A stretch of DNA of 64,000 nucleotides from Euzebya tangerina (GTDB taxonomy: Bacteria > Actinomycetota > Nitriliruptoria > Euzebyales > Euzebyaceae): contig NZ_PPDK01000001.1 of NCBI RefSeq assembly GCF_003074135.1, forward strand, positions 2,666,001 through 2,730,000, read 5' to 3'. Numbering within the stretch: the first letter of the stretch is position 1; each line of letters begins with the position of its first letter. The notes below the pieces were generated by a model. The model worked only from the letters and a program-made list of their open reading frames with translations. It did no database searches and was not told where the DNA came from. Positions 1 through 64,000 of the stretch are shown here, piece by piece. Made by a program: the position numbers and the translations under genes.

Positions 1-563
1 ATCTGGCCGTGGGGGTGGGAGAGGGTGACGCCGATCTCCTCGCCGCGGTTCTCGAACGGGAACACGTGCTCGACGGTCTCTATCTGACTGAGGTCTGCGG
101 TGCGGTCGGCCCAGGCGTCGATGACCAGTCGCGCGCTGGCCGGGGACAGTTCGCCGAAGGAGGTGTCGTGGTCGTCGGTGAAGCACACCACCTCGCAGCG
201 GCCGTTGCCGGGCAGCACGGCGTAGGGACCGTCTGGTGCGGTCTCCGCCGCCTCGGCCCCCTCCACGAATGACGGGAAGCGGTTCTCGAACACGACCACG
301 TCGTACGGCTCCGGGATCTCGGTGGGCGACCCGGGCGCGCTGGCGCACAGCGGGCAACTGGCTCGCGACGGCTTGAACGTCCGCGACTGGCGATGGGCGG
401 TGATGGCCACCCAGTCGCCGGTGCTGATGTCCAGACGACGTTCGATGCTGCTGGCCACGTCAGGGAGATCTCGCTCGTCCACGGCGGTCCGGGTCTGGGA
501 CTCGTCACGGTCGAAGTAGAACAACTCCCTGCCATCGGCCATGACGGCTTGGGTGCGCTTCAT
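1..563 (-). CDS. galT: galactose-1-phosphate uridylyltransferase, partial (5' part)
   Basis: GalT moves UMP between UDP-glucose and galactose-1-phosphate in the Leloir pathway, in the cytoplasm. 187 residues are visible and the gene runs off the left edge. The zinc-site motif CPLC lies near residue 82 and the last visible residues (183-187) are HPHGQ, the catalytic HxHxQ motif with the nucleophilic histidine. The FENR and VFVFENR-like blocks typical of the family are present just before it. ATG at 563 follows the stop of the ABC ATPase gene by 22 bases, so galT is the last visible gene of the sugar-uptake operon. This suggests the imported sugar contains or yields galactose (inference). The C-terminal half is outside the window. 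Confidence 0.93.
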   Translation of the reverse strand, partial: MKRTQAVMADGRELFYFDRDESQTRTAVDERDLPDVASSIERRLDISTGDWVAITAHRQSRTFKPSRASCPLCASAPGSPTEIPEPYDVVVFENRFPSFVEGAEAAETAPDGPYAVLPGNGRCEVVCFTDDHDTSFGELSPASARLVIDAWADRTADLSQIETVEHVFPFENRGEEIGVTLSHPHGQ

Positions 564-585
564 GGATGTTGTGGTGTTGGAGGGG

Positions 586-1743
<1,158 letters not shown>

Positions 1744-1747
1744 GGGT

Positions 1748-2239
1748 TTACTCGCCCTCCAGTGGACGTAGGAACGGAATGACGTAGGGGTAGGTCATGA
1801 GGAAGCCACGCTTGGCGCGCGACGCGGCGGAGAGGGCAAGGCTCACCCACGCGATGGTCAGGACCGCGACGGCCAGACCGAAGACGGGGAAGAGCATGAG
1901 CAGAAACGGTGTGGTCCCGGCCAACGACAGGCCGGCGAAGATGACGAGGTAGGCCACGCTCATCGTGGCTGCCGCAGCCGCTGCCCGCTTGCGGTGCCTG
2001 GTCGTCACACCGTCGGTCCCGAAGAGTCGGCCGAGCAGCATGGGCCCGAGCGGGATCGTCAGCGCAATCGGGACCAGCAGCGCTCGGCCGGTGATGGCCA
2101 GGACCACCAGCAGGGGGACGAAGCCCAGCAGGTGCTGGACGACATGTCCCCAGGTACCAACGTCGGCGATGCGGCGGCCGTACTGGTCGCCGACCGTGAT
2201 GTTCGCCTGGCGCGTGCGCTTGGTCGAGTCAGGTGTCAT
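1748..2239 (-). CDS. small membrane protein, DUF4870-like
   Basis: 163 residues with three to four hydrophobic segments (about 30-50, 52-70, 90-110 and 115-140). It ends with a basic stretch and a YPYVIPFLRP tail that resembles the end of DUF4870/Tic20-like proteins. That family assignment comes from general pattern only. The start ATG at 2239 overlaps the stop of the FG-GAP lipoprotein gene in the sequence ATGA, which indicates translational coupling. A longer in-frame reading upstream is possible but would run antisense-like, basic sequence inside the previous gene. Its placement between a surface lipoprotein and the transport ATPase suggests a membrane role in the same system. The function is unknown. 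Confidence 0.75.
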   Translation of the reverse strand: MTPDSTKRTRQANITVGDQYGRRIADVGTWGHVVQHLLGFVPLLVVLAITGRALLVPIALTIPLGPMLLGRLFGTDGVTTRHRKRAAAAAATMSVAYLVIFAGLSLAGTTPFLLMLFPVFGLAVAVLTIAWVSLALSAASRAKRGFLMTYPYVIPFLRPLEGE

Positions 2240-3891
2240 GTGCGGGTCACCGTCACCAGGTGATCGACCGGAACGTCCTCGACCTCCGACACGGCGCCGT
2301 CCGGCCAGCGGACCTCGATCTCGACGGGTTGGCTGGAATCGCCCAGCCCAACGTGCACGGTGGTCGACGGACCCGAGAGGTAGCCACGCGATGACTCCAC
2401 GGTTCGGGTGAACGCACCGCCTTCGCCGTGGACGGTGATGGTTGCGCCCAGGGCGGTGGTGTTGCGGCTGTCCACCCACTCCAGATCGATCAGCAGGCCG
2501 GCCCCCTGGCAGATCTGGTTCTCGTAGATCCGGGATGGCTCGAGGAGGTTGTTGACGACGATGTCGAGGTCGCCGTCACGATCGAGGTCGGCCATGACCA
2601 GGCCCCGCCCCTGTGCTGGGTCGTCCAGTGACCACTCGGGCGCCGGCACGAACCCGCCGCCGTGACTGCGGAAGGCCTGATTCCGTTCGACGAGAGCGGC
2701 GCCGTCCCGATCGCCGAACAGCGCGTCGGACACCATGCCGTTCACGACGTAGAGGTCCTGGAGACCGTCGTTGTCGAGGTCGCCGAACACCCCTGACCAG
2801 GACCACCCGGTCGCATGGATGCCCACGTCCCGAGCCACCTCATCGAACCCGTCTTCCCCCGCCATCTGCAGGACGTTGACCGGGTGTTGGATGTCGTCCG
2901 GCAGCGGCATGGCGGCCATCTCCTCGACGATCGGTGCGTACGCCTCACGGGTTGCCGGAGCGTCGTCCATGGGATGCATGTCGGTGCTGAACACCTCGAG
3001 GTCGCCGTCGTTGTCGACGTCGGCCGTGTCGAGGCTCATGGTGGAGTAGGACGTCTCGGAGAAGGGCTGTTCCAACCTGTAGTCGCCGTCCTCCGTGGCG
3101 ACGTACAGCTCATCAGGTGTGGCGAGGTCGTTGCCGACCAGGATGTCGGTCAGCCCGTCGCCGTTGATGTCGGCGGTGTGGACCGCCAGCGCCTGCGCCA
3201 GATTCGTCAACGGTGCAGCCGTGAATTCCTCGCCGCCACGCTCATGGCGGACGGCCCCCACCGCAGAGCCGAGCAGTTGCTGATGGCGCTGATTGAAGGT
3301 GAGTTCTGCGTTGTAGGAGCCGGTGACCAGATCGAGGTCCCCATCTCCACCCAGGTCGGCCCAGGCCATGCTGTAGGTTGCCGCCGCGACGCCGGGCAGC
3401 TCTTCGCGGGAGAAGGCGTCGGCCTCGAGTGACACGGTCGCCGTCTGGTTGCGGAAGAACACAGGGCGACCCAGACCCGTGGTCAGGACGATGTCGTTGT
3501 CACCGTCACCATCGACATCGAGGATGGCCGGCTGTCGCGTCCGGGCGTCGAGCAGCGGGATGCTGGTGAACTCCAGGTCACCCCTGTTGTGCTGGATGGT
3601 GGTGTGACCGGAGAGGTTGGCCAGGACGATGTCATCACGGCCATCTCCGTCCAGGTCGCCCACGGCCACGCCGGCGCCGGTCCCGTCGAAGGTCCCGGTC
3701 GAGTCGCCGGTGCCACGGGTGACGTGGTCGAGATCCGCGGCCACGAACTCACCCGAGCAGTCTGACTGCGCCAGTGAGTTCGTGGCCACCTGGGCGGCCA
3801 CCCGCGTTGCACCCGCATGCGCCGAGCCACAGGCACTGGCGACCACCATGAGGGCAAGGAGGGAGATCAGCTGCAAGCCGGTCATCTTCAT
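2236..3891 (-). CDS. exported lipoprotein with FG-GAP/VCBS repeats and C-terminal UnbV (ASPIC) domain
   Basis: 551 residues. The N-terminus is a lipoprotein signal with the lipobox VASAC near residue 20, so it should sit on the outer face of the membrane. At least seven calcium-binding-type repeats follow, such as GDLDGDGRDDIV, DVDGDGDNDIV and ADINGDGLTDILV, expected to form a beta-propeller. The last 90 residues match the UnbV/ASPIC pattern, with a GLGD element and a WPDG element. Family members (CRTAC1-like) are surface or secreted proteins of unclear role. It lies in the sugar ABC operon, 100 bases after the solute-binding gene, and overlaps the next gene by four bases. Glycan or surface binding that feeds the transporter is a reasonable guess, not shown. 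Confidence 0.9.
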   Translation of the reverse strand: MKMTGLQLISLLALMVVASACGSAHAGATRVAAQVATNSLAQSDCSGEFVAADLDHVTRGTGDSTGTFDGTGAGVAVGDLDGDGRDDIVLANLSGHTTIQHNRGDLEFTSIPLLDARTRQPAILDVDGDGDNDIVLTTGLGRPVFFRNQTATVSLEADAFSREELPGVAAATYSMAWADLGGDGDLDLVTGSYNAELTFNQRHQQLLGSAVGAVRHERGGEEFTAAPLTNLAQALAVHTADINGDGLTDILVGNDLATPDELYVATEDGDYRLEQPFSETSYSTMSLDTADVDNDGDLEVFSTDMHPMDDAPATREAYAPIVEEMAAMPLPDDIQHPVNVLQMAGEDGFDEVARDVGIHATGWSWSGVFGDLDNDGLQDLYVVNGMVSDALFGDRDGAALVERNQAFRSHGGGFVPAPEWSLDDPAQGRGLVMADLDRDGDLDIVVNNLLEPSRIYENQICQGAGLLIDLEWVDSRNTTALGATITVHGEGGAFTRTVESSRGYLSGPSTTVHVGLGDSSQPVEIEVRWPDGAVSEVEDVPVDHLVTVTRT

Positions 3892-3990
3892 CGCTCCTTC
3901 CTGGTGTCATCAGTGGCCCTGGTGTGATGGCTGGTGTGGCTCGGCGACTGCTGGGTTGCGCGTCGGGGTGGACGTCGTCTGCCGCGACGG

Positions 3991-5421
3991 TCAGCTGCCG
4001 AGGATGCTGTTCACCTGGTCGGCGACGCCGCCCAGACCGTCGGCAGCGCTGACCTCGCCACGCAGGATCTGCTGCATGACCGGGCCGACGATGTCCTCGA
4101 TCTGCGACGCAGAATCGGTGATCGGGAACAGGAACGTGGTGTCGTTCTCCACATAGGAGGTGAACGCGCTGACGTCGACGCCGTTGCTCTCATGAGCGTT
4201 CTGGGCGATCTCGGCCGAGGACGGGATGGCCGGGAAGACGACGGCGGCTTCACCGATCACGTCCTGGCAGGCCGTCGAGGCCAGATACTCGACCCACTGC
4301 CACGCCGCCTCGGGATCCTCGGCGGACTGGGTGATGGAGTCGGCCAGACCGTTGAACATCGAACGACTCTCACCGGTCGGTCCCTCGGGCAGGGGAGCGA
4401 ACTCGACGGGCACCTCGGTCTCATCGCCCGTCAGGGTGTTGATCATCCAGGAGCCGTTGGTCATCGTCGCGGCAGTGCCGTTCTGGAACAGGGTGGTACC
4501 GCCCAGGGACTCGACGTCCTCGATCGGCGTGATGAAGCCGGCCTCGATGTTGTCTGCGAACCACTGGATGGTCGCGTGCAACTCGGGGGAGTCGAAATTG
4601 GCCTGGTCACCGAACGGGTTCTCGTTCAGGGCCTGGTAGCCGTTGGAGACGGCGAAGCCGGAGAAGGTGGTCTGACCGAAGGCACCGAACGGACCCTCGA
4701 TGCCGAAGCCGTACTGGGTGACGTTCGACGGGTCGAAGTCGGGCGAGGTGCCGGTGTTGCCGTTGCCGTCGACGGACAGTTGGGCGATGAACTCTCCGAA
4801 CGAGCCGCCGTCGTCGGGGTTCCAATCCAGGTTGGCGGCGTCCTCAGTCGACAGGCCAGCCTCCTCGAGAGCGTCCGTGTTCAGCACCAGCGCGACGGTG
4901 TCGAAGTCCTTCGGAAGGCCGAAGCGGTCTCCCTCGGGGACGACCCACAGCTCGGCAAGACCCGCGAAGTACTGCTCGGTGTCGACGTCGGAGCCGTCGA
5001 TGAAGTCGTTCAGCGGCAGGAGCACGCCCGACTCGACCTGCTCGGGATAGCGGGCCAGGTGATTGGTGAAGACATCGGGAGCGGTGTCGGAGGCGAACGA
5101 CGTGGTCAGGTTGGTCCAGTAGTCACCCCAGCCGAACTGGGAGATCTCGATGTTGATGCCGGTCTCGTCGGTGAAGGCCGTGGCGCACTCCTCGTAGAAG
5201 GGCTGCTGGTTGGCGTCCCAGAGCCAGTACTCGATCGTGGCTCCGTCTCCGGCCGGAGCGTCGCCGCCGTCGTCTTCGGCGTCGTCCCCGCTGTCCGCCG
5301 CCGCGGTGTCCTCGCCGTCTGCCTCGTCTGCGTCATCGCCCGTTCTGCTGTTGCAGGCGGTCGCGAGCATCGCCAGCACGGCCAACACGGCCAGCAGGCG
5401 AAGGTACTTCATGCGATTCAT
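3991..5421 (-). CDS. sugar ABC transporter substrate-binding lipoprotein (family 1)
   Basis: 476 residues. A lipoprotein signal with lipobox LATAC near residue 23 is followed by an acidic Asp/Glu/Ala linker (about 24-60). The remainder is a family 1 extracellular solute-binding protein, with blocks such as EYWLWD near 65 and FNGLADSI near 350. It should capture sugar outside the membrane and deliver it to the two permeases encoded upstream in the same operon. An AAAGGA sequence lies nine bases before ATG 5421. A second in-frame ATG is three codons later. The exact sugar cannot be read from the sequence. A nearby galT hints at a galactoside, but this is inference. Confidence 0.93.
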   Translation of the reverse strand: MNRMKYLRLLAVLAVLAMLATACNSRTGDDADEADGEDTAAADSGDDAEDDGGDAPAGDGATIEYWLWDANQQPFYEECATAFTDETGINIEISQFGWGDYWTNLTTSFASDTAPDVFTNHLARYPEQVESGVLLPLNDFIDGSDVDTEQYFAGLAELWVVPEGDRFGLPKDFDTVALVLNTDALEEAGLSTEDAANLDWNPDDGGSFGEFIAQLSVDGNGNTGTSPDFDPSNVTQYGFGIEGPFGAFGQTTFSGFAVSNGYQALNENPFGDQANFDSPELHATIQWFADNIEAGFITPIEDVESLGGTTLFQNGTAATMTNGSWMINTLTGDETEVPVEFAPLPEGPTGESRSMFNGLADSITQSAEDPEAAWQWVEYLASTACQDVIGEAAVVFPAIPSSAEIAQNAHESNGVDVSAFTSYVENDTTFLFPITDSASQIEDIVGPVMQQILRGEVSAADGLGGVADQVNSILGS

Positions 5422-5537
5422 CTGGATCGTTCCTTTGTCGGGGTCGGCCCCAGGTGAGGGGACGGTCTATCGGGTCTTGCGGTGCATGTGTGGTGTGGTC
5501 TGCCGTCACGACCGCGACGGCCGGCTGACTGCCGGGA

Positions 5538-6479
5538 TCACTTGATGCCGGAGAACTGGATGGAGTCCACCAACCGACGAGCGGTGAAGGCGAACAGGAT
5601 GAGGACGGGCAGGGCGGCCAGCAGGGTCGCGGCCATCAGCGCGGACCAGTCGGGAGAGGTCCCCGGCTGTTGCGTGGTGAAGACCCCGAGCGCCACGGTG
5701 AGGGGCTGGACCTCGGGATCACCGGCGACCACCAGGGGCCACAGGTACTCGTTCCACGACTGCACGTAGGTGAGGACGGCGAGCGTCGTGATCTGCGGCG
5801 CGGCCATCGGCAGGATGATCTCGAAGAACGTCCGGCCATGACCGGCACCGTCGAGCAGCGCGGCCTCCTCGATCGAGCGATTGATCCCGAGGAAGAACTG
5901 ACGGAGGAAGAACACCGCAAACGGTGTCATCAGCAGGAACGGCGCCATCACACCCGGCAGCGTGTTGAGCAGGTTCAGGTCGCGGATCAGAATGACGTTG
6001 GGGATCAGGACGAAGATCGGTGGGACCATCAACCCCGCCAGGTAGAGGTTGAACAGCTTGTCCCGACCCGTGAACTTCAGCCGTGCGAACGCGTAGGCGG
6101 CCATGGCGCTGAAGGCAACCTGGAAGAAGGTGACGCAGGTCGCGATGATGATCGAGTTGCGCAGGGCGCGACCGAAGTCGAACGACCCGGTGCCACGGAA
6201 CTCCGCGGCTTCCTCGGCGGACAGCAACCCCAGGACGCGCTGGAAGTTGATCAGCGACGCATCGGGTGGCAGGAAGCTCCCGTCGCCGGACAGCAGCACA
6301 CCGTTGTTGGACAGGCCCGTCCGCAGGGCCCAGTAGAACGGGAAGATGCTGATCACGATGATGAAGATCAGGAACGTCCAGGCGGCCACTCGGCCGACTC
6401 GGGCAGCTGGCGCCGGGGAGTCGTCACCGGCCGCGCCCTCCAACTTGCCAGCCGCCTTCGGCGTGGTGTCGGTGCTCAT
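5538..6479 (-). CDS. sugar ABC transporter permease (MalG type)
   Basis: 313 residues with six predicted membrane spans. The family EAA loop appears near residue 205 as EEAALLDGAGHGRTFFEIILP, shown here across its key residues E-A-A---G---------I-LP, and it contacts the ATPase. The N-terminus is a cytoplasmic, Ala/Pro-rich tail of about 30 residues. The ATG at 6479 overlaps the stop of the MalF-type gene in ATGA, so the two permeases are translationally coupled. The C-terminus ends SIQFSGIK, typical of CUT1 inner-membrane subunits. The gene for the binding protein follows after 116 bases, a gap long enough for a processing or hairpin site, though none was identified. Confidence 0.95.
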   Translation of the reverse strand: MSTDTTPKAAGKLEGAAGDDSPAPAARVGRVAAWTFLIFIIVISIFPFYWALRTGLSNNGVLLSGDGSFLPPDASLINFQRVLGLLSAEEAAEFRGTGSFDFGRALRNSIIIATCVTFFQVAFSAMAAYAFARLKFTGRDKLFNLYLAGLMVPPIFVLIPNVILIRDLNLLNTLPGVMAPFLLMTPFAVFFLRQFFLGINRSIEEAALLDGAGHGRTFFEIILPMAAPQITTLAVLTYVQSWNEYLWPLVVAGDPEVQPLTVALGVFTTQQPGTSPDWSALMAATLLAALPVLILFAFTARRLVDSIQFSGIK

Positions 6480-7456
6480 GCGAGGTCACTCTCCCCTGCG
6501 CGCAGCAGGCGCATCTGGATCACGGTCACGACCAGCAGCAGGATCACCAGCACCACCGAGATGGCGGCGGCGTATCCCATGTCGTTGAAGTTGAAGGCGT
6601 TCTGGAAGATGTAGAGGTAGATGACCCGCGACGCGTTGGCCGGGCCACCGGGTTGACCGCTCAGGCCACCGGTCGCGACCTGGACCGTGTCGAAGACCTG
6701 GAAGGACCCGACGATGGTGAGGACCAGCACGAGGGCCAGCACCGGTCGGAGCAGCGGGATCGTGATGCTGCGGAACATCTGGGCTTCCGTCGACCCGTCC
6801 AGGGCGCCGGCCTCGTACAAGCCCTTCGGGATCGTCTGGAGACCGGCGAAGATGAGCAGTGCGGTGTAGCCCATGTGTCGCCAGGTGTTGATCCCGGCGA
6901 TCGTCGGGATGACGTTGGTGGTGTCGGTGAAGAAGTTCACCGGGCCGATGCCGAAGAAGCCGAGGAAGTCGTTGACGACCCCGAGGTTCCCGTCGAGCAT
7001 CCACAGCCACAGCAGGGCGACGATGACGTTGGGCATCAGGTAGGGGAGGAGCATGACGCCGCGGACGAAGATGGAGTTCGTCAGCCGGTCCATCATCACC
7101 GCGATCGTGACCGACAGGATGGTCTGGCTCACGATGTTGAGGAACACGTACCAGGCGGTGACCCGCATCGAGTTCCAGAACTGCGGGTCGTCGTTCAACA
7201 GCCGCTCGAAGTTGTCCAGGCCGATGAAGGAGCCCGAGTTCGCGATCAGGTTCCAGTCCGTGAACGCGATGTAGAGCCCACGCAGCCCGGGGATCAGGAA
7301 GAACGTCAGGAACCCGATCAGGCTGGGAAGCAGGAACCAGAACGCCACCCGCCACCCGGCATCGCCCTGCGTCGCCCTGAACAGGCTCTGCTTGGGTTTC
7401 TGGGGATTGGCCGCGATGGCGGCCTCCTCGCTGGCGGGTGGGGCAGTGCTACTCAT
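6476..7456 (-). CDS. sugar ABC transporter permease (MalF type)
   Basis: 326 residues with six membrane spans. It has the MalF-like ALDGSTEAQMFRSITIPLL loop near residue 205, the EAA-equivalent ATPase contact. I chose ATG 7456 (MSSTAPPAS) because it overlaps the end of the LacI-type regulator gene by eight bases and begins a normal cytoplasmic tail. A much longer open frame upstream is read from inside the regulator gene and is not convincing. Coupling to both neighbours shows that the regulator and transporter genes are expressed as one unit. It should form the membrane channel with the MalG-type subunit. Confidence 0.93.
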   Translation of the reverse strand: MSSTAPPASEEAAIAANPQKPKQSLFRATQGDAGWRVAFWFLLPSLIGFLTFFLIPGLRGLYIAFTDWNLIANSGSFIGLDNFERLLNDDPQFWNSMRVTAWYVFLNIVSQTILSVTIAVMMDRLTNSIFVRGVMLLPYLMPNVIVALLWLWMLDGNLGVVNDFLGFFGIGPVNFFTDTTNVIPTIAGINTWRHMGYTALLIFAGLQTIPKGLYEAGALDGSTEAQMFRSITIPLLRPVLALVLVLTIVGSFQVFDTVQVATGGLSGQPGGPANASRVIYLYIFQNAFNFNDMGYAAAISVVLVILLLVVTVIQMRLLRAGESDLA

Positions 7457-8543
7457 GGGTGGCCTCCACGTCTGGCTCCTGGCGGGTCTCGTCATGGCTG
7501 GCGGTTGGGACGCTGTGGGCTCGGCGAGACGACTCGCGGACGATGAGGTCACAGCCGAGGACCGGAACCGTGGCGCTTGGTGGCTCCTCGGCGCCGCTCC
7601 CGGCCCGCCGCTCGATGAGTTCGAGAAGCCGAGCCACGGCGGTCTGACCCAGGCGCTCCCGGTCGATTCGCACCGTGCTGAGCATGGGGCTGACCAGGCT
7701 TGCCATGCGGATGTCATCGAACCCGACGATCGCCAGGTCGTCGGGGACCACCAGACCCGCGGCCTGGGCGGCCCGCATCGCGCCGATGGCCATGAGGTCG
7801 TTGTAGGCGAAGACGCCGGTCGGCCGTGGCGGACTGGATAGCAGTGCCGCCATGCCGGCCGCGCCGCCGTCCACGGTCGCTTCCTCGTAGACGATGCGGG
7901 TGCGGTCGCCCAGGCCGGCCAACCGCATCTCTTCGGCGTAGCCCCGGTCGCGGCCGCGGCTGCGCTCAGGCGACTGGACGTTGGAGATCATCGCGATGGC
8001 GCGATGTCCCTCCTCGAGGAGGTGGCGCACGGCCGCTCGAGCCCCACCCTCGAGGTCGTTGCGGATGGACGTGAGATTCTCCGCGGGGCCGTCCTGATCG
8101 TCGATCAGCACCATCGGCAAGCCCTCTCTGGCATGCTGCAGGACGTCACGCCGCTGTCCGTCAGCCGCGAACATGATCGTCCCGTCCACGCCTCGGGCCC
8201 GGAACGAGGCCAGGATCTGGCTCTCGGTCTCAGCTGCCTTCTGCGTCGACGCCAGGATCAGCGTGTGCCCGGACTTGCTGGCGGTCTGTTGCACGCTCTG
8301 CGCGAGGGCGGGGAAGAAGGGATCTGTCAAGTCGGTGACGATCAGACCGATCGTGTTGCTCCGGTTCGCTCGCAGGCCCCGGGCCAGCATGTTGGTCTGG
8401 TAGTTCATCCTCTCGACGGTCTCGAGCACCCGCTTGCGGGTTGCGTCCGACAGGCCCGGTTCGCCGTTGACGGCGCGGGACACGGTGCGCGCAGAGACGC
8501 CGACAGCTGCCGCCACGTCATGCAGCGTGGTGTTCCGTGGCAT
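7449..8543 (-). CDS. LacI-family transcriptional regulator
   Basis: 364 residues. An N-terminal LacI helix-turn-helix (TLHDVAAAVGVSARTVSRAV, about residues 5-24) is followed by the hinge helix and a periplasmic-binding-protein-like sugar sensor domain. The start at 8543 (MPRNTTLHD) is preceded by GAAGGAG with good spacing. An upstream in-frame ATG at 8570 is less likely. It is the first gene of the sugar-uptake operon, so it should repress its own transcription together with the transporter genes. Two abutting perfect palindromes 48 bases upstream, just after the -10 region, are the likely operators. The inducing sugar is unknown. Confidence 0.94.
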   Translation of the reverse strand: MPRNTTLHDVAAAVGVSARTVSRAVNGEPGLSDATRKRVLETVERMNYQTNMLARGLRANRSNTIGLIVTDLTDPFFPALAQSVQQTASKSGHTLILASTQKAAETESQILASFRARGVDGTIMFAADGQRRDVLQHAREGLPMVLIDDQDGPAENLTSIRNDLEGGARAAVRHLLEEGHRAIAMISNVQSPERSRGRDRGYAEEMRLAGLGDRTRIVYEEATVDGGAAGMAALLSSPPRPTGVFAYNDLMAIGAMRAAQAAGLVVPDDLAIVGFDDIRMASLVSPMLSTVRIDRERLGQTAVARLLELIERRAGSGAEEPPSATVPVLGCDLIVRESSRRAHSVPTASHDETRQEPDVEATHE

Positions 8544-8590
8544 CTGGCGGCTCCTTCGCGTCTCGATCACCGGAGAGGCGGTTCTGTTAC

Positions 8591-8614
8591 GTCAACGTTG
8601 ACGTCAACGTTGAC
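8591..8614. promoter_or_regulatory. tandem LacI-type operator, two abutting palindromes
   Basis: The 12-base perfect palindrome GTCAACGTTGAC occurs twice in a row, at 8591-8602 and 8603-8614. The central CG step and AACGTT core are typical of LacI/GalR-family operators. The pair sits directly downstream of the putative -10 element of the operon headed by the lacI-type gene, the usual position for repression. Twelve-base spacing places the two sites close to one helical turn apart, so two dimers could bind side by side. Confidence 0.8.
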
Positions 8615-8618
8615 GTTG

Positions 8619-8648
8619 GTTGTAGACCGTTCAGCCTCGGCGTGTCAA
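8619..8648 (-). promoter_or_regulatory. sigma70-type promoter of the sugar-uptake operon
   Basis: On the minus strand a perfect TTGACA -35 box (8648-8643) is followed after 18 bases by TACAAC (8624-8619), four of six matches to TATAAT. The operator palindromes begin five bases further on. The start of transcription would fall inside the first palindrome. Confidence 0.65.
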
Positions 8649-8682
8649 GGCTTAATCAAGAATTCCCTGGGTTCCGGACGGC

Positions 8683-10089
8683 CTACCGCAACGCCATCTT
8701 CCCTGGGTTCAGGATGCCGTCGGGGTCCAGTGCGTCCTTGATGCGCTGCTGGATCTGAATCGATGCGCCGCCGACCTCGCGCTCGAGCCAGGAGTCCTTC
8801 AGAACCCCGACGCCATGCTCACCGGTGATGGTGCCGCCCAGATCGAGTGCCGCGTCCAGGATGTCGTCGAAGGCGGCCATCGCCCGTCCCTTCTCGTCGG
8901 CATCGTTCGCGCTCCAGCACAAGGTCGGGTGCATGTTGCCGTCGCCGGCGTGGCCGTAGCTGTAGATGTCGACGCCTCGCCGCCGGGCGACGGCCTCCGT
9001 GCGACTGATGAGCTCCGGCACCCGCGAACGGGTGACTCCCACGTCCTCCAGCAGTGCCACCCCGCGCTGCTCGATCGCCGGCAGGGCCATGCGTCGCGCC
9101 TGGAGCAGTGCCTCACCTTCGTCGGGCTCGTCCGTTCGGGCGACGTAACTTGCCCCGTGGGTCTCGCACGCCTTCTCGATCGCGGCGATGTGGTCGGCCC
9201 GGGCCGGGAAGTCCAGGTCGGTCTGGATCAGCAGCAGCGCCGCCGCATCGGTGTCGAGGTCCATGCGTTGCCAGGCCTCCACCGCTCCGATGGTGGCCTT
9301 GTCCATGATCTCGAGCAGGGAGGGAACGGCTCCCTGGCAGACTGCTCCAACCGCCCGTCCGGCGTCCGCGATGTCGTCGAAGAACGCGACGAGGGTCGAC
9401 GCGGCCGGTGGTCTGGGGCAGATCCGGAGGGTGGCCTGCGTCACGACGCCGAGCGTCCCTTCGCTGCCGACGAGCAGGGAGGTGAGGTCGTAGCCCGCGA
9501 CGCTCTTGATGGTCCGGGCGCCGGTGGAGATGAGGGTCCCGTCCGCCATCACGACCTCGAGGCTCGCGACCCAGTCACGGGTGACGCCGTACTTCACGCA
9601 GCACAGACCTCCGGCGTTGGTGGCGATGTTGCCGCCGATGGAGCAGAAGGCCATCGAGGCCGGGTCCGGCGGATACCAGAAGCCGTCCTCGGCCAGTTGG
9701 TGCTTGAGCGCCAGGTTCATGATCCCCGGCTCCACCACGCACAGGCGGTCGACCGGGTCGAGGTCGACCACCGACCGCATGTGCTCCAGCGACAGGATCA
9801 GGCCACCGTCGATGGCGTTCGCGCCGCCGTGCAGTCCGGCTCCGGCACCACGGGGCACCACCGGCACCGACCGTCGGGACGCGGTCCGCATCACGGTCTG
9901 GACCTCGCTGGTCGACCGGGCACGGATCACCGCGGCTGGCGTTCCGGCTGGAAGGTCTGGCGCTCGATCCATCCGATAGGACTCGAGGATGTCGGGGTCG
10001 GTCAGGACACGACCGCGCGGCAGGACCGCGGTCAGGTCATCGACGGCTGCCGCGGAGCCAGCGGGCACGGGGGGCGACACTCGGGTCAT
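8683..10089 (-). CDS. glcD: FAD-linked oxidase, GlcD/D-lactate dehydrogenase type
   Basis: 468 residues. The N-terminal FAD-binding PCMH domain has PRGAGAGLHGGA near residue 80 and NAGGLCCVKYG near 150. The C-terminal FAD-oxidase domain has the conserved YGHAGDGNMHP near 365 and GEHGVGVLK near 415. The family oxidises 2-hydroxy acids such as glycolate or D-lactate and passes electrons to a quinone, cytochrome or partner subunit. No GlcE or GlcF partner is visible nearby. ATG 10089 is supported by a TACGCT box six bases upstream. A longer upstream frame runs antisense to the FNT gene and is rejected. The exact substrate is not resolved. Confidence 0.88.
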   Translation of the reverse strand: MTRVSPPVPAGSAAAVDDLTAVLPRGRVLTDPDILESYRMDRAPDLPAGTPAAVIRARSTSEVQTVMRTASRRSVPVVPRGAGAGLHGGANAIDGGLILSLEHMRSVVDLDPVDRLCVVEPGIMNLALKHQLAEDGFWYPPDPASMAFCSIGGNIATNAGGLCCVKYGVTRDWVASLEVVMADGTLISTGARTIKSVAGYDLTSLLVGSEGTLGVVTQATLRICPRPPAASTLVAFFDDIADAGRAVGAVCQGAVPSLLEIMDKATIGAVEAWQRMDLDTDAAALLLIQTDLDFPARADHIAAIEKACETHGASYVARTDEPDEGEALLQARRMALPAIEQRGVALLEDVGVTRSRVPELISRTEAVARRRGVDIYSYGHAGDGNMHPTLCWSANDADEKGRAMAAFDDILDAALDLGGTITGEHGVGVLKDSWLEREVGGASIQIQQRIKDALDPDGILNPGKMALR

Positions 10090-10095
10090 GGGTGC

Positions 10096-10101
10096 AGCGT
10101 A
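10096..10101 (-). promoter_or_regulatory. -10 box (TACGCT) of leaderless type for the FAD oxidase gene
   Basis: TACGCT lies six bases before ATG 10089 on the minus strand. This position matches the TANNNT boxes seen before many starts in this window and decides the start codon. Confidence 0.5.
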
Positions 10102-10132
10102 GAAGGGAACTGCGTGGGGTATGTCGTGGAGC

Positions 10133-11005
10133 ATGCCAAGCCCCACCAGCCGTGAGCAGCAGTCCGACACATCGGACGACACGCCCGAGGTTGGAGAGCA
10201 CCTCCAAGCCGAGGGAGAGGAGGAGATCGCGGAGAGCTTCGACCGCAGCGTCGAAGCCGGCGCCCAGCGCCTCAACCGGTCGTGGTCGAACCTGACCGCC
10301 ACCGGCTTCATGGCTGGCATCGACGTCGGCTTCGGCGTCTTGGCCCTGCTCTTCGTCAAGCACGAGACCGGCTCAGAGGTCCTGGGTGGACTCGCCTTCA
10401 CCATCGGGTTCCTGGCGCTGGCCCTCGGTCGCTCGGAGTTGTTCACCGAGAACTTCCTGGTCCCGGTCACGACGGTGATCACCAAGAACGCGACCGTCGG
10501 GCAGCTTGGCCGTCTCTGGGGCACGACCTACGTCACCAACCTCGCCGGGGGCTGGCTGGTGGCGCTCCTGCTGGTGGCCGCCTATCCGGATCTCAGCTCG
10601 ACCGCGCTCGAGACGTCGGAGGAGATCATCGGTCGTGGGCTGTCGATGGAGTCCTTCGTGCTGGCCGTGCTGGCCGGGGGTGCGATCACGCTGATGACCT
10701 GGATGGAGCGCAATGCCGTCAGCGAGTTCGGGCGGCTCCTCGCGGTGGTCGCATTCGGCTTCCTGCTCGGCGCGGCGCAGCTCAACCACGTCGTGGTCAT
10801 CTCGATCAAGATCTTCGCTGCGTTGCTCATCGGGGGCACGGAGTACGGCTACGCGGACTGGCTGCAGCTGTCATCCCTGGCCGCGTTCGGCAACATGGTC
10901 GGGGGTCTCGTGCTCGTCACCGTCCTCCGACTGGTGCAGGTCGGACCTTCCCACATACGTCGGCGGCAGCGCACCCCCATGCGCCCGACTAGTCGGCGGG
11001 ACTGA
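10133..11005 (+). CDS. formate/nitrite transporter (FNT) family protein
   Basis: 290 residues from ATG 10133; an in-frame ATG at 10121 is an equal alternative. A hydrophilic N-terminal tail of about 50 residues, rich in Glu and Asp, is followed by six membrane spans. The block RSELFTENFLVPV near residue 100 is characteristic of the YfdC-like branch of FNT channels. Known FNT proteins are pentameric channels for formate, nitrite or other small monovalent anions. The gene is divergent from the GlcD-like oxidase, with only 43 bases between starts, so the two may share control. Transport of a hydroxy-acid substrate of that enzyme is a speculative link. Confidence 0.85.
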   Translation: MPSPTSREQQSDTSDDTPEVGEHLQAEGEEEIAESFDRSVEAGAQRLNRSWSNLTATGFMAGIDVGFGVLALLFVKHETGSEVLGGLAFTIGFLALALGRSELFTENFLVPVTTVITKNATVGQLGRLWGTTYVTNLAGGWLVALLLVAAYPDLSSTALETSEEIIGRGLSMESFVLAVLAGGAITLMTWMERNAVSEFGRLLAVVAFGFLLGAAQLNHVVVISIKIFAALLIGGTEYGYADWLQLSSLAAFGNMVGGLVLVTVLRLVQVGPSHIRRRQRTPMRPTSRRD

Positions 11006-11044
11006 TCCGGCGGCCGGCGGACTGACCGCGGCGGACGGTCGGGG

Positions 11045-11050
11045 TACCGT
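11045..11050 (+). promoter_or_regulatory. leaderless -10 box (TACCGT) of tyrS, with CTGACC -35
   Basis: TACCGT ends eight bases before the tyrS ATG. CTGACC at 11022-11027 lies 17 bases upstream and could be the -35. There is no Shine-Dalgarno sequence, so a leaderless transcript is likely. Confidence 0.55.
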
Positions 11051-11058
11051 CGCGCGTC

Positions 11059-12342
11059 ATGGCAGCGAACAATCCCGTGGACGTCCTGCGACGCCGAGGC
11101 TTCGTGCAGGACGTGACCGACGAGGAAGGCCTGCGGGCCGCCTTCGACGCCGGGTCGGTCACCTTCTACTACGGGATGGACCCGACTGCTCCGTCGTTGC
11201 ACCTCGGCAATCTCATCGGGCTGATGGCCATGGCCTGGCTGCAGCGGATGGGGCACCGTCCGATCGCGCTGGCGGGCGGGGGGACCGGACGCATCGGCGA
11301 CCCGTCGGGGCGTGACGACGAGCGGCAGCTGCTCGACGAGGAGGCTCTGGAGCACAACCTGGCCGGAATCAGGCGGCAGGCATCCCAGTTCATCGACCTC
11401 GAGCAGGGAGGTCTGCTGGTCGACAACCACGACTGGTTGGGCCAGCTCTCCTTGATGGACTTCCTCCGCGACGTCGGCAAACACGCCAGCGTCAACCAGA
11501 TGGTTGCCCGCGAGTCGGTCAAGCGGCGGCTGGAGGAGCGCGACCAGGGCATCTCCTTCACCGAGTTCACCTACCAGTTGCTCCAGGCCTACGACTTCGC
11601 CCACCTGCACGAGGCCGAGGGGTGCACGCTGCAGTTGGGCGGGTCGGACCAGTGGGGCAACATCGTGGCCGGGACGGAGATGGTGCGGCGATTGCACGGT
11701 GCCCAGGCGTTCGGACTCACCTGGCCCCTGCTGACCACGGCGAGCGGGGCGAAGTTCGGGAAGTCGGCTGGCAACGCGGTGTGGCTCGACGCGGCGCTGA
11801 CCTCGCCGTACGCCTACTACCAGTACTGGATCAACGCCGCGGACGAGGACGTCGAGCGGTACCTGTTGCTCTTCACCTTCCTCTCACCCTCCGAGATCGA
11901 CGACGTGCTCGCCGCCCACGCCGAGGCGCCCCACCAGCGCGCCGCTCAACGACTCCTGGCGTCCGAGGCCACACGGATCGTGCACGGCGACGACGGGGTG
12001 GAGGAGGCCATTCGGGCGACTGACGTGCTCTTCGGCAACGAACCCTTCACGGGCCTCAGCGATGGCGTGCTGCGCGAGGCGTTCGAGGGTGCGGACTCCT
12101 TCGAACTACCCGCGGATGCCCGGACCAGTGGGGCCGTCTCGGTGCTCGAGGTCCTGACCACCTCCGGTGCGGCCGCGTCGGGAAGTGAGGCGCGTCGGCT
12201 GGTCGAGCAGGGCGGGGTCCGGATGAACAACGTCCGGGTCACCGACGCGCTCCGAGCGCTCTCCGAGGAAGACTTCGCCACAGAGCACACGTTGGTCCTT
12301 CGCGTCGGCAAGAAGCGGTACTTCGTCGGCCGAGTCAGCTAG
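11059..12342 (+). CDS. tyrS: tyrosine--tRNA ligase
   Basis: 427 residues, the normal bacterial length. It charges tRNA-Tyr with tyrosine. The class I signature HLGN is at residues 48-51 (HIGH equivalent) and the KFGKS loop is at 232-236 (KMSKS equivalent). A C-terminal S4-like RNA-binding domain (SEARRLVEQGGVRMNNVRV) closes the protein. ATG 11059 is favoured by a TACCGT box eight bases upstream and by the normal N-terminus MAANNPVDVLRRRGFVQ. No T-box leader is possible with this promoter position. The secreted CAP protein gene follows after 127 bases. Confidence 0.97.
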   Translation: MAANNPVDVLRRRGFVQDVTDEEGLRAAFDAGSVTFYYGMDPTAPSLHLGNLIGLMAMAWLQRMGHRPIALAGGGTGRIGDPSGRDDERQLLDEEALEHNLAGIRRQASQFIDLEQGGLLVDNHDWLGQLSLMDFLRDVGKHASVNQMVARESVKRRLEERDQGISFTEFTYQLLQAYDFAHLHEAEGCTLQLGGSDQWGNIVAGTEMVRRLHGAQAFGLTWPLLTTASGAKFGKSAGNAVWLDAALTSPYAYYQYWINAADEDVERYLLLFTFLSPSEIDDVLAAHAEAPHQRAAQRLLASEATRIVHGDDGVEEAIRATDVLFGNEPFTGLSDGVLREAFEGADSFELPADARTSGAVSVLEVLTTSGAAASGSEARRLVEQGGVRMNNVRVTDALRALSEEDFATEHTLVLRVGKKRYFVGRVS

Positions 12343-12444
12343 GCAGTGGCGGAGGGCCATCGGTAGGCACCTCTGAGCTGCCTTCAGACCGGATAACGGC
12401 CTGTAGTCTTTTGCCGGATCGGGTAGCGGAGGGTAAAGATCACA

Positions 12445-12466
12445 CTGTGTTAGGCCGTTAACACAG
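12445..12466. promoter_or_regulatory. perfect inverted repeat directly before the CAP-domain gene start
   Basis: CTGTGTTA (12445-12452) and TAACACAG (12459-12466) are exact inverted copies around a six-base spacer, ending three bases before ATG 12470. A weak TTGCCG-17-TAAAGA promoter lies just upstream, which would place the transcription start inside the repeat. It may be an operator or a translation-blocking hairpin. No Shine-Dalgarno sequence is visible between it and the start. Confidence 0.55.
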
Positions 12467-12469
12467 AGT

Positions 12470-13087
12470 ATGAACACCCGCTTGGTACTCGCACTGGTCC
12501 TCTCCGTCCTCATGATCCTCCCGGCAACGGGCGTCTCGGCCCAGACCGAGTTCGAGGAGGAGGCCGAGCAAGCCTTCATCGACGCGACGAACGAGACCCG
12601 CGCTGAGCAGGGCCTGGCCCCGCTGGCCAACAACCTGCTGCTCCGCGAGGTTGCTCGTGGCTGGACGGAGGAGCTGGTGGCCTCCGGTCAACTCGCCCAC
12701 AACCCCAGCTACAGCCAGCAGTACGAGGGTGAGTGGCGTCGGATGGGGGAGAACGTCGGCTACACCAGCTCCGCCCAGGACCTGTTGGGTGCCGTCGAGC
12801 GGCTGCACCAGGCCTTCGTGGACTCCCCCGGTCACTTCGCAAACATCACCGGCGAGTACAACCAGATGGCCGTCGGCGTCGCCTTCGATGACGACGGTGC
12901 GCTGTGGGTGACCCTGAACTTCCTCGATGGCCCGACCCCGTCGGAGACCCCGGAGGAGCCGGTCGAGGAGGAGCCCGTCGAGGAGCCCACCCCCGAGCCG
13001 ACTCCCGAGCCGGAGCCCGAGCCCGACTTCGAGACCCAGCGGCCCCAGGAAGACGACGTCGAGCGGACCCACTTCATCCGCGGTTAG
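12470..13087 (+). CDS. secreted CAP-domain (SCP/PR1, YkwD-like) protein
   Basis: 205 residues. A signal peptide with cleavage expected after VSAQ (about residue 24) is followed by a CAP domain. It has the conserved HNPSY near 79, the GENVGY block near 94 and NITGEYNQMAVGVAF near 125. The tail (about 160-205) is rich in Pro, Glu and Thr and looks like a wall-spanning or linker segment, ending DVERTHFIRG. CAP proteins are extracellular, and some act as proteases, lipid binders or toxins. The role here is unknown. The gene is convergent with an acyl-CoA synthetase gene and the two share a strong terminator. Confidence 0.9.
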   Translation: MNTRLVLALVLSVLMILPATGVSAQTEFEEEAEQAFIDATNETRAEQGLAPLANNLLLREVARGWTEELVASGQLAHNPSYSQQYEGEWRRMGENVGYTSSAQDLLGAVERLHQAFVDSPGHFANITGEYNQMAVGVAFDDDGALWVTLNFLDGPTPSETPEEPVEEEPVEEPTPEPTPEPEPEPDFETQRPQEDDVERTHFIRG

Positions 13088-13147
13088 GGGCCTCGTCCCC
13101 GCCGATGATCCAACGGCCCGGCAGGACCGGAGCCAGACCAAGCCAGC

Positions 13148-13176
13148 AGCCCGCGTGCCCCACCCGCACGCGGGCT
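13148..13176. terminator. bidirectional intrinsic terminator hairpin
   Basis: AGCCCGCGTG (13148-13157) and CACGCGGGCT (13167-13176) form a perfect 10-base-pair GC-rich stem with a nine-base loop, followed by GTTGT. It lies between the convergent CAP gene and acyl-CoA synthetase gene, 60 and 48 bases from their stops, and can serve both. Confidence 0.75.
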
Positions 13177-13223
13177 GTTGTCATGATCACCGGTGTCATG
13201 ACTGCCGGTGAAATGACCGGAGG

Positions 13224-14822
13224 TCAGGTCTGGCAGGACGGGTGTTCAGCCTGTCGCAGCTTGCGCTTGAGGAGCTTGCCCGTGGCGTTGCGCGGCAGCT
13301 CGTCGAGGTGGATGAAGCGCTTCGGGACCTTGTACCGGGACAAGCGATCTCGCAGCCACGGGGCCAAGGTGTCGGTGTCGAGGTCGCCGGCGACGTAGGC
13401 CCAGAGCACCTGGCCGTACTCCTCGTCGTCAACGCCGATGACCGCGCTCTCGATGACGTCGGGATGGGTGTCGAGCATCCCCTCCACCTCACTGGGGTAG
13501 ATGTTCTCCCCACCAGAGATGACCATCTCGTCCCGACGGCCGGTCACGTAGAGGTACCCGTCGTCGTCCAGGTAGCCGAGGTCGCCGATCTGCCACGCGC
13601 CCCGATGGCCATCGGACCCGGTGTAGCCGCTGAACTCCATGCCGGTCTGCACCTCCAGCGCGCCGATCTCCCCGGGCGGCAGCGGCGTGCCGTTGCTGTC
13701 AGCCACGCGGACCCTGATGCCGAAGCCCGGCTTGCCGACCGTTCCGCGACGGGTGGCGAAGTCCTCCGGCGTGGAGATCGACACCCAGCCCGCCTCGGTG
13801 GACCCGTACAGGTCGTAGGTGATCTCGCCCCAGCGGGCCTGCGCCGCATCCCGGAGCCCCTCGGAGAAAGCCGACCCGCTGGTCAGCAGCAGTCGCAGGC
13901 CACTCGATGGGGCGGGCGGATCGTGCTGCAGGACGCGCCTGACCATGACGGGGACGAGTGCCGCTGCGGTGATCTCGTGGCGACGGACGTCGGCCTCGAA
14001 TGACGCCGGATCGAAGCTCCGGCTGAGCACGATCGTCGTGCCGATCAGGCAGGCCGCGCCGACGGCCCCGCTGGCGAAGGCGTGGAACAGCGGCGGTGCC
14101 ACCAGCAGCTTGTCCGCTCGACGGAGGGGGATCTTGGACACGAACCCGAGCAGCGCACCGAGCTGTGACGAGCCGACGGTCCGCTCCGCTCCCTTCGGCG
14201 CGCCGGTGGTCCCGGAGGTGTGGATGACGACCTTGCCCGTGCCGCGGCTGAAGGGCGCGTTGGAGGAGGCGGCCGCGAGGACCGTCTCGTACGTGCCGCG
14301 CTCCCCGACGGTGATGATCGCGGGCGGCTCGTCCAGGTCCGCCACGGCCGTGCGGGCGAGCTCGGCGAACTCGAGGTCGACGATCAGGACGGCAGGACGC
14401 TGCATGTGCAGGATGCGGGCGATCTCGGATGCGGTGGCCCAGGTGTTGAGCGGGACGGGAGCCAGACCGGAGCGACCTCCCGCGGCGTAGGCCTCGATCG
14501 CGGCGCGGCCGTTGCGCAGCATGAAGGCGGCGCAGCCACCGGCAGCGCCGTGATCCAGCAGGACGTTGGAGAGCCGGGTGACCCGCAGGTCGAGCTCGCG
14601 CCAGGTCAGCAATCCGTCATCGTCGACGACGGCGACCTCGGCGGGCTGGGTGACGGCCTGGAAGGCGATGGCGAAGCCCAGGTTCGGTCGGACGAGGGGA
14701 AACTCGAGGGCGAGACCGATCAGGGACGGCGTCGGGAGGAGGGGCCGGATGACGCCAGCGCGGACCAACGCCGTCACGCCGGCGCCGAGGTCGCGAGGGG
14801 ACAGGGTGGGCAGTCCGAACAC
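13224..14822 (-). CDS. acyl-CoA synthetase / AMP-dependent ligase (FadD-like)
   Basis: 532 residues. The P-loop-like AMP-binding motif HTSGTTGAPKGAERT lies near residue 200. The adenylate-binding YGSTEAG is near 335. The hinge and C-terminal block GRRDEMVISGGENIYPSE lies near 430, and the catalytic lysine block ATGKLLKRKL is near 515. The family activates carboxylic acids, often fatty acids, to acyl-CoA through an acyl-adenylate. The start GTG 14822 is the first available codon of the frame and has no clear ribosome site, so a somewhat later start is possible. The chain-length preference cannot be read. Other acyl-CoA genes lie at 50-52 and 58-61 kb. Confidence 0.92.
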   Translation of the reverse strand: MFGLPTLSPRDLGAGVTALVRAGVIRPLLPTPSLIGLALEFPLVRPNLGFAIAFQAVTQPAEVAVVDDDGLLTWRELDLRVTRLSNVLLDHGAAGGCAAFMLRNGRAAIEAYAAGGRSGLAPVPLNTWATASEIARILHMQRPAVLIVDLEFAELARTAVADLDEPPAIITVGERGTYETVLAAASSNAPFSRGTGKVVIHTSGTTGAPKGAERTVGSSQLGALLGFVSKIPLRRADKLLVAPPLFHAFASGAVGAACLIGTTIVLSRSFDPASFEADVRRHEITAAALVPVMVRRVLQHDPPAPSSGLRLLLTSGSAFSEGLRDAAQARWGEITYDLYGSTEAGWVSISTPEDFATRRGTVGKPGFGIRVRVADSNGTPLPPGEIGALEVQTGMEFSGYTGSDGHRGAWQIGDLGYLDDDGYLYVTGRRDEMVISGGENIYPSEVEGMLDTHPDVIESAVIGVDDEEYGQVLWAYVAGDLDTDTLAPWLRDRLSRYKVPKRFIHLDELPRNATGKLLKRKLRQAEHPSCQT

Positions 14823-14954
14823 GTGGGTCAGCTTCGCAGGTGGGGCTGGATTGGTGAAATCGGGCTGTTCTGGCGGTCCACCAGCGGTGCGGGTCGGCCG
14901 GCGGCAGGCGTCCGGTCGGGCGTTGTTCGGATCTGGTTCGGACAGTGGCTGCGT

Positions 14955-15015
14955 CGACGCATGCGTGAGTTGACCCCGTCTGAGCGGGCAACGTCACGCA
15001 TGCGTGCTCGCATCG
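14955..15015. repeat. 61-bp palindromic element, copy A
   Basis: Two copies of the palindrome ACGCATGCGT (14957-14966 and 14996-15005) bracket a 29-base core containing CCCCG...CGGGC, so the whole can fold into a long hairpin. It differs from copy B (16066-16126) at six of 61 positions. The element lies 23 bases downstream of the nuclease gene stop. Confidence 0.85.
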
Positions 15016-15038
15016 CGAGGTGCACACAGGCGACGGGC

Positions 15039-15920
15039 TCACGCCGCCTGTTGCTGCCGATGGACACGGGCGATCTCATCGACGACGGCTCGCAGGTTCT
15101 CGTCCACTTCGTAGACGGAGAACCGGATGACCGTCCAGCCCAGAGAGCGCAACCGTCGGTCCCGGACCCGATCGGCCGCCGCGACCTCCGGAAGCCAGTG
15201 GTGTGGTCCGTCGATCTCGACGATCAATCGGCTGTCGTCGACGCAGAGGTCCACCTGCGCCACGGGCTTGCCGGCTGGCCCCACGATGGGCTGGTTGAGG
15301 CGCACGGGGATTCCGGCAGCTCTGCACGCGATGGCGACGCGGCGTTCGGTGCCGGAGTAGGCAAGATCCTCGTCCAACTCGTCGAGAAGCCGCCGGAGCT
15401 TGCCTGATGCCGGGAACACCGACCTGATCTCGACCACGCGTCGTAAGCCGTCCAAAGTGATCCATCGTTCGCCGATGCCCCTGGCTGTCAGTTGAGCGAA
15501 CGACTTTCCGGACGACGTCTTGGCTGCGTCGCTGATCGCCCAACTCGCGGACACCAGAGGCATGATTCCTTCCCGTCTCAGGCCGCAATGCTCGAACCGG
15601 GTCGATGACCGTAGGCGAACGCCCTTCGGTTTCACCGGGTTGCGTGGGTGGGGGACCAGGAGGTCCACCGGGCCGCTCGGTTCCGTGGTCCGCCCAGAAA
15701 GCCAGAGGGCGTCGCGATCGGTCACGGCCACGGGCGCGCCCACGAAGAGCAGGGCGGCCAGAACCGCATGTCGCCGGTCATCGGCGACACCCCGAAGGCG
15801 GTAGACCCCCCGATGCGCTACACGAAGATCGCCCCAGGCCAGACGTTGATCGATCTGGTGGTCGGTCAGCCCGCTGTCGCGGAGCATCAGCCGCGTCGTC
15901 ATACCTTCGATGTGTTGCAT
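15039..15920 (-). CDS. AbiEi-like N-terminal domain plus DUF559 (Vsr-like) nuclease domain protein
   Basis: 293 residues. The first 60 or so residues resemble the winged-helix start of AbiEi-type antitoxin proteins (MLRDSGLTDHQIDQRLAWG, then a GVYRLRG turn). The C-terminal 100 residues match DUF559, a PD-(D/E)xK-type domain related to Vsr endonucleases. Candidate metal-binding acids lie in VDLCVDDSRLIVEIDG near 220-235. Such fusions are common in actinobacteria and their role is not established. ATG 15920 is used; ATG 15902 is an alternative. The gene is bracketed by two copies of a 61-base palindromic element and lies next to a toxin-antitoxin operon, so transfer or mobility is likely (inference). 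Confidence 0.82.
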   Translation of the reverse strand: MQHIEGMTTRLMLRDSGLTDHQIDQRLAWGDLRVAHRGVYRLRGVADDRRHAVLAALLFVGAPVAVTDRDALWLSGRTTEPSGPVDLLVPHPRNPVKPKGVRLRSSTRFEHCGLRREGIMPLVSASWAISDAAKTSSGKSFAQLTARGIGERWITLDGLRRVVEIRSVFPASGKLRRLLDELDEDLAYSGTERRVAIACRAAGIPVRLNQPIVGPAGKPVAQVDLCVDDSRLIVEIDGPHHWLPEVAAADRVRDRRLRSLGWTVIRFSVYEVDENLRAVVDEIARVHRQQQAA

Positions 15921-16065
15921 GTGGGAAGCGTCGGGCCGCGCTGGCGAGCTGTCGAACGGGGGCTGTGGATAACCTCAGCTGACCGAGGTCCACCCCCGTG
16001 CCCCAGATCACCGGAGCCAGCCGGGTCCACATCCGGGCCAGAGGCCCGCGTCGGTGCGGTTGCGC

Positions 16066-16126
16066 CGACGCATGCGTGACTTGACCCCGCCTGAACGGGC
16101 AAAGTCACGCATGCGTGCCCACATCG
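16066..16126. repeat. 61-bp palindromic element, copy B
   Basis: Same organisation as copy A: ACGCATGCGT at 16068-16077 and 16107-16116 around a GC-rich core. Here the arms extend to a perfect 15-base inverted repeat (ACGCATGCGTGACTT with its complement). Copies A and B lie in the same orientation on either side of the DUF559 gene. Confidence 0.85.
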
Positions 16127-16156
16127 GCTCACCCGGGCCGCCTCGAGGCTGATCGG

Positions 16157-16462
16157 CTAGAGGCGACGGAGGGCGGCGGCCGGGATGTCGTAGTTGGTCC
16201 GCACCCAGTCGACGGCATTGCTCCGGAAGCCCGCGCACTCCCGCTGCACCACCAGCTTCCAAGCCTCGTGGGCCACGGCATCCAAGGCCACGGCGATCTG
16301 CGATTCCGTCGCCACCCCCACCTCCACCAGCAGCCGATGGGTGTCGATCGCCTCGTCCAGACGTCGGCCGGCCCGCCCTAGGGCGTTGGCTCGTTCCTCC
16401 GCCAGTGCCCCCTCGACGACCCGGTGGAACGCATCCGACCCGGCAGCCCTGGTCCGCTTCAC
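16157..16462 (-). CDS. third gene of the PIN toxin-antitoxin operon, unknown function
   Basis: 101 residues, mostly helical by composition, no recognised domain, with one cysteine near residue 77. The second of two adjacent GTG codons (16462) overlaps the stop of the PIN toxin gene in GTGA, the same coupling used elsewhere here. The first GTG (16465) is the alternative. It shares strand and spacing with the antitoxin and toxin genes, so it is likely co-expressed. It could be an accessory to the toxin-antitoxin pair or a passenger. Nothing in the sequence decides this. Confidence 0.7.
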   Translation of the reverse strand: MKRTRAAGSDAFHRVVEGALAEERANALGRAGRRLDEAIDTHRLLVEVGVATESQIAVALDAVAHEAWKLVVQRECAGFRSNAVDWVRTNYDIPAAALRRL

Positions 16463-16872
16463 CACGCACCGGTTCCGACGACGATGATGTGGGGTGAGAT
16501 GCCGGCTCGCCCGAAGAGGGCACCGAGGTCGTCCGGGTCCGACGTCACAACCACGTCCGCATGGTGACGCACCACCGTCTCGGCGACAACCGCGTCCGCC
16601 GCTGAGACCGTCAGGTCACCTCGAAGGCCGGCAGCTCGCCGAGCATCGTCCAGGGACAGCGACGTCTCCACCCTCACGCGGCGCAGGGTGGCCTCCACGT
16701 CGCCGGAGTGCCGGCCGCTCCGCAGCGCCTCCACCACCACGACCGACGGCACGATCACGCGGCCGGCCCCGCGCCGCCTGATCAACTCCATCAACGTCAC
16801 CACCGGTCGTGGCGGGATGGGTCGTGCCCACGCCAACAGGCCGGCCCCGTCCAGGACCGTGGTGATGGTCAC
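16459..16872 (-). CDS. PIN-domain toxin (VapC-like ribonuclease)
   Basis: 137 residues. PIN-fold acids are placed as expected: Asp in TTVLDGAGLLAW near residue 8, Glu in VVVEALR near 48, Asp in VSAADAVVAE near 93 and Asp in VVTSDPDDL near 111-114. VapC-type toxins cut tRNA or rRNA and are blocked by a DNA-binding antitoxin. The ATG overlaps the stop of the upstream antitoxin gene in ATGA, the classic antitoxin-toxin arrangement. A third short gene overlaps its own stop. Activity is inferred from family and context. Confidence 0.85.
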   Translation of the reverse strand: MTITTVLDGAGLLAWARPIPPRPVVTLMELIRRRGAGRVIVPSVVVVEALRSGRHSGDVEATLRRVRVETSLSLDDARRAAGLRGDLTVSAADAVVAETVVRHHADVVVTSDPDDLGALFGRAGISPHIIVVGTGAW

Positions 16873-17198
16873 GAGCCCGACTCGAGCTCGCGCCCGACCG
16901 TTGCCGACTCGATCTGGCGCTCGAGCGCAGCAACCTCAGCCTGGGTCGGGGTCGCCTGGGGATCGCGGTCGCTGATCTGGTTCACACGCATCCCGATCAC
17001 CACCGCCTGCAGCACGTCCTCGAGGGCTCGGGAAGCCGCAACCGACACCGAGTCGATCATGCCCTCATCGGCCAGCAGGCGGAACGCCTCGGCCAGCGGC
17101 GCCGGAAGGGTCACCGACACGGGCTTGGTCGCGGCGCCGGACCGAGTTCGCTCGAGCGCCTCCACCAAGCGGGAGAACAGGGCGTCATCAGCAGTCAC
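16869..17198 (-). CDS. ribbon-helix-helix-like antitoxin of the PIN module
   Basis: 109 residues starting with GTG 17198. The region around residues 27-50 ([19 protein letters not shown]) resembles a CopG-type ribbon-helix-helix in which a short strand is followed by two helices. The tail is likely to bind and neutralise the PIN toxin, whose gene overlaps by four bases. The start follows a TACGAT -10 box by seven bases, and this box lies in the right arm of a perfect inverted repeat. Autorepression by the antitoxin is therefore likely. The family match is by pattern only. Confidence 0.75.
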
Positions 17199-17204
17199 CT
17201 CATG

Positions 17205-17225
17205 TATCGTATGGCATATACGATA
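17205..17225. promoter_or_regulatory. operator palindrome overlapping the -10 box of the PIN module
   Basis: TATCGTAT (17205-17212) and ATACGATA (17218-17225) are perfect inverted copies with a five-base spacer. On the minus strand the TACGAT inside this repeat ends seven bases before the antitoxin GTG start, a leaderless-type -10. Binding here would block the promoter. The aconitase gene starts 78 bases away on the other strand. Confidence 0.7.
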
Positions 17226-17302
17226 AGGATGTGGGTAGGGCTAGTATCCGGGCCCGTCACCCGAACCGGCCACCCCCGCCACCCGCAAGACGAGGAGCCC
17301 CC

Positions 17303-20074
17303 GTGAGCAGCAATTCATTCGACGCCCGACGCACCCTGACCGTCGGCGACCGTGCGTACGAGATCTACGGACTGGATGCCACCGGAGCCGACCTCCCCTC
17401 GCTGCCGTACTCCATCCGCGTCCTGCTGGAGAACCTGCTGCGCAACGAGGACGGCGAGAACATCACCGCCGACGACATCCGCGCCGTCGCGGCCTACGAC
17501 CCCAGCAAGGAGCCCGACGAGGAGATCCTGTTCACGCCGGCTCGTGTGCTGCTGCAGGACTTCACGGGTGTGCCGGCCATCGTGGACCTCGCCGTCATGC
17601 GTGATGCGGTCGCCGACCTCGGCGGCAACCCCGACGTCATCAACCCACGGGTGCCCGTCGACCTCGTCATCGATCACTCCATCCAGGTGGACACCTTCGC
17701 CGTCCCCGACGCCTTCCAGCGCAACGCCGAGATCGAGTTCGAGCGCAACTACGAGCGCTACCAGTTCCTCCGCTGGGGACAGACGGCGTTCGACAACTTC
17801 CGGGTCGTCCCCCCGAACACCGGCATCGTGCACCAGGTCAACCTGGAGTACCTCGGGCAGGTCGTGTTCGCCAACTCCGAGACCGGCGAGGCCTACCCCG
17901 ACTCCCTGGTCGGCACCGACAGCCACACGCCGATGATCAACGGACTCGGCGTCGTGGGCTGGGGCGTTGGCGGGATCGAGGCCGAGGCGGCCATGCTCGG
18001 TCAGCCCATCTCCATGCTGATCCCCCAGGTCGTCGGCTTCGAGTTGACCGGCGAGCTCGTCGAGGGTGCGACCGCCACGGATATGGTCCTGACGGTCACC
18101 GAGATGCTCCGCGAGAAGGGGGTCGTCGGCAAGTTCGTCGAGTTCTTCGGCGAGGGCGTCGGCAGCCTGCCGATCCCGGATCGGGCGACGCTCGGGAACA
18201 TGAGCCCGGAGTTCGGCTCCACCATCTCGATCTTCCCCGTCGACCAGCGGACCTTGGACTACATGGCCTTCACCGGTCGCAGCGATGAGCAGATCGCGCT
18301 GACGGAGGCCTACGCCAAGGAGCAGGGTCTGTGGCACGACCCCTCCAACCGCCCGAACTACACCGACACGCTCACCCTTGACCTGGCGACCGTCGTCCCG
18401 TCGCTCGCGGGTCCGATTCGCCCCGAAGACCGAGTCGCGCTGACTGACGCCAAGCGCGGCATGCGCGAGGTCATCACTCGTTGGACCGGTGACGTCAAGA
18501 GCCGCGCCAACGAGGCGGGCCTCGAGAGCTTCCCCGCCTCCGACCCCCCAACTCCCGGTGGTCAGCAGAACCGCCGCCCGCCGGAGCACGTCTCGACCTC
18601 CGACGGCATGCCCGACCGGTTGAGCAAGCCCACGCCGGTCGACATGGACAACGGCGAGTCGTTCATCCTCGACCACGGCGACGTGGTGATCGCGGCCATC
18701 ACGTCCTGCACCAACACCTCCAACCCATCGGTGATGATCGGCGCCGGCCTGCTGGCCAAGAACGCCGTCGACAAGGGCCTGACTCGCAAGCCATGGGTGA
18801 AGACCTCCCTGGCCCCCGGCTCCAAGGTCGTCACCGACTACTACGAACGTGCGGGACTCATGCCCTACCTCGAGAAGCTGGGCTTCTCACTCGTGGGGTA
18901 CGGCTGCACGACCTGCATCGGCAACTCCGGTCCGCTGCCTCCGGCCATCAGCAAGGCCATCAACGACGAGGGCCTGGCAGCCGTCAGCGTCCTGTCCGGC
19001 AACCGGAACTTCGAAGGCCGCATCGGTCCGGACGTCAAGCTGAACTACCTCATGTCGCCGCCGCTGGTGGTCGCCTACGCGATCGCCGGGACCATGGACA
19101 TCGACCTGTACAACGAGCCCCTCGGGACCGACGCCGACGGCAATGACGTGATGATGGCCGACATCTGGCCGACCAACGCCCAGATCGCCGACGTGGTCGA
19201 CGACTCCGTCAGGCGTGAACAGTTCGTCGACCGCTACGCCGACGTCTTCACCGGCGACGAGCGCTGGCAGAACGTCCCCGTCAGTGGCGGCTCGCGGTTC
19301 GAGTGGTCCGACGAGTCGACCTACATCCAGAAGCCCACGTTCTTCGACGGGATGGGTGCCGAGCCGGGGCAGCTGAGCGACATCACCGGCGCCAAGGTGC
19401 TGGTCAAGCTGGGTGATGCCGTCACCACCGACCACATCTCGCCCGCGGGAGCGATCAAGGCCGACTCGCCGGCCGGTCACTACCTGCAGGACAAGGGTGT
19501 TGAGCCTCGTGACTTCAACTCCTTCGGCTCGCGTCGCGGGAACCACGAGGTCATGATGCGCGGGACGTTCGGCAACATCCGTCTTCGCAACCAGCTCGCC
19601 CCGGGCACCGAGGGCGGCTTCACCACCAAGGACGGAGAGGTCACCTCGATCTACGAGGCGGCGATGGAGTACGTGGAGGAGGGCACGCCGCTGGTGGTGC
19701 TGGCGGGCACGGCGTACGGGAACGGCTCCAGTCGTGACTGGGCCGCAAAGGGCACGATCCTGCTCGGCGTCAAGGCGGTCATCGCCAAGTCCTACGAGCG
19801 CATCCACCGCTCGAATCTGATCGGCATGGGTGTCCTGCCCTTGCAGTTCAAGGACGGCGACACCCAGGACTCGTTGGGTCTGACCGGCGAGGAGGAGTTC
19901 TCCATCACCGGAATTGCCGGCGGCGAGGACGGCAAGGTGCCGAGGGAGGTCACCGTCACGGCCGGGGACAAGGAGTTCATGGTCGACGTGCGGCTGGACA
20001 CCCCCAACGAACAGGCCTACTACCGGCACGGCGGCATCCTGCACTACGTGCTGCGGGACCTCTCCTCCACGTAG
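17303..20074 (+). CDS. acnA: aconitate hydratase A
   Basis: 923 residues, normal for AcnA/IRP-type aconitases of the TCA cycle, which interconvert citrate and isocitrate using a 4Fe-4S cluster. Cluster cysteines are C469 (ITSCTNT), C535 and C538 (GCTTCIG), with the family spacing. Other blocks are [20 protein letters not shown] near 215, [15 protein letters not shown] near 710 and [10 protein letters not shown] near 810. The GTG start at 17303 is preceded by GAGGAG at good spacing. An upstream in-frame ATG-like start at 17231 would add a Pro/Arg-rich tail and is unlikely. A 65-residue Pro/Arg-containing linker around 410-440 is ordinary for actinobacterial enzymes. Confidence 0.96.
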
Positions 20075-20094
20075 GCCGTGCCCCTCCACCACTC

Positions 20095-20556
20095 ATGACG
20101 AAGTACGCCGTTCCGCTTGTCCTCCTGATCGCTGCCGCCGGTCTGGCCTACCTCCGACTCGACGGCGTCACCTTCAACATCACCCCGCTGTACGTCGGCG
20201 TCACGGCGCTCGTCGCCGTCGCAGTCGGTCCCAAGCCGCGACCCTGGACGTCCGGGATCGTCATCACGGCATGGGGGATCGCCGTGCTGCTGGTCCGGGA
20301 GGGGCCGCTGCCATCTCGCGAGGCCCCCGTCTTCATGATCGCCGTGGGCCTCGGGCTCCTACTCGCGGCTGTGCTCGAGCCGGCCAACAGGCAGGCCGCC
20401 GTCGTGCGCGGCGGGGCTCTGGCGATCGCCAGTGGGGGCGCCCTGTTCTACCTGGCCTTCGACGTCTCCTGGCTTCGCAGCTGGTGGACCTTCGCAGGCG
20501 GCTTGGCCGTCGCCGCGGTGGTCGAGGCCGGACGGGCCGCCGCCACTCGTCGTTGA
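20095..20556 (+). CDS. small integral membrane protein, unknown
   Basis: 153 residues with about five hydrophobic segments (4-20, 30-43, 55-67, 77-95 and 110-145) joined by very short loops. No domain is recognised. It starts 20 bases after the aconitase stop, so it may be read from the same transcript, but no functional tie is evident. The HAD gene downstream has its own -10 box. Confidence 0.7.
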   Translation: MTKYAVPLVLLIAAAGLAYLRLDGVTFNITPLYVGVTALVAVAVGPKPRPWTSGIVITAWGIAVLLVREGPLPSREAPVFMIAVGLGLLLAAVLEPANRQAAVVRGGALAIASGGALFYLAFDVSWLRSWWTFAGGLAVAAVVEAGRAAATRR

Positions 20557-20614
20557 GCTGAAACGGCCCCGGCCACGACCGGTCGGCGGGTTACCGAACG
20601 CGTCACGCCAGCAG

Positions 20615-20620
20615 TATCAT
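20615..20620 (+). promoter_or_regulatory. leaderless -10 box (TATCAT) of the haloacid dehalogenase gene
   Basis: TATCAT ends eight bases before ATG 20629. TTACCG 18 bases upstream is a poor -35. There is no ribosome-binding site before the start. Confidence 0.55.
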
Positions 20621-20628
20621 CGGGGCCT

Positions 20629-21312
20629 ATGAGCGTGATCGTGTTCGACGTCAATGAGACCCTCCTGGACCTGTCAGGGCTCGAGTCCAAGTTCGACGCC
20701 GCCTTCGACGAGCAGGGCGATGAGATGCGGCGTCTGTGGTTCGCCCGGCTCCTGCACACCTCGAGCGTCATGACCCAACTGGGCCTGTGGGACGACTTCG
20801 GCGTCATCGGCAAGCAGGTGCTGGTCGACCTGGCCGACCGGATGTACTTCGACGACTTCTCTCCCGCGCAAGCTGAGGACATCGTCGGCACCATGCGCGA
20901 GTTGCCGGCCCACGACGACGTGGTCGGCGGGCTGCGAATCCTGAAGGACACGGGCTCCACGCTGGTTGCGCTCACCAACTCCGGTCAGTCCACCGCCGAG
21001 GCCCAGATCAAGTCGGCCGGGATCGACAGCTACTTCGAGCAGATCATCAGTGTGGAGGCCGTCCGCAAGTTCAAGCCCGACATCGCGGTGTACAACCACT
21101 GCGCCGCAGAGTTGGGGGCGGAGCCGTCCGACGTCACGCTCGTCGCGGCCCACGACTGGGACTGCGCCGGTGCCATGGCCGCCGGCTGGAAGGCCGCCTT
21201 CGTCCGTCGCGAGGGCCAGGGCTACAACCCCGCGCTGCCGGCCCCCACCTACCGGGAGGACGACATGATCTCCCTGGCGCGCACGCTGATCGACAAGGGC
21301 TGCACCGGCTGA
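20629..21312 (+). CDS. haloacid dehalogenase, type II (HAD superfamily)
   Basis: 227 residues. HAD motif I is FDVNETLLD at residues 5-13, with the nucleophile Asp6. Motif II is LTNSGQ near 117, motif III lysine is in KFKPDIAVY near 145 and motif IV is AAHDWDCAGA near 173. The sequence follows (S)-2-haloacid dehalogenases, which hydrolyse 2-halo acids to hydroxy acids, but many relatives act on other substrates. ATG 20629 is supported by the TATCAT box. It is a single-gene unit between an aconitase-linked gene and a lipoprotein gene. Confidence 0.88.
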   Translation: MSVIVFDVNETLLDLSGLESKFDAAFDEQGDEMRRLWFARLLHTSSVMTQLGLWDDFGVIGKQVLVDLADRMYFDDFSPAQAEDIVGTMRELPAHDDVVGGLRILKDTGSTLVALTNSGQSTAEAQIKSAGIDSYFEQIISVEAVRKFKPDIAVYNHCAAELGAEPSDVTLVAAHDWDCAGAMAAGWKAAFVRREGQGYNPALPAPTYREDDMISLARTLIDKGCTG

Positions 21313-21367
21313 CCCGCGCCCCTGGTTCGGGCGGAACCCCGGCGGGAGCCCCGGCGTCGAACCAGAC

Positions 21368-23476
21368 ATGACCACTCGATACGCCGCAGCGCTGCTCTTG
21401 GCCCTCGCATTGGTGCTCTCAGCGTGCACATCCGCCGAGCCGGACGACGACGAGCTGGGTGCCAGCCAGTCGGACGCAATCCAGTCAGGCCCGCCGGGTG
21501 AAGAGCAGGTGCCGGCTGATGATCCGGCGGACGACCGTGAGGCCCGCCGGCTGCTGCGGCCGTTCGACTCCTGCGCATCCCTGTTGGACTACTACGTCGA
21601 CAACGCCGTCGACCTGGTGGGTCCCTACGGCTTCGGGCACGGCGGTGGGTTCGAGGTCCTGGAGGAGGGGATGGCAGCGGACTCCGCCGAGTCCGCGGCG
21701 GCCGACGGCGTCGCCCAAGGCGCCTCGACCGGGGCGCCGGACTTCTCCGGCACCAACAACCAGGAAGCCGGCGTGGACGAGGCTGACGTCGTCAAGACCG
21801 ACGGCGAGGTCATCGTCACCGCGCTGAGCGGGCGCGTTCAGATCGTCGATGCGGCGGGCGCGACCGACTCGGGCACGGACACGCCGATCAGCGAGATCTC
21901 GCTGCCCGCCAACATCTGGAACATCGAACTGCTGCTGTCGGGCGACGTCCTGGTGGTCCTGACCTCCGACGGGGCCGAGGGCATGATCGGGCCGGCCGCG
22001 GACGGCCGCCTGCCGGCCTTCCCAGCCGCGCGGACCAGCGTTCTTCGGTATGACCTCTCGGACCCATCGAGCCCCGAGCCGCTGGGCGGCGTCCGGTTCG
22101 AGGGCAGCTATCGCGCAGCTCGGCTGATCGACGACACCGTGCGGATGGTCATGGTCAGTGATCCCACGGGGCTCACCTTCACCCAGCCAGATGACGGCGG
22201 CCTGTCCGCCGAGGACGAGGCTCGGGTCGCCAACGAGGCGATCGTCGCGGCATCCGACATCGACGACTGGGTGCCGCACCTGCAGCAGATCGGGCCCGAC
22301 GGCGAACTCGGTGAGGTCTCGCGATTGGGCGACTGCACCGCCATCCAGGCCCCGTCGGCGTTCGCGGGCCTCTCCACGGTGTCGGTCGTGACGTTCGACG
22401 CCAGCGCCGACGGCGCCGTGACGCCGACCTCCTCGGCCGGCGTCGTTGCGGCCGGGGACACCGTCTACGCCTCCACCGACCGGCTGCTCCTGGCAACTTC
22501 ACCCTGGGGTCGGTGGGCCGTCCCGTTCATCGAAGACCCCTCGACCCCCGACGAGGGCATCACGACCGCTGTGCACAGCTTCGACATCTCCGATCCGCGG
22601 GCCACGGCCTACGTGGCTTCGGGCGAGGTTGACGGGTCGATCATCGGTCAGTTCGCACTCTCGGAGACGGGCGGAGTCATCCGGGTCGCCACCACCGAGA
22701 ACCCACAGTGGTTCGGTGCCTCCGACGAGGTGTCATCCTCCTCACTCATCGTCCTCGCCGAGGACGAGGGCGACCTGGTCGAGATCGGCCGGGTCGGCGA
22801 CCTCGGTCTGACGGAGCAGATCCAATCCGTCCGCTACCTCGGTCCTGACCTCGCGGCGATCGTCACCTTCCGGCAGACCGACCCGCTCTACCTGATCGAC
22901 ACCAGCGACCCGACCGCCCCGGCCGTCCTCGGCGAGCTGAAGATCCCCGGCTTCTCCACCTACCTCCACCCCGTCGGCGACGGCTACCTGATCGGCGTGG
23001 GACAGGATGCTGACGAGGAAACGGGGCGAACACTCGGCCTTCAGGTGAGCCTCTTCGACATCCGAGACCTGGCCTCTCCGCAGCGTGTCGCCCAGGTCAC
23101 GTTCGAGGGGGAGGGATTCTCGCCGGCCGAGTACGACCACCGCGCCTTCACCTACTGGCCCGAGACGGAACAGGCCATCCTGCCCGTCGAGCTGTACCCG
23201 GACGAGGAGACCATCATCGCGGCCGAGGAGGAGGCGGAGGCGTCCGGCGAGCCCTTCGAGTACCGGCCGCTCTTCCAAGGCGCGGTGGTCCTCGACGTGG
23301 GGGAGGGGACCTTGACCGAAGCGGGCCGGGTTGCCTCCTCCGCTGGCCCCGACGGGTGGGGGCAGGGCGTCCTCCGCACCATCGTCATCGGCGATGTTCT
23401 GTGGACGCTCGGCTTCGACGAGCTGCAGCGCTTCGACTTGAGCACGCTGGACCCGCTGGGATCAGTCCGGCTCTGA
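21368..23476 (+). CDS. exported beta-propeller lipoprotein (PF09826-like)
   Basis: 702 residues. The lipoprotein signal has lipobox VLSAC near residue 20, followed by an acidic linker. The block SGTNNQEAGVDEADVVKTDG near residue 130 is the hallmark of the secreted beta-propeller family PF09826, found mainly in archaea and some bacteria. Propeller-like repeats continue to the C-terminus, for example QIVDAAG, YLIDTSDPTAPAVLGELKI and LFDIRDLASPQRVAQVTF. It should be anchored on the outer membrane face. Its biological role is unknown. Confidence 0.88.
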   Translation: MTTRYAAALLLALALVLSACTSAEPDDDELGASQSDAIQSGPPGEEQVPADDPADDREARRLLRPFDSCASLLDYYVDNAVDLVGPYGFGHGGGFEVLEEGMAADSAESAAADGVAQGASTGAPDFSGTNNQEAGVDEADVVKTDGEVIVTALSGRVQIVDAAGATDSGTDTPISEISLPANIWNIELLLSGDVLVVLTSDGAEGMIGPAADGRLPAFPAARTSVLRYDLSDPSSPEPLGGVRFEGSYRAARLIDDTVRMVMVSDPTGLTFTQPDDGGLSAEDEARVANEAIVAASDIDDWVPHLQQIGPDGELGEVSRLGDCTAIQAPSAFAGLSTVSVVTFDASADGAVTPTSSAGVVAAGDTVYASTDRLLLATSPWGRWAVPFIEDPSTPDEGITTAVHSFDISDPRATAYVASGEVDGSIIGQFALSETGGVIRVATTENPQWFGASDEVSSSSLIVLAEDEGDLVEIGRVGDLGLTEQIQSVRYLGPDLAAIVTFRQTDPLYLIDTSDPTAPAVLGELKIPGFSTYLHPVGDGYLIGVGQDADEETGRTLGLQVSLFDIRDLASPQRVAQVTFEGEGFSPAEYDHRAFTYWPETEQAILPVELYPDEETIIAAEEEAEASGEPFEYRPLFQGAVVLDVGEGTLTEAGRVASSAGPDGWGQGVLRTIVIGDVLWTLGFDELQRFDLSTLDPLGSVRL

Positions 23477-23530
23477 TCGGCGCCGCCGCTCCTACCGGTC
23501 CGGCCTCCCCGTACCGGCCCAGGCCCTCGC

Positions 23531-23536
23531 TAGCCT
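23531..23536 (+). promoter_or_regulatory. -10 box (TAGCCT) of the membrane hydrolase gene
   Basis: TAGCCT ends nine bases before ATG 23546 and abuts the alternative GTG at 23537, which favours ATG 23546 as the start. Confidence 0.45.
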
Positions 23537-23545
23537 GTGGAGCCG

Positions 23546-25480
23546 ATGGCGGGCCGAGCAGGACAGACCGGGGTCGAGCGAGTCCTCGCCGGGGTCGGGG
23601 CCGCAGGGTCTGCGGTTGGTCGATGGCTGCAACCGGACTTCGGTTCCCCGTCGGTGTCGTTGTCCACCGTCGCGTGGCTGGATTCCTTCCAACCGTCGCT
23701 GATGCCACGGACCTCCGTCCTGCAGGGAGTCGTCGGGGGGCTGGCCGTCCTGATGTCCCGATCGGTGTCGTCCAATACCGAGCGGGCCCTCGAACCCCTG
23801 CTCGGGCACCGAACGGACCTGTCCCGTCGTCTTGGCGTGCGTGCGGCCGTTGCGGTTGCCGGTCACGCCTTGACCTTGCTGCCCCAGGCCGACGACGAAC
23901 GACTGTGGTGGTCGGGCCTGCGCGAGGGCGGGAGCATGCTGCGCAGCGTCGCCGTCGGCGGCGCGATCCACGACCTTGCCGGGGAGGCCTGGAGACGGCA
24001 GCGCTCGCCGAACGCGGTCGCCGTCACCGCCACGGCTGCCGGAGTGATCTCGGGTGTGGCGCTGTGGGCCAACCGCCGCCTGGAGAACCGCACCGCCGCG
24101 GTCGAGCCGTGGCCGATCGAGCAGCGCAACCGGTTGCCACAGAGCGCGTTGGTCTCCGGTGCCGTGGTCTTGGGCGGCCGCGTCATCGGCGAGGCCGTCG
24201 GAGTCTCCCGACGAGCCTTGCGGGCCTGGCTGGGCGCCGGGCCGGTGAAGGCTGCGCTGGCCGATGCCATCAACCTGTCCGCCTGGGGTGGGTCCGCGGC
24301 GCTGGCGTACCAGACGGGTGTCAGCCGGATCGCTGTGGCCAACAGCGCGATCGAACCCGGGTACGACACGCCCCCGGACACCCCACGGGTGTCGGGCAGC
24401 CGGTCCAGCCGGTCACTGTTCACCCTGCTCGGCCGGCAGGGGCGTCGGTTCGTGGTCGATGTTCTGACCGAAGACACCATCACCCAGACGATGGGCGAGC
24501 CAACGCGCGGCCAACCGGTTCGGATCTACGTGGGTGTGGACTCCCGCCCGCTGTACCCGACCGGCCGGGCAGAGCTGGCGCTCGAGGAGTTGGAGCGGGC
24601 CGGCGCATACGAGCGATCCCACCTCCTCCTGGTGTCCCCCACGGGTACGGGGTGGGTCGACCAGACCCTGATCGAGTCGGCCGAGTTGCTGGCACGGGGT
24701 GACATCGCAACGTGTGCGATCCAGTACGGCGCATTCCCGTCGTTCCTGGCGATGCAGAAGGTGCCGTTGGGTCGAAGCCAGTTCCGCATCCTGCTGCTCG
24801 GCGTTCGCGAACGGCTGCGAGCGATGCCTCCCGAGCAGCGTCCCCGCGTCTGGGTGTTCGGGGAGAGCATGGGCGCCTGGACCTCCTCGGACGTCGTGAT
24901 GCACCAGGGCATCGCCGGGTTCGACCACTACGGCGTCGATGCGGCGCTGTGGGTCGGATTGCCCTGGCTGGCGAAGTGGTCGCGATCGGGCATGACGCGC
25001 GGCAGCTCGGATCTGGTGCCACCCGGCACCGTTGAGGTCTTCGACCGGATCGAGCAGGTCGAGGCGCTGAGTGGGGCCGCTCAGGACCGACTGCGGGCGC
25101 TGATCCTCTCCCACGACAACGACCCGATCGCCGTCCTCGGACCGGACCTGCTCGTTCAACAGCCGGCGTGGCTGCGCAGCGGTGAGCGGGGTCGTGGCGT
25201 TCCGCCGACGATGCACTGGACGCCGATCGTCACGTTCCTGCAGACCGCCGGCGATGCCTTGAACTCGCTGGTGCAGGTGCCCGGCCGGTTCACGTCGTAC
25301 GGGCACGACTACCGCGCAGACATGGCCCGGTTCGTCCAGGCGGCCTACGACTTCCCTGCGGTGACGGAGGAACAGATGCAGGCGGTGGAGGCGAAGCTGG
25401 TCGAGTTGGACCTCGACCGTGCACGACGTCTGGGAAAGGTGCCCGGGCCGCCCGAACCGGACGTTGTCACGAACCCGTAG
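23546..25480 (+). CDS. membrane-bound alpha/beta hydrolase (PF10081/PF15420-like)
   Basis: 644 residues. The N-terminal half has several hydrophobic segments and forms the membrane part. The C-terminal half is an alpha/beta-hydrolase domain with the nucleophile elbow GESMG, Ser441. Relatives occur in mycobacteria and other actinobacteria and their substrate is not known. GTG 23537 is an alternative start. A final helix-rich stretch (EEQMQAVEAKLVELDLDRA) follows the hydrolase core. There is no operon partner, since the flanking genes have separate promoters. Confidence 0.85.
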   Translation: MAGRAGQTGVERVLAGVGAAGSAVGRWLQPDFGSPSVSLSTVAWLDSFQPSLMPRTSVLQGVVGGLAVLMSRSVSSNTERALEPLLGHRTDLSRRLGVRAAVAVAGHALTLLPQADDERLWWSGLREGGSMLRSVAVGGAIHDLAGEAWRRQRSPNAVAVTATAAGVISGVALWANRRLENRTAAVEPWPIEQRNRLPQSALVSGAVVLGGRVIGEAVGVSRRALRAWLGAGPVKAALADAINLSAWGGSAALAYQTGVSRIAVANSAIEPGYDTPPDTPRVSGSRSSRSLFTLLGRQGRRFVVDVLTEDTITQTMGEPTRGQPVRIYVGVDSRPLYPTGRAELALEELERAGAYERSHLLLVSPTGTGWVDQTLIESAELLARGDIATCAIQYGAFPSFLAMQKVPLGRSQFRILLLGVRERLRAMPPEQRPRVWVFGESMGAWTSSDVVMHQGIAGFDHYGVDAALWVGLPWLAKWSRSGMTRGSSDLVPPGTVEVFDRIEQVEALSGAAQDRLRALILSHDNDPIAVLGPDLLVQQPAWLRSGERGRGVPPTMHWTPIVTFLQTAGDALNSLVQVPGRFTSYGHDYRADMARFVQAAYDFPAVTEEQMQAVEAKLVELDLDRARRLGKVPGPPEPDVVTNP

Positions 25481-25503
25481 TACCGCTGGCTCGTCGAGCC
25501 ACC

Positions 25504-25509
25504 TACGCT
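25504..25509 (+). promoter_or_regulatory. leaderless -10 box (TACGCT) of the DUF3352 gene
   Basis: TACGCT ends seven bases before ATG 25517. No convincing -35 element was found. Confidence 0.45.
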
Positions 25510-25516
25510 GACCTCG

Positions 25517-27898
25517 ATGTCCTCAGACTGGAACTCACGCGACGACGAACCTGGCGAGTGGAATGCGCCCAGCTCCTGGGATGACGCTCCGCCACCACCA
25601 CTTGGTGGACCGGCCGACCCGCCCGAGCCACCCGATGGGAGGTCGGCGGCAGAGCCACCGCCAGCTCAGCCAGGGCCGGGTCAGCCAGGGCCGGGTCAGC
25701 CAGGGCCGGGTCAGCCGGGTGGAGGGCAGCCGGGTGGGTGGCCGAGTCAGGGCGGGCAGCCGGGTGGGTGGCCGAGTCAGGGCGGGCAGCAGCCGCCGAC
25801 GCAGTACGGACAGCATCCCTACCCCCAGGGTCCCGGACCGGGCCCGCACGGCCAGCAGCCGCCAGGGCAGTACGGGCAACCGGGGCAGTACGGGCAGCCG
25901 GGGCAGTACGGGCAGCCGGGGCAGTACGGGCAGCCGGGGCCGTCTGGGCAGCCGGGGCAGTACGGACAGCAGCCGCACGGTGGCTGGCAGCCACAGCAGG
26001 GGGCTGCGCCACCGCCGCCTCCGTATGGCGCCGGGCCACCACACACCTGGGGCAACGAGCAGCCGAAGAAGCGACGGCGGCCTCTCGTCATCGGCCTGGT
26101 CGGGCTACTGGCCGTGGTCCTGGCGGGCGGTGGGTTCGCGGCAGCGCAGTTCTTCGCCGGCTCTCCCGACACCCTGGCGGAGCGAGTGCCAGGGAACGCG
26201 GTCACCTACCTCCACGTCAACATCGACCCGGCCGGCAGTCAGAAGCTCGGCCTGCTGTCCCTCGTGGACCGGATCAACGACGCCGCCGATGAGGACCTGA
26301 TCTCCTTCGAGATGTTCGAGTCCCAGATGGGCGCCGAGACCGACATCTCCTTCGAGGAGGACATCCGACCGTGGCTCGGCACGCAGGCGGCCGCCTTCGT
26401 CTCCTCCTTCCCATTGCCGCAAAGCTTCGAGACGCCCGACCTCGCGCTGCTTGTCGACGTCACCGACGCCGAGGCAGCGAGCGCGTTCGTCGAGTCGCAA
26501 GGGACCTTCGAGGCATGGGATGCCGGAGACGGACGCCAGGGCTGGATCCTCGAGGAGGGGGAGCCGAACGCCGTCGCGGTCATCGACGATGGCGTGCTGT
26601 TCGGTGGCACGGAGGCGGCGGTTCGCGCGGCACTCGGCGCCGACGGCACCCTCGCCGACAACGAGGCCTACTCGGCCAGCATCGACCAGCTTCCGGACCG
26701 CGTCCTGACTGGTTGGGTCAATGCCGAAGCGTTCGTGGGCGCACTGGGCAGTGAGGCCGAGCCGTTCGCCGAGCAGCTGTCGGACGTCGGCCAGACCGCC
26801 TTCTCCCTGTCCTTCACCGACGGGGCGGTCGAGTTCACCTCCGTCCAGAACGGCCAGGCTGGCCAGCAGGTGGACGCCTCGGCGATGGCGCCGCTGGGGT
26901 CACTGCCCGCGGGCGGGCTGCTCTACGGCCGCACCCCGGCCGTCGGTCAGTCGATCCAGGCGCTCGTCGATGGCATCGACGCGCAGGAGCAGGCTCTCGC
27001 CGAGGAGTTCGGCGACTCGGACTTCCCGCTGCCGAGCGAGGAGATCGACCAGGGCCTGATGGAGATCGGGACCTCGCTGGCGGAGCTCACCGGGCTGATC
27101 GGCGACCTGACGTTCGCGGTCGGCTACGACGCGTCCCAGCCGACCGACAACGTCCGCGGGCTGTTGCAGGTGGCCGTGACCGACGAGGCTCGCGCTGCCG
27201 AACTGCTCGACACGATCGCCGAGGACATCCCGTCGGACTCCGGCATCACCGTTGCACCTGGCTCCATCGCAGCCGGGCAGGCCAGCGTGTCCGTCGAGGG
27301 CGGCCAGCTGGCCATCCGGGCCGGCACCTTCGGGGAGGGAACCCTGGCCGACGACGAGCGGTACCAGACCGCCATCGCCGACGCGCAGGGTGAGCCGCTG
27401 TTCTACATCGACATGCGCGGGGTTGCGGAGCAGATCGGCCTGTTCGCGGGCGCCGAAGGCACCATCCAGCAGGAGGAGCTGCAGGCCCTCAATGTCTTCG
27501 GTGCCTTCGACAGCGTCATCGTGACCGCTGAGGTGCAGGACGGGCTGTCCCGAGGCTCCTTCCGGATGCTGTTCCAGTCGGAGTACACCGATGTGCCGCT
27601 CGGCGATGAGGCGAACCCGCCCGACCTGGACCTTGGCGAACTCGGCAACCTCGCGGAGATCGGCACCAGCGGATTCGACGACGCACCGGCATCCGGCTTC
27701 GACGACATCGACGGCTTTGGGGACGACCCGTTCCTGGACGATCTGTACCTGGCGTGTGAGAGCGGCGATGGGCTGGCCTGCGACGACCTGTGGTTCTCGA
27801 GCCCGATCGGGAGTCAGTACGAGTCATTCGCCGATACCTGCGGATTCGCCCAGCCAGAAGGTTCCGCTGGGAGCTGCGAGGAGCTCCTCGGTCAGTGA
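25517..27898 (+). CDS. membrane-anchored DUF3352 protein with Pro/Gly/Gln repeat tail
   Basis: 793 residues. Residues 1-175 are low-complexity, made of GQPGPGQ-, GGWPSQGGQP- and GQYGQP-type repeats. A KKRRRP stop-transfer signal near 180 and one membrane span (about 186-212) follow. The large outer part (about 215-720) matches the pattern of DUF3352 proteins, including ERVPGNAVTYLHVNIDP and the repeated adhesion-like halves around 215 and 440. The C-terminus is acidic with cysteine pairs (LACESGDGLACDDLW). The DNA of the repeat tail is nearly tandem, which could vary in copy number. Function is unknown, possibly cell-envelope. Confidence 0.88.
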   Translation: MSSDWNSRDDEPGEWNAPSSWDDAPPPPLGGPADPPEPPDGRSAAEPPPAQPGPGQPGPGQPGPGQPGGGQPGGWPSQGGQPGGWPSQGGQQPPTQYGQHPYPQGPGPGPHGQQPPGQYGQPGQYGQPGQYGQPGQYGQPGPSGQPGQYGQQPHGGWQPQQGAAPPPPPYGAGPPHTWGNEQPKKRRRPLVIGLVGLLAVVLAGGGFAAAQFFAGSPDTLAERVPGNAVTYLHVNIDPAGSQKLGLLSLVDRINDAADEDLISFEMFESQMGAETDISFEEDIRPWLGTQAAAFVSSFPLPQSFETPDLALLVDVTDAEAASAFVESQGTFEAWDAGDGRQGWILEEGEPNAVAVIDDGVLFGGTEAAVRAALGADGTLADNEAYSASIDQLPDRVLTGWVNAEAFVGALGSEAEPFAEQLSDVGQTAFSLSFTDGAVEFTSVQNGQAGQQVDASAMAPLGSLPAGGLLYGRTPAVGQSIQALVDGIDAQEQALAEEFGDSDFPLPSEEIDQGLMEIGTSLAELTGLIGDLTFAVGYDASQPTDNVRGLLQVAVTDEARAAELLDTIAEDIPSDSGITVAPGSIAAGQASVSVEGGQLAIRAGTFGEGTLADDERYQTAIADAQGEPLFYIDMRGVAEQIGLFAGAEGTIQQEELQALNVFGAFDSVIVTAEVQDGLSRGSFRMLFQSEYTDVPLGDEANPPDLDLGELGNLAEIGTSGFDDAPASGFDDIDGFGDDPFLDDLYLACESGDGLACDDLWFSSPIGSQYESFADTCGFAQPEGSAGSCEELLGQ
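25667..25972 (+). repeat. tandem coding repeats in the DUF3352 protein
   Basis: Three 15-base copies of cagccagggccgggt lie at 25667-25711. Two 30-base copies lie around 25728-25787. About six 18-base copies of ggcagtacgggcagccgg-type sequence lie at about 25865-25972. All keep the reading frame. Confidence 0.8.
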
Positions 27899-28404
27899 AG
27901 CGCGACGAGCTGCCATCGACAGGTGATGAGCGGACGCAGCTGACCGGCATGCTCGACCTCCAGCGGGCGATCGTGGTGTCGAAGGCCACGGGCCTCACCA
28001 GGGCTCAGCTGGGACACAGGCATCCGCCGTCGACACTGACGCTGGCTGGGCTGCTCAAGCACCTGGCCATGGTCGAGGAGTGGTGGTTCCGGGTCATGTT
28101 CCTGGGCGAGGAACACCAGCCCCGGTGGCAGGGCATCGACTGGGAGTCCGACCCCGACTGGGAGTTCCGAACCGCCGTCGATCATGAGCCGGCCGAACTG
28201 CTCGCCTGGTACCGGTCGGCGTGCGAGGACAGCAACTCGGTCATCGCGGCCGCGTCGTCGCTCGACCAGCTGTCGGTGCGCGACCGCAAGACCGGGCCCG
28301 TCGACCTGCGCTGGGTGATCCTGCACCTGATCGAGGAGACGGCACGCCACGCCGGCCACGCCGACCTCCTGCGGGAGGCCGTCGACGGTCAGACCGGCTA
28401 CTGA
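27895..28404 (+). CDS. DinB-family (DUF664-like) protein
   Basis: 169 residues from GTG 27895, which overlaps the DUF3352 gene stop in GTGA. GAGGAG lies 11 bases before it. The helical-bundle DinB pattern is present, with the three metal-site histidines plausibly His56 (LKHLAMVEEWW), His138 (ILHLIEE) and His146 (ARHAGHAD). Actinobacterial relatives include mycothiol-dependent enzymes, but many are uncharacterised. Coupling to the DUF3352 gene suggests co-expression only. The exact catalytic role is open. Confidence 0.82.
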   Translation: MKRDELPSTGDERTQLTGMLDLQRAIVVSKATGLTRAQLGHRHPPSTLTLAGLLKHLAMVEEWWFRVMFLGEEHQPRWQGIDWESDPDWEFRTAVDHEPAELLAWYRSACEDSNSVIAAASSLDQLSVRDRKTGPVDLRWVILHLIEETARHAGHADLLREAVDGQTGY

Positions 28405-28416
28405 GGACGCCGCCAC

Positions 28417-28422
28417 TACAGT
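28417..28422 (+). promoter_or_regulatory. leaderless -10 box (TACAGT) of the two-span membrane protein gene
   Basis: TACAGT ends eight bases before ATG 28431, matching the pattern seen at other starts in this window. Confidence 0.45.
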
Positions 28423-28430
28423 GAACCGGT

Positions 28431-28955
28431 ATGGACGAGGAGGTCCTCTACCGGGAGTTCCACTGGCTTCGGCCCACGGTCTGGAGCCTGGCGGCGTTCA
28501 GCGCCATCTTCCTCGTCATCGGCGTGTCGACGGAGTGGGCGGCCCGTGGATGGGTGGCGCTGGTCGGGATCGTGCTGTTCATGATGGCGAACCTGCTGGC
28601 CGGCATCCACCGCATGCACCGCATCACCTGCACGACGTCGACGCTCTCGGTGGGCCGCGAGGAGTTCACCCGGTCAGACTTCGACTTCGTGTTCGGTGCC
28701 CAGCCGGTCTTGGTGATGACCTCCGAGGAGCAGGAGCGGGTCGAGAATCAGACGCCCCTGCCCGAGGATCATCCGATGCGGATAGCGGGTGGCTCCTGGG
28801 GTCGCTACCTCGGGGCGAGCACCGTGGTGCTCCGTGAAGCGGGCACAACCCGTCTGGTCGCGATCTTCACCCGGCATCCGACGGAGCTGGACTCGGTCCT
28901 GACCCGGTGGCTGGAACAGGTACCCGAACCGGGGGACGAACCAGATGTGCCGTGA
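28431..28955 (+). CDS. two-span membrane protein, possibly DUF3093-like
   Basis: 174 residues. Two hydrophobic spans (about 17-33 and 40-57) follow a short cytoplasmic start. The soluble remainder has a TRHPTEL element near 153 that recalls the end of DUF3093 proteins. The match is weak. The stop TGA shares one base with the following ATG of the diguanylate cyclase gene (TGATG), so the two genes are likely coupled. A role in sensing for the cyclase is possible but unproven. Confidence 0.65.
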   Translation: MDEEVLYREFHWLRPTVWSLAAFSAIFLVIGVSTEWAARGWVALVGIVLFMMANLLAGIHRMHRITCTTSTLSVGREEFTRSDFDFVFGAQPVLVMTSEEQERVENQTPLPEDHPMRIAGGSWGRYLGASTVVLREAGTTRLVAIFTRHPTELDSVLTRWLEQVPEPGDEPDVP

Positions 28956-30145
28956 TGGCCACGGCCTTGCTGGTCACGCTGTTCGCACGCCAGGCGGTCG
29001 CGGAGGTGGACGGGGCCGAAGGGCTCAGGTCGCCCGCGGGACCTGCCGATATGCGTGGCATGCTGCCGCTGCTGTCCTTCGCCGTGCCTCGGTTGGATCG
29101 CCGACGATCATCGACGCCGGTGCAACCTGACCGCCGCCAGTCGCGGCCGGCGAAGTCGGTGACCGCCTCGCAGACCCAATCCCAGATCCTGCTGCTCAGC
29201 GCGCGCGGCCTGGGGTACGCGGGGTTGCTCGTGCTGACGCCCTTTGCGGTCAACAACCTCTTGGCGGGACGGCTGGTTTTGGGGCTCGGCTCGAGCTTCA
29301 TCGTGGCTCACTTGGCATTCAACGCGTGGACCATCACGAGGCACCGTCGGTACCACCACCGAGCCGTGTTGTTCATACTGGTTCCAGCGCTTCTCTTCTT
29401 CCTGTGGCGATCGGTCGAGGTTCAGGGGGTCATCGGACTGCTGTGGTGCTTCCCGACCGCTGTCGCGCTGTTCTTCATGCTGCCGCGGCGTCAGGCGTTG
29501 CTGGCCGACACCACCCTGCTGGTCATCATCCTGCCTACGGCGGCAGCGGCGGTTGAGCCGGAGATCGCTTTGCGATTCGGGGCCACCCTGTCGCTGGTGG
29601 TGCTGTTCACGGCGATGTTCGTCAAACTCCTGTCCAGGCAGGAGGAAGAGCTCCGCGTCCAGGCAGTCACCGACCCCTTGACCGGGTTGTTCAATCGGTC
29701 GCTTCTGCATGGGACGCTGGCCGAAGCGATCGGCCGCAACCGTCGTGCCACCGACCACATGACGTTGTTGTCCCTGGACATCGATCACTTCAAGCGCATC
29801 AATGACAGCGCCGGACATGACGTCGGCGATGAGGTCATCCGCGATGTGGCCAGCGTGCTGGGCAGCGGCATCCGGAGCACCGACGCGGCCTTCCGCGTCG
29901 GCGGCGAAGAGTTCGTGGTGCTCCTGTCCGACACGTGCCCTGACGGCGGGATGGTCGTAGCAGAGCGACTTCGCGAAACGATCGAACAGGGCAGTCGTCG
30001 CCTGCCGTTCGCCGTGACCATCAGCCTGGGTGTGGCCGGTCTTCAGCCCGATGACACTCCGGACACATGGTTGAAGCGAGCTGATGAGTCGCTGTACGCG
30101 TCGAAGCTGGCGGGTCGCAATCAGGTGTCCCTAGCCGCCAACTGA
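28955..30145 (+). CDS. membrane-bound diguanylate cyclase (GGDEF)
   Basis: 396 residues. About six hydrophobic segments lie between residues 75 and 225 and form a membrane sensor region. A GGDEF domain follows with DPLTGLFNR near 245 and the active motif GGEEF at 316-320. The RSTD five residues before this motif is an RxxD inhibitory site, so product feedback is expected. The enzyme makes cyclic di-GMP from GTP. ATG 28955 overlaps the previous stop by one base. An upstream GTG-initiated frame from 28907 is less likely. No signal-input domain is recognised in the membrane part. Confidence 0.88.
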   Translation: MATALLVTLFARQAVAEVDGAEGLRSPAGPADMRGMLPLLSFAVPRLDRRRSSTPVQPDRRQSRPAKSVTASQTQSQILLLSARGLGYAGLLVLTPFAVNNLLAGRLVLGLGSSFIVAHLAFNAWTITRHRRYHHRAVLFILVPALLFFLWRSVEVQGVIGLLWCFPTAVALFFMLPRRQALLADTTLLVIILPTAAAAVEPEIALRFGATLSLVVLFTAMFVKLLSRQEEELRVQAVTDPLTGLFNRSLLHGTLAEAIGRNRRATDHMTLLSLDIDHFKRINDSAGHDVGDEVIRDVASVLGSGIRSTDAAFRVGGEEFVVLLSDTCPDGGMVVAERLRETIEQGSRRLPFAVTISLGVAGLQPDDTPDTWLKRADESLYASKLAGRNQVSLAAN

Positions 30146-30290
30146 GCCTGCCGTTCCGGTGGGCCGACCCGAGCCCCAACTCTTCGCGAATGCAGCAGGC
30201 GGTACATTCAGCCCGATCGCCTACTTCACCTCAGCAACGAGCCGTGTCGGTCGATCAGACCCTCCAACGATCTCCAAAGGAGTCCTCATC

Positions 30291-31313
30291 ATGTCCACGC
30301 AATCACCCGTGGCGCGGCGTCTGGCCATCGCAGTCGCCGGCGCGCTTCTCCTCGTTCTCGGCTTCGGTGCCCTGGCACCCCAGCAGGCCGATGCGATCGA
30401 CGGGCCAGTCCCCGTCGTGTTCATCGCCCGCGCCGACGTCTTCGCCGACGCGCTGGCTGGTGGCCCGCTGGCGTCCCTCAATGGGTCTCCGCTGCTGCTG
30501 ACCAGCTCCGCCACGCTCTCGCCTGAGACGGCCACCGAGCTGGAACGCCTTGATCCCGACCGGATCGTCATCCTGGGTGGCGAGGCGGCCATCACAGCAG
30601 AGGTCGCCACGGCGCTGGAGAGCTTCGCTGACTCCGTGGAGCGGATCGGCGGCACGACCCGGACCGAGACGGCTGCGCTGATCGCTGCGGCCCTGCCCGG
30701 CACGGTTGATGCCGACTCGGTTGGTGGCATCACCCCCGACCAGATCATCACAGAGGACGAGGCGGCAGTCTTCCTGACCGCCGACGACGTTGCAGGATTC
30801 CTCACGGCGGATGACCTCGACGGCCTTGACGCCGACACCATCGACGGACTGGACTCCAGCGCCTTCGTCCCTGCGGAGGTCTCGATCCCGTTCTTCGAGC
30901 AGCTCGACTCCGGCACCGGGACGATCCTGGCCGAGCACGGGCCCCTGACACTGGCGCTGTTCTGCCAGGACGAGGGCGCCGCGATTCGCGCCGAGCTCGG
31001 TGTCTCGACCAGCGTCGACGGTGCCTTCGGGGACGAGAACTCCAGCGGGTTCGATGTCGCCGACGGGTTCGTGGATCTGGCCGACAGCGAGGAGGCGACC
31101 CCCCCGAGTACCGCGTTCGACAACGACATCGACGAGGGTGTCGCAATGGTCCAGGACGGCGATCAGCTCTACAAGCTCTCGGTGGACGGTGAGTCCACCG
31201 CGTACGCCGTCAACCTGTTCGAGGCTGACTGCACCGTGGCGGGGATCATCAACCTGCAGCAGACGACGGTCGGGACGGCCGAGGACACCATCCCGGCAGT
31301 CCCCGTGAACTAG
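30291..31313 (+). CDS. secreted protein with cell-wall-binding repeat 2 (CWB2)
   Basis: 340 residues with a signal peptide (about 1-38, ending QQADA-IDG). Residues 40-135 match CWB2 (PF04122): ARADVFADALAGGPLA, LLLTSS and RIVILGGEAAIT. This repeat type anchors proteins to the wall in clostridia and actinobacteria. A linker with DADTIDGLDSSAF follows, a motif common before host- or surface-directed domains. The last 130 residues are acidic and unrecognised. ATG 30291 has AAAGGAG upstream at nine bases. The protein is expected outside the cell, bound to the envelope. Confidence 0.88.
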   Translation: MSTQSPVARRLAIAVAGALLLVLGFGALAPQQADAIDGPVPVVFIARADVFADALAGGPLASLNGSPLLLTSSATLSPETATELERLDPDRIVILGGEAAITAEVATALESFADSVERIGGTTRTETAALIAAALPGTVDADSVGGITPDQIITEDEAAVFLTADDVAGFLTADDLDGLDADTIDGLDSSAFVPAEVSIPFFEQLDSGTGTILAEHGPLTLALFCQDEGAAIRAELGVSTSVDGAFGDENSSGFDVADGFVDLADSEEATPPSTAFDNDIDEGVAMVQDGDQLYKLSVDGESTAYAVNLFEADCTVAGIINLQQTTVGTAEDTIPAVPVN

Positions 31314-31332
31314 CCAGGGCAGATTCCGTCAT

Positions 31333-31365
31333 CGACCGGCCCGAGCCACGACCTCGGGCCGGTCG
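31333..31365 (+). terminator. intrinsic terminator hairpin after the CWB2 gene
   Basis: CGACCGGCCCGAG (31333-31345) and CTCGGGCCGGTCG (31353-31365) form a perfect 13-base-pair stem with a seven-base loop, 19 bases past the stop codon. The usual T-run is absent, as is common in high-GC actinobacteria. Confidence 0.75.
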
Positions 31366-31540
31366 TATGACGCTTCACGATTGGGCTACCACGAGCGGGC
31401 GCCGCGGATTGACGGTGTCTCCGGGCTCATTGCATCGCGCAGCGCGACCGTTGTCGTCGTGTGCGCACCAGACATCCGGTGATTCGCGAACCAGGATGGT
31501 GCCCCGATTTCTTGGGGCCGTTGCGTTGTTCTGACGTGAT

Positions 31541-31559
31541 GGGCGATACGGGGCTCGAA
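31541..31559. repeat. putative attachment-site copy of tRNA-Val 3' end
   Basis: 19 bases identical to the tRNA-Val 3' acceptor and T-arm except for one base. It is in direct orientation to the tRNA copy 2.75 kb away. Upstream and downstream sequence does not match the tRNA further. Confidence 0.55.
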
Positions 31560-31627
31560 GCGACTTGCCTAGTCTCTGACTGCGCTCCCGCCTGCGTGGA
31601 CCCCCGCCGCCCCCCCATCACGGCCTG

Positions 31628-31963
31628 CTACGGGATGTCGAGGAGGTCGGCGATCAGCTCGCGAATCTGGGCAAGCTCGGTTGCGGAGACCGGGTCATAG
31701 GTGTCATCGGTGACCGCTTCCACCGGGATGGCGGTGAGCAGGTGAACCTGGGCGACGGATGAGCGGTCGGGGTACCCCGCTCCAAGTGGCAGCTCGCTGC
31801 GCATTCGTCGAGCCGTGTTGCTCGTGATCGGGACGACGTGCAGGGTCAGGGGTTGCTGCTCGAGGATCTCCGTCGCTGTCAGCACCACCGCCGCCCGTGT
31901 GAACGCGGCCTCGGATCCCTTGGGGATCCCGAAGTCGACACCTAGGACGTCACCGGCGCGCAA
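31628..31963 (-). CDS. MazF/PemK-type toxin (mRNA interferase)
   Basis: 111 residues. The MazF fold shows in the start RAGDVLGVDFG, the core TRAAVVLTATE and the TLHVVPITSNTARR strand, which form the typical SH3-like barrel. The family cuts mRNA at short sequences. TTG 31963 is the start that gives the normal N-terminus, and it lies inside the end of the antitoxin gene (14-base overlap). It belongs to the putative tRNA-bounded island, where stability modules are typical. Confidence 0.82.
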   Translation of the reverse strand: MRAGDVLGVDFGIPKGSEAAFTRAAVVLTATEILEQQPLTLHVVPITSNTARRMRSELPLGAGYPDRSSVAQVHLLTAIPVEAVTDDTYDPVSATELAQIRELIADLLDIP

Positions 31964-32174
31964 CGGTGTCCGCGCCCGTCGCCGTGACGGCCTCGTCGGC
32001 CGGATCAGGCTCGTACGCGTTCAGGTCTTCACCCATCTGCCGTTGCCGATGCCGTCGAAGGAGAAGTGCGAGGGCCTCGTCCATGGTGAGACCTTCGGCC
32101 TCCGCGATCCGGCGAAGCCGGTCACGGTTCCTGGGCGACACTCGTACCGTCGTATCTGGCATACGAAAGGGCAT
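31950..32174 (-). CDS. ribbon-helix-helix-type antitoxin of the MazF module
   Basis: 74 residues from ATG 32174 (or 70 from ATG 32162). The short N-terminal strand PDTTVRVSPRNRDRLRRIAE followed by helix EGLTMDEALALLLRR fits ribbon-helix-helix DNA binding. A flexible acidic tail would wrap the toxin. A TATACG sequence seven bases before ATG 32174 could be its promoter, located after the MarR gene stop. A longer open frame upstream is Arg/His-rich and antisense to MarR, so it was rejected. The gene overlaps the toxin gene. Confidence 0.75.
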   Translation of the reverse strand: MPFRMPDTTVRVSPRNRDRLRRIAEAEGLTMDEALALLLRRHRQRQMGEDLNAYEPDPADEAVTATGADTVARR

Positions 32175-32194
32175 ACTACGACGTATACGGGCAT

Positions 32195-32656
32195 CTAGCC
32201 ATCTTGCGCGGTCGTCGCGGGGTCGGCCAAGTTCTCGGTGGCGTCTCGAATGGCGTTTGTGGCGCGCCGGATTGTGGTGGTGCCGGCGTCCTGTGTCGCG
32301 GCTGGGAGTTCGCCGAGAGCGCGGGTAACGGCTTCCCCGCATGGCCTGTAGATGGTGGCGAACGCCTCGTACGTCTGTGGGGTGAGGCTGATCTGGACCT
32401 TGCGTCGGTCGGTTGCTGAGGCCGCGCGGGTGACGTAGCCGGACTCGATCAGCCGGTCAACCAAGGCGGTGACGGAGCCGGAGGTGAGTTGGAGTGCATC
32501 GCCCAGCTGGCCCGCCGAGACCGGGCCGTGCTCGAGGACGTTGAGGGCTCGGAGGTCGCTGCGGTGAATACCGAGGGCGGCTGCGGCGTGCTGGTCGAAG
32601 ACTTCGATGGCTGCACCAAGCTCGCGGATCGCCTGAAACGTGGCGTTGACCTCCAT
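32195..32656 (-). CDS. MarR-family transcriptional regulator
   Basis: 153 residues. The winged helix-turn-helix is clear: LGIHRSDLRALNVLEHGPVS, then QLTSGSVTALVDRLIESGYV and the wing ATDRRKVQISLT. MarR proteins are dimeric repressors often released by small aromatic ligands. It is divergent from an SRPBCC-domain gene, and the intervening DNA has four TCAAGA-type half-sites, so it probably controls both genes. The MazF antitoxin gene follows 20 bases after its stop. Confidence 0.9.
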   Translation of the reverse strand: MEVNATFQAIRELGAAIEVFDQHAAAALGIHRSDLRALNVLEHGPVSAGQLGDALQLTSGSVTALVDRLIESGYVTRAASATDRRKVQISLTPQTYEAFATIYRPCGEAVTRALGELPAATQDAGTTTIRRATNAIRDATENLADPATTAQDG

Positions 32657-32680
32657 GGCGCCCAGCCTGCCAGAGTGACT

Positions 32681-32741
32681 TCTTGATGACCATGATGTTT
32701 GGCAATCAAGACTTGTACGGTACCGTCTTGAACGTCAAGAC
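32681..32741. promoter_or_regulatory. cluster of TCAAGAC half-sites between MarR and SRPBCC genes
   Basis: TCTTGA (32681-32686), TCAAGAC (32706-32712), GTCTTGA (32725-32731) and TCAAGAC (32735-32741) share one hexamer core in both orientations. The middle two form an inverted repeat around a 12-base spacer with GGTACC. This is a likely MarR operator region. Confidence 0.6.
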
Positions 32742-32769
32742 ATCTGTGGAACTCGAGGAAGGACGAGCC

Positions 32770-33249
32770 GTGCAGTGGACAGAGAGCATTGTGATCGATG
32801 CGCCCGCCGAGGTTGTGCGCATCGCAATGATGGACCAAGCCCATGTGATGGGCTGGTCGGCATGGCCTGAGGCGACCGGGTTCACCTGCGCGGTTGAGGG
32901 TGACGGTTCCTCACCGGGTTCGGAGATCGTGTTCCGCAACGACGATGGCCAGGTACAGGGCCGACAGCGGATCGTCAAGGTCGACGATCAGGTGATCCAC
33001 AACGTGATGGAGAACAAGGGCCCGTTCGGCAAGACCCTCCGGCCGAGCGTTGACTTCCGCGTGACCCCGATCGGGCAGGACAGGACCAGAGCGTCGCTGG
33101 AGTTCGAGGCAGCGTTGCCCTTTCCTCCAATCCTGCGTCGCCTGGTGCGGATCCCGATGAGCCGCTGGGTACGTAACCTCCACCGCAAGGACATGGCGAT
33201 GCTGAAGGAGTATGTGGAATCCGGCCGCGTCCGCGGTGAGGAGCACTGA
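32770..33249 (+). CDS. SRPBCC (START-like) family protein
   Basis: 159 residues from GTG 32770, which has GGAAGGA six bases upstream. An ATG at 32683 would place 29 residues over the putative operators and is less likely. The start QWTESIVIDAPAEVV and the later ESSRP-like ligand-cavity pattern (PFPPILRRLVRIP near 122) fit polyketide-cyclase/SRPBCC proteins, which bind hydrophobic ligands. It is divergent from the MarR gene and probably under its control. The ligand is unknown. Confidence 0.8.
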   Translation: MQWTESIVIDAPAEVVRIAMMDQAHVMGWSAWPEATGFTCAVEGDGSSPGSEIVFRNDDGQVQGRQRIVKVDDQVIHNVMENKGPFGKTLRPSVDFRVTPIGQDRTRASLEFEAALPFPPILRRLVRIPMSRWVRNLHRKDMAMLKEYVESGRVRGEEH

Positions 33250-33423
33250 CCCGCACGGCACCGGCCGCGCATCGACGGACCGTCACAGGGCTGCCCGACA
33301 GGCCAAGGTCATGGCCGGCGGTGTCGACCCAGCACCGAGCTACTCAATTGCAGACGTCATCCCTCGGATCTCCTGCCCACCGTAGGAGTCCTGCTATGAG
33401 TCGTCCGCGGGCCGGCGTCGGCA

Positions 33424-33675
33424 TCACGCCTCTGGGTCGGAGCCTCCCCCGAAATCGTTCTCGAAACTGCTCATGTCCGTCACCTCCGGATGAGAGAGCA
33501 GGTAGCGCAGGGCAACGTTCATTGCCTCCATGCAGGTCCGGGCGACATAGGGGTCGCTGTCAGCCCGGAGCATCTCGATGTGCTCAACCATCATTCGAAC
33601 GGCCGCGCGGATCTCGGTACGGTCTGCGTCGATGCCGGCCGCTCGCAGCGCATCGAAGAGGTCGGGTTCGTTCAT
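33424..33675 (-). CDS. small hypothetical protein
   Basis: 83 residues from ATG 33675; an in-frame ATG 33750 would give 108. It is helical in composition, with cysteine at about 57, and ends in the acidic, glycine-rich SFENDFGGGSDPEA. AAAGAG lies about ten bases before ATG 33675. No domain is recognised. It lies inside the putative tRNA-bounded island. Confidence 0.5.
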   Translation of the reverse strand: MNEPDLFDALRAAGIDADRTEIRAAVRMMVEHIEMLRADSDPYVARTCMEAMNVALRYLLSHPEVTDMSSFENDFGGGSDPEA

Positions 33676-34292
33676 CAGCTGGTCTCTTTCTGCTGGGATC
33701 CAGTCCGCGGCACGCTGGTAGGTGCTCCGGAGCGTCGAGGACGATGTCATCACGGTCGTGTGGCCGGCATGAGGGGGAACGCTCAGCCCGCACATTCGGG
33801 GCATCGACCGCTTGCTGCCGTGGGCACCTGGTAGGTCCAGACGCTGAACAGCGTCAGCTCGGGAGGGCCGAAGGAGTTGACCAGCGGCGTGTCGGAGGCA
33901 TCGCCGCCCCGGGACACCACGACCCGGCCGATGCGCGGGGCATTGTTGCGTCGGTCGAACTGCTTCGGCCCACCACATCGAGATAGGGGCTCCAACGACG
34001 AAGCGAGCCTGTTCACAGGGAACCGAGAGGGAGTCGCATGCAGGTTCCTCGAGTCGGGCTGGCCGATGCCACGAGCCAGACCTGCCAGCGTCGCGGCGGG
34101 CCCAGGTGGGGGGCGCTCCCCAAGTGACGTGACTGAGCCTACCGGGCTGACGGTTCACGACAATTGAGCGCACGTTGCGGCTCGGCCGCTTCGTCGCCGC
34201 ACTCAGCCGCTCCCATATCGACGCATTCAAGCGGCGGTAGTACATGTGACGCAGTCGAGGGATCGAGAATCGGGCACTGCTTCATGCCGTTG
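33676..34292. other. 617-bp low-confidence region, mostly decayed sequence
   Basis: The only coding-like sequence is the short frame at 33783-34016, described separately. The rest shows no good start, ribosome site or domain. It adjoins the tRNA-Val gene, where an integrase would be expected, but I cannot recognise one. Confidence 0.5.
33783..34016 (-). pseudogene. gene remnant with coding-like codon use
   Basis: A 77-codon frame whose last 50 codons have very high third-position GC (APRIGRVVVSRGGDASDTPL and SFGPPELTLFSVWTYQVP). It ends with the CxxC-containing RCPECAG. No proper start exists. A neighbouring frame (FVVGAPISMWWAEAV) looks coding just upstream, so a frameshift in an older gene is likely. 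The family is not recognised. Confidence 0.35.
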
Positions 34293-34365
34293 TGGGCGAT
34301 ACAGGGCTCGAACCTGTGACCTCCTGGTTGTCGACCAGACGCTCTCCCAGCTGAGCTAATCGCCC
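34293..34365 (-). tRNA. tRNA-Val (anticodon GAC), with C at position 33
   Basis: A 73-base cloverleaf. The acceptor stem is GGGCGAT/ATCGCCC with A73. The D stem is GCTC/GAGC, the anticodon stem TCTGG/CCAGG with one T-G wobble, and the T stem ACAGG/CCTGT with loop TTCGAGC. The anticodon loop reads TCGACAA, giving anticodon GAC. Position 33 is C where nearly all tRNAs have U. CCA is not encoded, as usual in actinobacteria. Confidence 0.9.
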
Positions 34366-34439
34366 TGGGAAGGGCAGAGGCTACCGACTCGGTTCGGCGG
34401 TGGCAATCGACTGACGGTTGAGCAGGCAGACTGGCGACC

Positions 34440-34847
34440 ATGGCTCACGCTGACCCCAAGACCGTCCTCGAGAGTGCCTCAGTCGTCGCTGTCGTGGGCC
34501 TCTCGACCAAGCCGTACAAGGCAGCCCACCAGATCCCGGCGGATCTGCAGCGGCGCGGCTTCGAGATCCTCCCGGTGCACCCGACCGCCGACGAGATCCT
34601 GGGGGTCCCCGCCGTGCCACTCCTGGCTGACCTGGAGGCCCAGCCCGACCTCGTCGTGGTCTTCCGACCCCCGTCTGAGGCCGCCGAAGTGACCCGCCAG
34701 GCCATCCAGGTCGGGGCGGAGGCCGTGTGGTTGCAGTTGGGCATCACCTCAGACGAGGCCGAGGCGCTGGCGGATGAGGCTGACATCGACTTCGTGCAGG
34801 ACCACTGCTCCATGGTCGAAGCCCGGCGCTACGGAATCACCAAGTAG
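34440..34847 (+). CDS. CoA-binding protein (YccU-like)
   Basis: 135 residues, a Rossmann-like CoA-binding fold. The phosphate-loop region VVAVVGLSTKPYKAAHQIP (about residues 16-34) and EILPVHPTADEILG lie in order, and a conserved DFVQDHCSMVEARR region closes the protein. The family binds CoA, and its wider role is unclear. CAGACT seven bases before the ATG resembles the leaderless -10 boxes. The gene stands alone between the tRNA-Val gene and the motif-rich non-coding region. Confidence 0.85.
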   Translation: MAHADPKTVLESASVVAVVGLSTKPYKAAHQIPADLQRRGFEILPVHPTADEILGVPAVPLLADLEAQPDLVVVFRPPSEAAEVTRQAIQVGAEAVWLQLGITSDEAEALADEADIDFVQDHCSMVEARRYGITK

Positions 34848-35285
34848 GTCCGATGGTTCCCGGGGTGCGGCGACCACCGCCGGTCCACGGTTCAGCAGCA
34901 GGCTCTTGGTACACCGGCCCAGGGCCGGCGTTGCCCTCTGGCGTGCGACCGCTCGGTTCAACGACCCCGCAGCAGACTCTCGGTACACGAACTGGGCCCG
35001 GTTGGAGGCGGATGTACCGAGAGTTGAGGGTGACAAGGGGTTCTCCAACTCTCGGTATGTGGGCGAGGACATGAAGGACCGCGATCGTGTACTGAGAGTC
35101 GTTCCGTCGCGTGGTCGTGTACCGAGAGTTGTTCCCCTCCGCAGAGCGGCCATGTACCGAAGGTCGTTCCGTACCGAGAGTTGTTCCGTTATCCAATGCG
35201 GCCGTGGACCCACAGCTGCCCTCCAGCCAGACTGGCCATGAACCCAGAGTTGTTGTGCACCGACAGTCGGCGTACGACCCGCGCG
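34848..35285. repeat. 438-bp non-coding region with an array of GTACCGAGAGTTGTTCC-like motifs
   Basis: At least eight partial or full copies are visible. Forward copies lie at 35014-35026, 35089-35106, 35119-35135, 35154-35171 and 35171-35188. Reverse copies lie at 34903-34912, 34975-34986 and 35046-35058. A degenerate copy lies near 35241. The copies at 35015-35026 and 35046-35057 form a perfect 12-base inverted repeat. No gene is convincing here. It could be a binding-site array, a degenerate repeat family or a terminator region. Confidence 0.7.
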
Positions 35286-36380
35286 TCAGCTGGAGTGGAG
35301 GAAGTGGATGACGTCTCCGTCGGCCACGACGTAGTCCTTCCCCTCCTGCCGGAGCTTCCCCGCCTCCTTCGCGCCCTGCTCACCACCGAGGGCCACGTAG
35401 TCCTCGAAGGTGATCACGTTGGCACGGATGAACCCCCGCTGGATGTCGGAGTGGATCTTCCCGGCCGCCGCCGGTGCCACGGACCCACGCCTGACGGTCC
35501 AGGCCCGGCTCTCCTTGGGTCCGGCGGTGAAGAAGGTCAACAGACCCAGCAGCTCGTAGGCGGCGGTGATCAACTTGTCCAGCCCAGAGGCGTCAAGCCC
35601 CAGGTCCGCCAGGAACTCCTCCCGCTCCTCAGGGTCCAGTTCGGCGATCTGTGCCTCCGCCTCGGCTGAGATCACGACCACCTGGGCGCCCTCCGACTCT
35701 GCGATCTTCCTGACGGTCTCGACGTGGCTGTTGCCAGCTGGCAGGTCACCTTCGCCCACGTTGGCGGCGTAGAGCGTCGGCTTGTCGGTGAGCAGCGCCA
35801 GATCGGCGAGATGGGCGCGGTCCTCCGGCGCCAGGACGAAGGTCCGCACCGGCTGGCCGCTCTCGACGTGGGCCAACAGGTCCCCGACGACGCTGGCAGC
35901 CCGCTTGGCCTCTGGATCTCCGGACCTCGCCGTCCGTTCGGCCCGCTCGGCCCGCTTGGTGATGACGTCCAGGTCCTTGAGCAGCAGCTCGGTCGAGATG
36001 ACCTCGATGTCGCGCTCCGGGTCGACGGAGCCGTCCACGTGCACGATGTCGTCGTCGTCGAAGCAGCGGACGACGTGGCAGATCGCGTCCACGGCCGCGA
36101 TGTGGGAGAGGAACTGGTTGCCGAGCCCCTCACCCTCCGACGCGCCCTTGACCAGCCCGGCGATGTCGACGAACTCCACCGACGTCGGGATCGTCTCGGC
36201 GGACTTGGCCAGCCGGGTCAGCTCGTCAAGCCGCGCGTCGGGCACCGCCACGGTGCCGACGTTGGGCTCGATGGTCGCGAACGGGTAGTTGGCCGCCTCC
36301 GCACCGGCCGCGCTGACCGCGTTGAAGAGGGTTGACTTGCCGACGTTGGGCAGCCCGACGATTCCGACCTGAAGTGCCAT
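35286..36380 (-). CDS. ychF: redox-regulated ATPase YchF (Obg-related)
   Basis: 364 residues, normal for YchF. P-loop GLPNVGKSTLFN is at 9-20 and PFATIEPNVGTV is near 36. The G3-like DIAGLVKGAS is near 70 and the C-terminal TGS-like domain ends FLHSS. YchF binds ATP rather than GTP because of the altered G4 motif, and it associates with ribosomes. Start MALQVGIVGLP at 36380 fits the family. A longer frame upstream overlaps the divergent hydrolase gene and is rejected. The gene ends at the edge of the motif array. Confidence 0.96.
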   Translation of the reverse strand: MALQVGIVGLPNVGKSTLFNAVSAAGAEAANYPFATIEPNVGTVAVPDARLDELTRLAKSAETIPTSVEFVDIAGLVKGASEGEGLGNQFLSHIAAVDAICHVVRCFDDDDIVHVDGSVDPERDIEVISTELLLKDLDVITKRAERAERTARSGDPEAKRAASVVGDLLAHVESGQPVRTFVLAPEDRAHLADLALLTDKPTLYAANVGEGDLPAGNSHVETVRKIAESEGAQVVVISAEAEAQIAELDPEEREEFLADLGLDASGLDKLITAAYELLGLLTFFTAGPKESRAWTVRRGSVAPAAAGKIHSDIQRGFIRANVITFEDYVALGGEQGAKEAGKLRQEGKDYVVADGDVIHFLHSS

Positions 36381-36398
36381 GGATCCCAAGCCTGCACC

Positions 36399-36404
36399 TA
36401 GCAT
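36399..36404 (+). promoter_or_regulatory. leaderless -10 box (TAGCAT) of the alpha/beta hydrolase gene
   Basis: TAGCAT ends seven bases before ATG 36412. It selects that start over the in-frame ATGs at 36379 and 36403. Confidence 0.5.
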
Positions 36405-36411
36405 GAGGCCC

Positions 36412-37158
36412 ATGCACGTCGAGATCGAAGCCCCGAGTGACGAGTCCGCCGGGGGCCCTGACCTGCTGTTGCTGCACGGCGGCATCGGCACGGGGCGGTA
36501 CCACTGGTCGAAGCAGATCAAGGGTCTGACAGGCGCAGGCTTCCGTCTGCACATGCCGGACCTGCCCGGCCACGGTCAGACTCCCGTCGGGGACCAGCCC
36601 TATGGTCGGTCCGTGCTCGTCGACGCGGTCCGCGAGTACGCGAGCAGCCTGGACCACAGGCCCATCGTGGCCGGCTTCTCGATGGGCGGGCACACGGCGA
36701 TGGGGCTGGCGGCGACCGACCCGGAGCTCTTCGCCGGTCTGATCCTGATCGGTGTCAGCATCGCCGACCACGATGGCTTGGGTGCATGGCGGAGCAAGTT
36801 CGATCCCGACGTCTTGGAGGAGAGCTTCCCCCTCTGGGCCAGACAGCTCTCCAAGCTGCACGCCCCCCTCGGCGGCCCGGATGCCTGGCGCGACGTGTGC
36901 ATTCGAGATTCCACGAAGCTGTCGGCTGAGGTCGACACCGACGCCCTCGCAGTCCTGGACGTCCCGACGCTGCTGGTTCGCGGCGACGGCGACGAGACGG
37001 TCGACCCCGGCCACTTCGGCCGACTGCGGGAGATCTGGCCGCACGCCGAGGAGTTCGTCGTACCAGGCGGCGGACACGACGTCCAGCTGACCCGCAGTCG
37101 AGTGACCGGTCCGGTCTTCGTCGACTTCCTCGGGCGGCACGCGGAGGACGGGCGATGA
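36412..37158 (+). CDS. alpha/beta-hydrolase
   Basis: 248 residues. HGGIGTGRYHW near residue 22 gives the oxyanion region. The nucleophile elbow GFSMGGHTA lies near 88, the acid Asp is in VRGDGDETVDP near 195 and His in GGGHDVQLTRS near 220. The substrate is unknown. The leaderless -10 box decides ATG 36412. The PAC2 gene begins inside its stop in ATGA, so the pair is co-expressed. Divergent to ychF, only 31 bases separate the two starts. Confidence 0.87.
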   Translation: MHVEIEAPSDESAGGPDLLLLHGGIGTGRYHWSKQIKGLTGAGFRLHMPDLPGHGQTPVGDQPYGRSVLVDAVREYASSLDHRPIVAGFSMGGHTAMGLAATDPELFAGLILIGVSIADHDGLGAWRSKFDPDVLEESFPLWARQLSKLHAPLGGPDAWRDVCIRDSTKLSAEVDTDALAVLDVPTLLVRGDGDETVDPGHFGRLREIWPHAEEFVVPGGGHDVQLTRSRVTGPVFVDFLGRHAEDGR

Positions 37159-38060
37159 GCTCCCTCCGACTGTCCCGCGACCTGCCGACCCTCGACCGGC
37201 CGGTCCTCGTCGCTGCCTTCGAGGGCTGGAACGATGCCGGCGAGGCTGCAACCGGTGCGGTCCTGGCCGTAAGCGACGCCGTGCAGGCCACCCCGTTGGC
37301 GGACATCGACCCGGAGGAGTTCTTCGACTTCCAGGTGAATCGACCGGTCGTTCGCTGGGAGGGGGAGGAGCGAGTCCTCGACTGGCCGGCCACCACGATC
37401 TCGTGGGGCCGTGCCCGTGATGCTGATGGCCAACCGATCGGCCGAGACATCGTGCTGCTGCGGGGCCACGAGCCGAACCTTCGCTGGCGAACCTTCACCG
37501 AGACGATCCTCGGCCTCGCCCACGATCTGAATGTCGAGCGGGTCGTCACCCTCGGGGCGCTGCAGGTCGACGTGCCGCACACCCGACCCGTCCCGCTGAC
37601 CGGCGCGTCGACCGACATGGACATCGAGGAGGAGCACGGGCTGCGCCGATCGGGCTACGAGGGTCCCACCGGCATCGTCGGCGTGCTGCACAATGCGGCG
37701 ACAGCTGCCGGGTTCCAGGCCGTCACCCTCTGGGTCGGCGTCCCGCACTACCTGGCCGGGACGCAGTACGCCAAAGCGTCACTGGCCTTGGCCGAGCGGG
37801 TGGCACGGCTCTGCGATGCCGCCCTCGACCTGACCGATGTGGCGGACGAAGCGCAGGGGCAGGACGAGGACATCGCGGAGCTCGTGGCCGAGGATGAGGA
37901 GTTGGCGTCCTACGTCGGAGACCTCGAGGACCGTGTCGACGCCGAGTACGACGCCGACGCGGGTGCAACCGCAACCGATCAGCTCCCTCGACCGCCCGTC
38001 AGCGGAGATCAGATCGCGGCCGAGTTCGAGCAGTACCTGCAGGAGCGCAACTCCGAGTAG
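37155..38060 (+). CDS. PAC2-family protein (proteasome-assembly-chaperone-like)
   Basis: 301 residues with the PAC2 signature PVLVAAFEGWNDAGEAATGAV near 16-36 (key residues AFxGWNDAGxAA) and VTLGALQVDVPHTRP near 130. In actinobacteria these proteins are often found near proteasome-related genes, but bacterial function is not firmly known. The C-terminal 60 residues are acidic and would be flexible. ATG 37155 overlaps the hydrolase gene stop by four bases. Confidence 0.88.
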   Translation: MSSLRLSRDLPTLDRPVLVAAFEGWNDAGEAATGAVLAVSDAVQATPLADIDPEEFFDFQVNRPVVRWEGEERVLDWPATTISWGRARDADGQPIGRDIVLLRGHEPNLRWRTFTETILGLAHDLNVERVVTLGALQVDVPHTRPVPLTGASTDMDIEEEHGLRRSGYEGPTGIVGVLHNAATAAGFQAVTLWVGVPHYLAGTQYAKASLALAERVARLCDAALDLTDVADEAQGQDEDIAELVAEDEELASYVGDLEDRVDAEYDADAGATATDQLPRPPVSGDQIAAEFEQYLQERNSE

Positions 38061-38073
38061 GCGCGTCCCCCGT

Positions 38074-38119
38074 CGAGGCCGGGGTCCGTGAGATCGTCGA
38101 CGGGACGAGACCGGCCTCG
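38074..38119 (+). terminator. possible hairpin after the PAC2 gene
   Basis: CGAGGCCGG (38074-38082) and CCGGCCTCG (38111-38119) are exact inverted copies, but the loop is 28 bases. The inner sequence has GTCGAC. It is a weak candidate terminator between the convergent PAC2 and yqeY-like genes. Confidence 0.35.
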
Positions 38120-38163
38120 CCTCCGGGACCCTGAGGCGGCACCACGTCCGGGCCTCAGCTGGG

Positions 38164-38213
38164 CCCTGAGACCGAGCCGCTCAGCTGGCCCTGAGGCCGA
38201 GCCGCTCAGTTGG
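38164..38213. repeat. two 25-bp direct repeats spanning the yqeY-like stop
   Basis: CCCTGAG-A/G-CCGAGCCGCTCAG-C/T-TGG lies at 38164-38188 and 38189-38213, 23 of 25 identical. The second copy contains the stop codon of the yqeY-like gene, so the tail of that gene has been duplicated. Confidence 0.75.
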
Positions 38214-38661
38214 CCCCGAGGACCTCGCGGACCACCGCGTTGACCAGCTTGCCGTCGGCCTTGCCCTTCACCTTCGGCATCAGGGCTCCCATGACCTTGC
38301 CCAGGTCTGAGGGGTCGGAGGCGCCGACCTGCGACACGGTCTCGGTGACCAGGGACCGGATCTCCGCCTCTCCCATCTGCTCGGGGAGGTACTCGGTCAG
38401 GACGTCCAGTTCGGCTTGCTCCGACGCCGCAAGCTCCTCGCGGCCGGCGTCGGCGTAGGTCTCGATGGATTCGCGGCGCTTCTTGGCCTCACGCGAGAGG
38501 ATGTCGGTCACCTCGGCGTCGCTGACGTCATCGCCGTGGCCGGGCTCGGCTCGCAGGTTCTTGATGCCGGCCAGCACCATGCGCAGGGTTCCGGTCCGGA
38601 CCTTGTCGCGGGCCTTCATGGCGTCTTTCAGATCACTCTGGATGGTGTCGGCAAGTCCCAT
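38206..38661 (-). CDS. GatB/YqeY domain protein
   Basis: 151 residues. The YqeY-like pattern runs from MGLADTIQSDLKDAMKARDK to the GatB-like C-terminal block (VMGALMPKVKGKADGKLVNAVV near 125-146). The family resembles the tRNA-binding tail of the GatB amidotransferase subunit, and its role in bacteria is unclear. ATG 38661 is decided by a TAGCAT box eight bases upstream. A longer frame upstream overlaps the divergent HAD gene. The last codons lie in a 25-base duplication. Confidence 0.9.
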   Translation of the reverse strand: MGLADTIQSDLKDAMKARDKVRTGTLRMVLAGIKNLRAEPGHGDDVSDAEVTDILSREAKKRRESIETYADAGREELAASEQAELDVLTEYLPEQMGEAEIRSLVTETVSQVGASDPSDLGKVMGALMPKVKGKADGKLVNAVVREVLGAN

Positions 38662-38669
38662 GTGGCCAG

Positions 38670-38675
38670 ATGCTA
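38670..38675 (-). promoter_or_regulatory. leaderless -10 box (TAGCAT) of the yqeY-like gene
   Basis: On the minus strand TAGCAT ends eight bases before ATG 38661. It faces the TACCCT box of the HAD gene, 14 bases away. Confidence 0.5.
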
Positions 38676-38688
38676 CCTGCGGTCCGAC

Positions 38689-38694
38689 TACCCT
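38689..38694 (+). promoter_or_regulatory. leaderless -10 box (TACCCT) of the HAD hydrolase gene
   Basis: TACCCT ends eight bases before ATG 38703, supporting the MSDHHGD start over the upstream frame. Confidence 0.5.
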
Positions 38695-38702
38695 CCTGCG
38701 CC

Positions 38703-39638
38703 ATGTCAGACCACCACGGCGACGTGGCACCACCGCATCCGATGACCACACTTCGCGCTGCCGGGCGACGGGACAGCTGGGCACCCGCGGACCGTCCTGC
38801 GTTGGTCCTGCTGGACGTCGACGGCACGCTGATGGGCCCGACCCGAGTCGTGACCGACGGCGTGGTCGCCGCGGTCGGGCGCGCGGTCGCAGCCGGTCTG
38901 CTGGTCGGGTTCGCCACAGGGCGCCCAGTCTCAGGGGTTGCTGAGGCCCAGTCGCAGCTGAACCTGGACGGGCCCCACGTGGTGCTCAACGGCGCGCAGG
39001 TCCGCAAGAACGGAGCGGCGGTTCGAAGCTGGCCGATGTCGGCAGAGCAGCGGCAGCAGGTCCTCGACCTCTGCGCCGAGCGGGACCTGTACGCCGAGCT
39101 GTACACGACCGACTCCCTGCTCGTCACGGCGTTCGATCGTCGCTACGAGTCGCACTGGACCGAGGTGATCGGCATGCCGGCGGGGACCGTCGACGAGCGG
39201 CCAGACCTGGCTGCGCAGACGATCAAGATGACGATGGTCACGACCACCGACGAGGAACGCGCAGCCGTTGTGGCCGCCATCGAGCAGCTGGGCCTGACGC
39301 CGGGGCCGGCCACGTCACCGGTGACGCCGGGACTGACGTACATCAACATCACCAGCCCCGAGGCCAACAAGGGCAACGCCGTCCGGGCGATCGCGGAGCT
39401 GGAGGGCATCACCACCGATGAGGTCGTCGCGATCGGCGACGGGGCCAACGACCTGCCGATGCTGCAGGCGGCCGGCACGGCCATCGCGATGGGTGGGGCC
39501 GAACCGTCGGTGGCCGCGGCCTCCCACTTCGAGGTTGCCGGGGTCGAGGAGGACGGGGCAGCGCAGGCGCTGGACGCGGTCGTTGCCTGGGCCTCGTCGG
39601 AGCACGCCGGGGGCGCCTCGACGTCGTCCGCGCGGTGA
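38703..39638 (+). CDS. Cof-type HAD hydrolase
   Basis: 311 residues. HAD motif I is LLDVDGTLM near residues 36-44 (nucleophile Asp38). FATGRP near 72 is motif II, and the KGNAVRAIAE block near 225 is motif III. The metal-binding motif GDGANDLPML lies near 246. A CapC2-type cap fills 90-220. Cof-type enzymes dephosphorylate small molecules such as sugar phosphates or pyridoxal phosphate, and the substrate here is unknown. The start is set by the TACCCT box. It is divergent from the yqeY-like gene by 41 bases. Confidence 0.9.
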   Translation: MSDHHGDVAPPHPMTTLRAAGRRDSWAPADRPALVLLDVDGTLMGPTRVVTDGVVAAVGRAVAAGLLVGFATGRPVSGVAEAQSQLNLDGPHVVLNGAQVRKNGAAVRSWPMSAEQRQQVLDLCAERDLYAELYTTDSLLVTAFDRRYESHWTEVIGMPAGTVDERPDLAAQTIKMTMVTTTDEERAAVVAAIEQLGLTPGPATSPVTPGLTYINITSPEANKGNAVRAIAELEGITTDEVVAIGDGANDLPMLQAAGTAIAMGGAEPSVAAASHFEVAGVEEDGAAQALDAVVAWASSEHAGGASTSSAR

Positions 39639-39681
39639 CTGGCAGACGGCCCGGGGGTTCGTGGCGACGGACCCCAGTGAG

Positions 39682-40113
39682 TCAGTGGGTCGCGCCCGCG
39701 CCGTCGGCCTCCCGTGCCGCCGCCGCCAGCGCGTCCACGTCCGCCGACCGGAGGGCGTGGGCCAGAGCCCGCAGCAGGTCCGGTAGGTCTGCCTGCACCC
39801 GGACCGTGACCCGTCCGGGCTCGCTGTCCACGTCGACGTCCAGATCCTCCCCGTCGGTGGTGACGGTCAGCGTCGGTCGCTCGGGCCACACGACGTCGTC
39901 GTCCTGGCCGTCCTCCTCGGCCACGAAGTCCCAGGTGTCGGGGTGGATGCTGTCGATGAGCCTGGCCAGACGGTCAAGTTGGGGGAGCAGATGGGGGAGT
40001 TGCTCCCCGATCTCGTGGAGCATGGCATCGACCTCGGCCGCGTGCTGGCGGCAGTAGAGGTGATCCGGCGGCAACGACTCGCCACATACCGCGCACACGT
40101 CGTCCCGATACAC
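39682..40113 (-). CDS. small zinc-ribbon-like protein, unknown
   Basis: 143 residues. The N-terminus has CxxC-x(12)-CxxH (CAVCGESLPPDHLYCRQH), a likely zinc site. The middle is a helix and the remainder an acidic strand-rich region. GTG 40113 is two bases past the stop of the S9 peptidase gene, so it is translated with it. The function is unknown. It is the last gene of a three-gene minus-strand run that starts with another zinc-finger-containing protein. Confidence 0.72.
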   Translation of the reverse strand: MYRDDVCAVCGESLPPDHLYCRQHAAEVDAMLHEIGEQLPHLLPQLDRLARLIDSIHPDTWDFVAEEDGQDDDVVWPERPTLTVTTDGEDLDVDVDSEPGRVTVRVQADLPDLLRALAHALRSADVDALAAAAREADGAGATH

Positions 40114-40115
40114 GG

Positions 40116-42218
40116 CTAGGACTGCCCATCCCGAACTGCCAGACCCAGTGACCGGCGCAGGAAGTCGAACTGCAGCAGCAGCAGGTTGGTGTTCAGCGTC
40201 TCCGACGGCGTGAAGTGGGTGACACCCGACAGCGGGAGCACCTGGTGGGGACGACCGGTCTCCAGCAGGGCCCGGCTGAGACGCAGCGTGTGCGCGCTCA
40301 CGACGTTGTCGTCGGCCAGCCCGTGGATCAACATGAGCGGCCGTGAGAGCTGCCCGGCGTCGGCGATGATCGAGGACTGGTCGTACGCCGAGGCGCTGAT
40401 GTCCGGGTGGCCCAGGAACCGCTCGGTGTAGTGCGTGTCGTACAGCCGCCAGTCCGTCACGGGCGCGCCGCTCACGGCGGCGTGGAAGACGTCGGGACGT
40501 CGGAGGACCGCGAGCGCGGCCAGGTACCCACCGAACGACCAGCCACGGATGCCCACCCGCTCGAGGTCCAGCATGCCCGGGTTGGCGTCGGCCGTTCGCT
40601 CCAGCGCCTCGATCTGGCCGCCAAGCGTCGGGCGGGCGAAGTCCCCGGCGATGCGGGCACCCCACGACAACGACTGACCGGGTGATCCTGGCCCGTCGGT
40701 GACCAGGACGGCGAAGCCGTTGGCGGCGAACCACTGCGAGGTCAGGTTGGCAGCGCCGGCACCCAGGACTCGGCGTGCGCCGGGACCGCCGTAGGGGTCC
40801 ACGAGCACGGGCAGGGGACCGGCATCCGGTGTCCACCCGTCCGGCAGGAACACCTGGGTCACCGGCTGCTCGAGCGAACCGACGGGTCGGCGTCTGACAG
40901 CCGGCAGCGGCGGCGGGGTGAGGGCCAGGCTCCGGGCGGTCGTCTCGCCCACGGTGACCTCCACGGCGGTGGTGCCGGGCCGACGCTGAGTGATCGCCAG
41001 ACGCCCACCACCCATCACGGCGCTGGCCACACCCTCGGGGTCGCTCAGGATCTGCGTGGGCCCCTCCGGGAAGACGCGAGCCACGACGGTGCACCACGGC
41101 TGCTCCCGCGTGTGGGCGGTCACGATCACCCCGTCGTCCGGATCAACACCCACGATGCTGGCGATCATGAGGCCGACGTCGGTGGTCACCCTGCCACCGA
41201 TGTCGAGCAGGCGGGTGTTCTGCAACTGGACGACGCGGACCAGTTCCCCGCCGGAGAGCCGCACGGGACTGCCCGGAATCAGTTCGATCCACGGTGAGTC
41301 GTCCTCGGTGGCGATCGTGCGGAACTCGCCGGTGTCGGTGAGTTCGAGGAAGGCCAGGCGCTGCTGGTTACGGCTCTGCACGACGACGGTTGCGGGATGG
41401 CCCGTCGGCCACGTCACCTCGGCCAGGTAGGGATAGCTGTCCCGGTCCCACACCAGAGGTGTGACCTCACCGTTCAGGCTGACCTGGTGCAGGGTGACTT
41501 CGGCGTTGGGTGTGCCTGCAGCCGGGTAGCGGATCTCGGTTGGTCGGGCATCGGGGTTCACCGGTCCGGCGATCCACCAGGTCCTGACGGGCGCCGTGTC
41601 GACCCGAGCGACGAGGAGCGACTGGCCGTCGGGAGCCCACCAGTAGCCGCGGGTCCGCCCCATCTCCTCGCCGGCGACGAACTCGGCGAGGCCCCAACTC
41701 ACCGTTGGATTGCGATCGCCCACCAGGCGTCTGGGCGCGTTCGTCCCGTCCAGACGCGTGACCCACAGGGCCTGATCCTCGACGTAGGCGATCCGCTGGC
41801 CCGTCGGATCAGGGCGAGGGTCCACGACGGGACCGTCGACGGCCAGTTGCTGCAGCTCACCACTGTGGACATCCACCGTGAGGAGCTTTCCACCGGCCGC
41901 GAACGCCGCCGTCCGGACTTCGGCGTCACAGGCGAAGGTGACGATGCCGCTCCCTCGCTCACGGGCGCGTTCCCGTCTGGCGAGCTCCTCCGGAGGTACG
42001 CCGGCTGCATCCAGGGCTGCACCATCGACCAGCCTGGTCTCGCCGTCGGTGTCCAGACGCCACAGGGATTGGGTCGGGCTGTCCCCCTCGCCCCGGAGGA
42101 ACAGCGCGTGGTCGGCGGCCAGAACGAAGTGGCGAGGCACGCCGAGGCTGAACCCCTGGGTCCGTGCGAACACGGCGGGGAAGTCCGTGCTGACGGCGTG
42201 AATCGGTGGCGGGGTCAC
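40116..42218 (-). CDS. S9 prolyl oligopeptidase/dipeptidyl-peptidase IV-like
   Basis: 700 residues. An N-terminal beta-propeller (DPPIV_N-like, about 40-430) precedes an alpha/beta-hydrolase domain. The catalytic Ser561 is in GWSFGGY, the Asp in HGLADDNV near 640 and the His in SGVTHFTPSE near 672. PYGGPGARRV near 495 is typical of the family. It probably cleaves peptides after proline in the cytoplasm, as no signal peptide is visible. GTG 42218 has GGAG six bases upstream and follows the previous gene stop by 25 bases. Confidence 0.93.
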   Translation of the reverse strand: MTPPPIHAVSTDFPAVFARTQGFSLGVPRHFVLAADHALFLRGEGDSPTQSLWRLDTDGETRLVDGAALDAAGVPPEELARRERARERGSGIVTFACDAEVRTAAFAAGGKLLTVDVHSGELQQLAVDGPVVDPRPDPTGQRIAYVEDQALWVTRLDGTNAPRRLVGDRNPTVSWGLAEFVAGEEMGRTRGYWWAPDGQSLLVARVDTAPVRTWWIAGPVNPDARPTEIRYPAAGTPNAEVTLHQVSLNGEVTPLVWDRDSYPYLAEVTWPTGHPATVVVQSRNQQRLAFLELTDTGEFRTIATEDDSPWIELIPGSPVRLSGGELVRVVQLQNTRLLDIGGRVTTDVGLMIASIVGVDPDDGVIVTAHTREQPWCTVVARVFPEGPTQILSDPEGVASAVMGGGRLAITQRRPGTTAVEVTVGETTARSLALTPPPLPAVRRRPVGSLEQPVTQVFLPDGWTPDAGPLPVLVDPYGGPGARRVLGAGAANLTSQWFAANGFAVLVTDGPGSPGQSLSWGARIAGDFARPTLGGQIEALERTADANPGMLDLERVGIRGWSFGGYLAALAVLRRPDVFHAAVSGAPVTDWRLYDTHYTERFLGHPDISASAYDQSSIIADAGQLSRPLMLIHGLADDNVVSAHTLRLSRALLETGRPHQVLPLSGVTHFTPSETLNTNLLLLQFDFLRRSLGLAVRDGQS

Positions 42219-42243
42219 GCGGGACTCCAGTTCGTTTGCTGCG

Positions 42244-44106
42244 TCAGCCCGTGGCGTCCGAAGCGGCCGGAGGCTCCGGCGTGGTGATGCCGCTGGCTGG
42301 AGGGGCTTCGCCGTCCGACGGCGCCGGCGTCGGTTCCTGCGTCGACCGGTCGTCGGCTGCTGGTACGGATTCAGGTTCTGCGGCCGGCGGCTGGGGCTCG
42401 GTGGCCGGGGTCTCGACGGCGCTCGCGGCCGGCGGGGCGGCAGCTGGGCGGGGTGCAGCACTCACTGCGGGGGTGTCGGCTGCGGGCGGCTCGCCGGCGG
42501 CGCCGGAGTCGATCCCGGCCACCGCTGCATCCACCGCCGCCGCGAGTTCTCCGTCGACGTCCACGGTTGCTCCCGGGGACCACTCGAGCCGGGGGCAGCG
42601 TGTCTCGTGCCCTGGTCGGACCCAGGTCCAGGCCTGACAGGCGGGGCAGCGGGTCTCGGCTCGGACCATCGGGTTGCCCTCGAGTGCCAGGGGCAGGTGC
42701 ACCGAGTCGAAGCCAGCACACACGAAGTTCTCGAAGGCCTTCTCGCCCCGCATCCGATTCTCGGACGCCACGGCGTCGAGGATCTCCTGGGCGTCCAGGT
42801 CGGCGCCACCCTCGATGAGGATCTTGACCAGGTCGGCGGTCTCGGGCCGGCCGATGTCCAGGCCGACCAGGTTGGGTTCCTGGACCGACTCGGGCAGGGC
42901 GACGTCGACACCGCGGTCGTTCCAGGTCTTCCACTCCGCCAGGCCCGCGGCCCGGTCGGTCGCCGCGGCTTCCTCGACCCGTCGGGTGATCCGACCCGTC
43001 AGCTGGTCGCCATGTCCGTGGTCGCGTGCCCAGGCCAGGATCGCGCCGACGTCATCAGCGTCGAGATCGACCCGGTCGATCAGCGCTGGGACCCGATCGG
43101 GGTACTCCGACTGCGCCATCGTCAAGGTCGGCACGGTCGCCGGTAGGCGATCCGCGTGTGCGCCGAGCACGGCGTCGATGGCGTCGGGGATCGGCGTCTC
43201 GGTGTCGCGCATCGCCGCCGCTTCGGCCAGCCACTCGTCGGAGGGGTCCTCAGGGACCTCGATCTCGTAGTTGGTGTCCCGCCGGGACAGTGCCGCCATG
43301 ACGACCGGTCGACGCCGGATGGCCGGACCCATCGGCTCGAGGATCTCCTTCATCCAGCGCCACGGGAGGCCCGCGGCACGGTCGATGTCCTCAGCGACCC
43401 TGCCGGCGTCACCGAGCAGGCCGAGGTGGGTCGCCGTCCGCAGCTTCTTCTTGGCCTTCTCCTGTGCGATCTGGCGCTGTGCGAGGACACCTTTGCACTC
43501 CTCGGGGAACAGCGTGAACAGATCCCAGAGGTAGAACAGATCGCGGTACCGGCCTGTGGCAGCGCTGGCCAGGAAGTGGCGGCACAGCGCAGCCGGACCC
43601 AGCAGCGCACCGGCGGTGACGGGCGGGATGTCGGTGATGACGACCTCGCGATGCTTGCGGGCCATCCGGCTGAGCGTGGCGTCGGGGTTCTGGACGTAGG
43701 CCAAGGCCGCCTCGGAGGTGGTGCCGATCGTCCTGATGACTGCGGCCGGATCCGGACCGGGGGCCTTCTTCTTCTTTTTCTTCTTCTTGGGCTGCTGCTC
43801 TGCCTTGGCAGGTTGCTCTGGCTTGGCGGCTTGCTCGGCCTGGGCAGGCTGGTCCGCGGGCGGCTCCGCCACTGGCCCCGTGTCACCGGTTGTGTCTGGC
43901 TCGACTGCGGGCGGCTCAGTGGTGGCCGGTTCCGTGGCCGCTTCGCTGTCCGCCGCACCCTCCGACTGTGCTGGCAGTTCCGGCGGCGCCGACTCTGACG
44001 GGGCTGGGTCGACCACGGGCGGCTGCGCCTCCGGTGTCGGCTCGCTCGGCGTCTGGTCAGGCTCTGCCGAGGCGGTCGGGTTCGGATCGGACGGGGTGGC
44101 CGTCAT
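42244..44106 (-). CDS. large low-complexity protein with Lys run and C-terminal zinc finger, unknown
   Basis: 620 residues from ATG 44106, with AGGAG upstream; 44124 is an in-frame alternative. Residues 1-105 are Pro/Glu/Ala-rich and end in eight lysines. The core (about 115-480) is helical, with no recognised domain. A CPACQAWTWVRPGHETRCPRL-type four-cysteine zinc site (C-x2-C, then a CP pair) lies near 515-535. The tail to 620 is again Pro/Ala-rich. Such proteins often act as scaffolds or nucleic-acid binders. It is the first gene of the run with the S9 peptidase and a zinc-ribbon protein. Confidence 0.72.
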   Translation of the reverse strand: MTATPSDPNPTASAEPDQTPSEPTPEAQPPVVDPAPSESAPPELPAQSEGAADSEAATEPATTEPPAVEPDTTGDTGPVAEPPADQPAQAEQAAKPEQPAKAEQQPKKKKKKKKAPGPDPAAVIRTIGTTSEAALAYVQNPDATLSRMARKHREVVITDIPPVTAGALLGPAALCRHFLASAATGRYRDLFYLWDLFTLFPEECKGVLAQRQIAQEKAKKKLRTATHLGLLGDAGRVAEDIDRAAGLPWRWMKEILEPMGPAIRRRPVVMAALSRRDTNYEIEVPEDPSDEWLAEAAAMRDTETPIPDAIDAVLGAHADRLPATVPTLTMAQSEYPDRVPALIDRVDLDADDVGAILAWARDHGHGDQLTGRITRRVEEAAATDRAAGLAEWKTWNDRGVDVALPESVQEPNLVGLDIGRPETADLVKILIEGGADLDAQEILDAVASENRMRGEKAFENFVCAGFDSVHLPLALEGNPMVRAETRCPACQAWTWVRPGHETRCPRLEWSPGATVDVDGELAAAVDAAVAGIDSGAAGEPPAADTPAVSAAPRPAAAPPAASAVETPATEPQPPAAEPESVPAADDRSTQEPTPAPSDGEAPPASGITTPEPPAASDATG

Positions 44107-44270
44107 GGCGCTCCTGCCTTTCACAGGCCGCTGGTGCCTGCAGTCTGGACCTTGTGGTCTCGCGGCGGCGCCGGGGGCCGGGCGGCCCAGGTTCGTGGCG
44201 TCGGTGCGCGAGGGTCGGTTTCGTCACGGTTCCGCATCGATGAGATGACGCGGAACCGAGAGCCTACTCG

Positions 44271-44792
44271 TTACTGGCCTGCGTCCGGGTTCGGCGGGAT
44301 GATCAAGGTCTGACCGACCTGCAGCGGCGTGGACCCGGAGAGGTTGTTCGCCTCCGCAATGATCCCGAAGGCGAGTGGGTCCCCATACACGGCCTGAGCG
44401 ATGTCGGAGAGGTTGTCACCTGACTGCACCTCATATGTGCGGTTGCCGTTGGCATCCGTCGGCGCTGCCTCGGGTCCGGCTGGTTCCGGCGCGGTGGTCC
44501 CGTCCTCGCCCGTGGCAGGCGTCGAGGTGTCCCCGCCATTTGCCTGCTGGGTGCGCAGGCTCTGCAACTCCGTCTGCAACTGCTCGATGGTCTGGTCCCG
44601 ATCGGCCAGGGCGTCCTCGGCGCTGGCCCGCGCGGTCACTTCGACATCGAGGTCCGCCTGGGAGATGTCGCTGCCGCCCGCACAGCTGCGACCGATCAGA
44701 ATCAGGACGATTGCCGCGATCACCATGGCCCCGACGCGATACCACAGGATCTGCTCGCCGAAGTCGTCAGCTTCTTCGTATTCGAAGTCCAT
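44271..44792 (-). CDS. membrane-anchored LysM protein
   Basis: 173 residues. A short acidic tail is followed by one membrane span (about 21-38), then a coiled coil (EDALADRDQTIEQLQTELQSL) and a Thr/Pro/Gly linker. The C-terminal LysM domain (TYEVQSGDNLSDIAQAVYG ... LQVGQTLIIPP) should bind peptidoglycan outside the cell. GATACT ends eight bases before the ATG and resembles the leaderless -10 boxes. The gene is divergent from the cysteine-rich protein gene at 44840. Confidence 0.88.
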   Translation of the reverse strand: MDFEYEEADDFGEQILWYRVGAMVIAAIVLILIGRSCAGGSDISQADLDVEVTARASAEDALADRDQTIEQLQTELQSLRTQQANGGDTSTPATGEDGTTAPEPAGPEAAPTDANGNRTYEVQSGDNLSDIAQAVYGDPLAFGIIAEANNLSGSTPLQVGQTLIIPPNPDAGQ

Positions 44793-44839
44793 GGGTCTCT
44801 AGTATCCACGGATTGCCCACGCATGTGAGGATGTAGGAC

Positions 44840-45592
44840 ATGTTGGACCGGGAATGGGTCAGCCTGACAGACGCCGCCGAACCGCGTGAGCGGTACCTCT
44901 TCGACGTGTCGTTCCTGGCGTCCTCCTACAGCTGCATCTACGGGCGCGGCTGCCCCGGAACGGAGGGTGTGGCAGACGACGACAGAGGATGCTGCCGGTT
45001 CGGCGCCCACTTCGTCGACGACGACGACCGTGACCGGACGGTGGAGATGGTGGAGGTCCTCGGCCCGCAGTACATGCAGCAGTATCGCCTGGCTGCTCGC
45101 CGAGGGGTGGTTGCCACCGACGCCGACGGATCCCAGCGGACGCGGATGACCGGCGGGGCCTGCATCTTCCTCAACCGCAACTCCTGGTCGCGGGGGGCCG
45201 GCTGCTCCCTGCACCAGTACGCCATCGACCGTGGCGAGCATCACGTCGACTACAAGCCGGAGGTCTGCTGGCTGGTTCCGCTGCGGCGTGAGATCGAGAC
45301 CGACATCGCCGACGATGGGGAGGAGCGGGTGACGACGACCATCACCAGCTACGACCGGGGTGCCTGGGGTGAGGGTGGAGCGGACTTCTCGTGGTGGTGC
45401 ACCACGGACGACGATCGAGCGTACGGGGGAACCCGTCCGGTCTATGCGTCCATGAAGCAGGAGCTGATCGCGATGAGCTCACCGCAGGTCTACGGCGAGC
45501 TCGTCGCCTACATGGAGGGCCGGCGCGGCCCGCAGCGTCGTCCGCTGCCGCTGATGCCACCCCCTGGACCGCCTGCCGCCAGCACACCATGA
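44840..45592 (+). CDS. cysteine-rich protein, YkgJ/DUF3109-like metal-binding candidate
   Basis: 250 residues with cysteines in a family-like order: SCIYGRGCPG near 32-41, GCCRFG near 51, GGACIFLNR near 110, GCSLHQYA near 124 and EVCWLVP near 143. This pattern recalls YkgJ-type zinc or iron-chelating proteins (C, CC, GxCxFL, CxxH, KPxxC). The match is by eye. The C-terminus is Pro-rich. The next gene overlaps its stop in ATGA. The metal and role are unknown. Confidence 0.7.
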   Translation: MLDREWVSLTDAAEPRERYLFDVSFLASSYSCIYGRGCPGTEGVADDDRGCCRFGAHFVDDDDRDRTVEMVEVLGPQYMQQYRLAARRGVVATDADGSQRTRMTGGACIFLNRNSWSRGAGCSLHQYAIDRGEHHVDYKPEVCWLVPLRREIETDIADDGEERVTTTITSYDRGAWGEGGADFSWWCTTDDDRAYGGTRPVYASMKQELIAMSSPQVYGELVAYMEGRRGPQRRPLPLMPPPGPPAASTP

Positions 45593-45906
45593 GCGCCGCT
45601 GACCGTGCCATTGCCGCGCCACAACTGCGGGAGACGGCGGACATCCACTGGGACTCCGGCCACGATCCGGTGATCCGCTGGGACGCCAGCGGTCGTCGGT
45701 TCTGGCTGGTCGACGGAGCTGATTCTGGACGACGACTGCTGCTGTGGGCCGTTGGGGAGGGGACGGACAGCAAGCTGCCAGAGGCCGAGACCATCGCCGA
45801 GGTGTTCCGTGATGGCTTGGCCGCTTGCGACTTCCCGCCGGACGGCTCGGGTGTGCCGGAGCACCGGGCGTCTGCCACGCTCCGCGTGGCTGGGCTGTCC
45901 GGGTAG
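45589..45906 (+). CDS. small hypothetical protein
   Basis: 105 residues. It starts in the ATGA overlap with the cysteine-rich protein gene and is likely co-expressed with it. It has a tryptophan-rich strand region (DIHWDSGHDPVIRWDASGRR and FWLVDG) but no recognised domain. It is convergent with mobA, with seven bases between stops. Confidence 0.65.
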   Translation: MSAADRAIAAPQLRETADIHWDSGHDPVIRWDASGRRFWLVDGADSGRRLLLWAVGEGTDSKLPEAETIAEVFRDGLAACDFPPDGSGVPEHRASATLRVAGLSG

Positions 45907-45913
45907 GCCTTCT

Positions 45914-46561
45914 TCACGGGCCCTCACCCGGGCCCCCACCAGGGCCGCCACGACCCTCCTCGAACGACTCGAGGTCGCCCGGTGTGTTCAGGTTCAGCGC
46001 CCACGCGGTGGATCGCGTGAACAGCTCCGTCTCGCCCTCACTGAGCACCACCGCGCCGATCTGGCGCGCCACGTCGATGACGGACCGGGTGCCATCAGCG
46101 ACCGCTGCTGCCACCTTCCCGCCCACTGCCGTCGACCACACGGCGTGCAGGGGCTGCGGGCGGCCGGCTCCGGAGGGGACGATGGCCGGCTGTCCGGCCC
46201 ACGACTCGCTCAGCGCCTGCAGCAACCCGGCGTCGGGCCGGGGGATGTCGACGGCCAGGACGATCGCGTGGGTGCTGTTGCCGGCCTGCAGCCCGGCCAG
46301 GATGCCGCCGAGCGGCCCACCACCCGGCAGGCAGTCGGCGATCTGCGGCACCTCCAGGTCGGGGATCGTTCGCTGTCCGGACGCGACCAGGACGCCGCTG
46401 GTCAGCGGCTCCAGGAACGCCACCGCTCGATCGATCAGTCGTCGACCGTCGACGATGGCCAGGGCCTTGTCCTGGCCCATGCGGCGCGAGGTTCCGCCGG
46501 CCAGCACGATGCCCACCGGCCTCGTCACCGGCGTCGACCCAGGTGCGGTCTCCTCAGCCAT
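45914..46561 (-). CDS. mobA: molybdenum cofactor guanylyltransferase
   Basis: 215 residues. The nucleotide-binding signature LAGGTSRRMGQDKAL is near residues 18-32, with LPGGGPLGGILAGL near 75 and the metal-site acid AVDIPRP near 95. MobA attaches GMP to molybdenum cofactor for certain oxidoreductases. ATG 46561 (MAEET) overlaps the stop of the upstream small membrane-protein gene by eight bases. The C-terminus ends in a Gly/Pro tail. Confidence 0.9.
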   Translation of the reverse strand: MAEETAPGSTPVTRPVGIVLAGGTSRRMGQDKALAIVDGRRLIDRAVAFLEPLTSGVLVASGQRTIPDLEVPQIADCLPGGGPLGGILAGLQAGNSTHAIVLAVDIPRPDAGLLQALSESWAGQPAIVPSGAGRPQPLHAVWSTAVGGKVAAAVADGTRSVIDVARQIGAVVLSEGETELFTRSTAWALNLNTPGDLESFEEGRGGPGGGPGEGP

Positions 46562-46742
46562 CGCGGTCCAGGCGACGCCCAACCCACCACGCCGCGGCGT
46601 AGTAGGCGACCAGGGCGATCGCTGCCGACGCGGCCATCCGGCGCAGCGACAGACCGCCCGCGGCCGACAGGAACACCAGGTCGCCGACGAACAGGCCGAG
46701 TCCCACGGACACGGGCAGGTAGCGCAGCCGCTCGGTGCTCAC
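46554..46742 (-). CDS. two-span small membrane protein
   Basis: 62 residues with two hydrophobic segments (about 12-28 and 33-53), starting at GTG 46742. It overlaps mobA by eight bases, which suggests shared translation. No domain is known. It lies 28 bases after the stop of the lipase-like gene on the same strand. Confidence 0.6.
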   Translation of the reverse strand: MSTERLRYLPVSVGLGLFVGDLVFLSAAGGLSLRRMAASAAIALVAYYAAAWWVGRRLDRDG

Positions 46743-46770
46743 GGCGTCGACCGGGTCGACACGACCCGGA

Positions 46771-47616
46771 TCAGACCTGCTCGGCGAGCCAGGCCACCAC
46801 GTCGGCCAACACGGTGTCCTGCTCCGGCTCGTTGAAGACCTCGTGGTGGAGCCCGTCGTAGGTCTTGAGGTCCACGATCTGCGAGCCGACGGCCCCGGCC
46901 AGGGCCCGGGCGCCGTCCACGGCGGCCAGACGGTCCTCGGTCCCGTGCACGATCAGCAGCGGCTCGGTGATGCGGCTGGCCTTCGGCATGAGCGCGTCCT
47001 CCAGGCCCAGCAGCGTGGCCCCGGTCCCAGCGGGGATCTTGCCGTGGAAGACCAGTGGATCCGCGTCGTAGGCGGCGACGACGGCCGGATCACGGCTGAC
47101 GTCGCCGGAGTCGAGCGCCTGGGTGGGCAACTTGCCCGCCACCCGGCCGAGGATCGGCGCCAGGACCTTCAGCGGTGCCGCGACCTCGGCGGCGTTTCGC
47201 AGGTAGGGGCCGCTGAGCACCACGGCTGCGACGGGATCATGGGGGCCGACGAGGTGGTCGACGATGACCGCGCTGCCCATCGAGTGCCCCAGCAGGATCT
47301 GGGGCAGCGGGTCCTCGCCCGGCTTCACCGTCTGCGCGACGATGTCACGGAACATGGCGAAGTCGTTGCTGAGATCCGAGATCGACTTCACGTAGGCCCG
47401 CGGGCCTCCAGACCGGCCGTGGCCACGATGGTCCAGCGCGGCCACGGCGTAGCCGGCCTCGACCAGCGCGGCGGCGACGTGCCCGTAGCGGCCCGAGTGC
47501 TCGCCGAACCCGTGGGAGAGGATCACCACTGCGGAGGGATCTTCGGCCGGAAGCCAGGTCTGGGTGAAGATCGTCACGCCGCCGGCGGCGAGGAACTGAT
47601 CGGTGCTGTGCGTCAT
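46771..47616 (-). CDS. alpha/beta-hydrolase, monoacylglycerol-lipase-like (Hydrolase_4)
   Basis: 281 residues. The oxyanion region HGFGEHSGRYGHV is near residue 34. DHRGHGRSGG precedes the nucleophile GHSMGSA near 109. Asp is in GTEDRLA near 228 and His in GLHHEVFNE near 257. This order fits monoglyceride lipase or lysophospholipase relatives. ATG 47616 is decided by a TAGTCT box seven bases upstream, whose TAG is also the stop of the sulfurtransferase gene. Confidence 0.88.
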   Translation of the reverse strand: MTHSTDQFLAAGGVTIFTQTWLPAEDPSAVVILSHGFGEHSGRYGHVAAALVEAGYAVAALDHRGHGRSGGPRAYVKSISDLSNDFAMFRDIVAQTVKPGEDPLPQILLGHSMGSAVIVDHLVGPHDPVAAVVLSGPYLRNAAEVAAPLKVLAPILGRVAGKLPTQALDSGDVSRDPAVVAAYDADPLVFHGKIPAGTGATLLGLEDALMPKASRITEPLLIVHGTEDRLAAVDGARALAGAVGSQIVDLKTYDGLHHEVFNEPEQDTVLADVVAWLAEQV

Positions 47617-47623
47617 GCTGCGG

Positions 47624-47629
47624 AGACTA
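47624..47629 (-). promoter_or_regulatory. leaderless -10 box (TAGTCT) of the lipase-like gene
   Basis: TAGTCT ends seven bases before ATG 47616. Its first three bases are the sulfurtransferase gene stop, so promoter and stop overlap. Confidence 0.5.
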
Positions 47630-48538
47630 ACCAGCGGCGGGGATGGCACCCAAGTCGGGAGCAGCCTCCTCCACCTCGACCTGTGCCACGGGCACGTCGA
47701 TCAGCGAGCCGTACTCGGCCCACGAACCGTCGTAGTTCCGCACCTGAGCAAAGCCCAGGATCTCGTGCAGCACGAACCAGGTGTGGGCCGCCCGCTCGCC
47801 GATGCGGCAGTAGACAACGGTGTTGTCATCCGGTCCCACGCCGGCCCGGCGGTACAGCGAGCACAACGCCTCACCGGAGAGGAACTTCCCCGTCTGGCCA
47901 TCCACGGCGTGGGACCAGGGCACGTTGCTGGCCCCGGGGATGTGGCCGGCGACCATCGCGGCCTCACCCGGCAGGTGCGGCGGTGCCGCGCTCCGGCCCT
48001 GGTACTCGGGCTCTGAGCGGACGTCGATCAGGCTGACTCCCGGAGGGCCGCCCACCAACTCCTCCAGCACCTCGTCCCGAAACACCCTGATCGACGGGTC
48101 GGGGGCGGCGGCCCGGTAGCCGACGGTGGGGGAGCGATCCGGGAGTCGGCTGGTCAGTGGGCGGCCCTCGTGCTGCCAGGCCGTACGGCCGCCGTTCATC
48201 AGCGACAGCCGACGGTGTCCGTAGAGCTTGAACGTCCAGTAGGCGTAGGAGGCAAACCAGTTGTGGTTGCCGCCGTAGAGCACGACGTGGGTGTCGGCGG
48301 TGACGCCCAGCCGATCCATGAGCTGCTCGAACGATCGCTGGTCGAGCACCGTCCGTCGCCGCGGATGACACAGGTCCATGGTCCAGTTCAGGCCGACGGC
48401 ACCATCCACGTGCGCTCGGGCATAGGACTCGGTGTCCTCGTCGACGTCCACCACCACGACATCGTCATCGTGGAGGTGATCCGCCACCCAGTCAGGCTCG
48501 ACCAGGGGCGACGGCAACGGCGTGCGGAGGACGGACAC
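47627..48538 (-). CDS. sseA: thiosulfate/3-mercaptopyruvate sulfurtransferase (two rhodanese domains)
   Basis: 303 residues with two rhodanese domains. The C-terminal one carries the active loop CRIGER with Cys244. The N-terminal one has DVDEDTESYARAHVDGAVGLN near 30. The CRIGERA loop is of the kind often found in TST/MST and SseA-type enzymes, which move sulfane sulfur to thiols or cyanide. GTG 48538 is decided by TAGCCT eight bases upstream. The thiosulfate versus mercaptopyruvate preference is not resolved. Confidence 0.88.
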   Translation of the reverse strand: MSVLRTPLPSPLVEPDWVADHLHDDDVVVVDVDEDTESYARAHVDGAVGLNWTMDLCHPRRRTVLDQRSFEQLMDRLGVTADTHVVLYGGNHNWFASYAYWTFKLYGHRRLSLMNGGRTAWQHEGRPLTSRLPDRSPTVGYRAAAPDPSIRVFRDEVLEELVGGPPGVSLIDVRSEPEYQGRSAAPPHLPGEAAMVAGHIPGASNVPWSHAVDGQTGKFLSGEALCSLYRRAGVGPDDNTVVYCRIGERAAHTWFVLHEILGFAQVRNYDGSWAEYGSLIDVPVAQVEVEEAAPDLGAIPAAG

Positions 48539-48546
48539 GGCGAGCG

Positions 48547-48552
48547 AGGCTA
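48547..48552 (-). promoter_or_regulatory. leaderless -10 box (TAGCCT) of the sulfurtransferase gene
   Basis: On the minus strand TAGCCT ends eight bases before GTG 48538. No ribosome-binding site lies between them. Confidence 0.5.
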
Positions 48553-48614
48553 GGCACGCGCCCTGCCGAGGACGAAGCGGTGCACGGTAGCAACGGTGCG
48601 AAGGGGACGACGCC

Positions 48615-49733
48615 CTAGATGACGGCGGTCTCCGTGGTCAGGTCGGCGCCGTCGAAGCGCTCGATGCGGAACGGCTCGATGTCGATCGTGTGGGCCCGGC
48701 CGTCGAGGATCTCCTCAGCGATGAGTTGGCCGCAGCCAGGAGCATGCATCACCCCGTGACCGCTGAACCCGCTGGCGTTGATCCACCCCTCCGCGGAGGG
48801 GTCGCGGCCGAGGATTGGTGTGTAGTCCGGGGTCACCTCGTAGTAGCCCCACCACGATGCCTTGGTGTCGAGCTCCTCCTGCTCGAACCAGGGATAGCGC
48901 TCGAACAGGGCCGGCATCATCTCCTCCAGATGGTCCCAGTCGACCCCGGTGAGGAACCCCTTGGGGCTGTCGTGGTCGTGGTGGCCGATCAGCAGACGGT
49001 CACCCTCGGTTCGGAAGTACACGCCCGAGGTCAGGTCCACCGTCAGCGGCAGGGGGCCGCCGCGATCCTGTGGGGCGGTGACGAAGACGTCGTTGCGTTG
49101 TGGTTGGACCGGAACGTCCAGACCGGCCAGCTCGGCGATGCCGCCCGACCAGGCACCGGCCGCGTTGACGACGACGTCGGCCTCGATCTGACCGTCATCG
49201 GTGATCAGCGTCCAGGCCGAGCCACGCTCCACACCGATCACGGTCTCCAGCCGATGGAAGACCGTCCCCTCCGATCGCGCGTTGCGCATCAACAGCTGGG
49301 TCGACTGGTCCGGGTCCACGAAGCCGTCCTTGGGACCGTGGGCGGCCCCGGCGATGCCGGCGGGGTCGAACTCGACGATCTGCTGGGCCTCCTCGACGGT
49401 CAGGAGTCGGACGTCGGCGCCCCGGCTGCGCTGCATCTCCACCAGGGCCTCGCGCTCTGCCAGGTCTCCGTCCGGTACCAGGAAGAGGTATCCCTCGGGG
49501 CGGTAGCCGGACTCGTTGGCCGCGTACCACTCCAGCGACAGCAGGGAGAGATCGACGTTGTGCGGCTGGGCGAACTGGGTGCGGAACCCGGCGGCGCTGC
49601 GGCCCGTCGAGCCCATCGCCACGCCCTCCTCCTTCTCGATCACCGTGACCTCGGCTCCGCGACGAGCCAGGTGGTAGGCACACGAGGCACCGATGATCCC
49701 CGCACCGATGATGGCTACTCGCACGTCGTCCAT
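48615..49733 (-). CDS. FAD-dependent amino-acid oxidoreductase (DAO family)
   Basis: 372 residues. The N-terminal dinucleotide motif is VAIIGAGIIGASCAYHLARRG near 5-25 (GxGxxG). STGRSAAGFRTQF near 50 and the C-terminal GFSGHGVMHAPG near 325 match sarcosine or amino-acid oxidase relatives. Possible substrates are N-methyl or D-amino acids. ATG 49733 has GGGGAGGA nine bases upstream. It follows the enoyl-CoA hydratase gene stop by 19 bases, so it is the last gene of the transporter, hydratase, oxidoreductase run. Confidence 0.9.
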   Translation of the reverse strand: MDDVRVAIIGAGIIGASCAYHLARRGAEVTVIEKEEGVAMGSTGRSAAGFRTQFAQPHNVDLSLLSLEWYAANESGYRPEGYLFLVPDGDLAEREALVEMQRSRGADVRLLTVEEAQQIVEFDPAGIAGAAHGPKDGFVDPDQSTQLLMRNARSEGTVFHRLETVIGVERGSAWTLITDDGQIEADVVVNAAGAWSGGIAELAGLDVPVQPQRNDVFVTAPQDRGGPLPLTVDLTSGVYFRTEGDRLLIGHHDHDSPKGFLTGVDWDHLEEMMPALFERYPWFEQEELDTKASWWGYYEVTPDYTPILGRDPSAEGWINASGFSGHGVMHAPGCGQLIAEEILDGRAHTIDIEPFRIERFDGADLTTETAVI

Positions 49734-49752
49734 GAGCGTGGATCCTCCCCGG

Positions 49753-50538
49753 TCAGCGGCCCTGGAAGGTGGGTCGTTCCTTGGCGACGAACGCTGCGAT
49801 GCCGCCCTGTGCGTCCTCGGTCTCGGCCATCGTGGCGATCCACTGGGACTCATCAGCCATCTGCGCCTCCAGGGGCTGCTGCATGGCTGAGCGCAGCAAC
49901 GCCTTCGCACCGGCGAACGCGCGGGTCGGGCCAGCCGCCAGCTGACGCGCCGTGGCCATCGCGCGGTCGGCCAGGTCGTCGTCAGCGACCACGTCGGTGA
50001 CCAGACCCCACTCCTTGGCCTCGGTGGCCGAGAGACGCCGGTTGGTGAAGATGAGCTCCTGCGCCCGCCGGAGACCGACCAGTCGTGGCAGGTACCAGGT
50101 GGAGGACAGGTCGGGCGTGAGGCCCGCGGCGGTGTAGGCCATGGTGAAGGAGGCCGACTCGGCCGCCAGCACGATGTCCCCGCCGAGCACCAGGCTCATG
50201 CCGCCGCCGGCTGCGGTGCCCTGGACCGCGATCACAACGGGCGCAGGGCCACGGCTCAGCCGCTCGGCCGCGGCATGGGCAAGCGTGGTCAGGTGGCGCA
50301 GGGCGACGGGCATGTCAGGTGCGTCGTTGAAGTACTTGAGGTCTCCGCCGACGTGGAAGGACGGTCCCTCCGCGTCCAGCAGGATGGCGCGAACGTCGCC
50401 GTTGTGCGCGATCTCCGCGGTTGCGGCCTCCAGGTCCTCCCCCTGCTGCAAGGTCAGTGAGTTGTGCGCCTCGGGCCGGCTCAGGGTGATGTGGGCGACG
50501 CCGTCTGCGACGTCCAGGTCCAGTGTGGTGAAGGCCAT
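49753..50538 (-). CDS. enoyl-CoA hydratase/isomerase family protein
   Basis: 261 residues. The crotonase fold shows in TLSRPEAHNSLT near 19 and the oxyanion-hole loop SFHVGGDLKYF near 57. The acid region GTAAGGGMSLVLGGDIVLAAE lies near 105. Only one of the two usual hydratase glutamates is evident by position, so an isomerase or other crotonase activity is possible. The DMT transporter gene ends 18 bases upstream, and the oxidoreductase gene follows 19 bases on. Confidence 0.87.
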   Translation of the reverse strand: MAFTTLDLDVADGVAHITLSRPEAHNSLTLQQGEDLEAATAEIAHNGDVRAILLDAEGPSFHVGGDLKYFNDAPDMPVALRHLTTLAHAAAERLSRGPAPVVIAVQGTAAGGGMSLVLGGDIVLAAESASFTMAYTAAGLTPDLSSTWYLPRLVGLRRAQELIFTNRRLSATEAKEWGLVTDVVADDDLADRAMATARQLAAGPTRAFAGAKALLRSAMQQPLEAQMADESQWIATMAETEDAQGGIAAFVAKERPTFQGR

Positions 50539-50556
50539 GGCTGGAGCATGGCAGAT

Positions 50557-51525
50557 TCACGGCTTCGTCGTCGCTTGCTCCGCGATCGACTGGTCGGGCA
50601 CCGACGGCGGTGTCAGCGCCCCCTGACCGGGGACTGGCCGTCGCTGGGCCAGGTAGACGCCGACGATCAGGGTCGCCGCGCCAAGGAAGACGTTCGGGCC
50701 GAAGCGCTCACCGCGGAAGATGGCCCCCGCGATCAGTCCGACGACGGGGACGAGGTAGGTGACCATCGAGGCGTTGGTCGCGCCGACCCGTCCGATCAGC
50801 GTGAAGTAGATGATGAAGGCGACCCCGGTGCCGAGCAGGCCCAGTGCGAGGAGCGCCGCCGCCGGGACGAGCGGGATGTCGGTGGGCAACGGCGGGGGTC
50901 CCTCGACCGCCACGGAGAAGACGGAGGCCACTGCGGCACCGAGCGTCAACTGCACCGCAACGGCGGGCAGCGTGTCGACCCGCCCGGAGATCTCCTTCCG
51001 GGTGATCACCGACCCCAACCCGTAGGCGAACGGTGCGATCGCTGCGATGGCCAGCGCCAGCACCGGCCCGCCGGCCGAGACCTCACCACCGATGATGATG
51101 ACCGACCCGACGACCGCGACCAACAGCCCGGTGACGCGCATGGCATGGAGGCGTTCGATGCCGAAGGCGACCGCCAGCAGCAACGTGGCGCCCGGTGTGG
51201 TGGCGTTGAGGACGGCCACCAGACCGGAGTCGAGGAACTGCTGGGCCCAGGCCTGGCCGAACCACCCCGCGGCGGTCCCGGCGACGCCGATCGTGGCCAG
51301 CGCGACGAGGACCCGACGCCGTCGGGGGAGCGAGATCTGCCGGCTGAGCACGATTCCGACCAGCAGGGCACCCCCGATGGTCATCCGGCCGGCCACGATC
51401 CAGCCGGGCGGTATCTCCTCGACCGCGGTCTTGATGAACAGGAAGCTGTTGCCCCACAGCAGCGAGAGCAGGATCAGCAGGCCTGCGTCTCGGGGGGTGA
51501 AGGAGGATGAGGCGGACCGGGACAC
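50557..51525 (-). CDS. EamA/DMT-superfamily permease
   Basis: 322 residues with ten hydrophobic segments in the EamA duplicated pattern (LLILLSLLWGNSFLFIKTAV in the first span). The family exports or imports small metabolites such as amino acids. GTG 51525 gives a normal N-terminus, and an ATG at 51579 is the upstream alternative. It heads the run with the crotonase and DAO genes and is divergent from the acyl-CoA dehydrogenase gene. Confidence 0.86.
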   Translation of the reverse strand: MSRSASSSFTPRDAGLLILLSLLWGNSFLFIKTAVEEIPPGWIVAGRMTIGGALLVGIVLSRQISLPRRRRVLVALATIGVAGTAAGWFGQAWAQQFLDSGLVAVLNATTPGATLLLAVAFGIERLHAMRVTGLLVAVVGSVIIIGGEVSAGGPVLALAIAAIAPFAYGLGSVITRKEISGRVDTLPAVAVQLTLGAAVASVFSVAVEGPPPLPTDIPLVPAAALLALGLLGTGVAFIIYFTLIGRVGATNASMVTYLVPVVGLIAGAIFRGERFGPNVFLGAATLIVGVYLAQRRPVPGQGALTPPSVPDQSIAEQATTKP

Positions 51526-51590
51526 GAAGCACTGAGTGTGCCCGTGGAGAACCTGGCACGCTTGGGACACCCCGAGCAAAGGCGCTGGAG

Positions 51591-52739
51591 ATGCAACGGA
51601 CCCTGTTCACCGAGGACCATCACCTGTTCCGCGACACCGTCAGGGGGTTCGTCGCCGACCAGGTCGTGCCGTTCCACGACCAGTGGGATGATGACGGCAT
51701 CGTCCCGCGCGAGCTCTTCACCGGCGCCGGGAAGCTGGGCATGCTGGCCTTCGAGGCACCAGAGGCGCATGGCGGCGCGGAGATGGCCGACTTCAGGTTC
51801 AACCAGGTCCTGTTGGAGGAGTTCCACTACGCCGGCGTCGCGCCGGCCGGGCTCTCGATCTCCCTGCACAACGACATCGTCCTGCCCTACTTCACCGAGC
51901 AGGCAGACGACGAGCAGCAGGCCCGTTGGCTGCCTGGCATCGTGACGGGTGAGGCGATCACCGCCGTGGCCATGACCGAGCCGAGCACCGGGTCGGACCT
52001 GGCCTCGATCGGCACGACCGCGGTCCGCGACGGCGACCATTACGTGGTGAACGGGGCCAAGACCTTCATCTCCAACGGCATCAACGCCGACCTCGTGGTG
52101 ACGGCCGTGAAGACCGATCCCTCGAAGCGGCACGCCGGCATGTCCCTGCTGGTGATCGAGCGCGGCATGGAGGGCTTCGAGCGAGGGCGCAACCTGGACA
52201 AGATCGGCATGCACGCCCAGGACACCGCGGAACTCCACTTCGACGACGTCCGCGTGCCCGCCGGAAACCTGCTGGGGGAGGAAGGCCAGGGCTTTGCGAT
52301 CCTCACCGCCAACCTGGCCCGGGAGCGCCTCGCGATCGCACTCTCGGGGGTGGCGGCGGCGCGGGCCGCGCTCGACTGGACCCTCGAGTACGTCCAGCAG
52401 CGGACGGCGTTCGGCAAGCCGATCGGGTCGTTCCAGAACACCAAGTTCGTCCTGGCCGAGTGCGACACCGAGGTCGTCCTGGCCGAGTCGTTCACCGACC
52501 AGTGCGTGCTGGCCCTGAACGACGGGACGCTCTCACCTGCGGATGCCAGTCGTGCCAAGTGGTGGTGCACGGAACTGCAGAAGCGGGTCATCGACCGCTG
52601 CTTGCAGCTGTTCGGCGGTTACGGCTTCATGCGTGAGTACCCGATTGCGCGGGCGTACGCCGACGCCCGGATCACCACGATCTACGGCGGCACGACGGAG
52701 ATCATGAAGACGATCATCGCGAAGGACCTCGGTCTCTAG
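51591..52739 (+). CDS. acyl-CoA dehydrogenase, long-chain (LCAD) type
   Basis: 382 residues. FAD-binding blocks AMTEPSTGSDLASI near 125 and RTAFGKPIGSFQNTKF near 270 are present. The usual catalytic glutamate site of MCAD (YEGTS) is here YGGTTE near 368, with Gly in place of that Glu. A glutamate occurs in ARERLAIAL near 246, the position used by LCAD and isovaleryl-CoA dehydrogenase. The closest pattern is LCAD. ATG 51591 is preceded by AAAGG at eight bases. The stop shares a CTAG with the convergent ATPase gene. Confidence 0.93.
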   Translation: MQRTLFTEDHHLFRDTVRGFVADQVVPFHDQWDDDGIVPRELFTGAGKLGMLAFEAPEAHGGAEMADFRFNQVLLEEFHYAGVAPAGLSISLHNDIVLPYFTEQADDEQQARWLPGIVTGEAITAVAMTEPSTGSDLASIGTTAVRDGDHYVVNGAKTFISNGINADLVVTAVKTDPSKRHAGMSLLVIERGMEGFERGRNLDKIGMHAQDTAELHFDDVRVPAGNLLGEEGQGFAILTANLARERLAIALSGVAAARAALDWTLEYVQQRTAFGKPIGSFQNTKFVLAECDTEVVLAESFTDQCVLALNDGTLSPADASRAKWWCTELQKRVIDRCLQLFGGYGFMREYPIARAYADARITTIYGGTTEIMKTIIAKDLGL

Positions 52740-55459
52740 CCAATCCGACGGCCCTGCACGCTGATGGCGAGCTGGCCGACCACCAGCACCACGAGCCCAC
52801 CGCCGAAGGACAGTCCGAGCATGCTGGCTGTTGGTGTCACCAGCCCCAGCACCGACGCCAGCGGCGGAATCACCACGGCCAGCACGGCCAGGGCCCCTGA
52901 GACGCCCAGTGCGGCCCAGACGGCCTTGCTCTTGAGGATCGGGTGGCCGGCGATCGGCTCGTCCGGCGCCCGCATGTTGAAGACGTGCACCAGTCGCGCG
53001 ATCACGAAGGTGAGGAATGACACCGTGACGGCCTGCTCGTCGCTGAGATCCAGCGGACCGTGGGCCAGCGCGAACACGCCCAGGGTGACCCCACCGATGA
53101 GCACGGCCCAGAGCGTCGTCACAACCCAGCGCGACCGGTCCATGATCGGCTCCTCCGGGTCGCGAGGTGGCCGGTTCAGGACACTGTCGTCCCCCTTGAC
53201 AACCCCGAGGGCGGCCGCTGGGAAGACGTCTGACACGAGGTTGATGTAGAGGATCTGGAGTGGGAGCAGTGGCAGCGCCGCACCGGACACCGCAGCGGCC
53301 GTGACGGCGAGGATCTCCCCCAGGTTCCCGCTGAGCAGGTAGACCACGAAGCGGCGGATGTTCTCGAAGATCGTCCGCCCCTCACGGATGGCGTGGACGA
53401 TGGTGGCGAAGGCGTCGTCCTGCAGGATGATGTCGGAGGAGTCGCGGGCCACCTGCGTGCCCTTCTGGCCCATCGCGATCCCGATGTCGGCCTTGGTCAG
53501 TGCCGGTGCGTCGTTGACCCCGTCACCGGTCATGCCGACCACGTTGCCGCGGGCCTGCGCCAAGGCGATCAGGTCCAGCTTCTGCTCGGGATCGAGCCGG
53601 GCGAACACGGCCGTGGAGGCCAGTCGCTCGCGCATGTCGTCGTCCCACTCGGCGGCTGGCGGCACGTCGGCGCCGCGCATGGCATGGATCTCGCCGTCCG
53701 CCAGACCGATATCCCGCGCGATTGCGGTCGCGGTGGCGGGCTGGTCGCCCGTGACCATGACCACCTCGACTCCGGCGCGATGACACCGCTCGATCGCCTC
53801 TGCCGTGCCCTCGCGGGGTGGGTCCAGCAGTCCGACCATCCCGATCAGCTCGAGGTTCTCGTACGGCTGCACCCCCTCGTCGTCGGTGATCTTGCGAGCC
53901 AGACCGAGTACGCGAAGCCCCTGGGCGGCCAGGTCCTCCTGCCGCTGCACCCACCGCTCACGGTCGCCGTCGGTCAGGTCGCCACCGCCCATCTCCGTGG
54001 TGCACGCGCCGACGACGGCGTCCGGCGCGCCCTTGACGGCGACGAGGACCTCACCACCGTGGTCTGCTGGGACGCCCTGCAGATCGCCGTCGCCCAGGCG
54101 GTGGAAGGTCGCCATCATCTTGGTGTCCCGATCGAAGGCGACCTCGCGGAGTTCGGGCAGCCGGTCGACCAGGTCCTCGCGGTCACCGATGCCGGCCTCG
54201 ACGGCGGCTCGCTGCAGCGCCAGCTCCATGGGGTCGCCGACGTCCTCGCCGTCCTCCGGGTCGTCGTCGGAGTTCATCGTGGCATTGCCGCAGAGGGAGC
54301 CGACGGTCAGTGCAGCCGCCTCATCGGCGTCGACGTCGACATCGGCCAGGTCGACCCGTCGATCGTCGGACAGCAACAGGACGGTGGCTTGCATCCGCCC
54401 CTCGGTGAGCGTGCCGGTCTTGTCGGTGAAGACGACGCCGGCAGACCCGAGTGTCTCGACTGACGCAAGGCGCTTGACCAGCGCGTTGCGGCGCGACATC
54501 CGCACCACCCCACGAGCCAGCGCCAGTGTGGCCACGACGGCCAGGCCCTCCGGGACAGCCGCAACCGCCAGGGCGATCGCCACCTCGATCATCTCCTGCA
54601 CGTCCTGACCGACCGCGATCCCGAGCGCCGCGACGACGATGCCGATCACGATGACCGCAACGATCAGCGCCTTGGCGAGGTCGTCCAGCCGCGCTTCCAG
54701 CGGTGTCTTGCCGTCCTCGCCGGCATCCTCGACCAGCGTCGAGATCTGGCCGATCTGGGTCCTCGGCCCGGTCTCGGCGACCACGCCGACACCTGACCCG
54801 CTGGTCACCGCGGTGCCCTTGTAGGCCATCGAGCTGCGCTCAGCCAGGGGCGTCTCGGCCTCCACGGCTGCGGTGTCCTTCTGCTGCGGCACGGACTCCC
54901 CGGTGAGGGGTGCCTCGTCGATCTGGAGGTTGGCCACCTCGACCAGGCGGAGATCGGCGGGGACGACGTCCCCCTCCTCGAGCATCACGACATCGCCGGG
55001 GACCAATTTGGCAGCGTCCACACTGCCTGCGGTGTCGTCCCGACGGACGATCGCCGTGGTGCGCCCGATCTCGCGTAGGGACTCGACCGACTGGAGAGCT
55101 CGGATCTCGGTGACGAACCCGATCACCGCGTTGATGAGGACGGCGATGAGGACGGCGACGGCCTCCACGATCTCGCCGGCGAGCAGCGCCGCGACCCCGG
55201 CCAGGACGAGGATTCCCACGATGGGGGAGAGGAACTGGTCCCACGCGATCTGCCAGTACGAGGGACCCTCGGCCTGCGCCGTGTCGTTGGGCCCGTACCG
55301 CTCCAGCCGCTGCTCGACCTCGGCGGCGGTGAGGCCGGTCCGGACCTCGACGTCGAGGGTGCTGGCCACCTCGTCCGGCCCGTGGGACCACCATGATTCC
55401 TGGTCTGGATCAGGCTGCTGTTGCTCTGTGCGGTCCGTTGTGGTGCTCGATTGCGTCAT
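52736..55459 (-). CDS. P-type cation ATPase (P2A-like)
   Basis: 907 residues, length normal for calcium or related cation pumps. Features in order are N-terminal cation ATPase domain (SLDVEVRTGLTAAEVEQRL), TGES near 188, M4 motif AAVPEGLA near 298, phosphorylation site DKTGTLT near 346, and MTGDGVNDAPALTKAD near 640. The transported ion is likely Ca2+, Mn2+ or similar, judged from the PEGL motif. It follows pgi by 48 bases and may be read through from it. It is convergent with the acyl-CoA dehydrogenase gene, with stops overlapping. Confidence 0.92.
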   Translation of the reverse strand: MTQSSTTTDRTEQQQPDPDQESWWSHGPDEVASTLDVEVRTGLTAAEVEQRLERYGPNDTAQAEGPSYWQIAWDQFLSPIVGILVLAGVAALLAGEIVEAVAVLIAVLINAVIGFVTEIRALQSVESLREIGRTTAIVRRDDTAGSVDAAKLVPGDVVMLEEGDVVPADLRLVEVANLQIDEAPLTGESVPQQKDTAAVEAETPLAERSSMAYKGTAVTSGSGVGVVAETGPRTQIGQISTLVEDAGEDGKTPLEARLDDLAKALIVAVIVIGIVVAALGIAVGQDVQEMIEVAIALAVAAVPEGLAVVATLALARGVVRMSRRNALVKRLASVETLGSAGVVFTDKTGTLTEGRMQATVLLLSDDRRVDLADVDVDADEAAALTVGSLCGNATMNSDDDPEDGEDVGDPMELALQRAAVEAGIGDREDLVDRLPELREVAFDRDTKMMATFHRLGDGDLQGVPADHGGEVLVAVKGAPDAVVGACTTEMGGGDLTDGDRERWVQRQEDLAAQGLRVLGLARKITDDEGVQPYENLELIGMVGLLDPPREGTAEAIERCHRAGVEVVMVTGDQPATATAIARDIGLADGEIHAMRGADVPPAAEWDDDMRERLASTAVFARLDPEQKLDLIALAQARGNVVGMTGDGVNDAPALTKADIGIAMGQKGTQVARDSSDIILQDDAFATIVHAIREGRTIFENIRRFVVYLLSGNLGEILAVTAAAVSGAALPLLPLQILYINLVSDVFPAAALGVVKGDDSVLNRPPRDPEEPIMDRSRWVVTTLWAVLIGGVTLGVFALAHGPLDLSDEQAVTVSFLTFVIARLVHVFNMRAPDEPIAGHPILKSKAVWAALGVSGALAVLAVVIPPLASVLGLVTPTASMLGLSFGGGLVVLVVGQLAISVQGRRIG

Positions 55460-55507
55460 CTAGGCGACCTTCCCCCGCTCCGGCCTGAGGTAGTCGCTCC
55501 CGAACGG

Positions 55508-57160
55508 TCAGGTTCGAGCCGCCCGGTAGCGCTCGATCAGCGCATTGGTCGAGCTGTCGTGCCCGAGGTCCCCGTCGCCGGTCAGCTCGGGCACGATGGC
55601 CTTGGCCAGGGTCTTGCCCAACTCCACACCCCACTGGTCGAAGCTGTTGATGCCCCACACAGCCCCTTGGACCAGCACCTTGTGCTCGTACAGGGCAATC
55701 AATTGTCCGAGGACCGACGGAGTGAGTTCGGGGGCCAGGATGGTCGTGGAGGGGGAGTTGCCGGGGAACGTCTTGTGGGGCACCAGGGCAGGATCAACAC
55801 CCTCTGCCGCGACCTCCTCCGGCGACTTGCCGAATGCCAGGGCTTCGCCCTGGGCGAACAGGTTGGCCATCAGTTGGTCGTGATGGGTCGCGGCCCGACC
55901 CTGGGGCAGGTCGCCACGCAGCTCCGGATCGCCGGAGACACCGGATCGCAGGAATCCGATGAAGTCCACCGGGACGACGGACGTGCCCTGGTGGATCAGT
56001 TGGTAGAAGGCGTGTTGGCCGTTCGTGCCAGGCTCGCCCCACACCACGGGACCGGTTGCGGTGCCGGCTTCGGTCCCGTCCAGCCGCACCCGCTTGCCGT
56101 TGGACTCCATGTCCAGCTGCTGGAGGTAGGCGGGGAAGCGGGCCAGGTCGTCGGCGTAGGGGAGCACGGCCAGCGTGTCGAAGTGCAGGAAGTTGCGGTA
56201 CCAGATGCCGACCAGCGCGAGCAGCACCGGCACGTTCTGGCGCAGGGGTGTGTCCCGCAGATGGACGTCGATGGTGTGGAAGCCGTCGAGGAACGCCCGG
56301 AACCGGTCCGGTCCGATGGCGATCATCAGCGACATGCCGATGGCCGAGTCGACCGAGTAGCGGCCGCCGACCCAGTCCCAGAAGCCGAACATGTTGGCGG
56401 TGTCGATGCCGAACTCGGCCACGCCCTCGTCGTTGGTGGAGAGGGCGATGAAGTGCTTGGCCACCGCGTCCTCCGCGCCGAGCGCCTCGACCAGCCACTG
56501 ACGGGCCGACCGCGCGTTGGTCAACGTCTCGATGGTCGTGAAGGTCTTGGACGCGACGACGAAGAGCGTCGTGGCTGGGTCGAGGCCATCCAGGGTGCGG
56601 GCCAGATCAGCCCCGTCGACATTGGACACGTAGTGGCAGTGCAGCCCCTGTTGCACGTAGCTGGCCAGGGCTTGGTACGCCATCGCCGGTCCCAGGTCCG
56701 AGCCCCCGATCCCGATGTTGACCACGTCGGTGATGCGGGCGCCGGTGTGGCCGGTCCACTCGCCGCTGCGAACGCGGGTCGCGAACGTCGCCATTCGATC
56801 CAGTACCTCGTGGACGTCAGCGATCACGTCCTGCCCATCGACCACCAGGTCGGTGTCGCGCGGTGCCCGCAGCGCGGTGTGGAGGACGGCGCGGTCCTCC
56901 GTGGCGTTGATGTGCGCTCCGGCGAACATGGCGTCGATCTTCTCCTGGACGCCAGCGACCTCCGCCAGGTCTACAAGAGCGTCCAGCACCTCGGTCGTGA
57001 TCCGGTTCTTCGACAGGTCGGTGACGAGGTCGCCGCACTGGTACGTCAGCTCCTCCGCTCGTCCTGCCACACGGAACAGTTCGCGGAGGGTGATGTCGGC
57101 GTGGTGCGCCTGGTGTGCGACGAGATTGGCCCACTGCGTGGTGTGTTCGATGTCGGTCAT
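55508..57160 (-). CDS. pgi: glucose-6-phosphate isomerase
   Basis: 550 residues. Signatures are [20 protein letters not shown] near 140 (IGIGGSDLG), [20 protein letters not shown] near 205 (SKTFTT) and [13 protein letters not shown] near 502. The enzyme interconverts glucose-6-phosphate and fructose-6-phosphate. ATG 57160 has GGAG six bases upstream, and ATG 57172 is an alternative. Two unknown genes lie upstream on the same strand and the P-type ATPase follows, so the four may be one unit. Confidence 0.96.
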
Positions 57161-57272
57161 GCGTGGCTCCATCGCGGTGTGAGGGTGGTCGCGATCTGCG
57201 GGTGGTCGCGGTCAGAGGTGGACTCGAGGGGTGGAGTTCGGTTCTACCCGCTGACGGGTTGCCGCATGAGGA

Positions 57273-57662
57273 TTACCGGGAGGTGCCTCTTGCAGACCGC
57301 AGCGCCCAGACCAAGCCGAGAAGGGCACCGATCATCGCAGTGAGGGTGAGGGTGCGGCGCGCTTGGCTGGTCAGCAGCTGCGACGGGTGGTGCACTCGGA
57401 CGTGTCCGACACCGAAGAAGCCGTCGGTGAGTTGTGCTGAGGCGACGGGTCCTGTGGGGCCGTCGAGACGGATGTCCGTGGGCCCGAGCACCCCGGCGAC
57501 CGAGGCCCGACCGGCGCCGGTCGCGCGGACGAGGTCGCGGAGATGGGGGAGTAGAGCGGCCGGGTCGTCGGTGTGGAGGACCAGGGTGTCGCCCTCCGAG
57601 CGGAGATGGGCGTGAACACCGCCGACCTCCACGTGGAGGTCGGCGTCGAGGTGGACGGCCAA
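57273..57662 (-). CDS. tail-anchored small protein, unknown
   Basis: 129 residues from a TTG start (57662), three bases past the stop of the preceding 70-residue gene. A soluble beta-rich part (about 1-95) is followed by a single hydrophobic segment (about 106-122) and RSARGTSR at the end, so a tail-anchored membrane protein is likely. No domain is recognised. With the adjacent gene it forms a conserved-looking pair upstream of pgi. Confidence 0.65.
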   Translation of the reverse strand: MAVHLDADLHVEVGGVHAHLRSEGDTLVLHTDDPAALLPHLRDLVRATGAGRASVAGVLGPTDIRLDGPTGPVASAQLTDGFFGVGHVRVHHPSQLLTSQARRTLTLTAMIGALLGLVWALRSARGTSR

Positions 57663-57665
57663 GGC

Positions 57666-57878
57666 CTAGCTGCTCTCCCGGTCGCTCGTGGTGATCCGCA
57701 GTGTGCCGTCCAGCAGCCAGGCGGCGCGCGGCGAGTCCGGGCCTGTGGACTTCGGCACCTCGATCGTCATCTGCTGGAACTCGTAGTTGATCGCGGCGTC
57801 GCGGCCGGTCAGGTAGCTCCACATCTCCTTGCCGAAGTCGGCGAACGTGGTCGGGTCGGTAACGGTTGTCTCTGCCAT
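57666..57878 (-). CDS. small acidic protein of 70 residues, unknown
   Basis: 70 residues from ATG 57878, with GAGGA nine bases upstream. It is Asp/Thr-rich, and the middle FADFGKEMWSYLTGRDAAIN resembles no known domain. A 36-residue upward extension is possible but starts antisense to the icmF promoter. It is divergent from icmF and followed directly by the TTG-started gene. Confidence 0.65.
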   Translation of the reverse strand: MAETTVTDPTTFADFGKEMWSYLTGRDAAINYEFQQMTIEVPKSTGPDSPRAAWLLDGTLRITTSDRESS

Positions 57879-57978
57879 TGGGGTGGGTCCTCTGGGTGTA
57901 TGGGTGATTGCTCGTACGACAGCAGCCATCCCCGGATCCGCCCCGGCGACTCGGCGCACCGCAACGTCGAGTGCAGGA

Positions 57979-58018
57979 TTGACCAAATTACTAGGATGTC
58001 ATACTATTGGACGTCCAA
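57979..58018 (+). promoter_or_regulatory. icmF promoter and palindromic operator
   Basis: TTGACC (57979-57984), then 17 bases, then TACTAT (58002-58007) is a near-consensus sigma70 promoter. The perfect palindrome TTGGACGTCCAA (58007-58018) begins on the last base of the -10. The MarR regulator encoded after icmF is the likely binder. Confidence 0.7.
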
Positions 58019-58044
58019 GTAGCGCCGCAGGACAGGAAATCGCC

Positions 58045-61000
58045 ATGAGCTCGGAACTGCACGTCCCCGCCAATGCCGTCCGCATCGTCACGGCTGGCAG
58101 CCTCTTCGACGGGCACGACGCGGCCATCAACATCATGCGCCGGATCCTGCAGAGCCAGGGCGCCGAGGTCATCCACCTGGGGCACGACCGCTCGGTCGCC
58201 GAGGTCGTGGCGGCGGCGATCCAGGAGGACGCCCAAGGTGTTGCGGTCTCCAGCTACCAGGGCGGGCACGTGGAGTACTTCACCTACCTGGTTCAGCAGC
58301 TCGCCGAGCGTGGCGCCGCGCACATCAAGGTCTACGGCGGCGGCGGGGGGGTCATCGTCCCCGAGGAGATCGAGCTGCTGCACAGTCGCGGTGTCACACG
58401 GATCTTCAGCCCTGAAGACGGTCAACGTCTGGGGCTTCCCGGCATGATCAACCAGATCATCAGCGCCTGTGATGTCCCGCCGCAGGACCTGTCTGACGGG
58501 ATCGCCGATGCGGTCCTGACCGGCGCGGACGGCGCACTGGGACGCACCATCACCCATCTGCAGGCCGGAGCCGACCTCGGGTGGGTGGTCGCCCCCACCG
58601 ATCGGAACGTCCCGGTGCTGGGCATCACCGGCACCGGCGGGGCCGGCAAGTCCTCGCTCACCGATGAGCTGGTCCGTCGGGTTCGCCGTGACTACGAGGA
58701 CAAGGTGCGCGTGGCCGTCCTAGCCATCGACCCCTCGCGGCGTCGTGGCGGGGGCGCGCTGCTCGGCGACCGCATCCGCATGAACACGATCGAACCCGGC
58801 ACCGTCTTCTTCCGCTCGTTGGCCACCCGGCAGCCCGGGGCGGAGGTGCCAGACAACCTCGATCGCATCATCGCTGCCTGCAAGATGGCCGGTCACGACC
58901 TCGTCATCGTCGAGACACCCGGGATCGGGCAGGGAGATGCGGCCATCGTCGAGTATGCCGACACCCGGCTGTACGTGATGACGCCGGAGTTCGGTGCCGC
59001 CAGCCAGCTCGAGAAGATCGACATGCTGGACTTCGCCGACATCGTGGCCATCAACAAATTCGAGCGGCGCGGGGCAGAGGATGCGCTGCGGGACGTCGGT
59101 CGTCAGATGGTGCGCAACCGGGAGGCCTTTGGCACCCAACCGGAGGAGATGCCGGTCTACGGCACCTCGGCTGCCCGGTTCGACGACGACGGCGTCACGG
59201 CGCTCTACCAGGCCCTGCGCTCGCGGCTGCAAGACCACGGACTCCCCGAAGGCGCGGGGGCCCTGGCGCCGGTGGACGTCCGCTTCTCGAGTGGGCTGTC
59301 CACGGTGGTGCCAGGGGAGCGAGAGCGCTACCTGGCCGAGATCGCGCAGACGGTGCGGGGCTACCACGACGAGACCGAGCGGCAGGCCGAGGTCGTCCGT
59401 CGTGTGGATGCGCTGGAGACCGCCCGGGAGATCATCGGTGAGCACCTCGATGCCGGACTGGGAGGCGACGGGGCCGAGGTCGATCACATCCTGTCGGAGA
59501 CCGCCGGGCTCGAGTCAGACGAGCTGACCCGCGAGTCCGAGGACCTGCTGGACGCGTGGCCAGCCACGGTCGAGGCGTACACCGGGAAGGAGATCTCCTT
59601 CGAGGTCCGCGGCAAGACCATCACCAACCCGGCATCCCGGACGACGCTGTCGGGCAACGAGGTCCGCCGCGTCGCCCTTCCGACCACGACCAACCAGGCG
59701 GATCTCTACCGCTTCCTGCGACGCGAGAACCTGCCGGGCCACTTCCCCTACACCGCCGGCGTCTTCCCGCTCAAGCGCGACGGGGAGGCACCCGCCCGCA
59801 TGTTCGCCGGGGAGGGCGACCCGTTCCGCACGAATCGTCGCTTCCACCTGCTGGCCGAGGGCCAGCCGGCCACACGCCTCTCCACCGCGTTCGACTCGGT
59901 CACCCTGTACGGCCGTGACCCGGAGGAGCGACCCGACGTCTACGGCAAGGTCGGCACCTCCGGCGTGTCGATCGCCACGCTGGACGACATGAAGGAGCTG
60001 TACCGCGGCTTCGACCTGTGCGATCCGACCACATCGGTGTCGATGACGATCAACGGCCCCGCTCCGACGATCCTGGCGTTCTTCCTCAACACCGCGCTGG
60101 ACCAGCAGGTCGAGGCGTTCGTGGAGGAGAACGGCCGGCAGCCGGACGAGGCCGAGCGTGCCGAGATCGCCGCCCACACCTGGCGGTCGGTCCGCGGGAC
60201 CGTGCAGGCGGACATCCTCAAGGAGGACCAGGGCCAGAACACCTGCATCTTCTCCACCGAGTTCGCGCTGCGCTGCATGGGCGACATCCAGCAGTGGTTC
60301 ATCGACCACGAGGTGCGCAACTTCTACTCGGTGTCGATCAGCGGCTATCACATCGCCGAGGCCGGCGCGAACCCGATCTCCCAACTGGCCTTCACGCTGG
60401 CCAATGGCTTCACCTACGTCGAGAGCTACCTGGCCCGGGGGATGGACATCGACGACTTCGCGCCCAACCTGTCCTTCTTCTTCTCCAACGGCATGGATGC
60501 GGAGTACACCGTGCTCGGACGGGTGGCACGGCGGATCTGGTCGGTGGCGATGCGGGAGCGGTACGGCGCGAACGAGCGGTCCCAGAAGCTGAAGTACCAC
60601 ATCCAGACGTCCGGGCGATCCCTCCACGCCCAGGAGATGCACTTCAACGACATCCGGACCACGCTGCAGGCGCTGTGTGCGATCTACGACAACACCAACA
60701 GCCTGCACACCAACGCCTACGACGAAGCGGTGACGACCCCGACCGGCGAGTCGGTCCGGCGGGCTCTGGCGATCCAGATGATCATCGACCAGGAGTGGGG
60801 CCTGGCCAAGAACGAGAACCCGCTGCAGGGGTCCTACATCGTCGAGGAGTTGACCGATCTGGTCGAGGAGGCCGTCCTCTCCGAGTTCGAGGCGATCAGC
60901 AACCGCGGTGGGGTGCTCGGGGCGATGGAGACCGGCTACCAGCGCGGGAAGATCCAGGACGAGTCGATGCTGTACGAGCACCGCAAGCACGAGGGCACGC

Positions 61001-61296
61001 TGCCGATCATCGGGGTCAACACGTTCCTGCCCCCCGAGTCCGATGATGACGATCCGAACACCGTGGAGCTGATGCGGGCGACGGAGGAGGAGAAGCGCTC
61101 GCAGTTGCAGCGGACGGACGAGTTCCACCGGCGCCATGGCGACGAGGCTCCCGCCCAGCTGGCCGCGCTGCAGGAGGCCGCGGTCAGCGGCGGTAACACC
61201 TTCGCGGCGCTGATGGAAGCCGTTCGCCACTGCTCCCTCGGGCAGATCACGGAGGCCTTCTTCGAGGTCGGCGGGCAGTACCGGCGCAATGTCTGA
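58045..61296 (+). CDS. icmF: fused isobutyryl-CoA mutase (IcmF)
   Basis: 1083 residues, normal for IcmF. The N-terminal B12-binding domain has DGHDAA at 22-27 and VSSYQGGHVEYF near 70. The MeaB-like GTPase domain has a P-loop at 193-204 (GITGTGGAGKSS) and NKFERRG near 337. The mutase domain has GHFPYTAGVFPLKRDGEAPA near 568-587 (key residues YTAGVFPLKR), and its NFYSVSISGYHIAEAGA block lies near 762. It interconverts isobutyryl-CoA and n-butyryl-CoA. The GTPase part protects and loads the B12 cofactor. A MarR gene follows 14 bases on and the promoter carries a palindrome. Confidence 0.95.
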   Translation: MSSELHVPANAVRIVTAGSLFDGHDAAINIMRRILQSQGAEVIHLGHDRSVAEVVAAAIQEDAQGVAVSSYQGGHVEYFTYLVQQLAERGAAHIKVYGGGGGVIVPEEIELLHSRGVTRIFSPEDGQRLGLPGMINQIISACDVPPQDLSDGIADAVLTGADGALGRTITHLQAGADLGWVVAPTDRNVPVLGITGTGGAGKSSLTDELVRRVRRDYEDKVRVAVLAIDPSRRRGGGALLGDRIRMNTIEPGTVFFRSLATRQPGAEVPDNLDRIIAACKMAGHDLVIVETPGIGQGDAAIVEYADTRLYVMTPEFGAASQLEKIDMLDFADIVAINKFERRGAEDALRDVGRQMVRNREAFGTQPEEMPVYGTSAARFDDDGVTALYQALRSRLQDHGLPEGAGALAPVDVRFSSGLSTVVPGERERYLAEIAQTVRGYHDETERQAEVVRRVDALETAREIIGEHLDAGLGGDGAEVDHILSETAGLESDELTRESEDLLDAWPATVEAYTGKEISFEVRGKTITNPASRTTLSGNEVRRVALPTTTNQADLYRFLRRENLPGHFPYTAGVFPLKRDGEAPARMFAGEGDPFRTNRRFHLLAEGQPATRLSTAFDSVTLYGRDPEERPDVYGKVGTSGVSIATLDDMKELYRGFDLCDPTTSVSMTINGPAPTILAFFLNTALDQQVEAFVEENGRQPDEAERAEIAAHTWRSVRGTVQADILKEDQGQNTCIFSTEFALRCMGDIQQWFIDHEVRNFYSVSISGYHIAEAGANPISQLAFTLANGFTYVESYLARGMDIDDFAPNLSFFFSNGMDAEYTVLGRVARRIWSVAMRERYGANERSQKLKYHIQTSGRSLHAQEMHFNDIRTTLQALCAIYDNTNSLHTNAYDEAVTTPTGESVRRALAIQMIIDQEWGLAKNENPLQGSYIVEELTDLVEEAVLSEFEAISNRGGVLGAMETGYQRGKIQDESMLYEHRKHEGTLPIIGVNTFLPPESDDDDPNTVELMRATEEEKRSQLQRTDEFHRRHGDEAPAQLAALQEAAVSGGNTFAALMEAVRHCSLGQITEAFFEVGGQYRRNV

Positions 61297-61310
61297 GCGG
61301 CACGAGAGCC

Positions 61311-61808
61311 ATGTCTGAGGTTCGGTTCGACCCGATCGCCGAAGCGCGGCGGCAGTGGGCCGAGCACGGCTGGGGGGACGTGGCCGACGGCATGGCTGCT
61401 GTCACGTCGGTTACCCGCGTGCAGGCGATCTTCCAGCAGCGCATCGACGCTGGGTTGCGTGACCTGGACCTGACGTTCGCGCGATACGAGATCCTCCAGC
61501 TGCTGGCCTTCTCGCGCCGGGGCGCACTACCGCTGTCGGCAATCGGCCGTCGGCTGCAGGTCCACCCCACGTCGGTCACATCGGCCGTGGATCGCCTGGA
61601 AGCGCAGGGGTTCGTCGTCCGCGAGCCACACCCGGAGGATCGACGCGCCAAGCTCGCCAGGCTGACCGAGGAGGGGCAGCACGTCGTCAAGCTCGCCACC
61701 GCGATCCTGAACGAGGAGGTCTTCGCCGACATCGGGTTGTCCGCCGAGGAGACGGCGACGCTGATCGGGCTGCTGCGGACCATCCGGTTGGCAGCCGGCG
61801 ACCCCTGA
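61311..61808 (+). CDS. MarR-family transcriptional regulator
   Basis: 165 residues. The helix-turn-helix region LPLSAIGRRLQVHPTSVTSA and wing PHPEDRRAKLARLTEEG are clear. It follows icmF by 14 bases and is likely co-transcribed. Regulators of this type commonly sit beside acyl-CoA genes and respond to acyl-CoA or related ligands. Its likely operator is TTGGACGTCCAA in the icmF promoter. Confidence 0.9.
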   Translation: MSEVRFDPIAEARRQWAEHGWGDVADGMAAVTSVTRVQAIFQQRIDAGLRDLDLTFARYEILQLLAFSRRGALPLSAIGRRLQVHPTSVTSAVDRLEAQGFVVREPHPEDRRAKLARLTEEGQHVVKLATAILNEEVFADIGLSAEETATLIGLLRTIRLAAGDP

Positions 61809-61969
61809 GACCGGCCACGAGGTGCGAGCGGGCGCGTTCGATGGTTACATTGACGTAGCAGTCGCGCGTATCACACGCTGCATCGGGCACTCTTCCCACT
61901 CGTCGAGGCTCGTGTGTGACGTGCGTCGGCCAACCGGCACCACCATTTGATCAGAGGGATTCACACCAC

Positions 61970-63391
61970 ATGTCAGACTCCGACGCGAACGGTGACGACA
62001 GCAACTGGAACAGCGACGGGTGGTCGCTCGGCGATGGCGACGAAGGCGACTCGGCTGACGGCCAGTCCCCGGCGGCGGCACCTCCCGGAGACCCGACGCC
62101 GTCCCTACCGACGCAGACGTTCAACCCGACCGACTACCAGCAGCAGCCAACCGCCCCCCTGCCGCAGTCAGGGCCCCCTCCGTCCGGGCCGCCACCCGTT
62201 GGCCCGCCACCCGGCCAGGGCGGTCCTCCGCCGGGGTACCAGCAGGGCGGTCCACCGCCGGGGTACCAGCAGGGTGGTCCACCGCCGGGGTATCAGCAGG
62301 GTGGTCCTCCGCCGGGGTATCAGCAGGGTGGTCCTCCGCCGGGGTATCAGCAGGGTGGTCCACCGCCGGGATACACCCCGCCGCCGGGCGGCCCAGGTGG
62401 CCCCGGACAAGGTGGTCCACCTCCCAGCTTCGGTCAGGGAGGGCCCCCACCAAAGTCCAACGGGCTGCGCAACGCGCTGCTTGCCCTCGGTGCCATCGTC
62501 ATCCTGGGTGGGGGCGCCTTCGGTCTGGTGACCCTGCTGGGTGGCGACGACGATGTCGAGCCGGTCACCCTGAGCTCCAGTGCGACACCCAGTGCCACAC
62601 CTTCGGCGACCGCCACCCCGACGGAGGCGGCAACCCAGGCACCCACGGCCACGCCCACGCCGACATCAACTCCCACGCCGACCCCGCAAGCCACGACGCC
62701 AGCACCAACCCCGTCAGCCACCGCGGCCCCGCCGCAACCGCCACCTCCGGATGACGATCAGATCATGTCAGAGGACGGCGAGGTCATCCCGGGCACCGTC
62801 CCGGGCCCGGATGATGTCGACTCGATCACCCTCGAGTTGTTGGCGGGTGAGCGGATCCAGCTGTCCGCCGAGAGCGACGACTTCGACACCATCATCACGC
62901 TCTTCGACCCCGACGGGAACGAGGTCGCCCGCGACGACGACGGTGGCGATGGCTTCAACTCGCTGCTGGACTACTCCGTTGAGGCGACGGGTCAACACGT
63001 CGCCGAGGTCTCGAGCTTCCTCGACGGTACCGGCGACTTCACCCTGACCCTGACGTTCCCTGACGGTGCGCTCAACGTCGATGACGAGTTCACCGAGGTC
63101 AACGCCATCACGAGCGGCGATGGCGTGGTCAGCTACGACAGCGACCTCCTGGCTGGCGAACAGATCATCGTGACCGTCGACGCGACCGCCGGCTCGGACC
63201 TGGATCCGCGGATCACCATCTTCGATCCCTCCGGCAACGAGATCGGCACCGATGACGACGGCGGGGACGGCTTCAACTCGTTGCTGTCGATCGAGGACGT
63301 GCCGGAGAGCGGCACCTACGTCACGGAGGTGGACAGCTTCGGGACGACGACCGGCGAGTTCGAGATCACCATCTCGATCATCGCCAACTAG
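61970..63391 (+). CDS. membrane-anchored protein with PPGYQQ repeats and two PPC-type domains
   Basis: 473 residues. An acidic start (about 1-45) is followed by a Pro/Gln/Gly-rich stretch with GGPPPGYQQ five times (residues 84-128) and a variant GGPPPGYTP. One membrane span (about 170-190) and a Thr/Ala/Pro linker lead to two acidic beta-rich repeats (about 265-365 and 370-473). Each has FDPxGNExxxDDDGGDGFNSLL and resembles pre-peptidase C-terminal (PPC) domains. ATG 61970 has AGAGGGA upstream. Likely an envelope protein with outer PPC domains. Its function is unknown. Confidence 0.85.
   Translation: MSDSDANGDDSNWNSDGWSLGDGDEGDSADGQSPAAAPPGDPTPSLPTQTFNPTDYQQQPTAPLPQSGPPPSGPPPVGPPPGQGGPPPGYQQGGPPPGYQQGGPPPGYQQGGPPPGYQQGGPPPGYQQGGPPPGYTPPPGGPGGPGQGGPPPSFGQGGPPPKSNGLRNALLALGAIVILGGGAFGLVTLLGGDDDVEPVTLSSSATPSATPSATATPTEAATQAPTATPTPTSTPTPTPQATTPAPTPSATAAPPQPPPPDDDQIMSEDGEVIPGTVPGPDDVDSITLELLAGERIQLSAESDDFDTIITLFDPDGNEVARDDDGGDGFNSLLDYSVEATGQHVAEVSSFLDGTGDFTLTLTFPDGALNVDDEFTEVNAITSGDGVVSYDSDLLAGEQIIVTVDATAGSDLDPRITIFDPSGNEIGTDDDGGDGFNSLLSIEDVPESGTYVTEVDSFGTTTGEFEITISIIAN
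62219..62380 (+). repeat. six 27-bp tandem coding repeats (GGPPPGYQQ)
   Basis: Units run 62219-62245, 62246-62272, 62273-62299, 62300-62326 and 62327-62353, with a variant unit to 62380. Copies differ at a few third positions only, so copy number could change by slippage without breaking the frame. Confidence 0.9.
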
Positions 63392-63424
63392 GCGTCTGGA
63401 CCGGCCGGCGACACCGGTTCCCGT

Positions 63425-64000
63425 CTACGGACCGATGTCGGCCCCGGCGTCCCCGAGGAGCGCTTCGAACTCGTCCACCTCGCGTTGGGTGATCGACGTC
63501 TGGTCACCGACCACCACCACCAGCTGGACCCGGTCGGCGACCAGCTCCGCGACGCGCGGGGCGGTGTCGGCACCTCCCTGCCCGTCGATGATGGCAACCG
63601 CGCCGCCGGTGTCCCCGGCCACGGGTCCCGCCGTCAAGGTGTTGCGCCAATCCAGTCCGGTCGTGACATAGACCGTGTCAGGGACCACCCCGTCCTCGAT
63701 CGAGGCGGCCAGGACGGCCGCGGACGTCTCGAACCTCGTGGCCCCCGCGATGCGGCCGACCTCGAGCAAGCCCGCCAGCTCGGCCGCGACGGCGTCCGAG
63801 ACCGCAGCCGTGCCGCCGATGACGGCGGCCCGTCGGATGTCATGTCGTTGGATGGTGCGCGCCGTCTCCTCCGGGAGCCGGTCCCGGTTCACCAGCAGGA
63901 TCGGGCGTCCGGTTGCGGACGCGTAGCCCGACACGGCCATCGCGTCCGGCCAGCCACGCTGGGGATCGGTGTTCTCCCCCTCGACGACGACGGCCTCGTC
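63425..64000 (-). CDS. CWB2-domain protein, partial (N-terminal part outside window)
   Basis: 191 residues are visible and the gene continues past the right edge. The stretch DAMAVSGYASATGRPILLVN, RRAAVIGGTAAVS and RIAGATRFETSAAVLA matches cell-wall-binding repeat 2, and at least two repeats are present. It is convergent with the PPC-domain gene, 33 bases between stops. Signal peptide and any catalytic domain would be outside the window. The visible ATG at 63940 lies inside a repeat and is not the start. Confidence 0.88.
   Translation of the reverse strand, partial: DEAVVVEGENTDPQRGWPDAMAVSGYASATGRPILLVNRDRLPEETARTIQRHDIRRAAVIGGTAAVSDAVAAELAGLLEVGRIAGATRFETSAAVLAASIEDGVVPDTVYVTTGLDWRNTLTAGPVAGDTGGAVAIIDGQGGADTAPRVAELVADRVQLVVVVGDQTSITQREVDEFEALLGDAGADIGP

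Follow-up and report, generated by a model that had tools for sequence, protein, structure and literature searches.

What does a LacI-family repressor do with two palindromes that abut without a gap in front of its own gene? The question is raised by a stretch of 64,000 nucleotides from Euzebya tangerina (the window), in which the 12-mer GTCAACGTTGAC occurs twice on the minus strand, head to tail and with no gap, at 8591-8614 (exact matches); from the middle of the pair it is about 60 bp to the ATG (8543) of a LacI-family regulator gene. An earlier note on this DNA had read the element as two perfect palindromes of LacI type just after a -10 box, bound cooperatively by two dimers, with strong autorepression.

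Architecture of the element

The physical description was borne out. Both exact copies are present, at 8591-8602 and 8603-8614; four bases separate TACAAC from the first copy, all on the minus strand, a point on which the earlier note was silent; and a CG-centred palindrome of LacI type does lie upstream of a LacI-family gene (PF00356 above cut-off). The features are as follows.

8643..8648, minus strand: -35-like box TTGACA, part of the best pair in the intergenic stretch (10/12 consensus positions)
8619..8624, minus strand: -10-like box TACAAC, 4/6 consensus, from the sequence; not passed by a strict promoter scan
8603..8614, minus strand: putative operator copy nearer the promoter, GTCAACGTTGAC, exact match
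8591..8602, minus strand: putative operator copy nearer the gene, GTCAACGTTGAC, exact match
8589..8616, minus strand: 28-bp perfect dyad ACGTCAACGTTGACGTCAACGTTGACGT, an inverted repeat made of two overlapping 16-mer putative operators ACGTCAACGTTGACGT, both exact, with ACGT in common
8551..8556, minus strand: ribosome-binding-like AAGGAG, 7 nt before the ATG, from the sequence
7449..8543, minus strand: LacI-family regulator, 364 aa from ATG 8543 (PF00356, Peripla_BP_3)

Along the minus strand, TTGACA (8648-8643) is followed by an 18-bp spacer, TACAAC (8624-8619), four bases and then the palindromes. When the 139-bp intergenic stretch was shuffled 2000 times (Markov), 0.25% of the shuffles reached the 10 of 12 consensus positions that this pair matches. 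A promoter scan of 7001-9000 under stricter rules found no site: it requires the second box to end in T, and the last base of TACAAC is C. Farther upstream, at 8663-8678 and 8699-8714 (36 bp apart), the 16-nt sequence TTCCCTGGGTTCMGGA stands as a direct repeat that spans the end of the upstream GlcD-like gene.

An inverted-repeat search recovered the dyad as a perfect repeat of 8589-8602 with 8603-8616, with 14-nt arms and zero gap. It has three CG centres, two in AACGTT and the central one in GACGTC. LacI-family operators are described as even palindromes of 16-22 nt with a central CG, mostly 30-140 bp before the start codon, by Ravcheev et al. 2014 (PMC4052901), and the two ACGTCAACGTTGACGT 16-mers have all of these properties. 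Matches to the 12-mer in the window exceed chance: ten were found at up to two mismatches, against a shuffle mean of 2.80 and a largest value of 8 in 100 shuffles. The exact tandem 24-mer had no match in the viral contigs searched. At up to three mismatches the tandem pattern was found in 2 of 150 genomes, one being the organism's own; the other match (G060, L076) lies within a frame read as a binding protein and was taken as chance.

The regulator and its gene run

The regulator, for which a longer listed frame begins at GTG 8570, combines an N-terminal LacI helix-turn-helix (PF00356, 52.5 bits against a cut-off of 27) with a Peripla_BP_3 effector domain (126.4 bits against a cut-off of 26.5, 1.5e-36). 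It passed no NCBIfam equivalog cut-off among the 19 families listed, the best being RbsR (210.2 bits against a cut-off of 382). Its identity to the best-scoring match in 149 relatives is 39%, and across 28 loci of named genomes it ranges from 30 to 41%. The nearest solved relatives in the PDB are CcpA (1zvv, 8.1e-52) and PurR (about 1e-43, 1qpz group). CcpA is a global regulator and PurR a purine regulator, whereas the protein here heads a galactoside-type gene run. The genes that follow it are listed below.

6476..7456, minus strand: ABC sugar permease, its ATG at 7456 overlapping the end of the regulator gene (BPD_transp_1, 6.7e-12)
5538..6479, minus strand: second ABC sugar permease (BPD_transp_1, 9e-18)
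3991..5421, minus strand: sugar-binding protein (SBP_bac_8, 7.3e-23)
2236..3891, minus strand: FG-GAP / ASPIC-UnbV repeat protein (FG-GAP_3, 1.5e-38; UnbV_ASPIC, 2e-18)
586..1743, minus strand: UgpC/MalK-type ABC ATPase (NF008653, 472 bits against a cut-off of 432)
1..563, minus strand: galT, extending past the window start (TIGR00209 above cut-off in locus L078)

Beyond the window, galT is followed by galK (TIGR00131 above cut-off in L078) and then by a GH36-type alpha-galactosidase gene (1zy9, 8.5e-68; Pfam GH31, 4.7e-12; Melibiase barely above cut-off). The first permease begins, at 7456, before the regulator gene has ended, so the regulator appears as the first gene of an apparent single operon and, from orientation and spacing, the whole run from regulator through alpha-galactosidase looks like one operon. 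The binding-protein gene is bordered by gaps of about 100 bp on both sides, and a small frame with no Pfam match stands between the FG-GAP/ASPIC and ATPase genes. The FG-GAP/ASPIC-UnbV gene (2236-3891) itself sits within the sugar-transport run, between binding protein and ATPase. Outside the window, a VCPO-type (vanadium haloperoxidase-like) frame (PF22778, L078:4819-6858) lies at the end of the alpha-galactosidase gene, in convergent orientation.

These genes make galactose or an alpha-galactoside the probable sugar of the regulator. In Bifidobacterium, RafR and MsmR1 are LacI-family regulators. Both are listed for raffinose and alpha-galactosides in PMC4746261, and their likeness to the window regulator is one of probable sugar.

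Occurrence in the genome and in relatives

The exact 12-mer occurs at three places in the 4.78-Mb genome, two of them the window copies, and the reversed control pattern at one. The third copy, at G000:C1:622568-622579, lies upstream of genes for a binding protein and two permeases, its centre about 134 bp before the ATG. Thus the search that the earlier note had proposed for further regulon members returned one more exact locus, upstream of a second sugar transporter, and the palindrome, which the note had allowed might prove common genome-wide and so refute it, is rare for exact and one-mismatch matches. Since one 12-mer alone stands at the second locus, the unit would seem to be the AACGTT-centred 12-mer, with doubling peculiar to the promoter of the regulator itself. 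This single 12-mer precedes the best -35-like box of that locus, an arrangement unusual for a simple blocker, and one that counts against the operator explanation. A GH13 enzyme gene 686 bp beyond the transporter genes may be a separate unit. The closest of the genome's nine LacI-type genes is about 40 kb away, and the 19-kb stretch around the second locus holds none of the seven places in the genome that match the window ATPase at 1e-40.

The 12-mer has 17 one-mismatch places, every one of them within an open frame and most showing codon-position GC of coding type; the seven two-mismatch places of the 16-mer are likewise in open frames. The test has limited force, since the window operator too is covered by a frame (8004-8741, plus strand), and that frame is spurious. 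With three mismatches allowed, the 16-mer matches at 103 places and its reversed control at 21; those with up to two mismatches were the ones inspected. CG-centred palindromes were found within 400 bp upstream of seven of the nine LacI-type genes. GTCAACGTTGAC occurs only before the window regulator and was not found upstream of the other eight; the palindromes listed before other LacI-type genes differ (for example TTGAGAGCGCTCTCAA or TTGGAACGTTCCAA).

The first permease has matches at 1e-70 in 2 of the 65 other genomes of the class, G044 and G061, both of one genus. The clusters have the same order (LacI-type gene, permease, permease, binding protein) at 52-63% identity; the regulators are only 36-38% identical to that of the window. 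G061 has the LacI-type gene, two permeases, the binding protein and a GH36 relative; in G044 the regulator and two permeases are followed by a binding-protein gene that the end of the contig piece cuts short after its start. Directly before its regulator G044 carries a single GTGAACGTTCAC, which differs by one base per half-site; at the aligned place in G061, which reads GTGAGTGTTCCC, there is no clear palindrome. One of the two relatives thus supports, by its sequence, the reading of a palindromic operator here with AACGTT at its core. Doubling, absent from both syntenic relatives, is on this comparison not a fixed feature of the system. What the operator reading gains from G044 offsets what the doubled-site reading loses, so the odds of the readings are unchanged. 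A homologous alpha-galactosidase is present in 26 of 66 genomes, our organism's included; in 16 alpha-galactosidase stretches, several of which end at contig ends and with G061 outside the set, no match to the regulator at 1e-8 was found.

Spacing of palindromes before LacI-type genes

We surveyed regions upstream of LacI-type genes for CG-centred palindromes with at least five of six arm pairs, using first-order Markov samples as shuffles. Loci were taken for their best family or protein scores rather than at random; some are orthologues, and not all are independent. In an exploratory set of 111 loci, 107 were used (L017 was too short, L038 and L152 lacked an N-terminal match and L180 was a duplicate). 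Palindromes 12 bp apart occurred in 9 of these 107 regions, the window included, against a shuffle mean of 0.40. The 6-bp spacing, also in 9 of 107, is largely the by-product dyad, and every other spacing up to 40 was found in at most two regions. For a further set the thresholds were fixed beforehand and the gene was placed by coordinates; its 70 loci gave 64 regions after six duplicates were dropped, with L224, which is misplaced, left in. Here spacing 12 occurred in 5 of 64 (shuffle mean 0.11, largest value 2 of 200 shuffles) and spacing 6 likewise in 5. With the gene located by motif instead, the count at spacing 12 was 5 of 48 with 0.10 expected (18 loci lost, four duplicates dropped). 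In both sets spacing 12 was commoner than spacing 13 (9 vs 2 of 107; 5 vs 2 of 64). The survey is small, and it supports a preference of LacI-type regions for 12-bp spacing.

Four of the cases (L141, L146, L166 and L177) belong to one family in three genera, their clusters also containing ABC and ribokinase genes, and L229 carries 28 letters identical to those of L141. Like the window element, these RbsR-like operators and that of L067 consist of two abutting 12-mers at spacing 12 before the regulator gene; they differ in half-site (GTAAAC vs GTCAAC) and in setting (ribose-type vs galactoside genes). Ribokinase is above cut-off in three of the five RbsR-like clusters and just short of it in two, and the three regulators scanned pass none. 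Half-sites other than the window's at spacing 12 are GTAAAC, GTTAGC (L231), GGAAAC (L023) and GCAAAC (L198). The spacing-12 cases of L147 and L164, with middle dyads of only two and three of six pairs, look like chance. L023 (a Thermotogae bacterium) and L248 each have three abutting 12-bp units upstream of a LacI-type gene, the third of L023 being imperfect. In L231 the perfect 12-mers that abut before a LacI-type gene are quite unlike that of the window: GTTAGCGCTAAC, twice over.

For LacI sites, Ravcheev et al. 2014 report spacing peaks at 13, 22 and 32 bp; in 110 operons they describe sites that overlap at a distance of about 13 bp, and they cite E. coli gntKU (GntR) as a functional example (PMC4052901). 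As in their overlapping class, two overlapping palindromes, in the window putative sites of one LacI-family regulator, lie upstream of a sugar operon. The spacing is 12 bp in the window and about 13 bp in their class (E. coli gntK, counted on its sequence, is at 13), and the abutting copies of the window, unlike that class as far as it is described there, form a third perfect CG-centred dyad in the middle. The window element looks like a perfect 12-bp version of a known overlapping LacI class and is ordinary in kind. The literature searched held no experiment on these operator letters, on overlapping footprinted palindromes or on 12-bp half-site operators, and for the overlapping gntKU sites no source beyond PMC4052901.

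Discussion

The element is very probably the operator of the adjacent regulator, with autorepression. The palindrome is CG-centred, lies upstream of a LacI gene, is rare and is absent before the other eight LacI-type genes, and these properties make autorepression likely; the syntenic cluster of G044, with its single GTGAACGTTCAC directly before the regulator, also favours the operator reading. Autorepression as such is therefore retained as likely, on position, rarity and regulator family; it may be strong, as the earlier note proposed. Counted against the operator explanation are that the doubled site is not conserved and that looser 16-mer matches are many. Taken as a whole, the proposal that the 28-bp element is a putative operator of the adjacent regulator, with autorepression, two mutually exclusive registers and control of the second locus, is one that we consider probable. 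With no inducer present (the likely one being galactose or an alpha-galactoside), a dimer of the repressor would span the expected transcription start, at about 8612 as derived from the -10 box, and would stop RNA polymerase. Repression would silence the regulator's own gene together with the transporter, galT, galK and alpha-galactosidase genes downstream. Also under the regulator's control would be the sugar transporter of the second locus (G000:C1:622568) and, perhaps, the GH13 glycosidase gene that follows it.

The cooperative binding by two dimers that the earlier note had inferred is not supported. At 12-bp spacing the inner half-sites coincide in the same groove, and the distance is neither of those, 22 and 32 bp, that are taken as cooperative for LacI proteins (PMC4052901). 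Since 12 bp separate the centres, both inner half-sites fall on the same few bp and two canonical dimers should exclude each other; for this reason we read the element as two registers rather than as a platform for side-by-side dimers. The two copies would then be overlapping registers with a common middle half-site, one dimer sitting in either register at a time, and the presence of two registers would raise the likelihood that the start is covered. That two dimers occupy both copies at once, cooperatively and with very tight autorepression, is unlikely, though it has a real chance of being correct: both copies are perfect, overlapping sites are argued to be functional in PMC4052901, and slightly changed versions of both copies are preserved in the ribose-type operons of three genera, which could mean that both are occupied. 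Against it stand the placement of the inner half-sites on the same major-groove segment, the lack of doubling in both syntenic relatives and the statement in PMC4052901 that dimers so spaced cannot interact in known structures. The paper further states that the seven bp nearest the site centre are contacted, that overlapping sites have a specific-contact zone in common, and that known structures do not explain such sites.

Two further readings concern what acts on the palindrome. The adjacent protein's binding to it is a prediction, so the site might belong to another regulator; this is very unlikely, given that CG-centred AACGTT cores before the LacI gene itself fit the family as described in PMC4052901 and that the palindromes before the genome's other LacI-type genes differ. 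Scarcely probable at all is that the palindrome works as RNA, a 5' message hairpin acting on translation or stability. The predicted leader does give a 10-bp stem with a 4-nt loop, but the fold is weak (z-score -1.79; 12 of 200 shuffles fold equally well or better), 7001-9000 contains no terminator-like site and, at the second locus, the 12-mer precedes the best promoter-like pair.

There is also a small chance that abutting 12-bp operators form a distinct class of the LacI family. Such a class would be marked by a CG-centred dyad at the junction, a common middle half-site, repeated origin with different half-sites (GTCAAC, GTAAAC, GTTAGC, GGAAAC and others) and a binding mode unseen in known structures, for example two interlocked dimers on one DNA segment or repressor chains on three-unit arrays (L023, L248).

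Under the preferred reading, that of one operator with two exclusive registers, an unstudied regulator of actinobacterial type gains a candidate operator and a small regulon, along with a likely sugar. The element would also provide a clean, perfect test case for a question raised in PMC4052901, namely in what way overlapping sites serve LacI-family dimers when known structures bar their joint filling.
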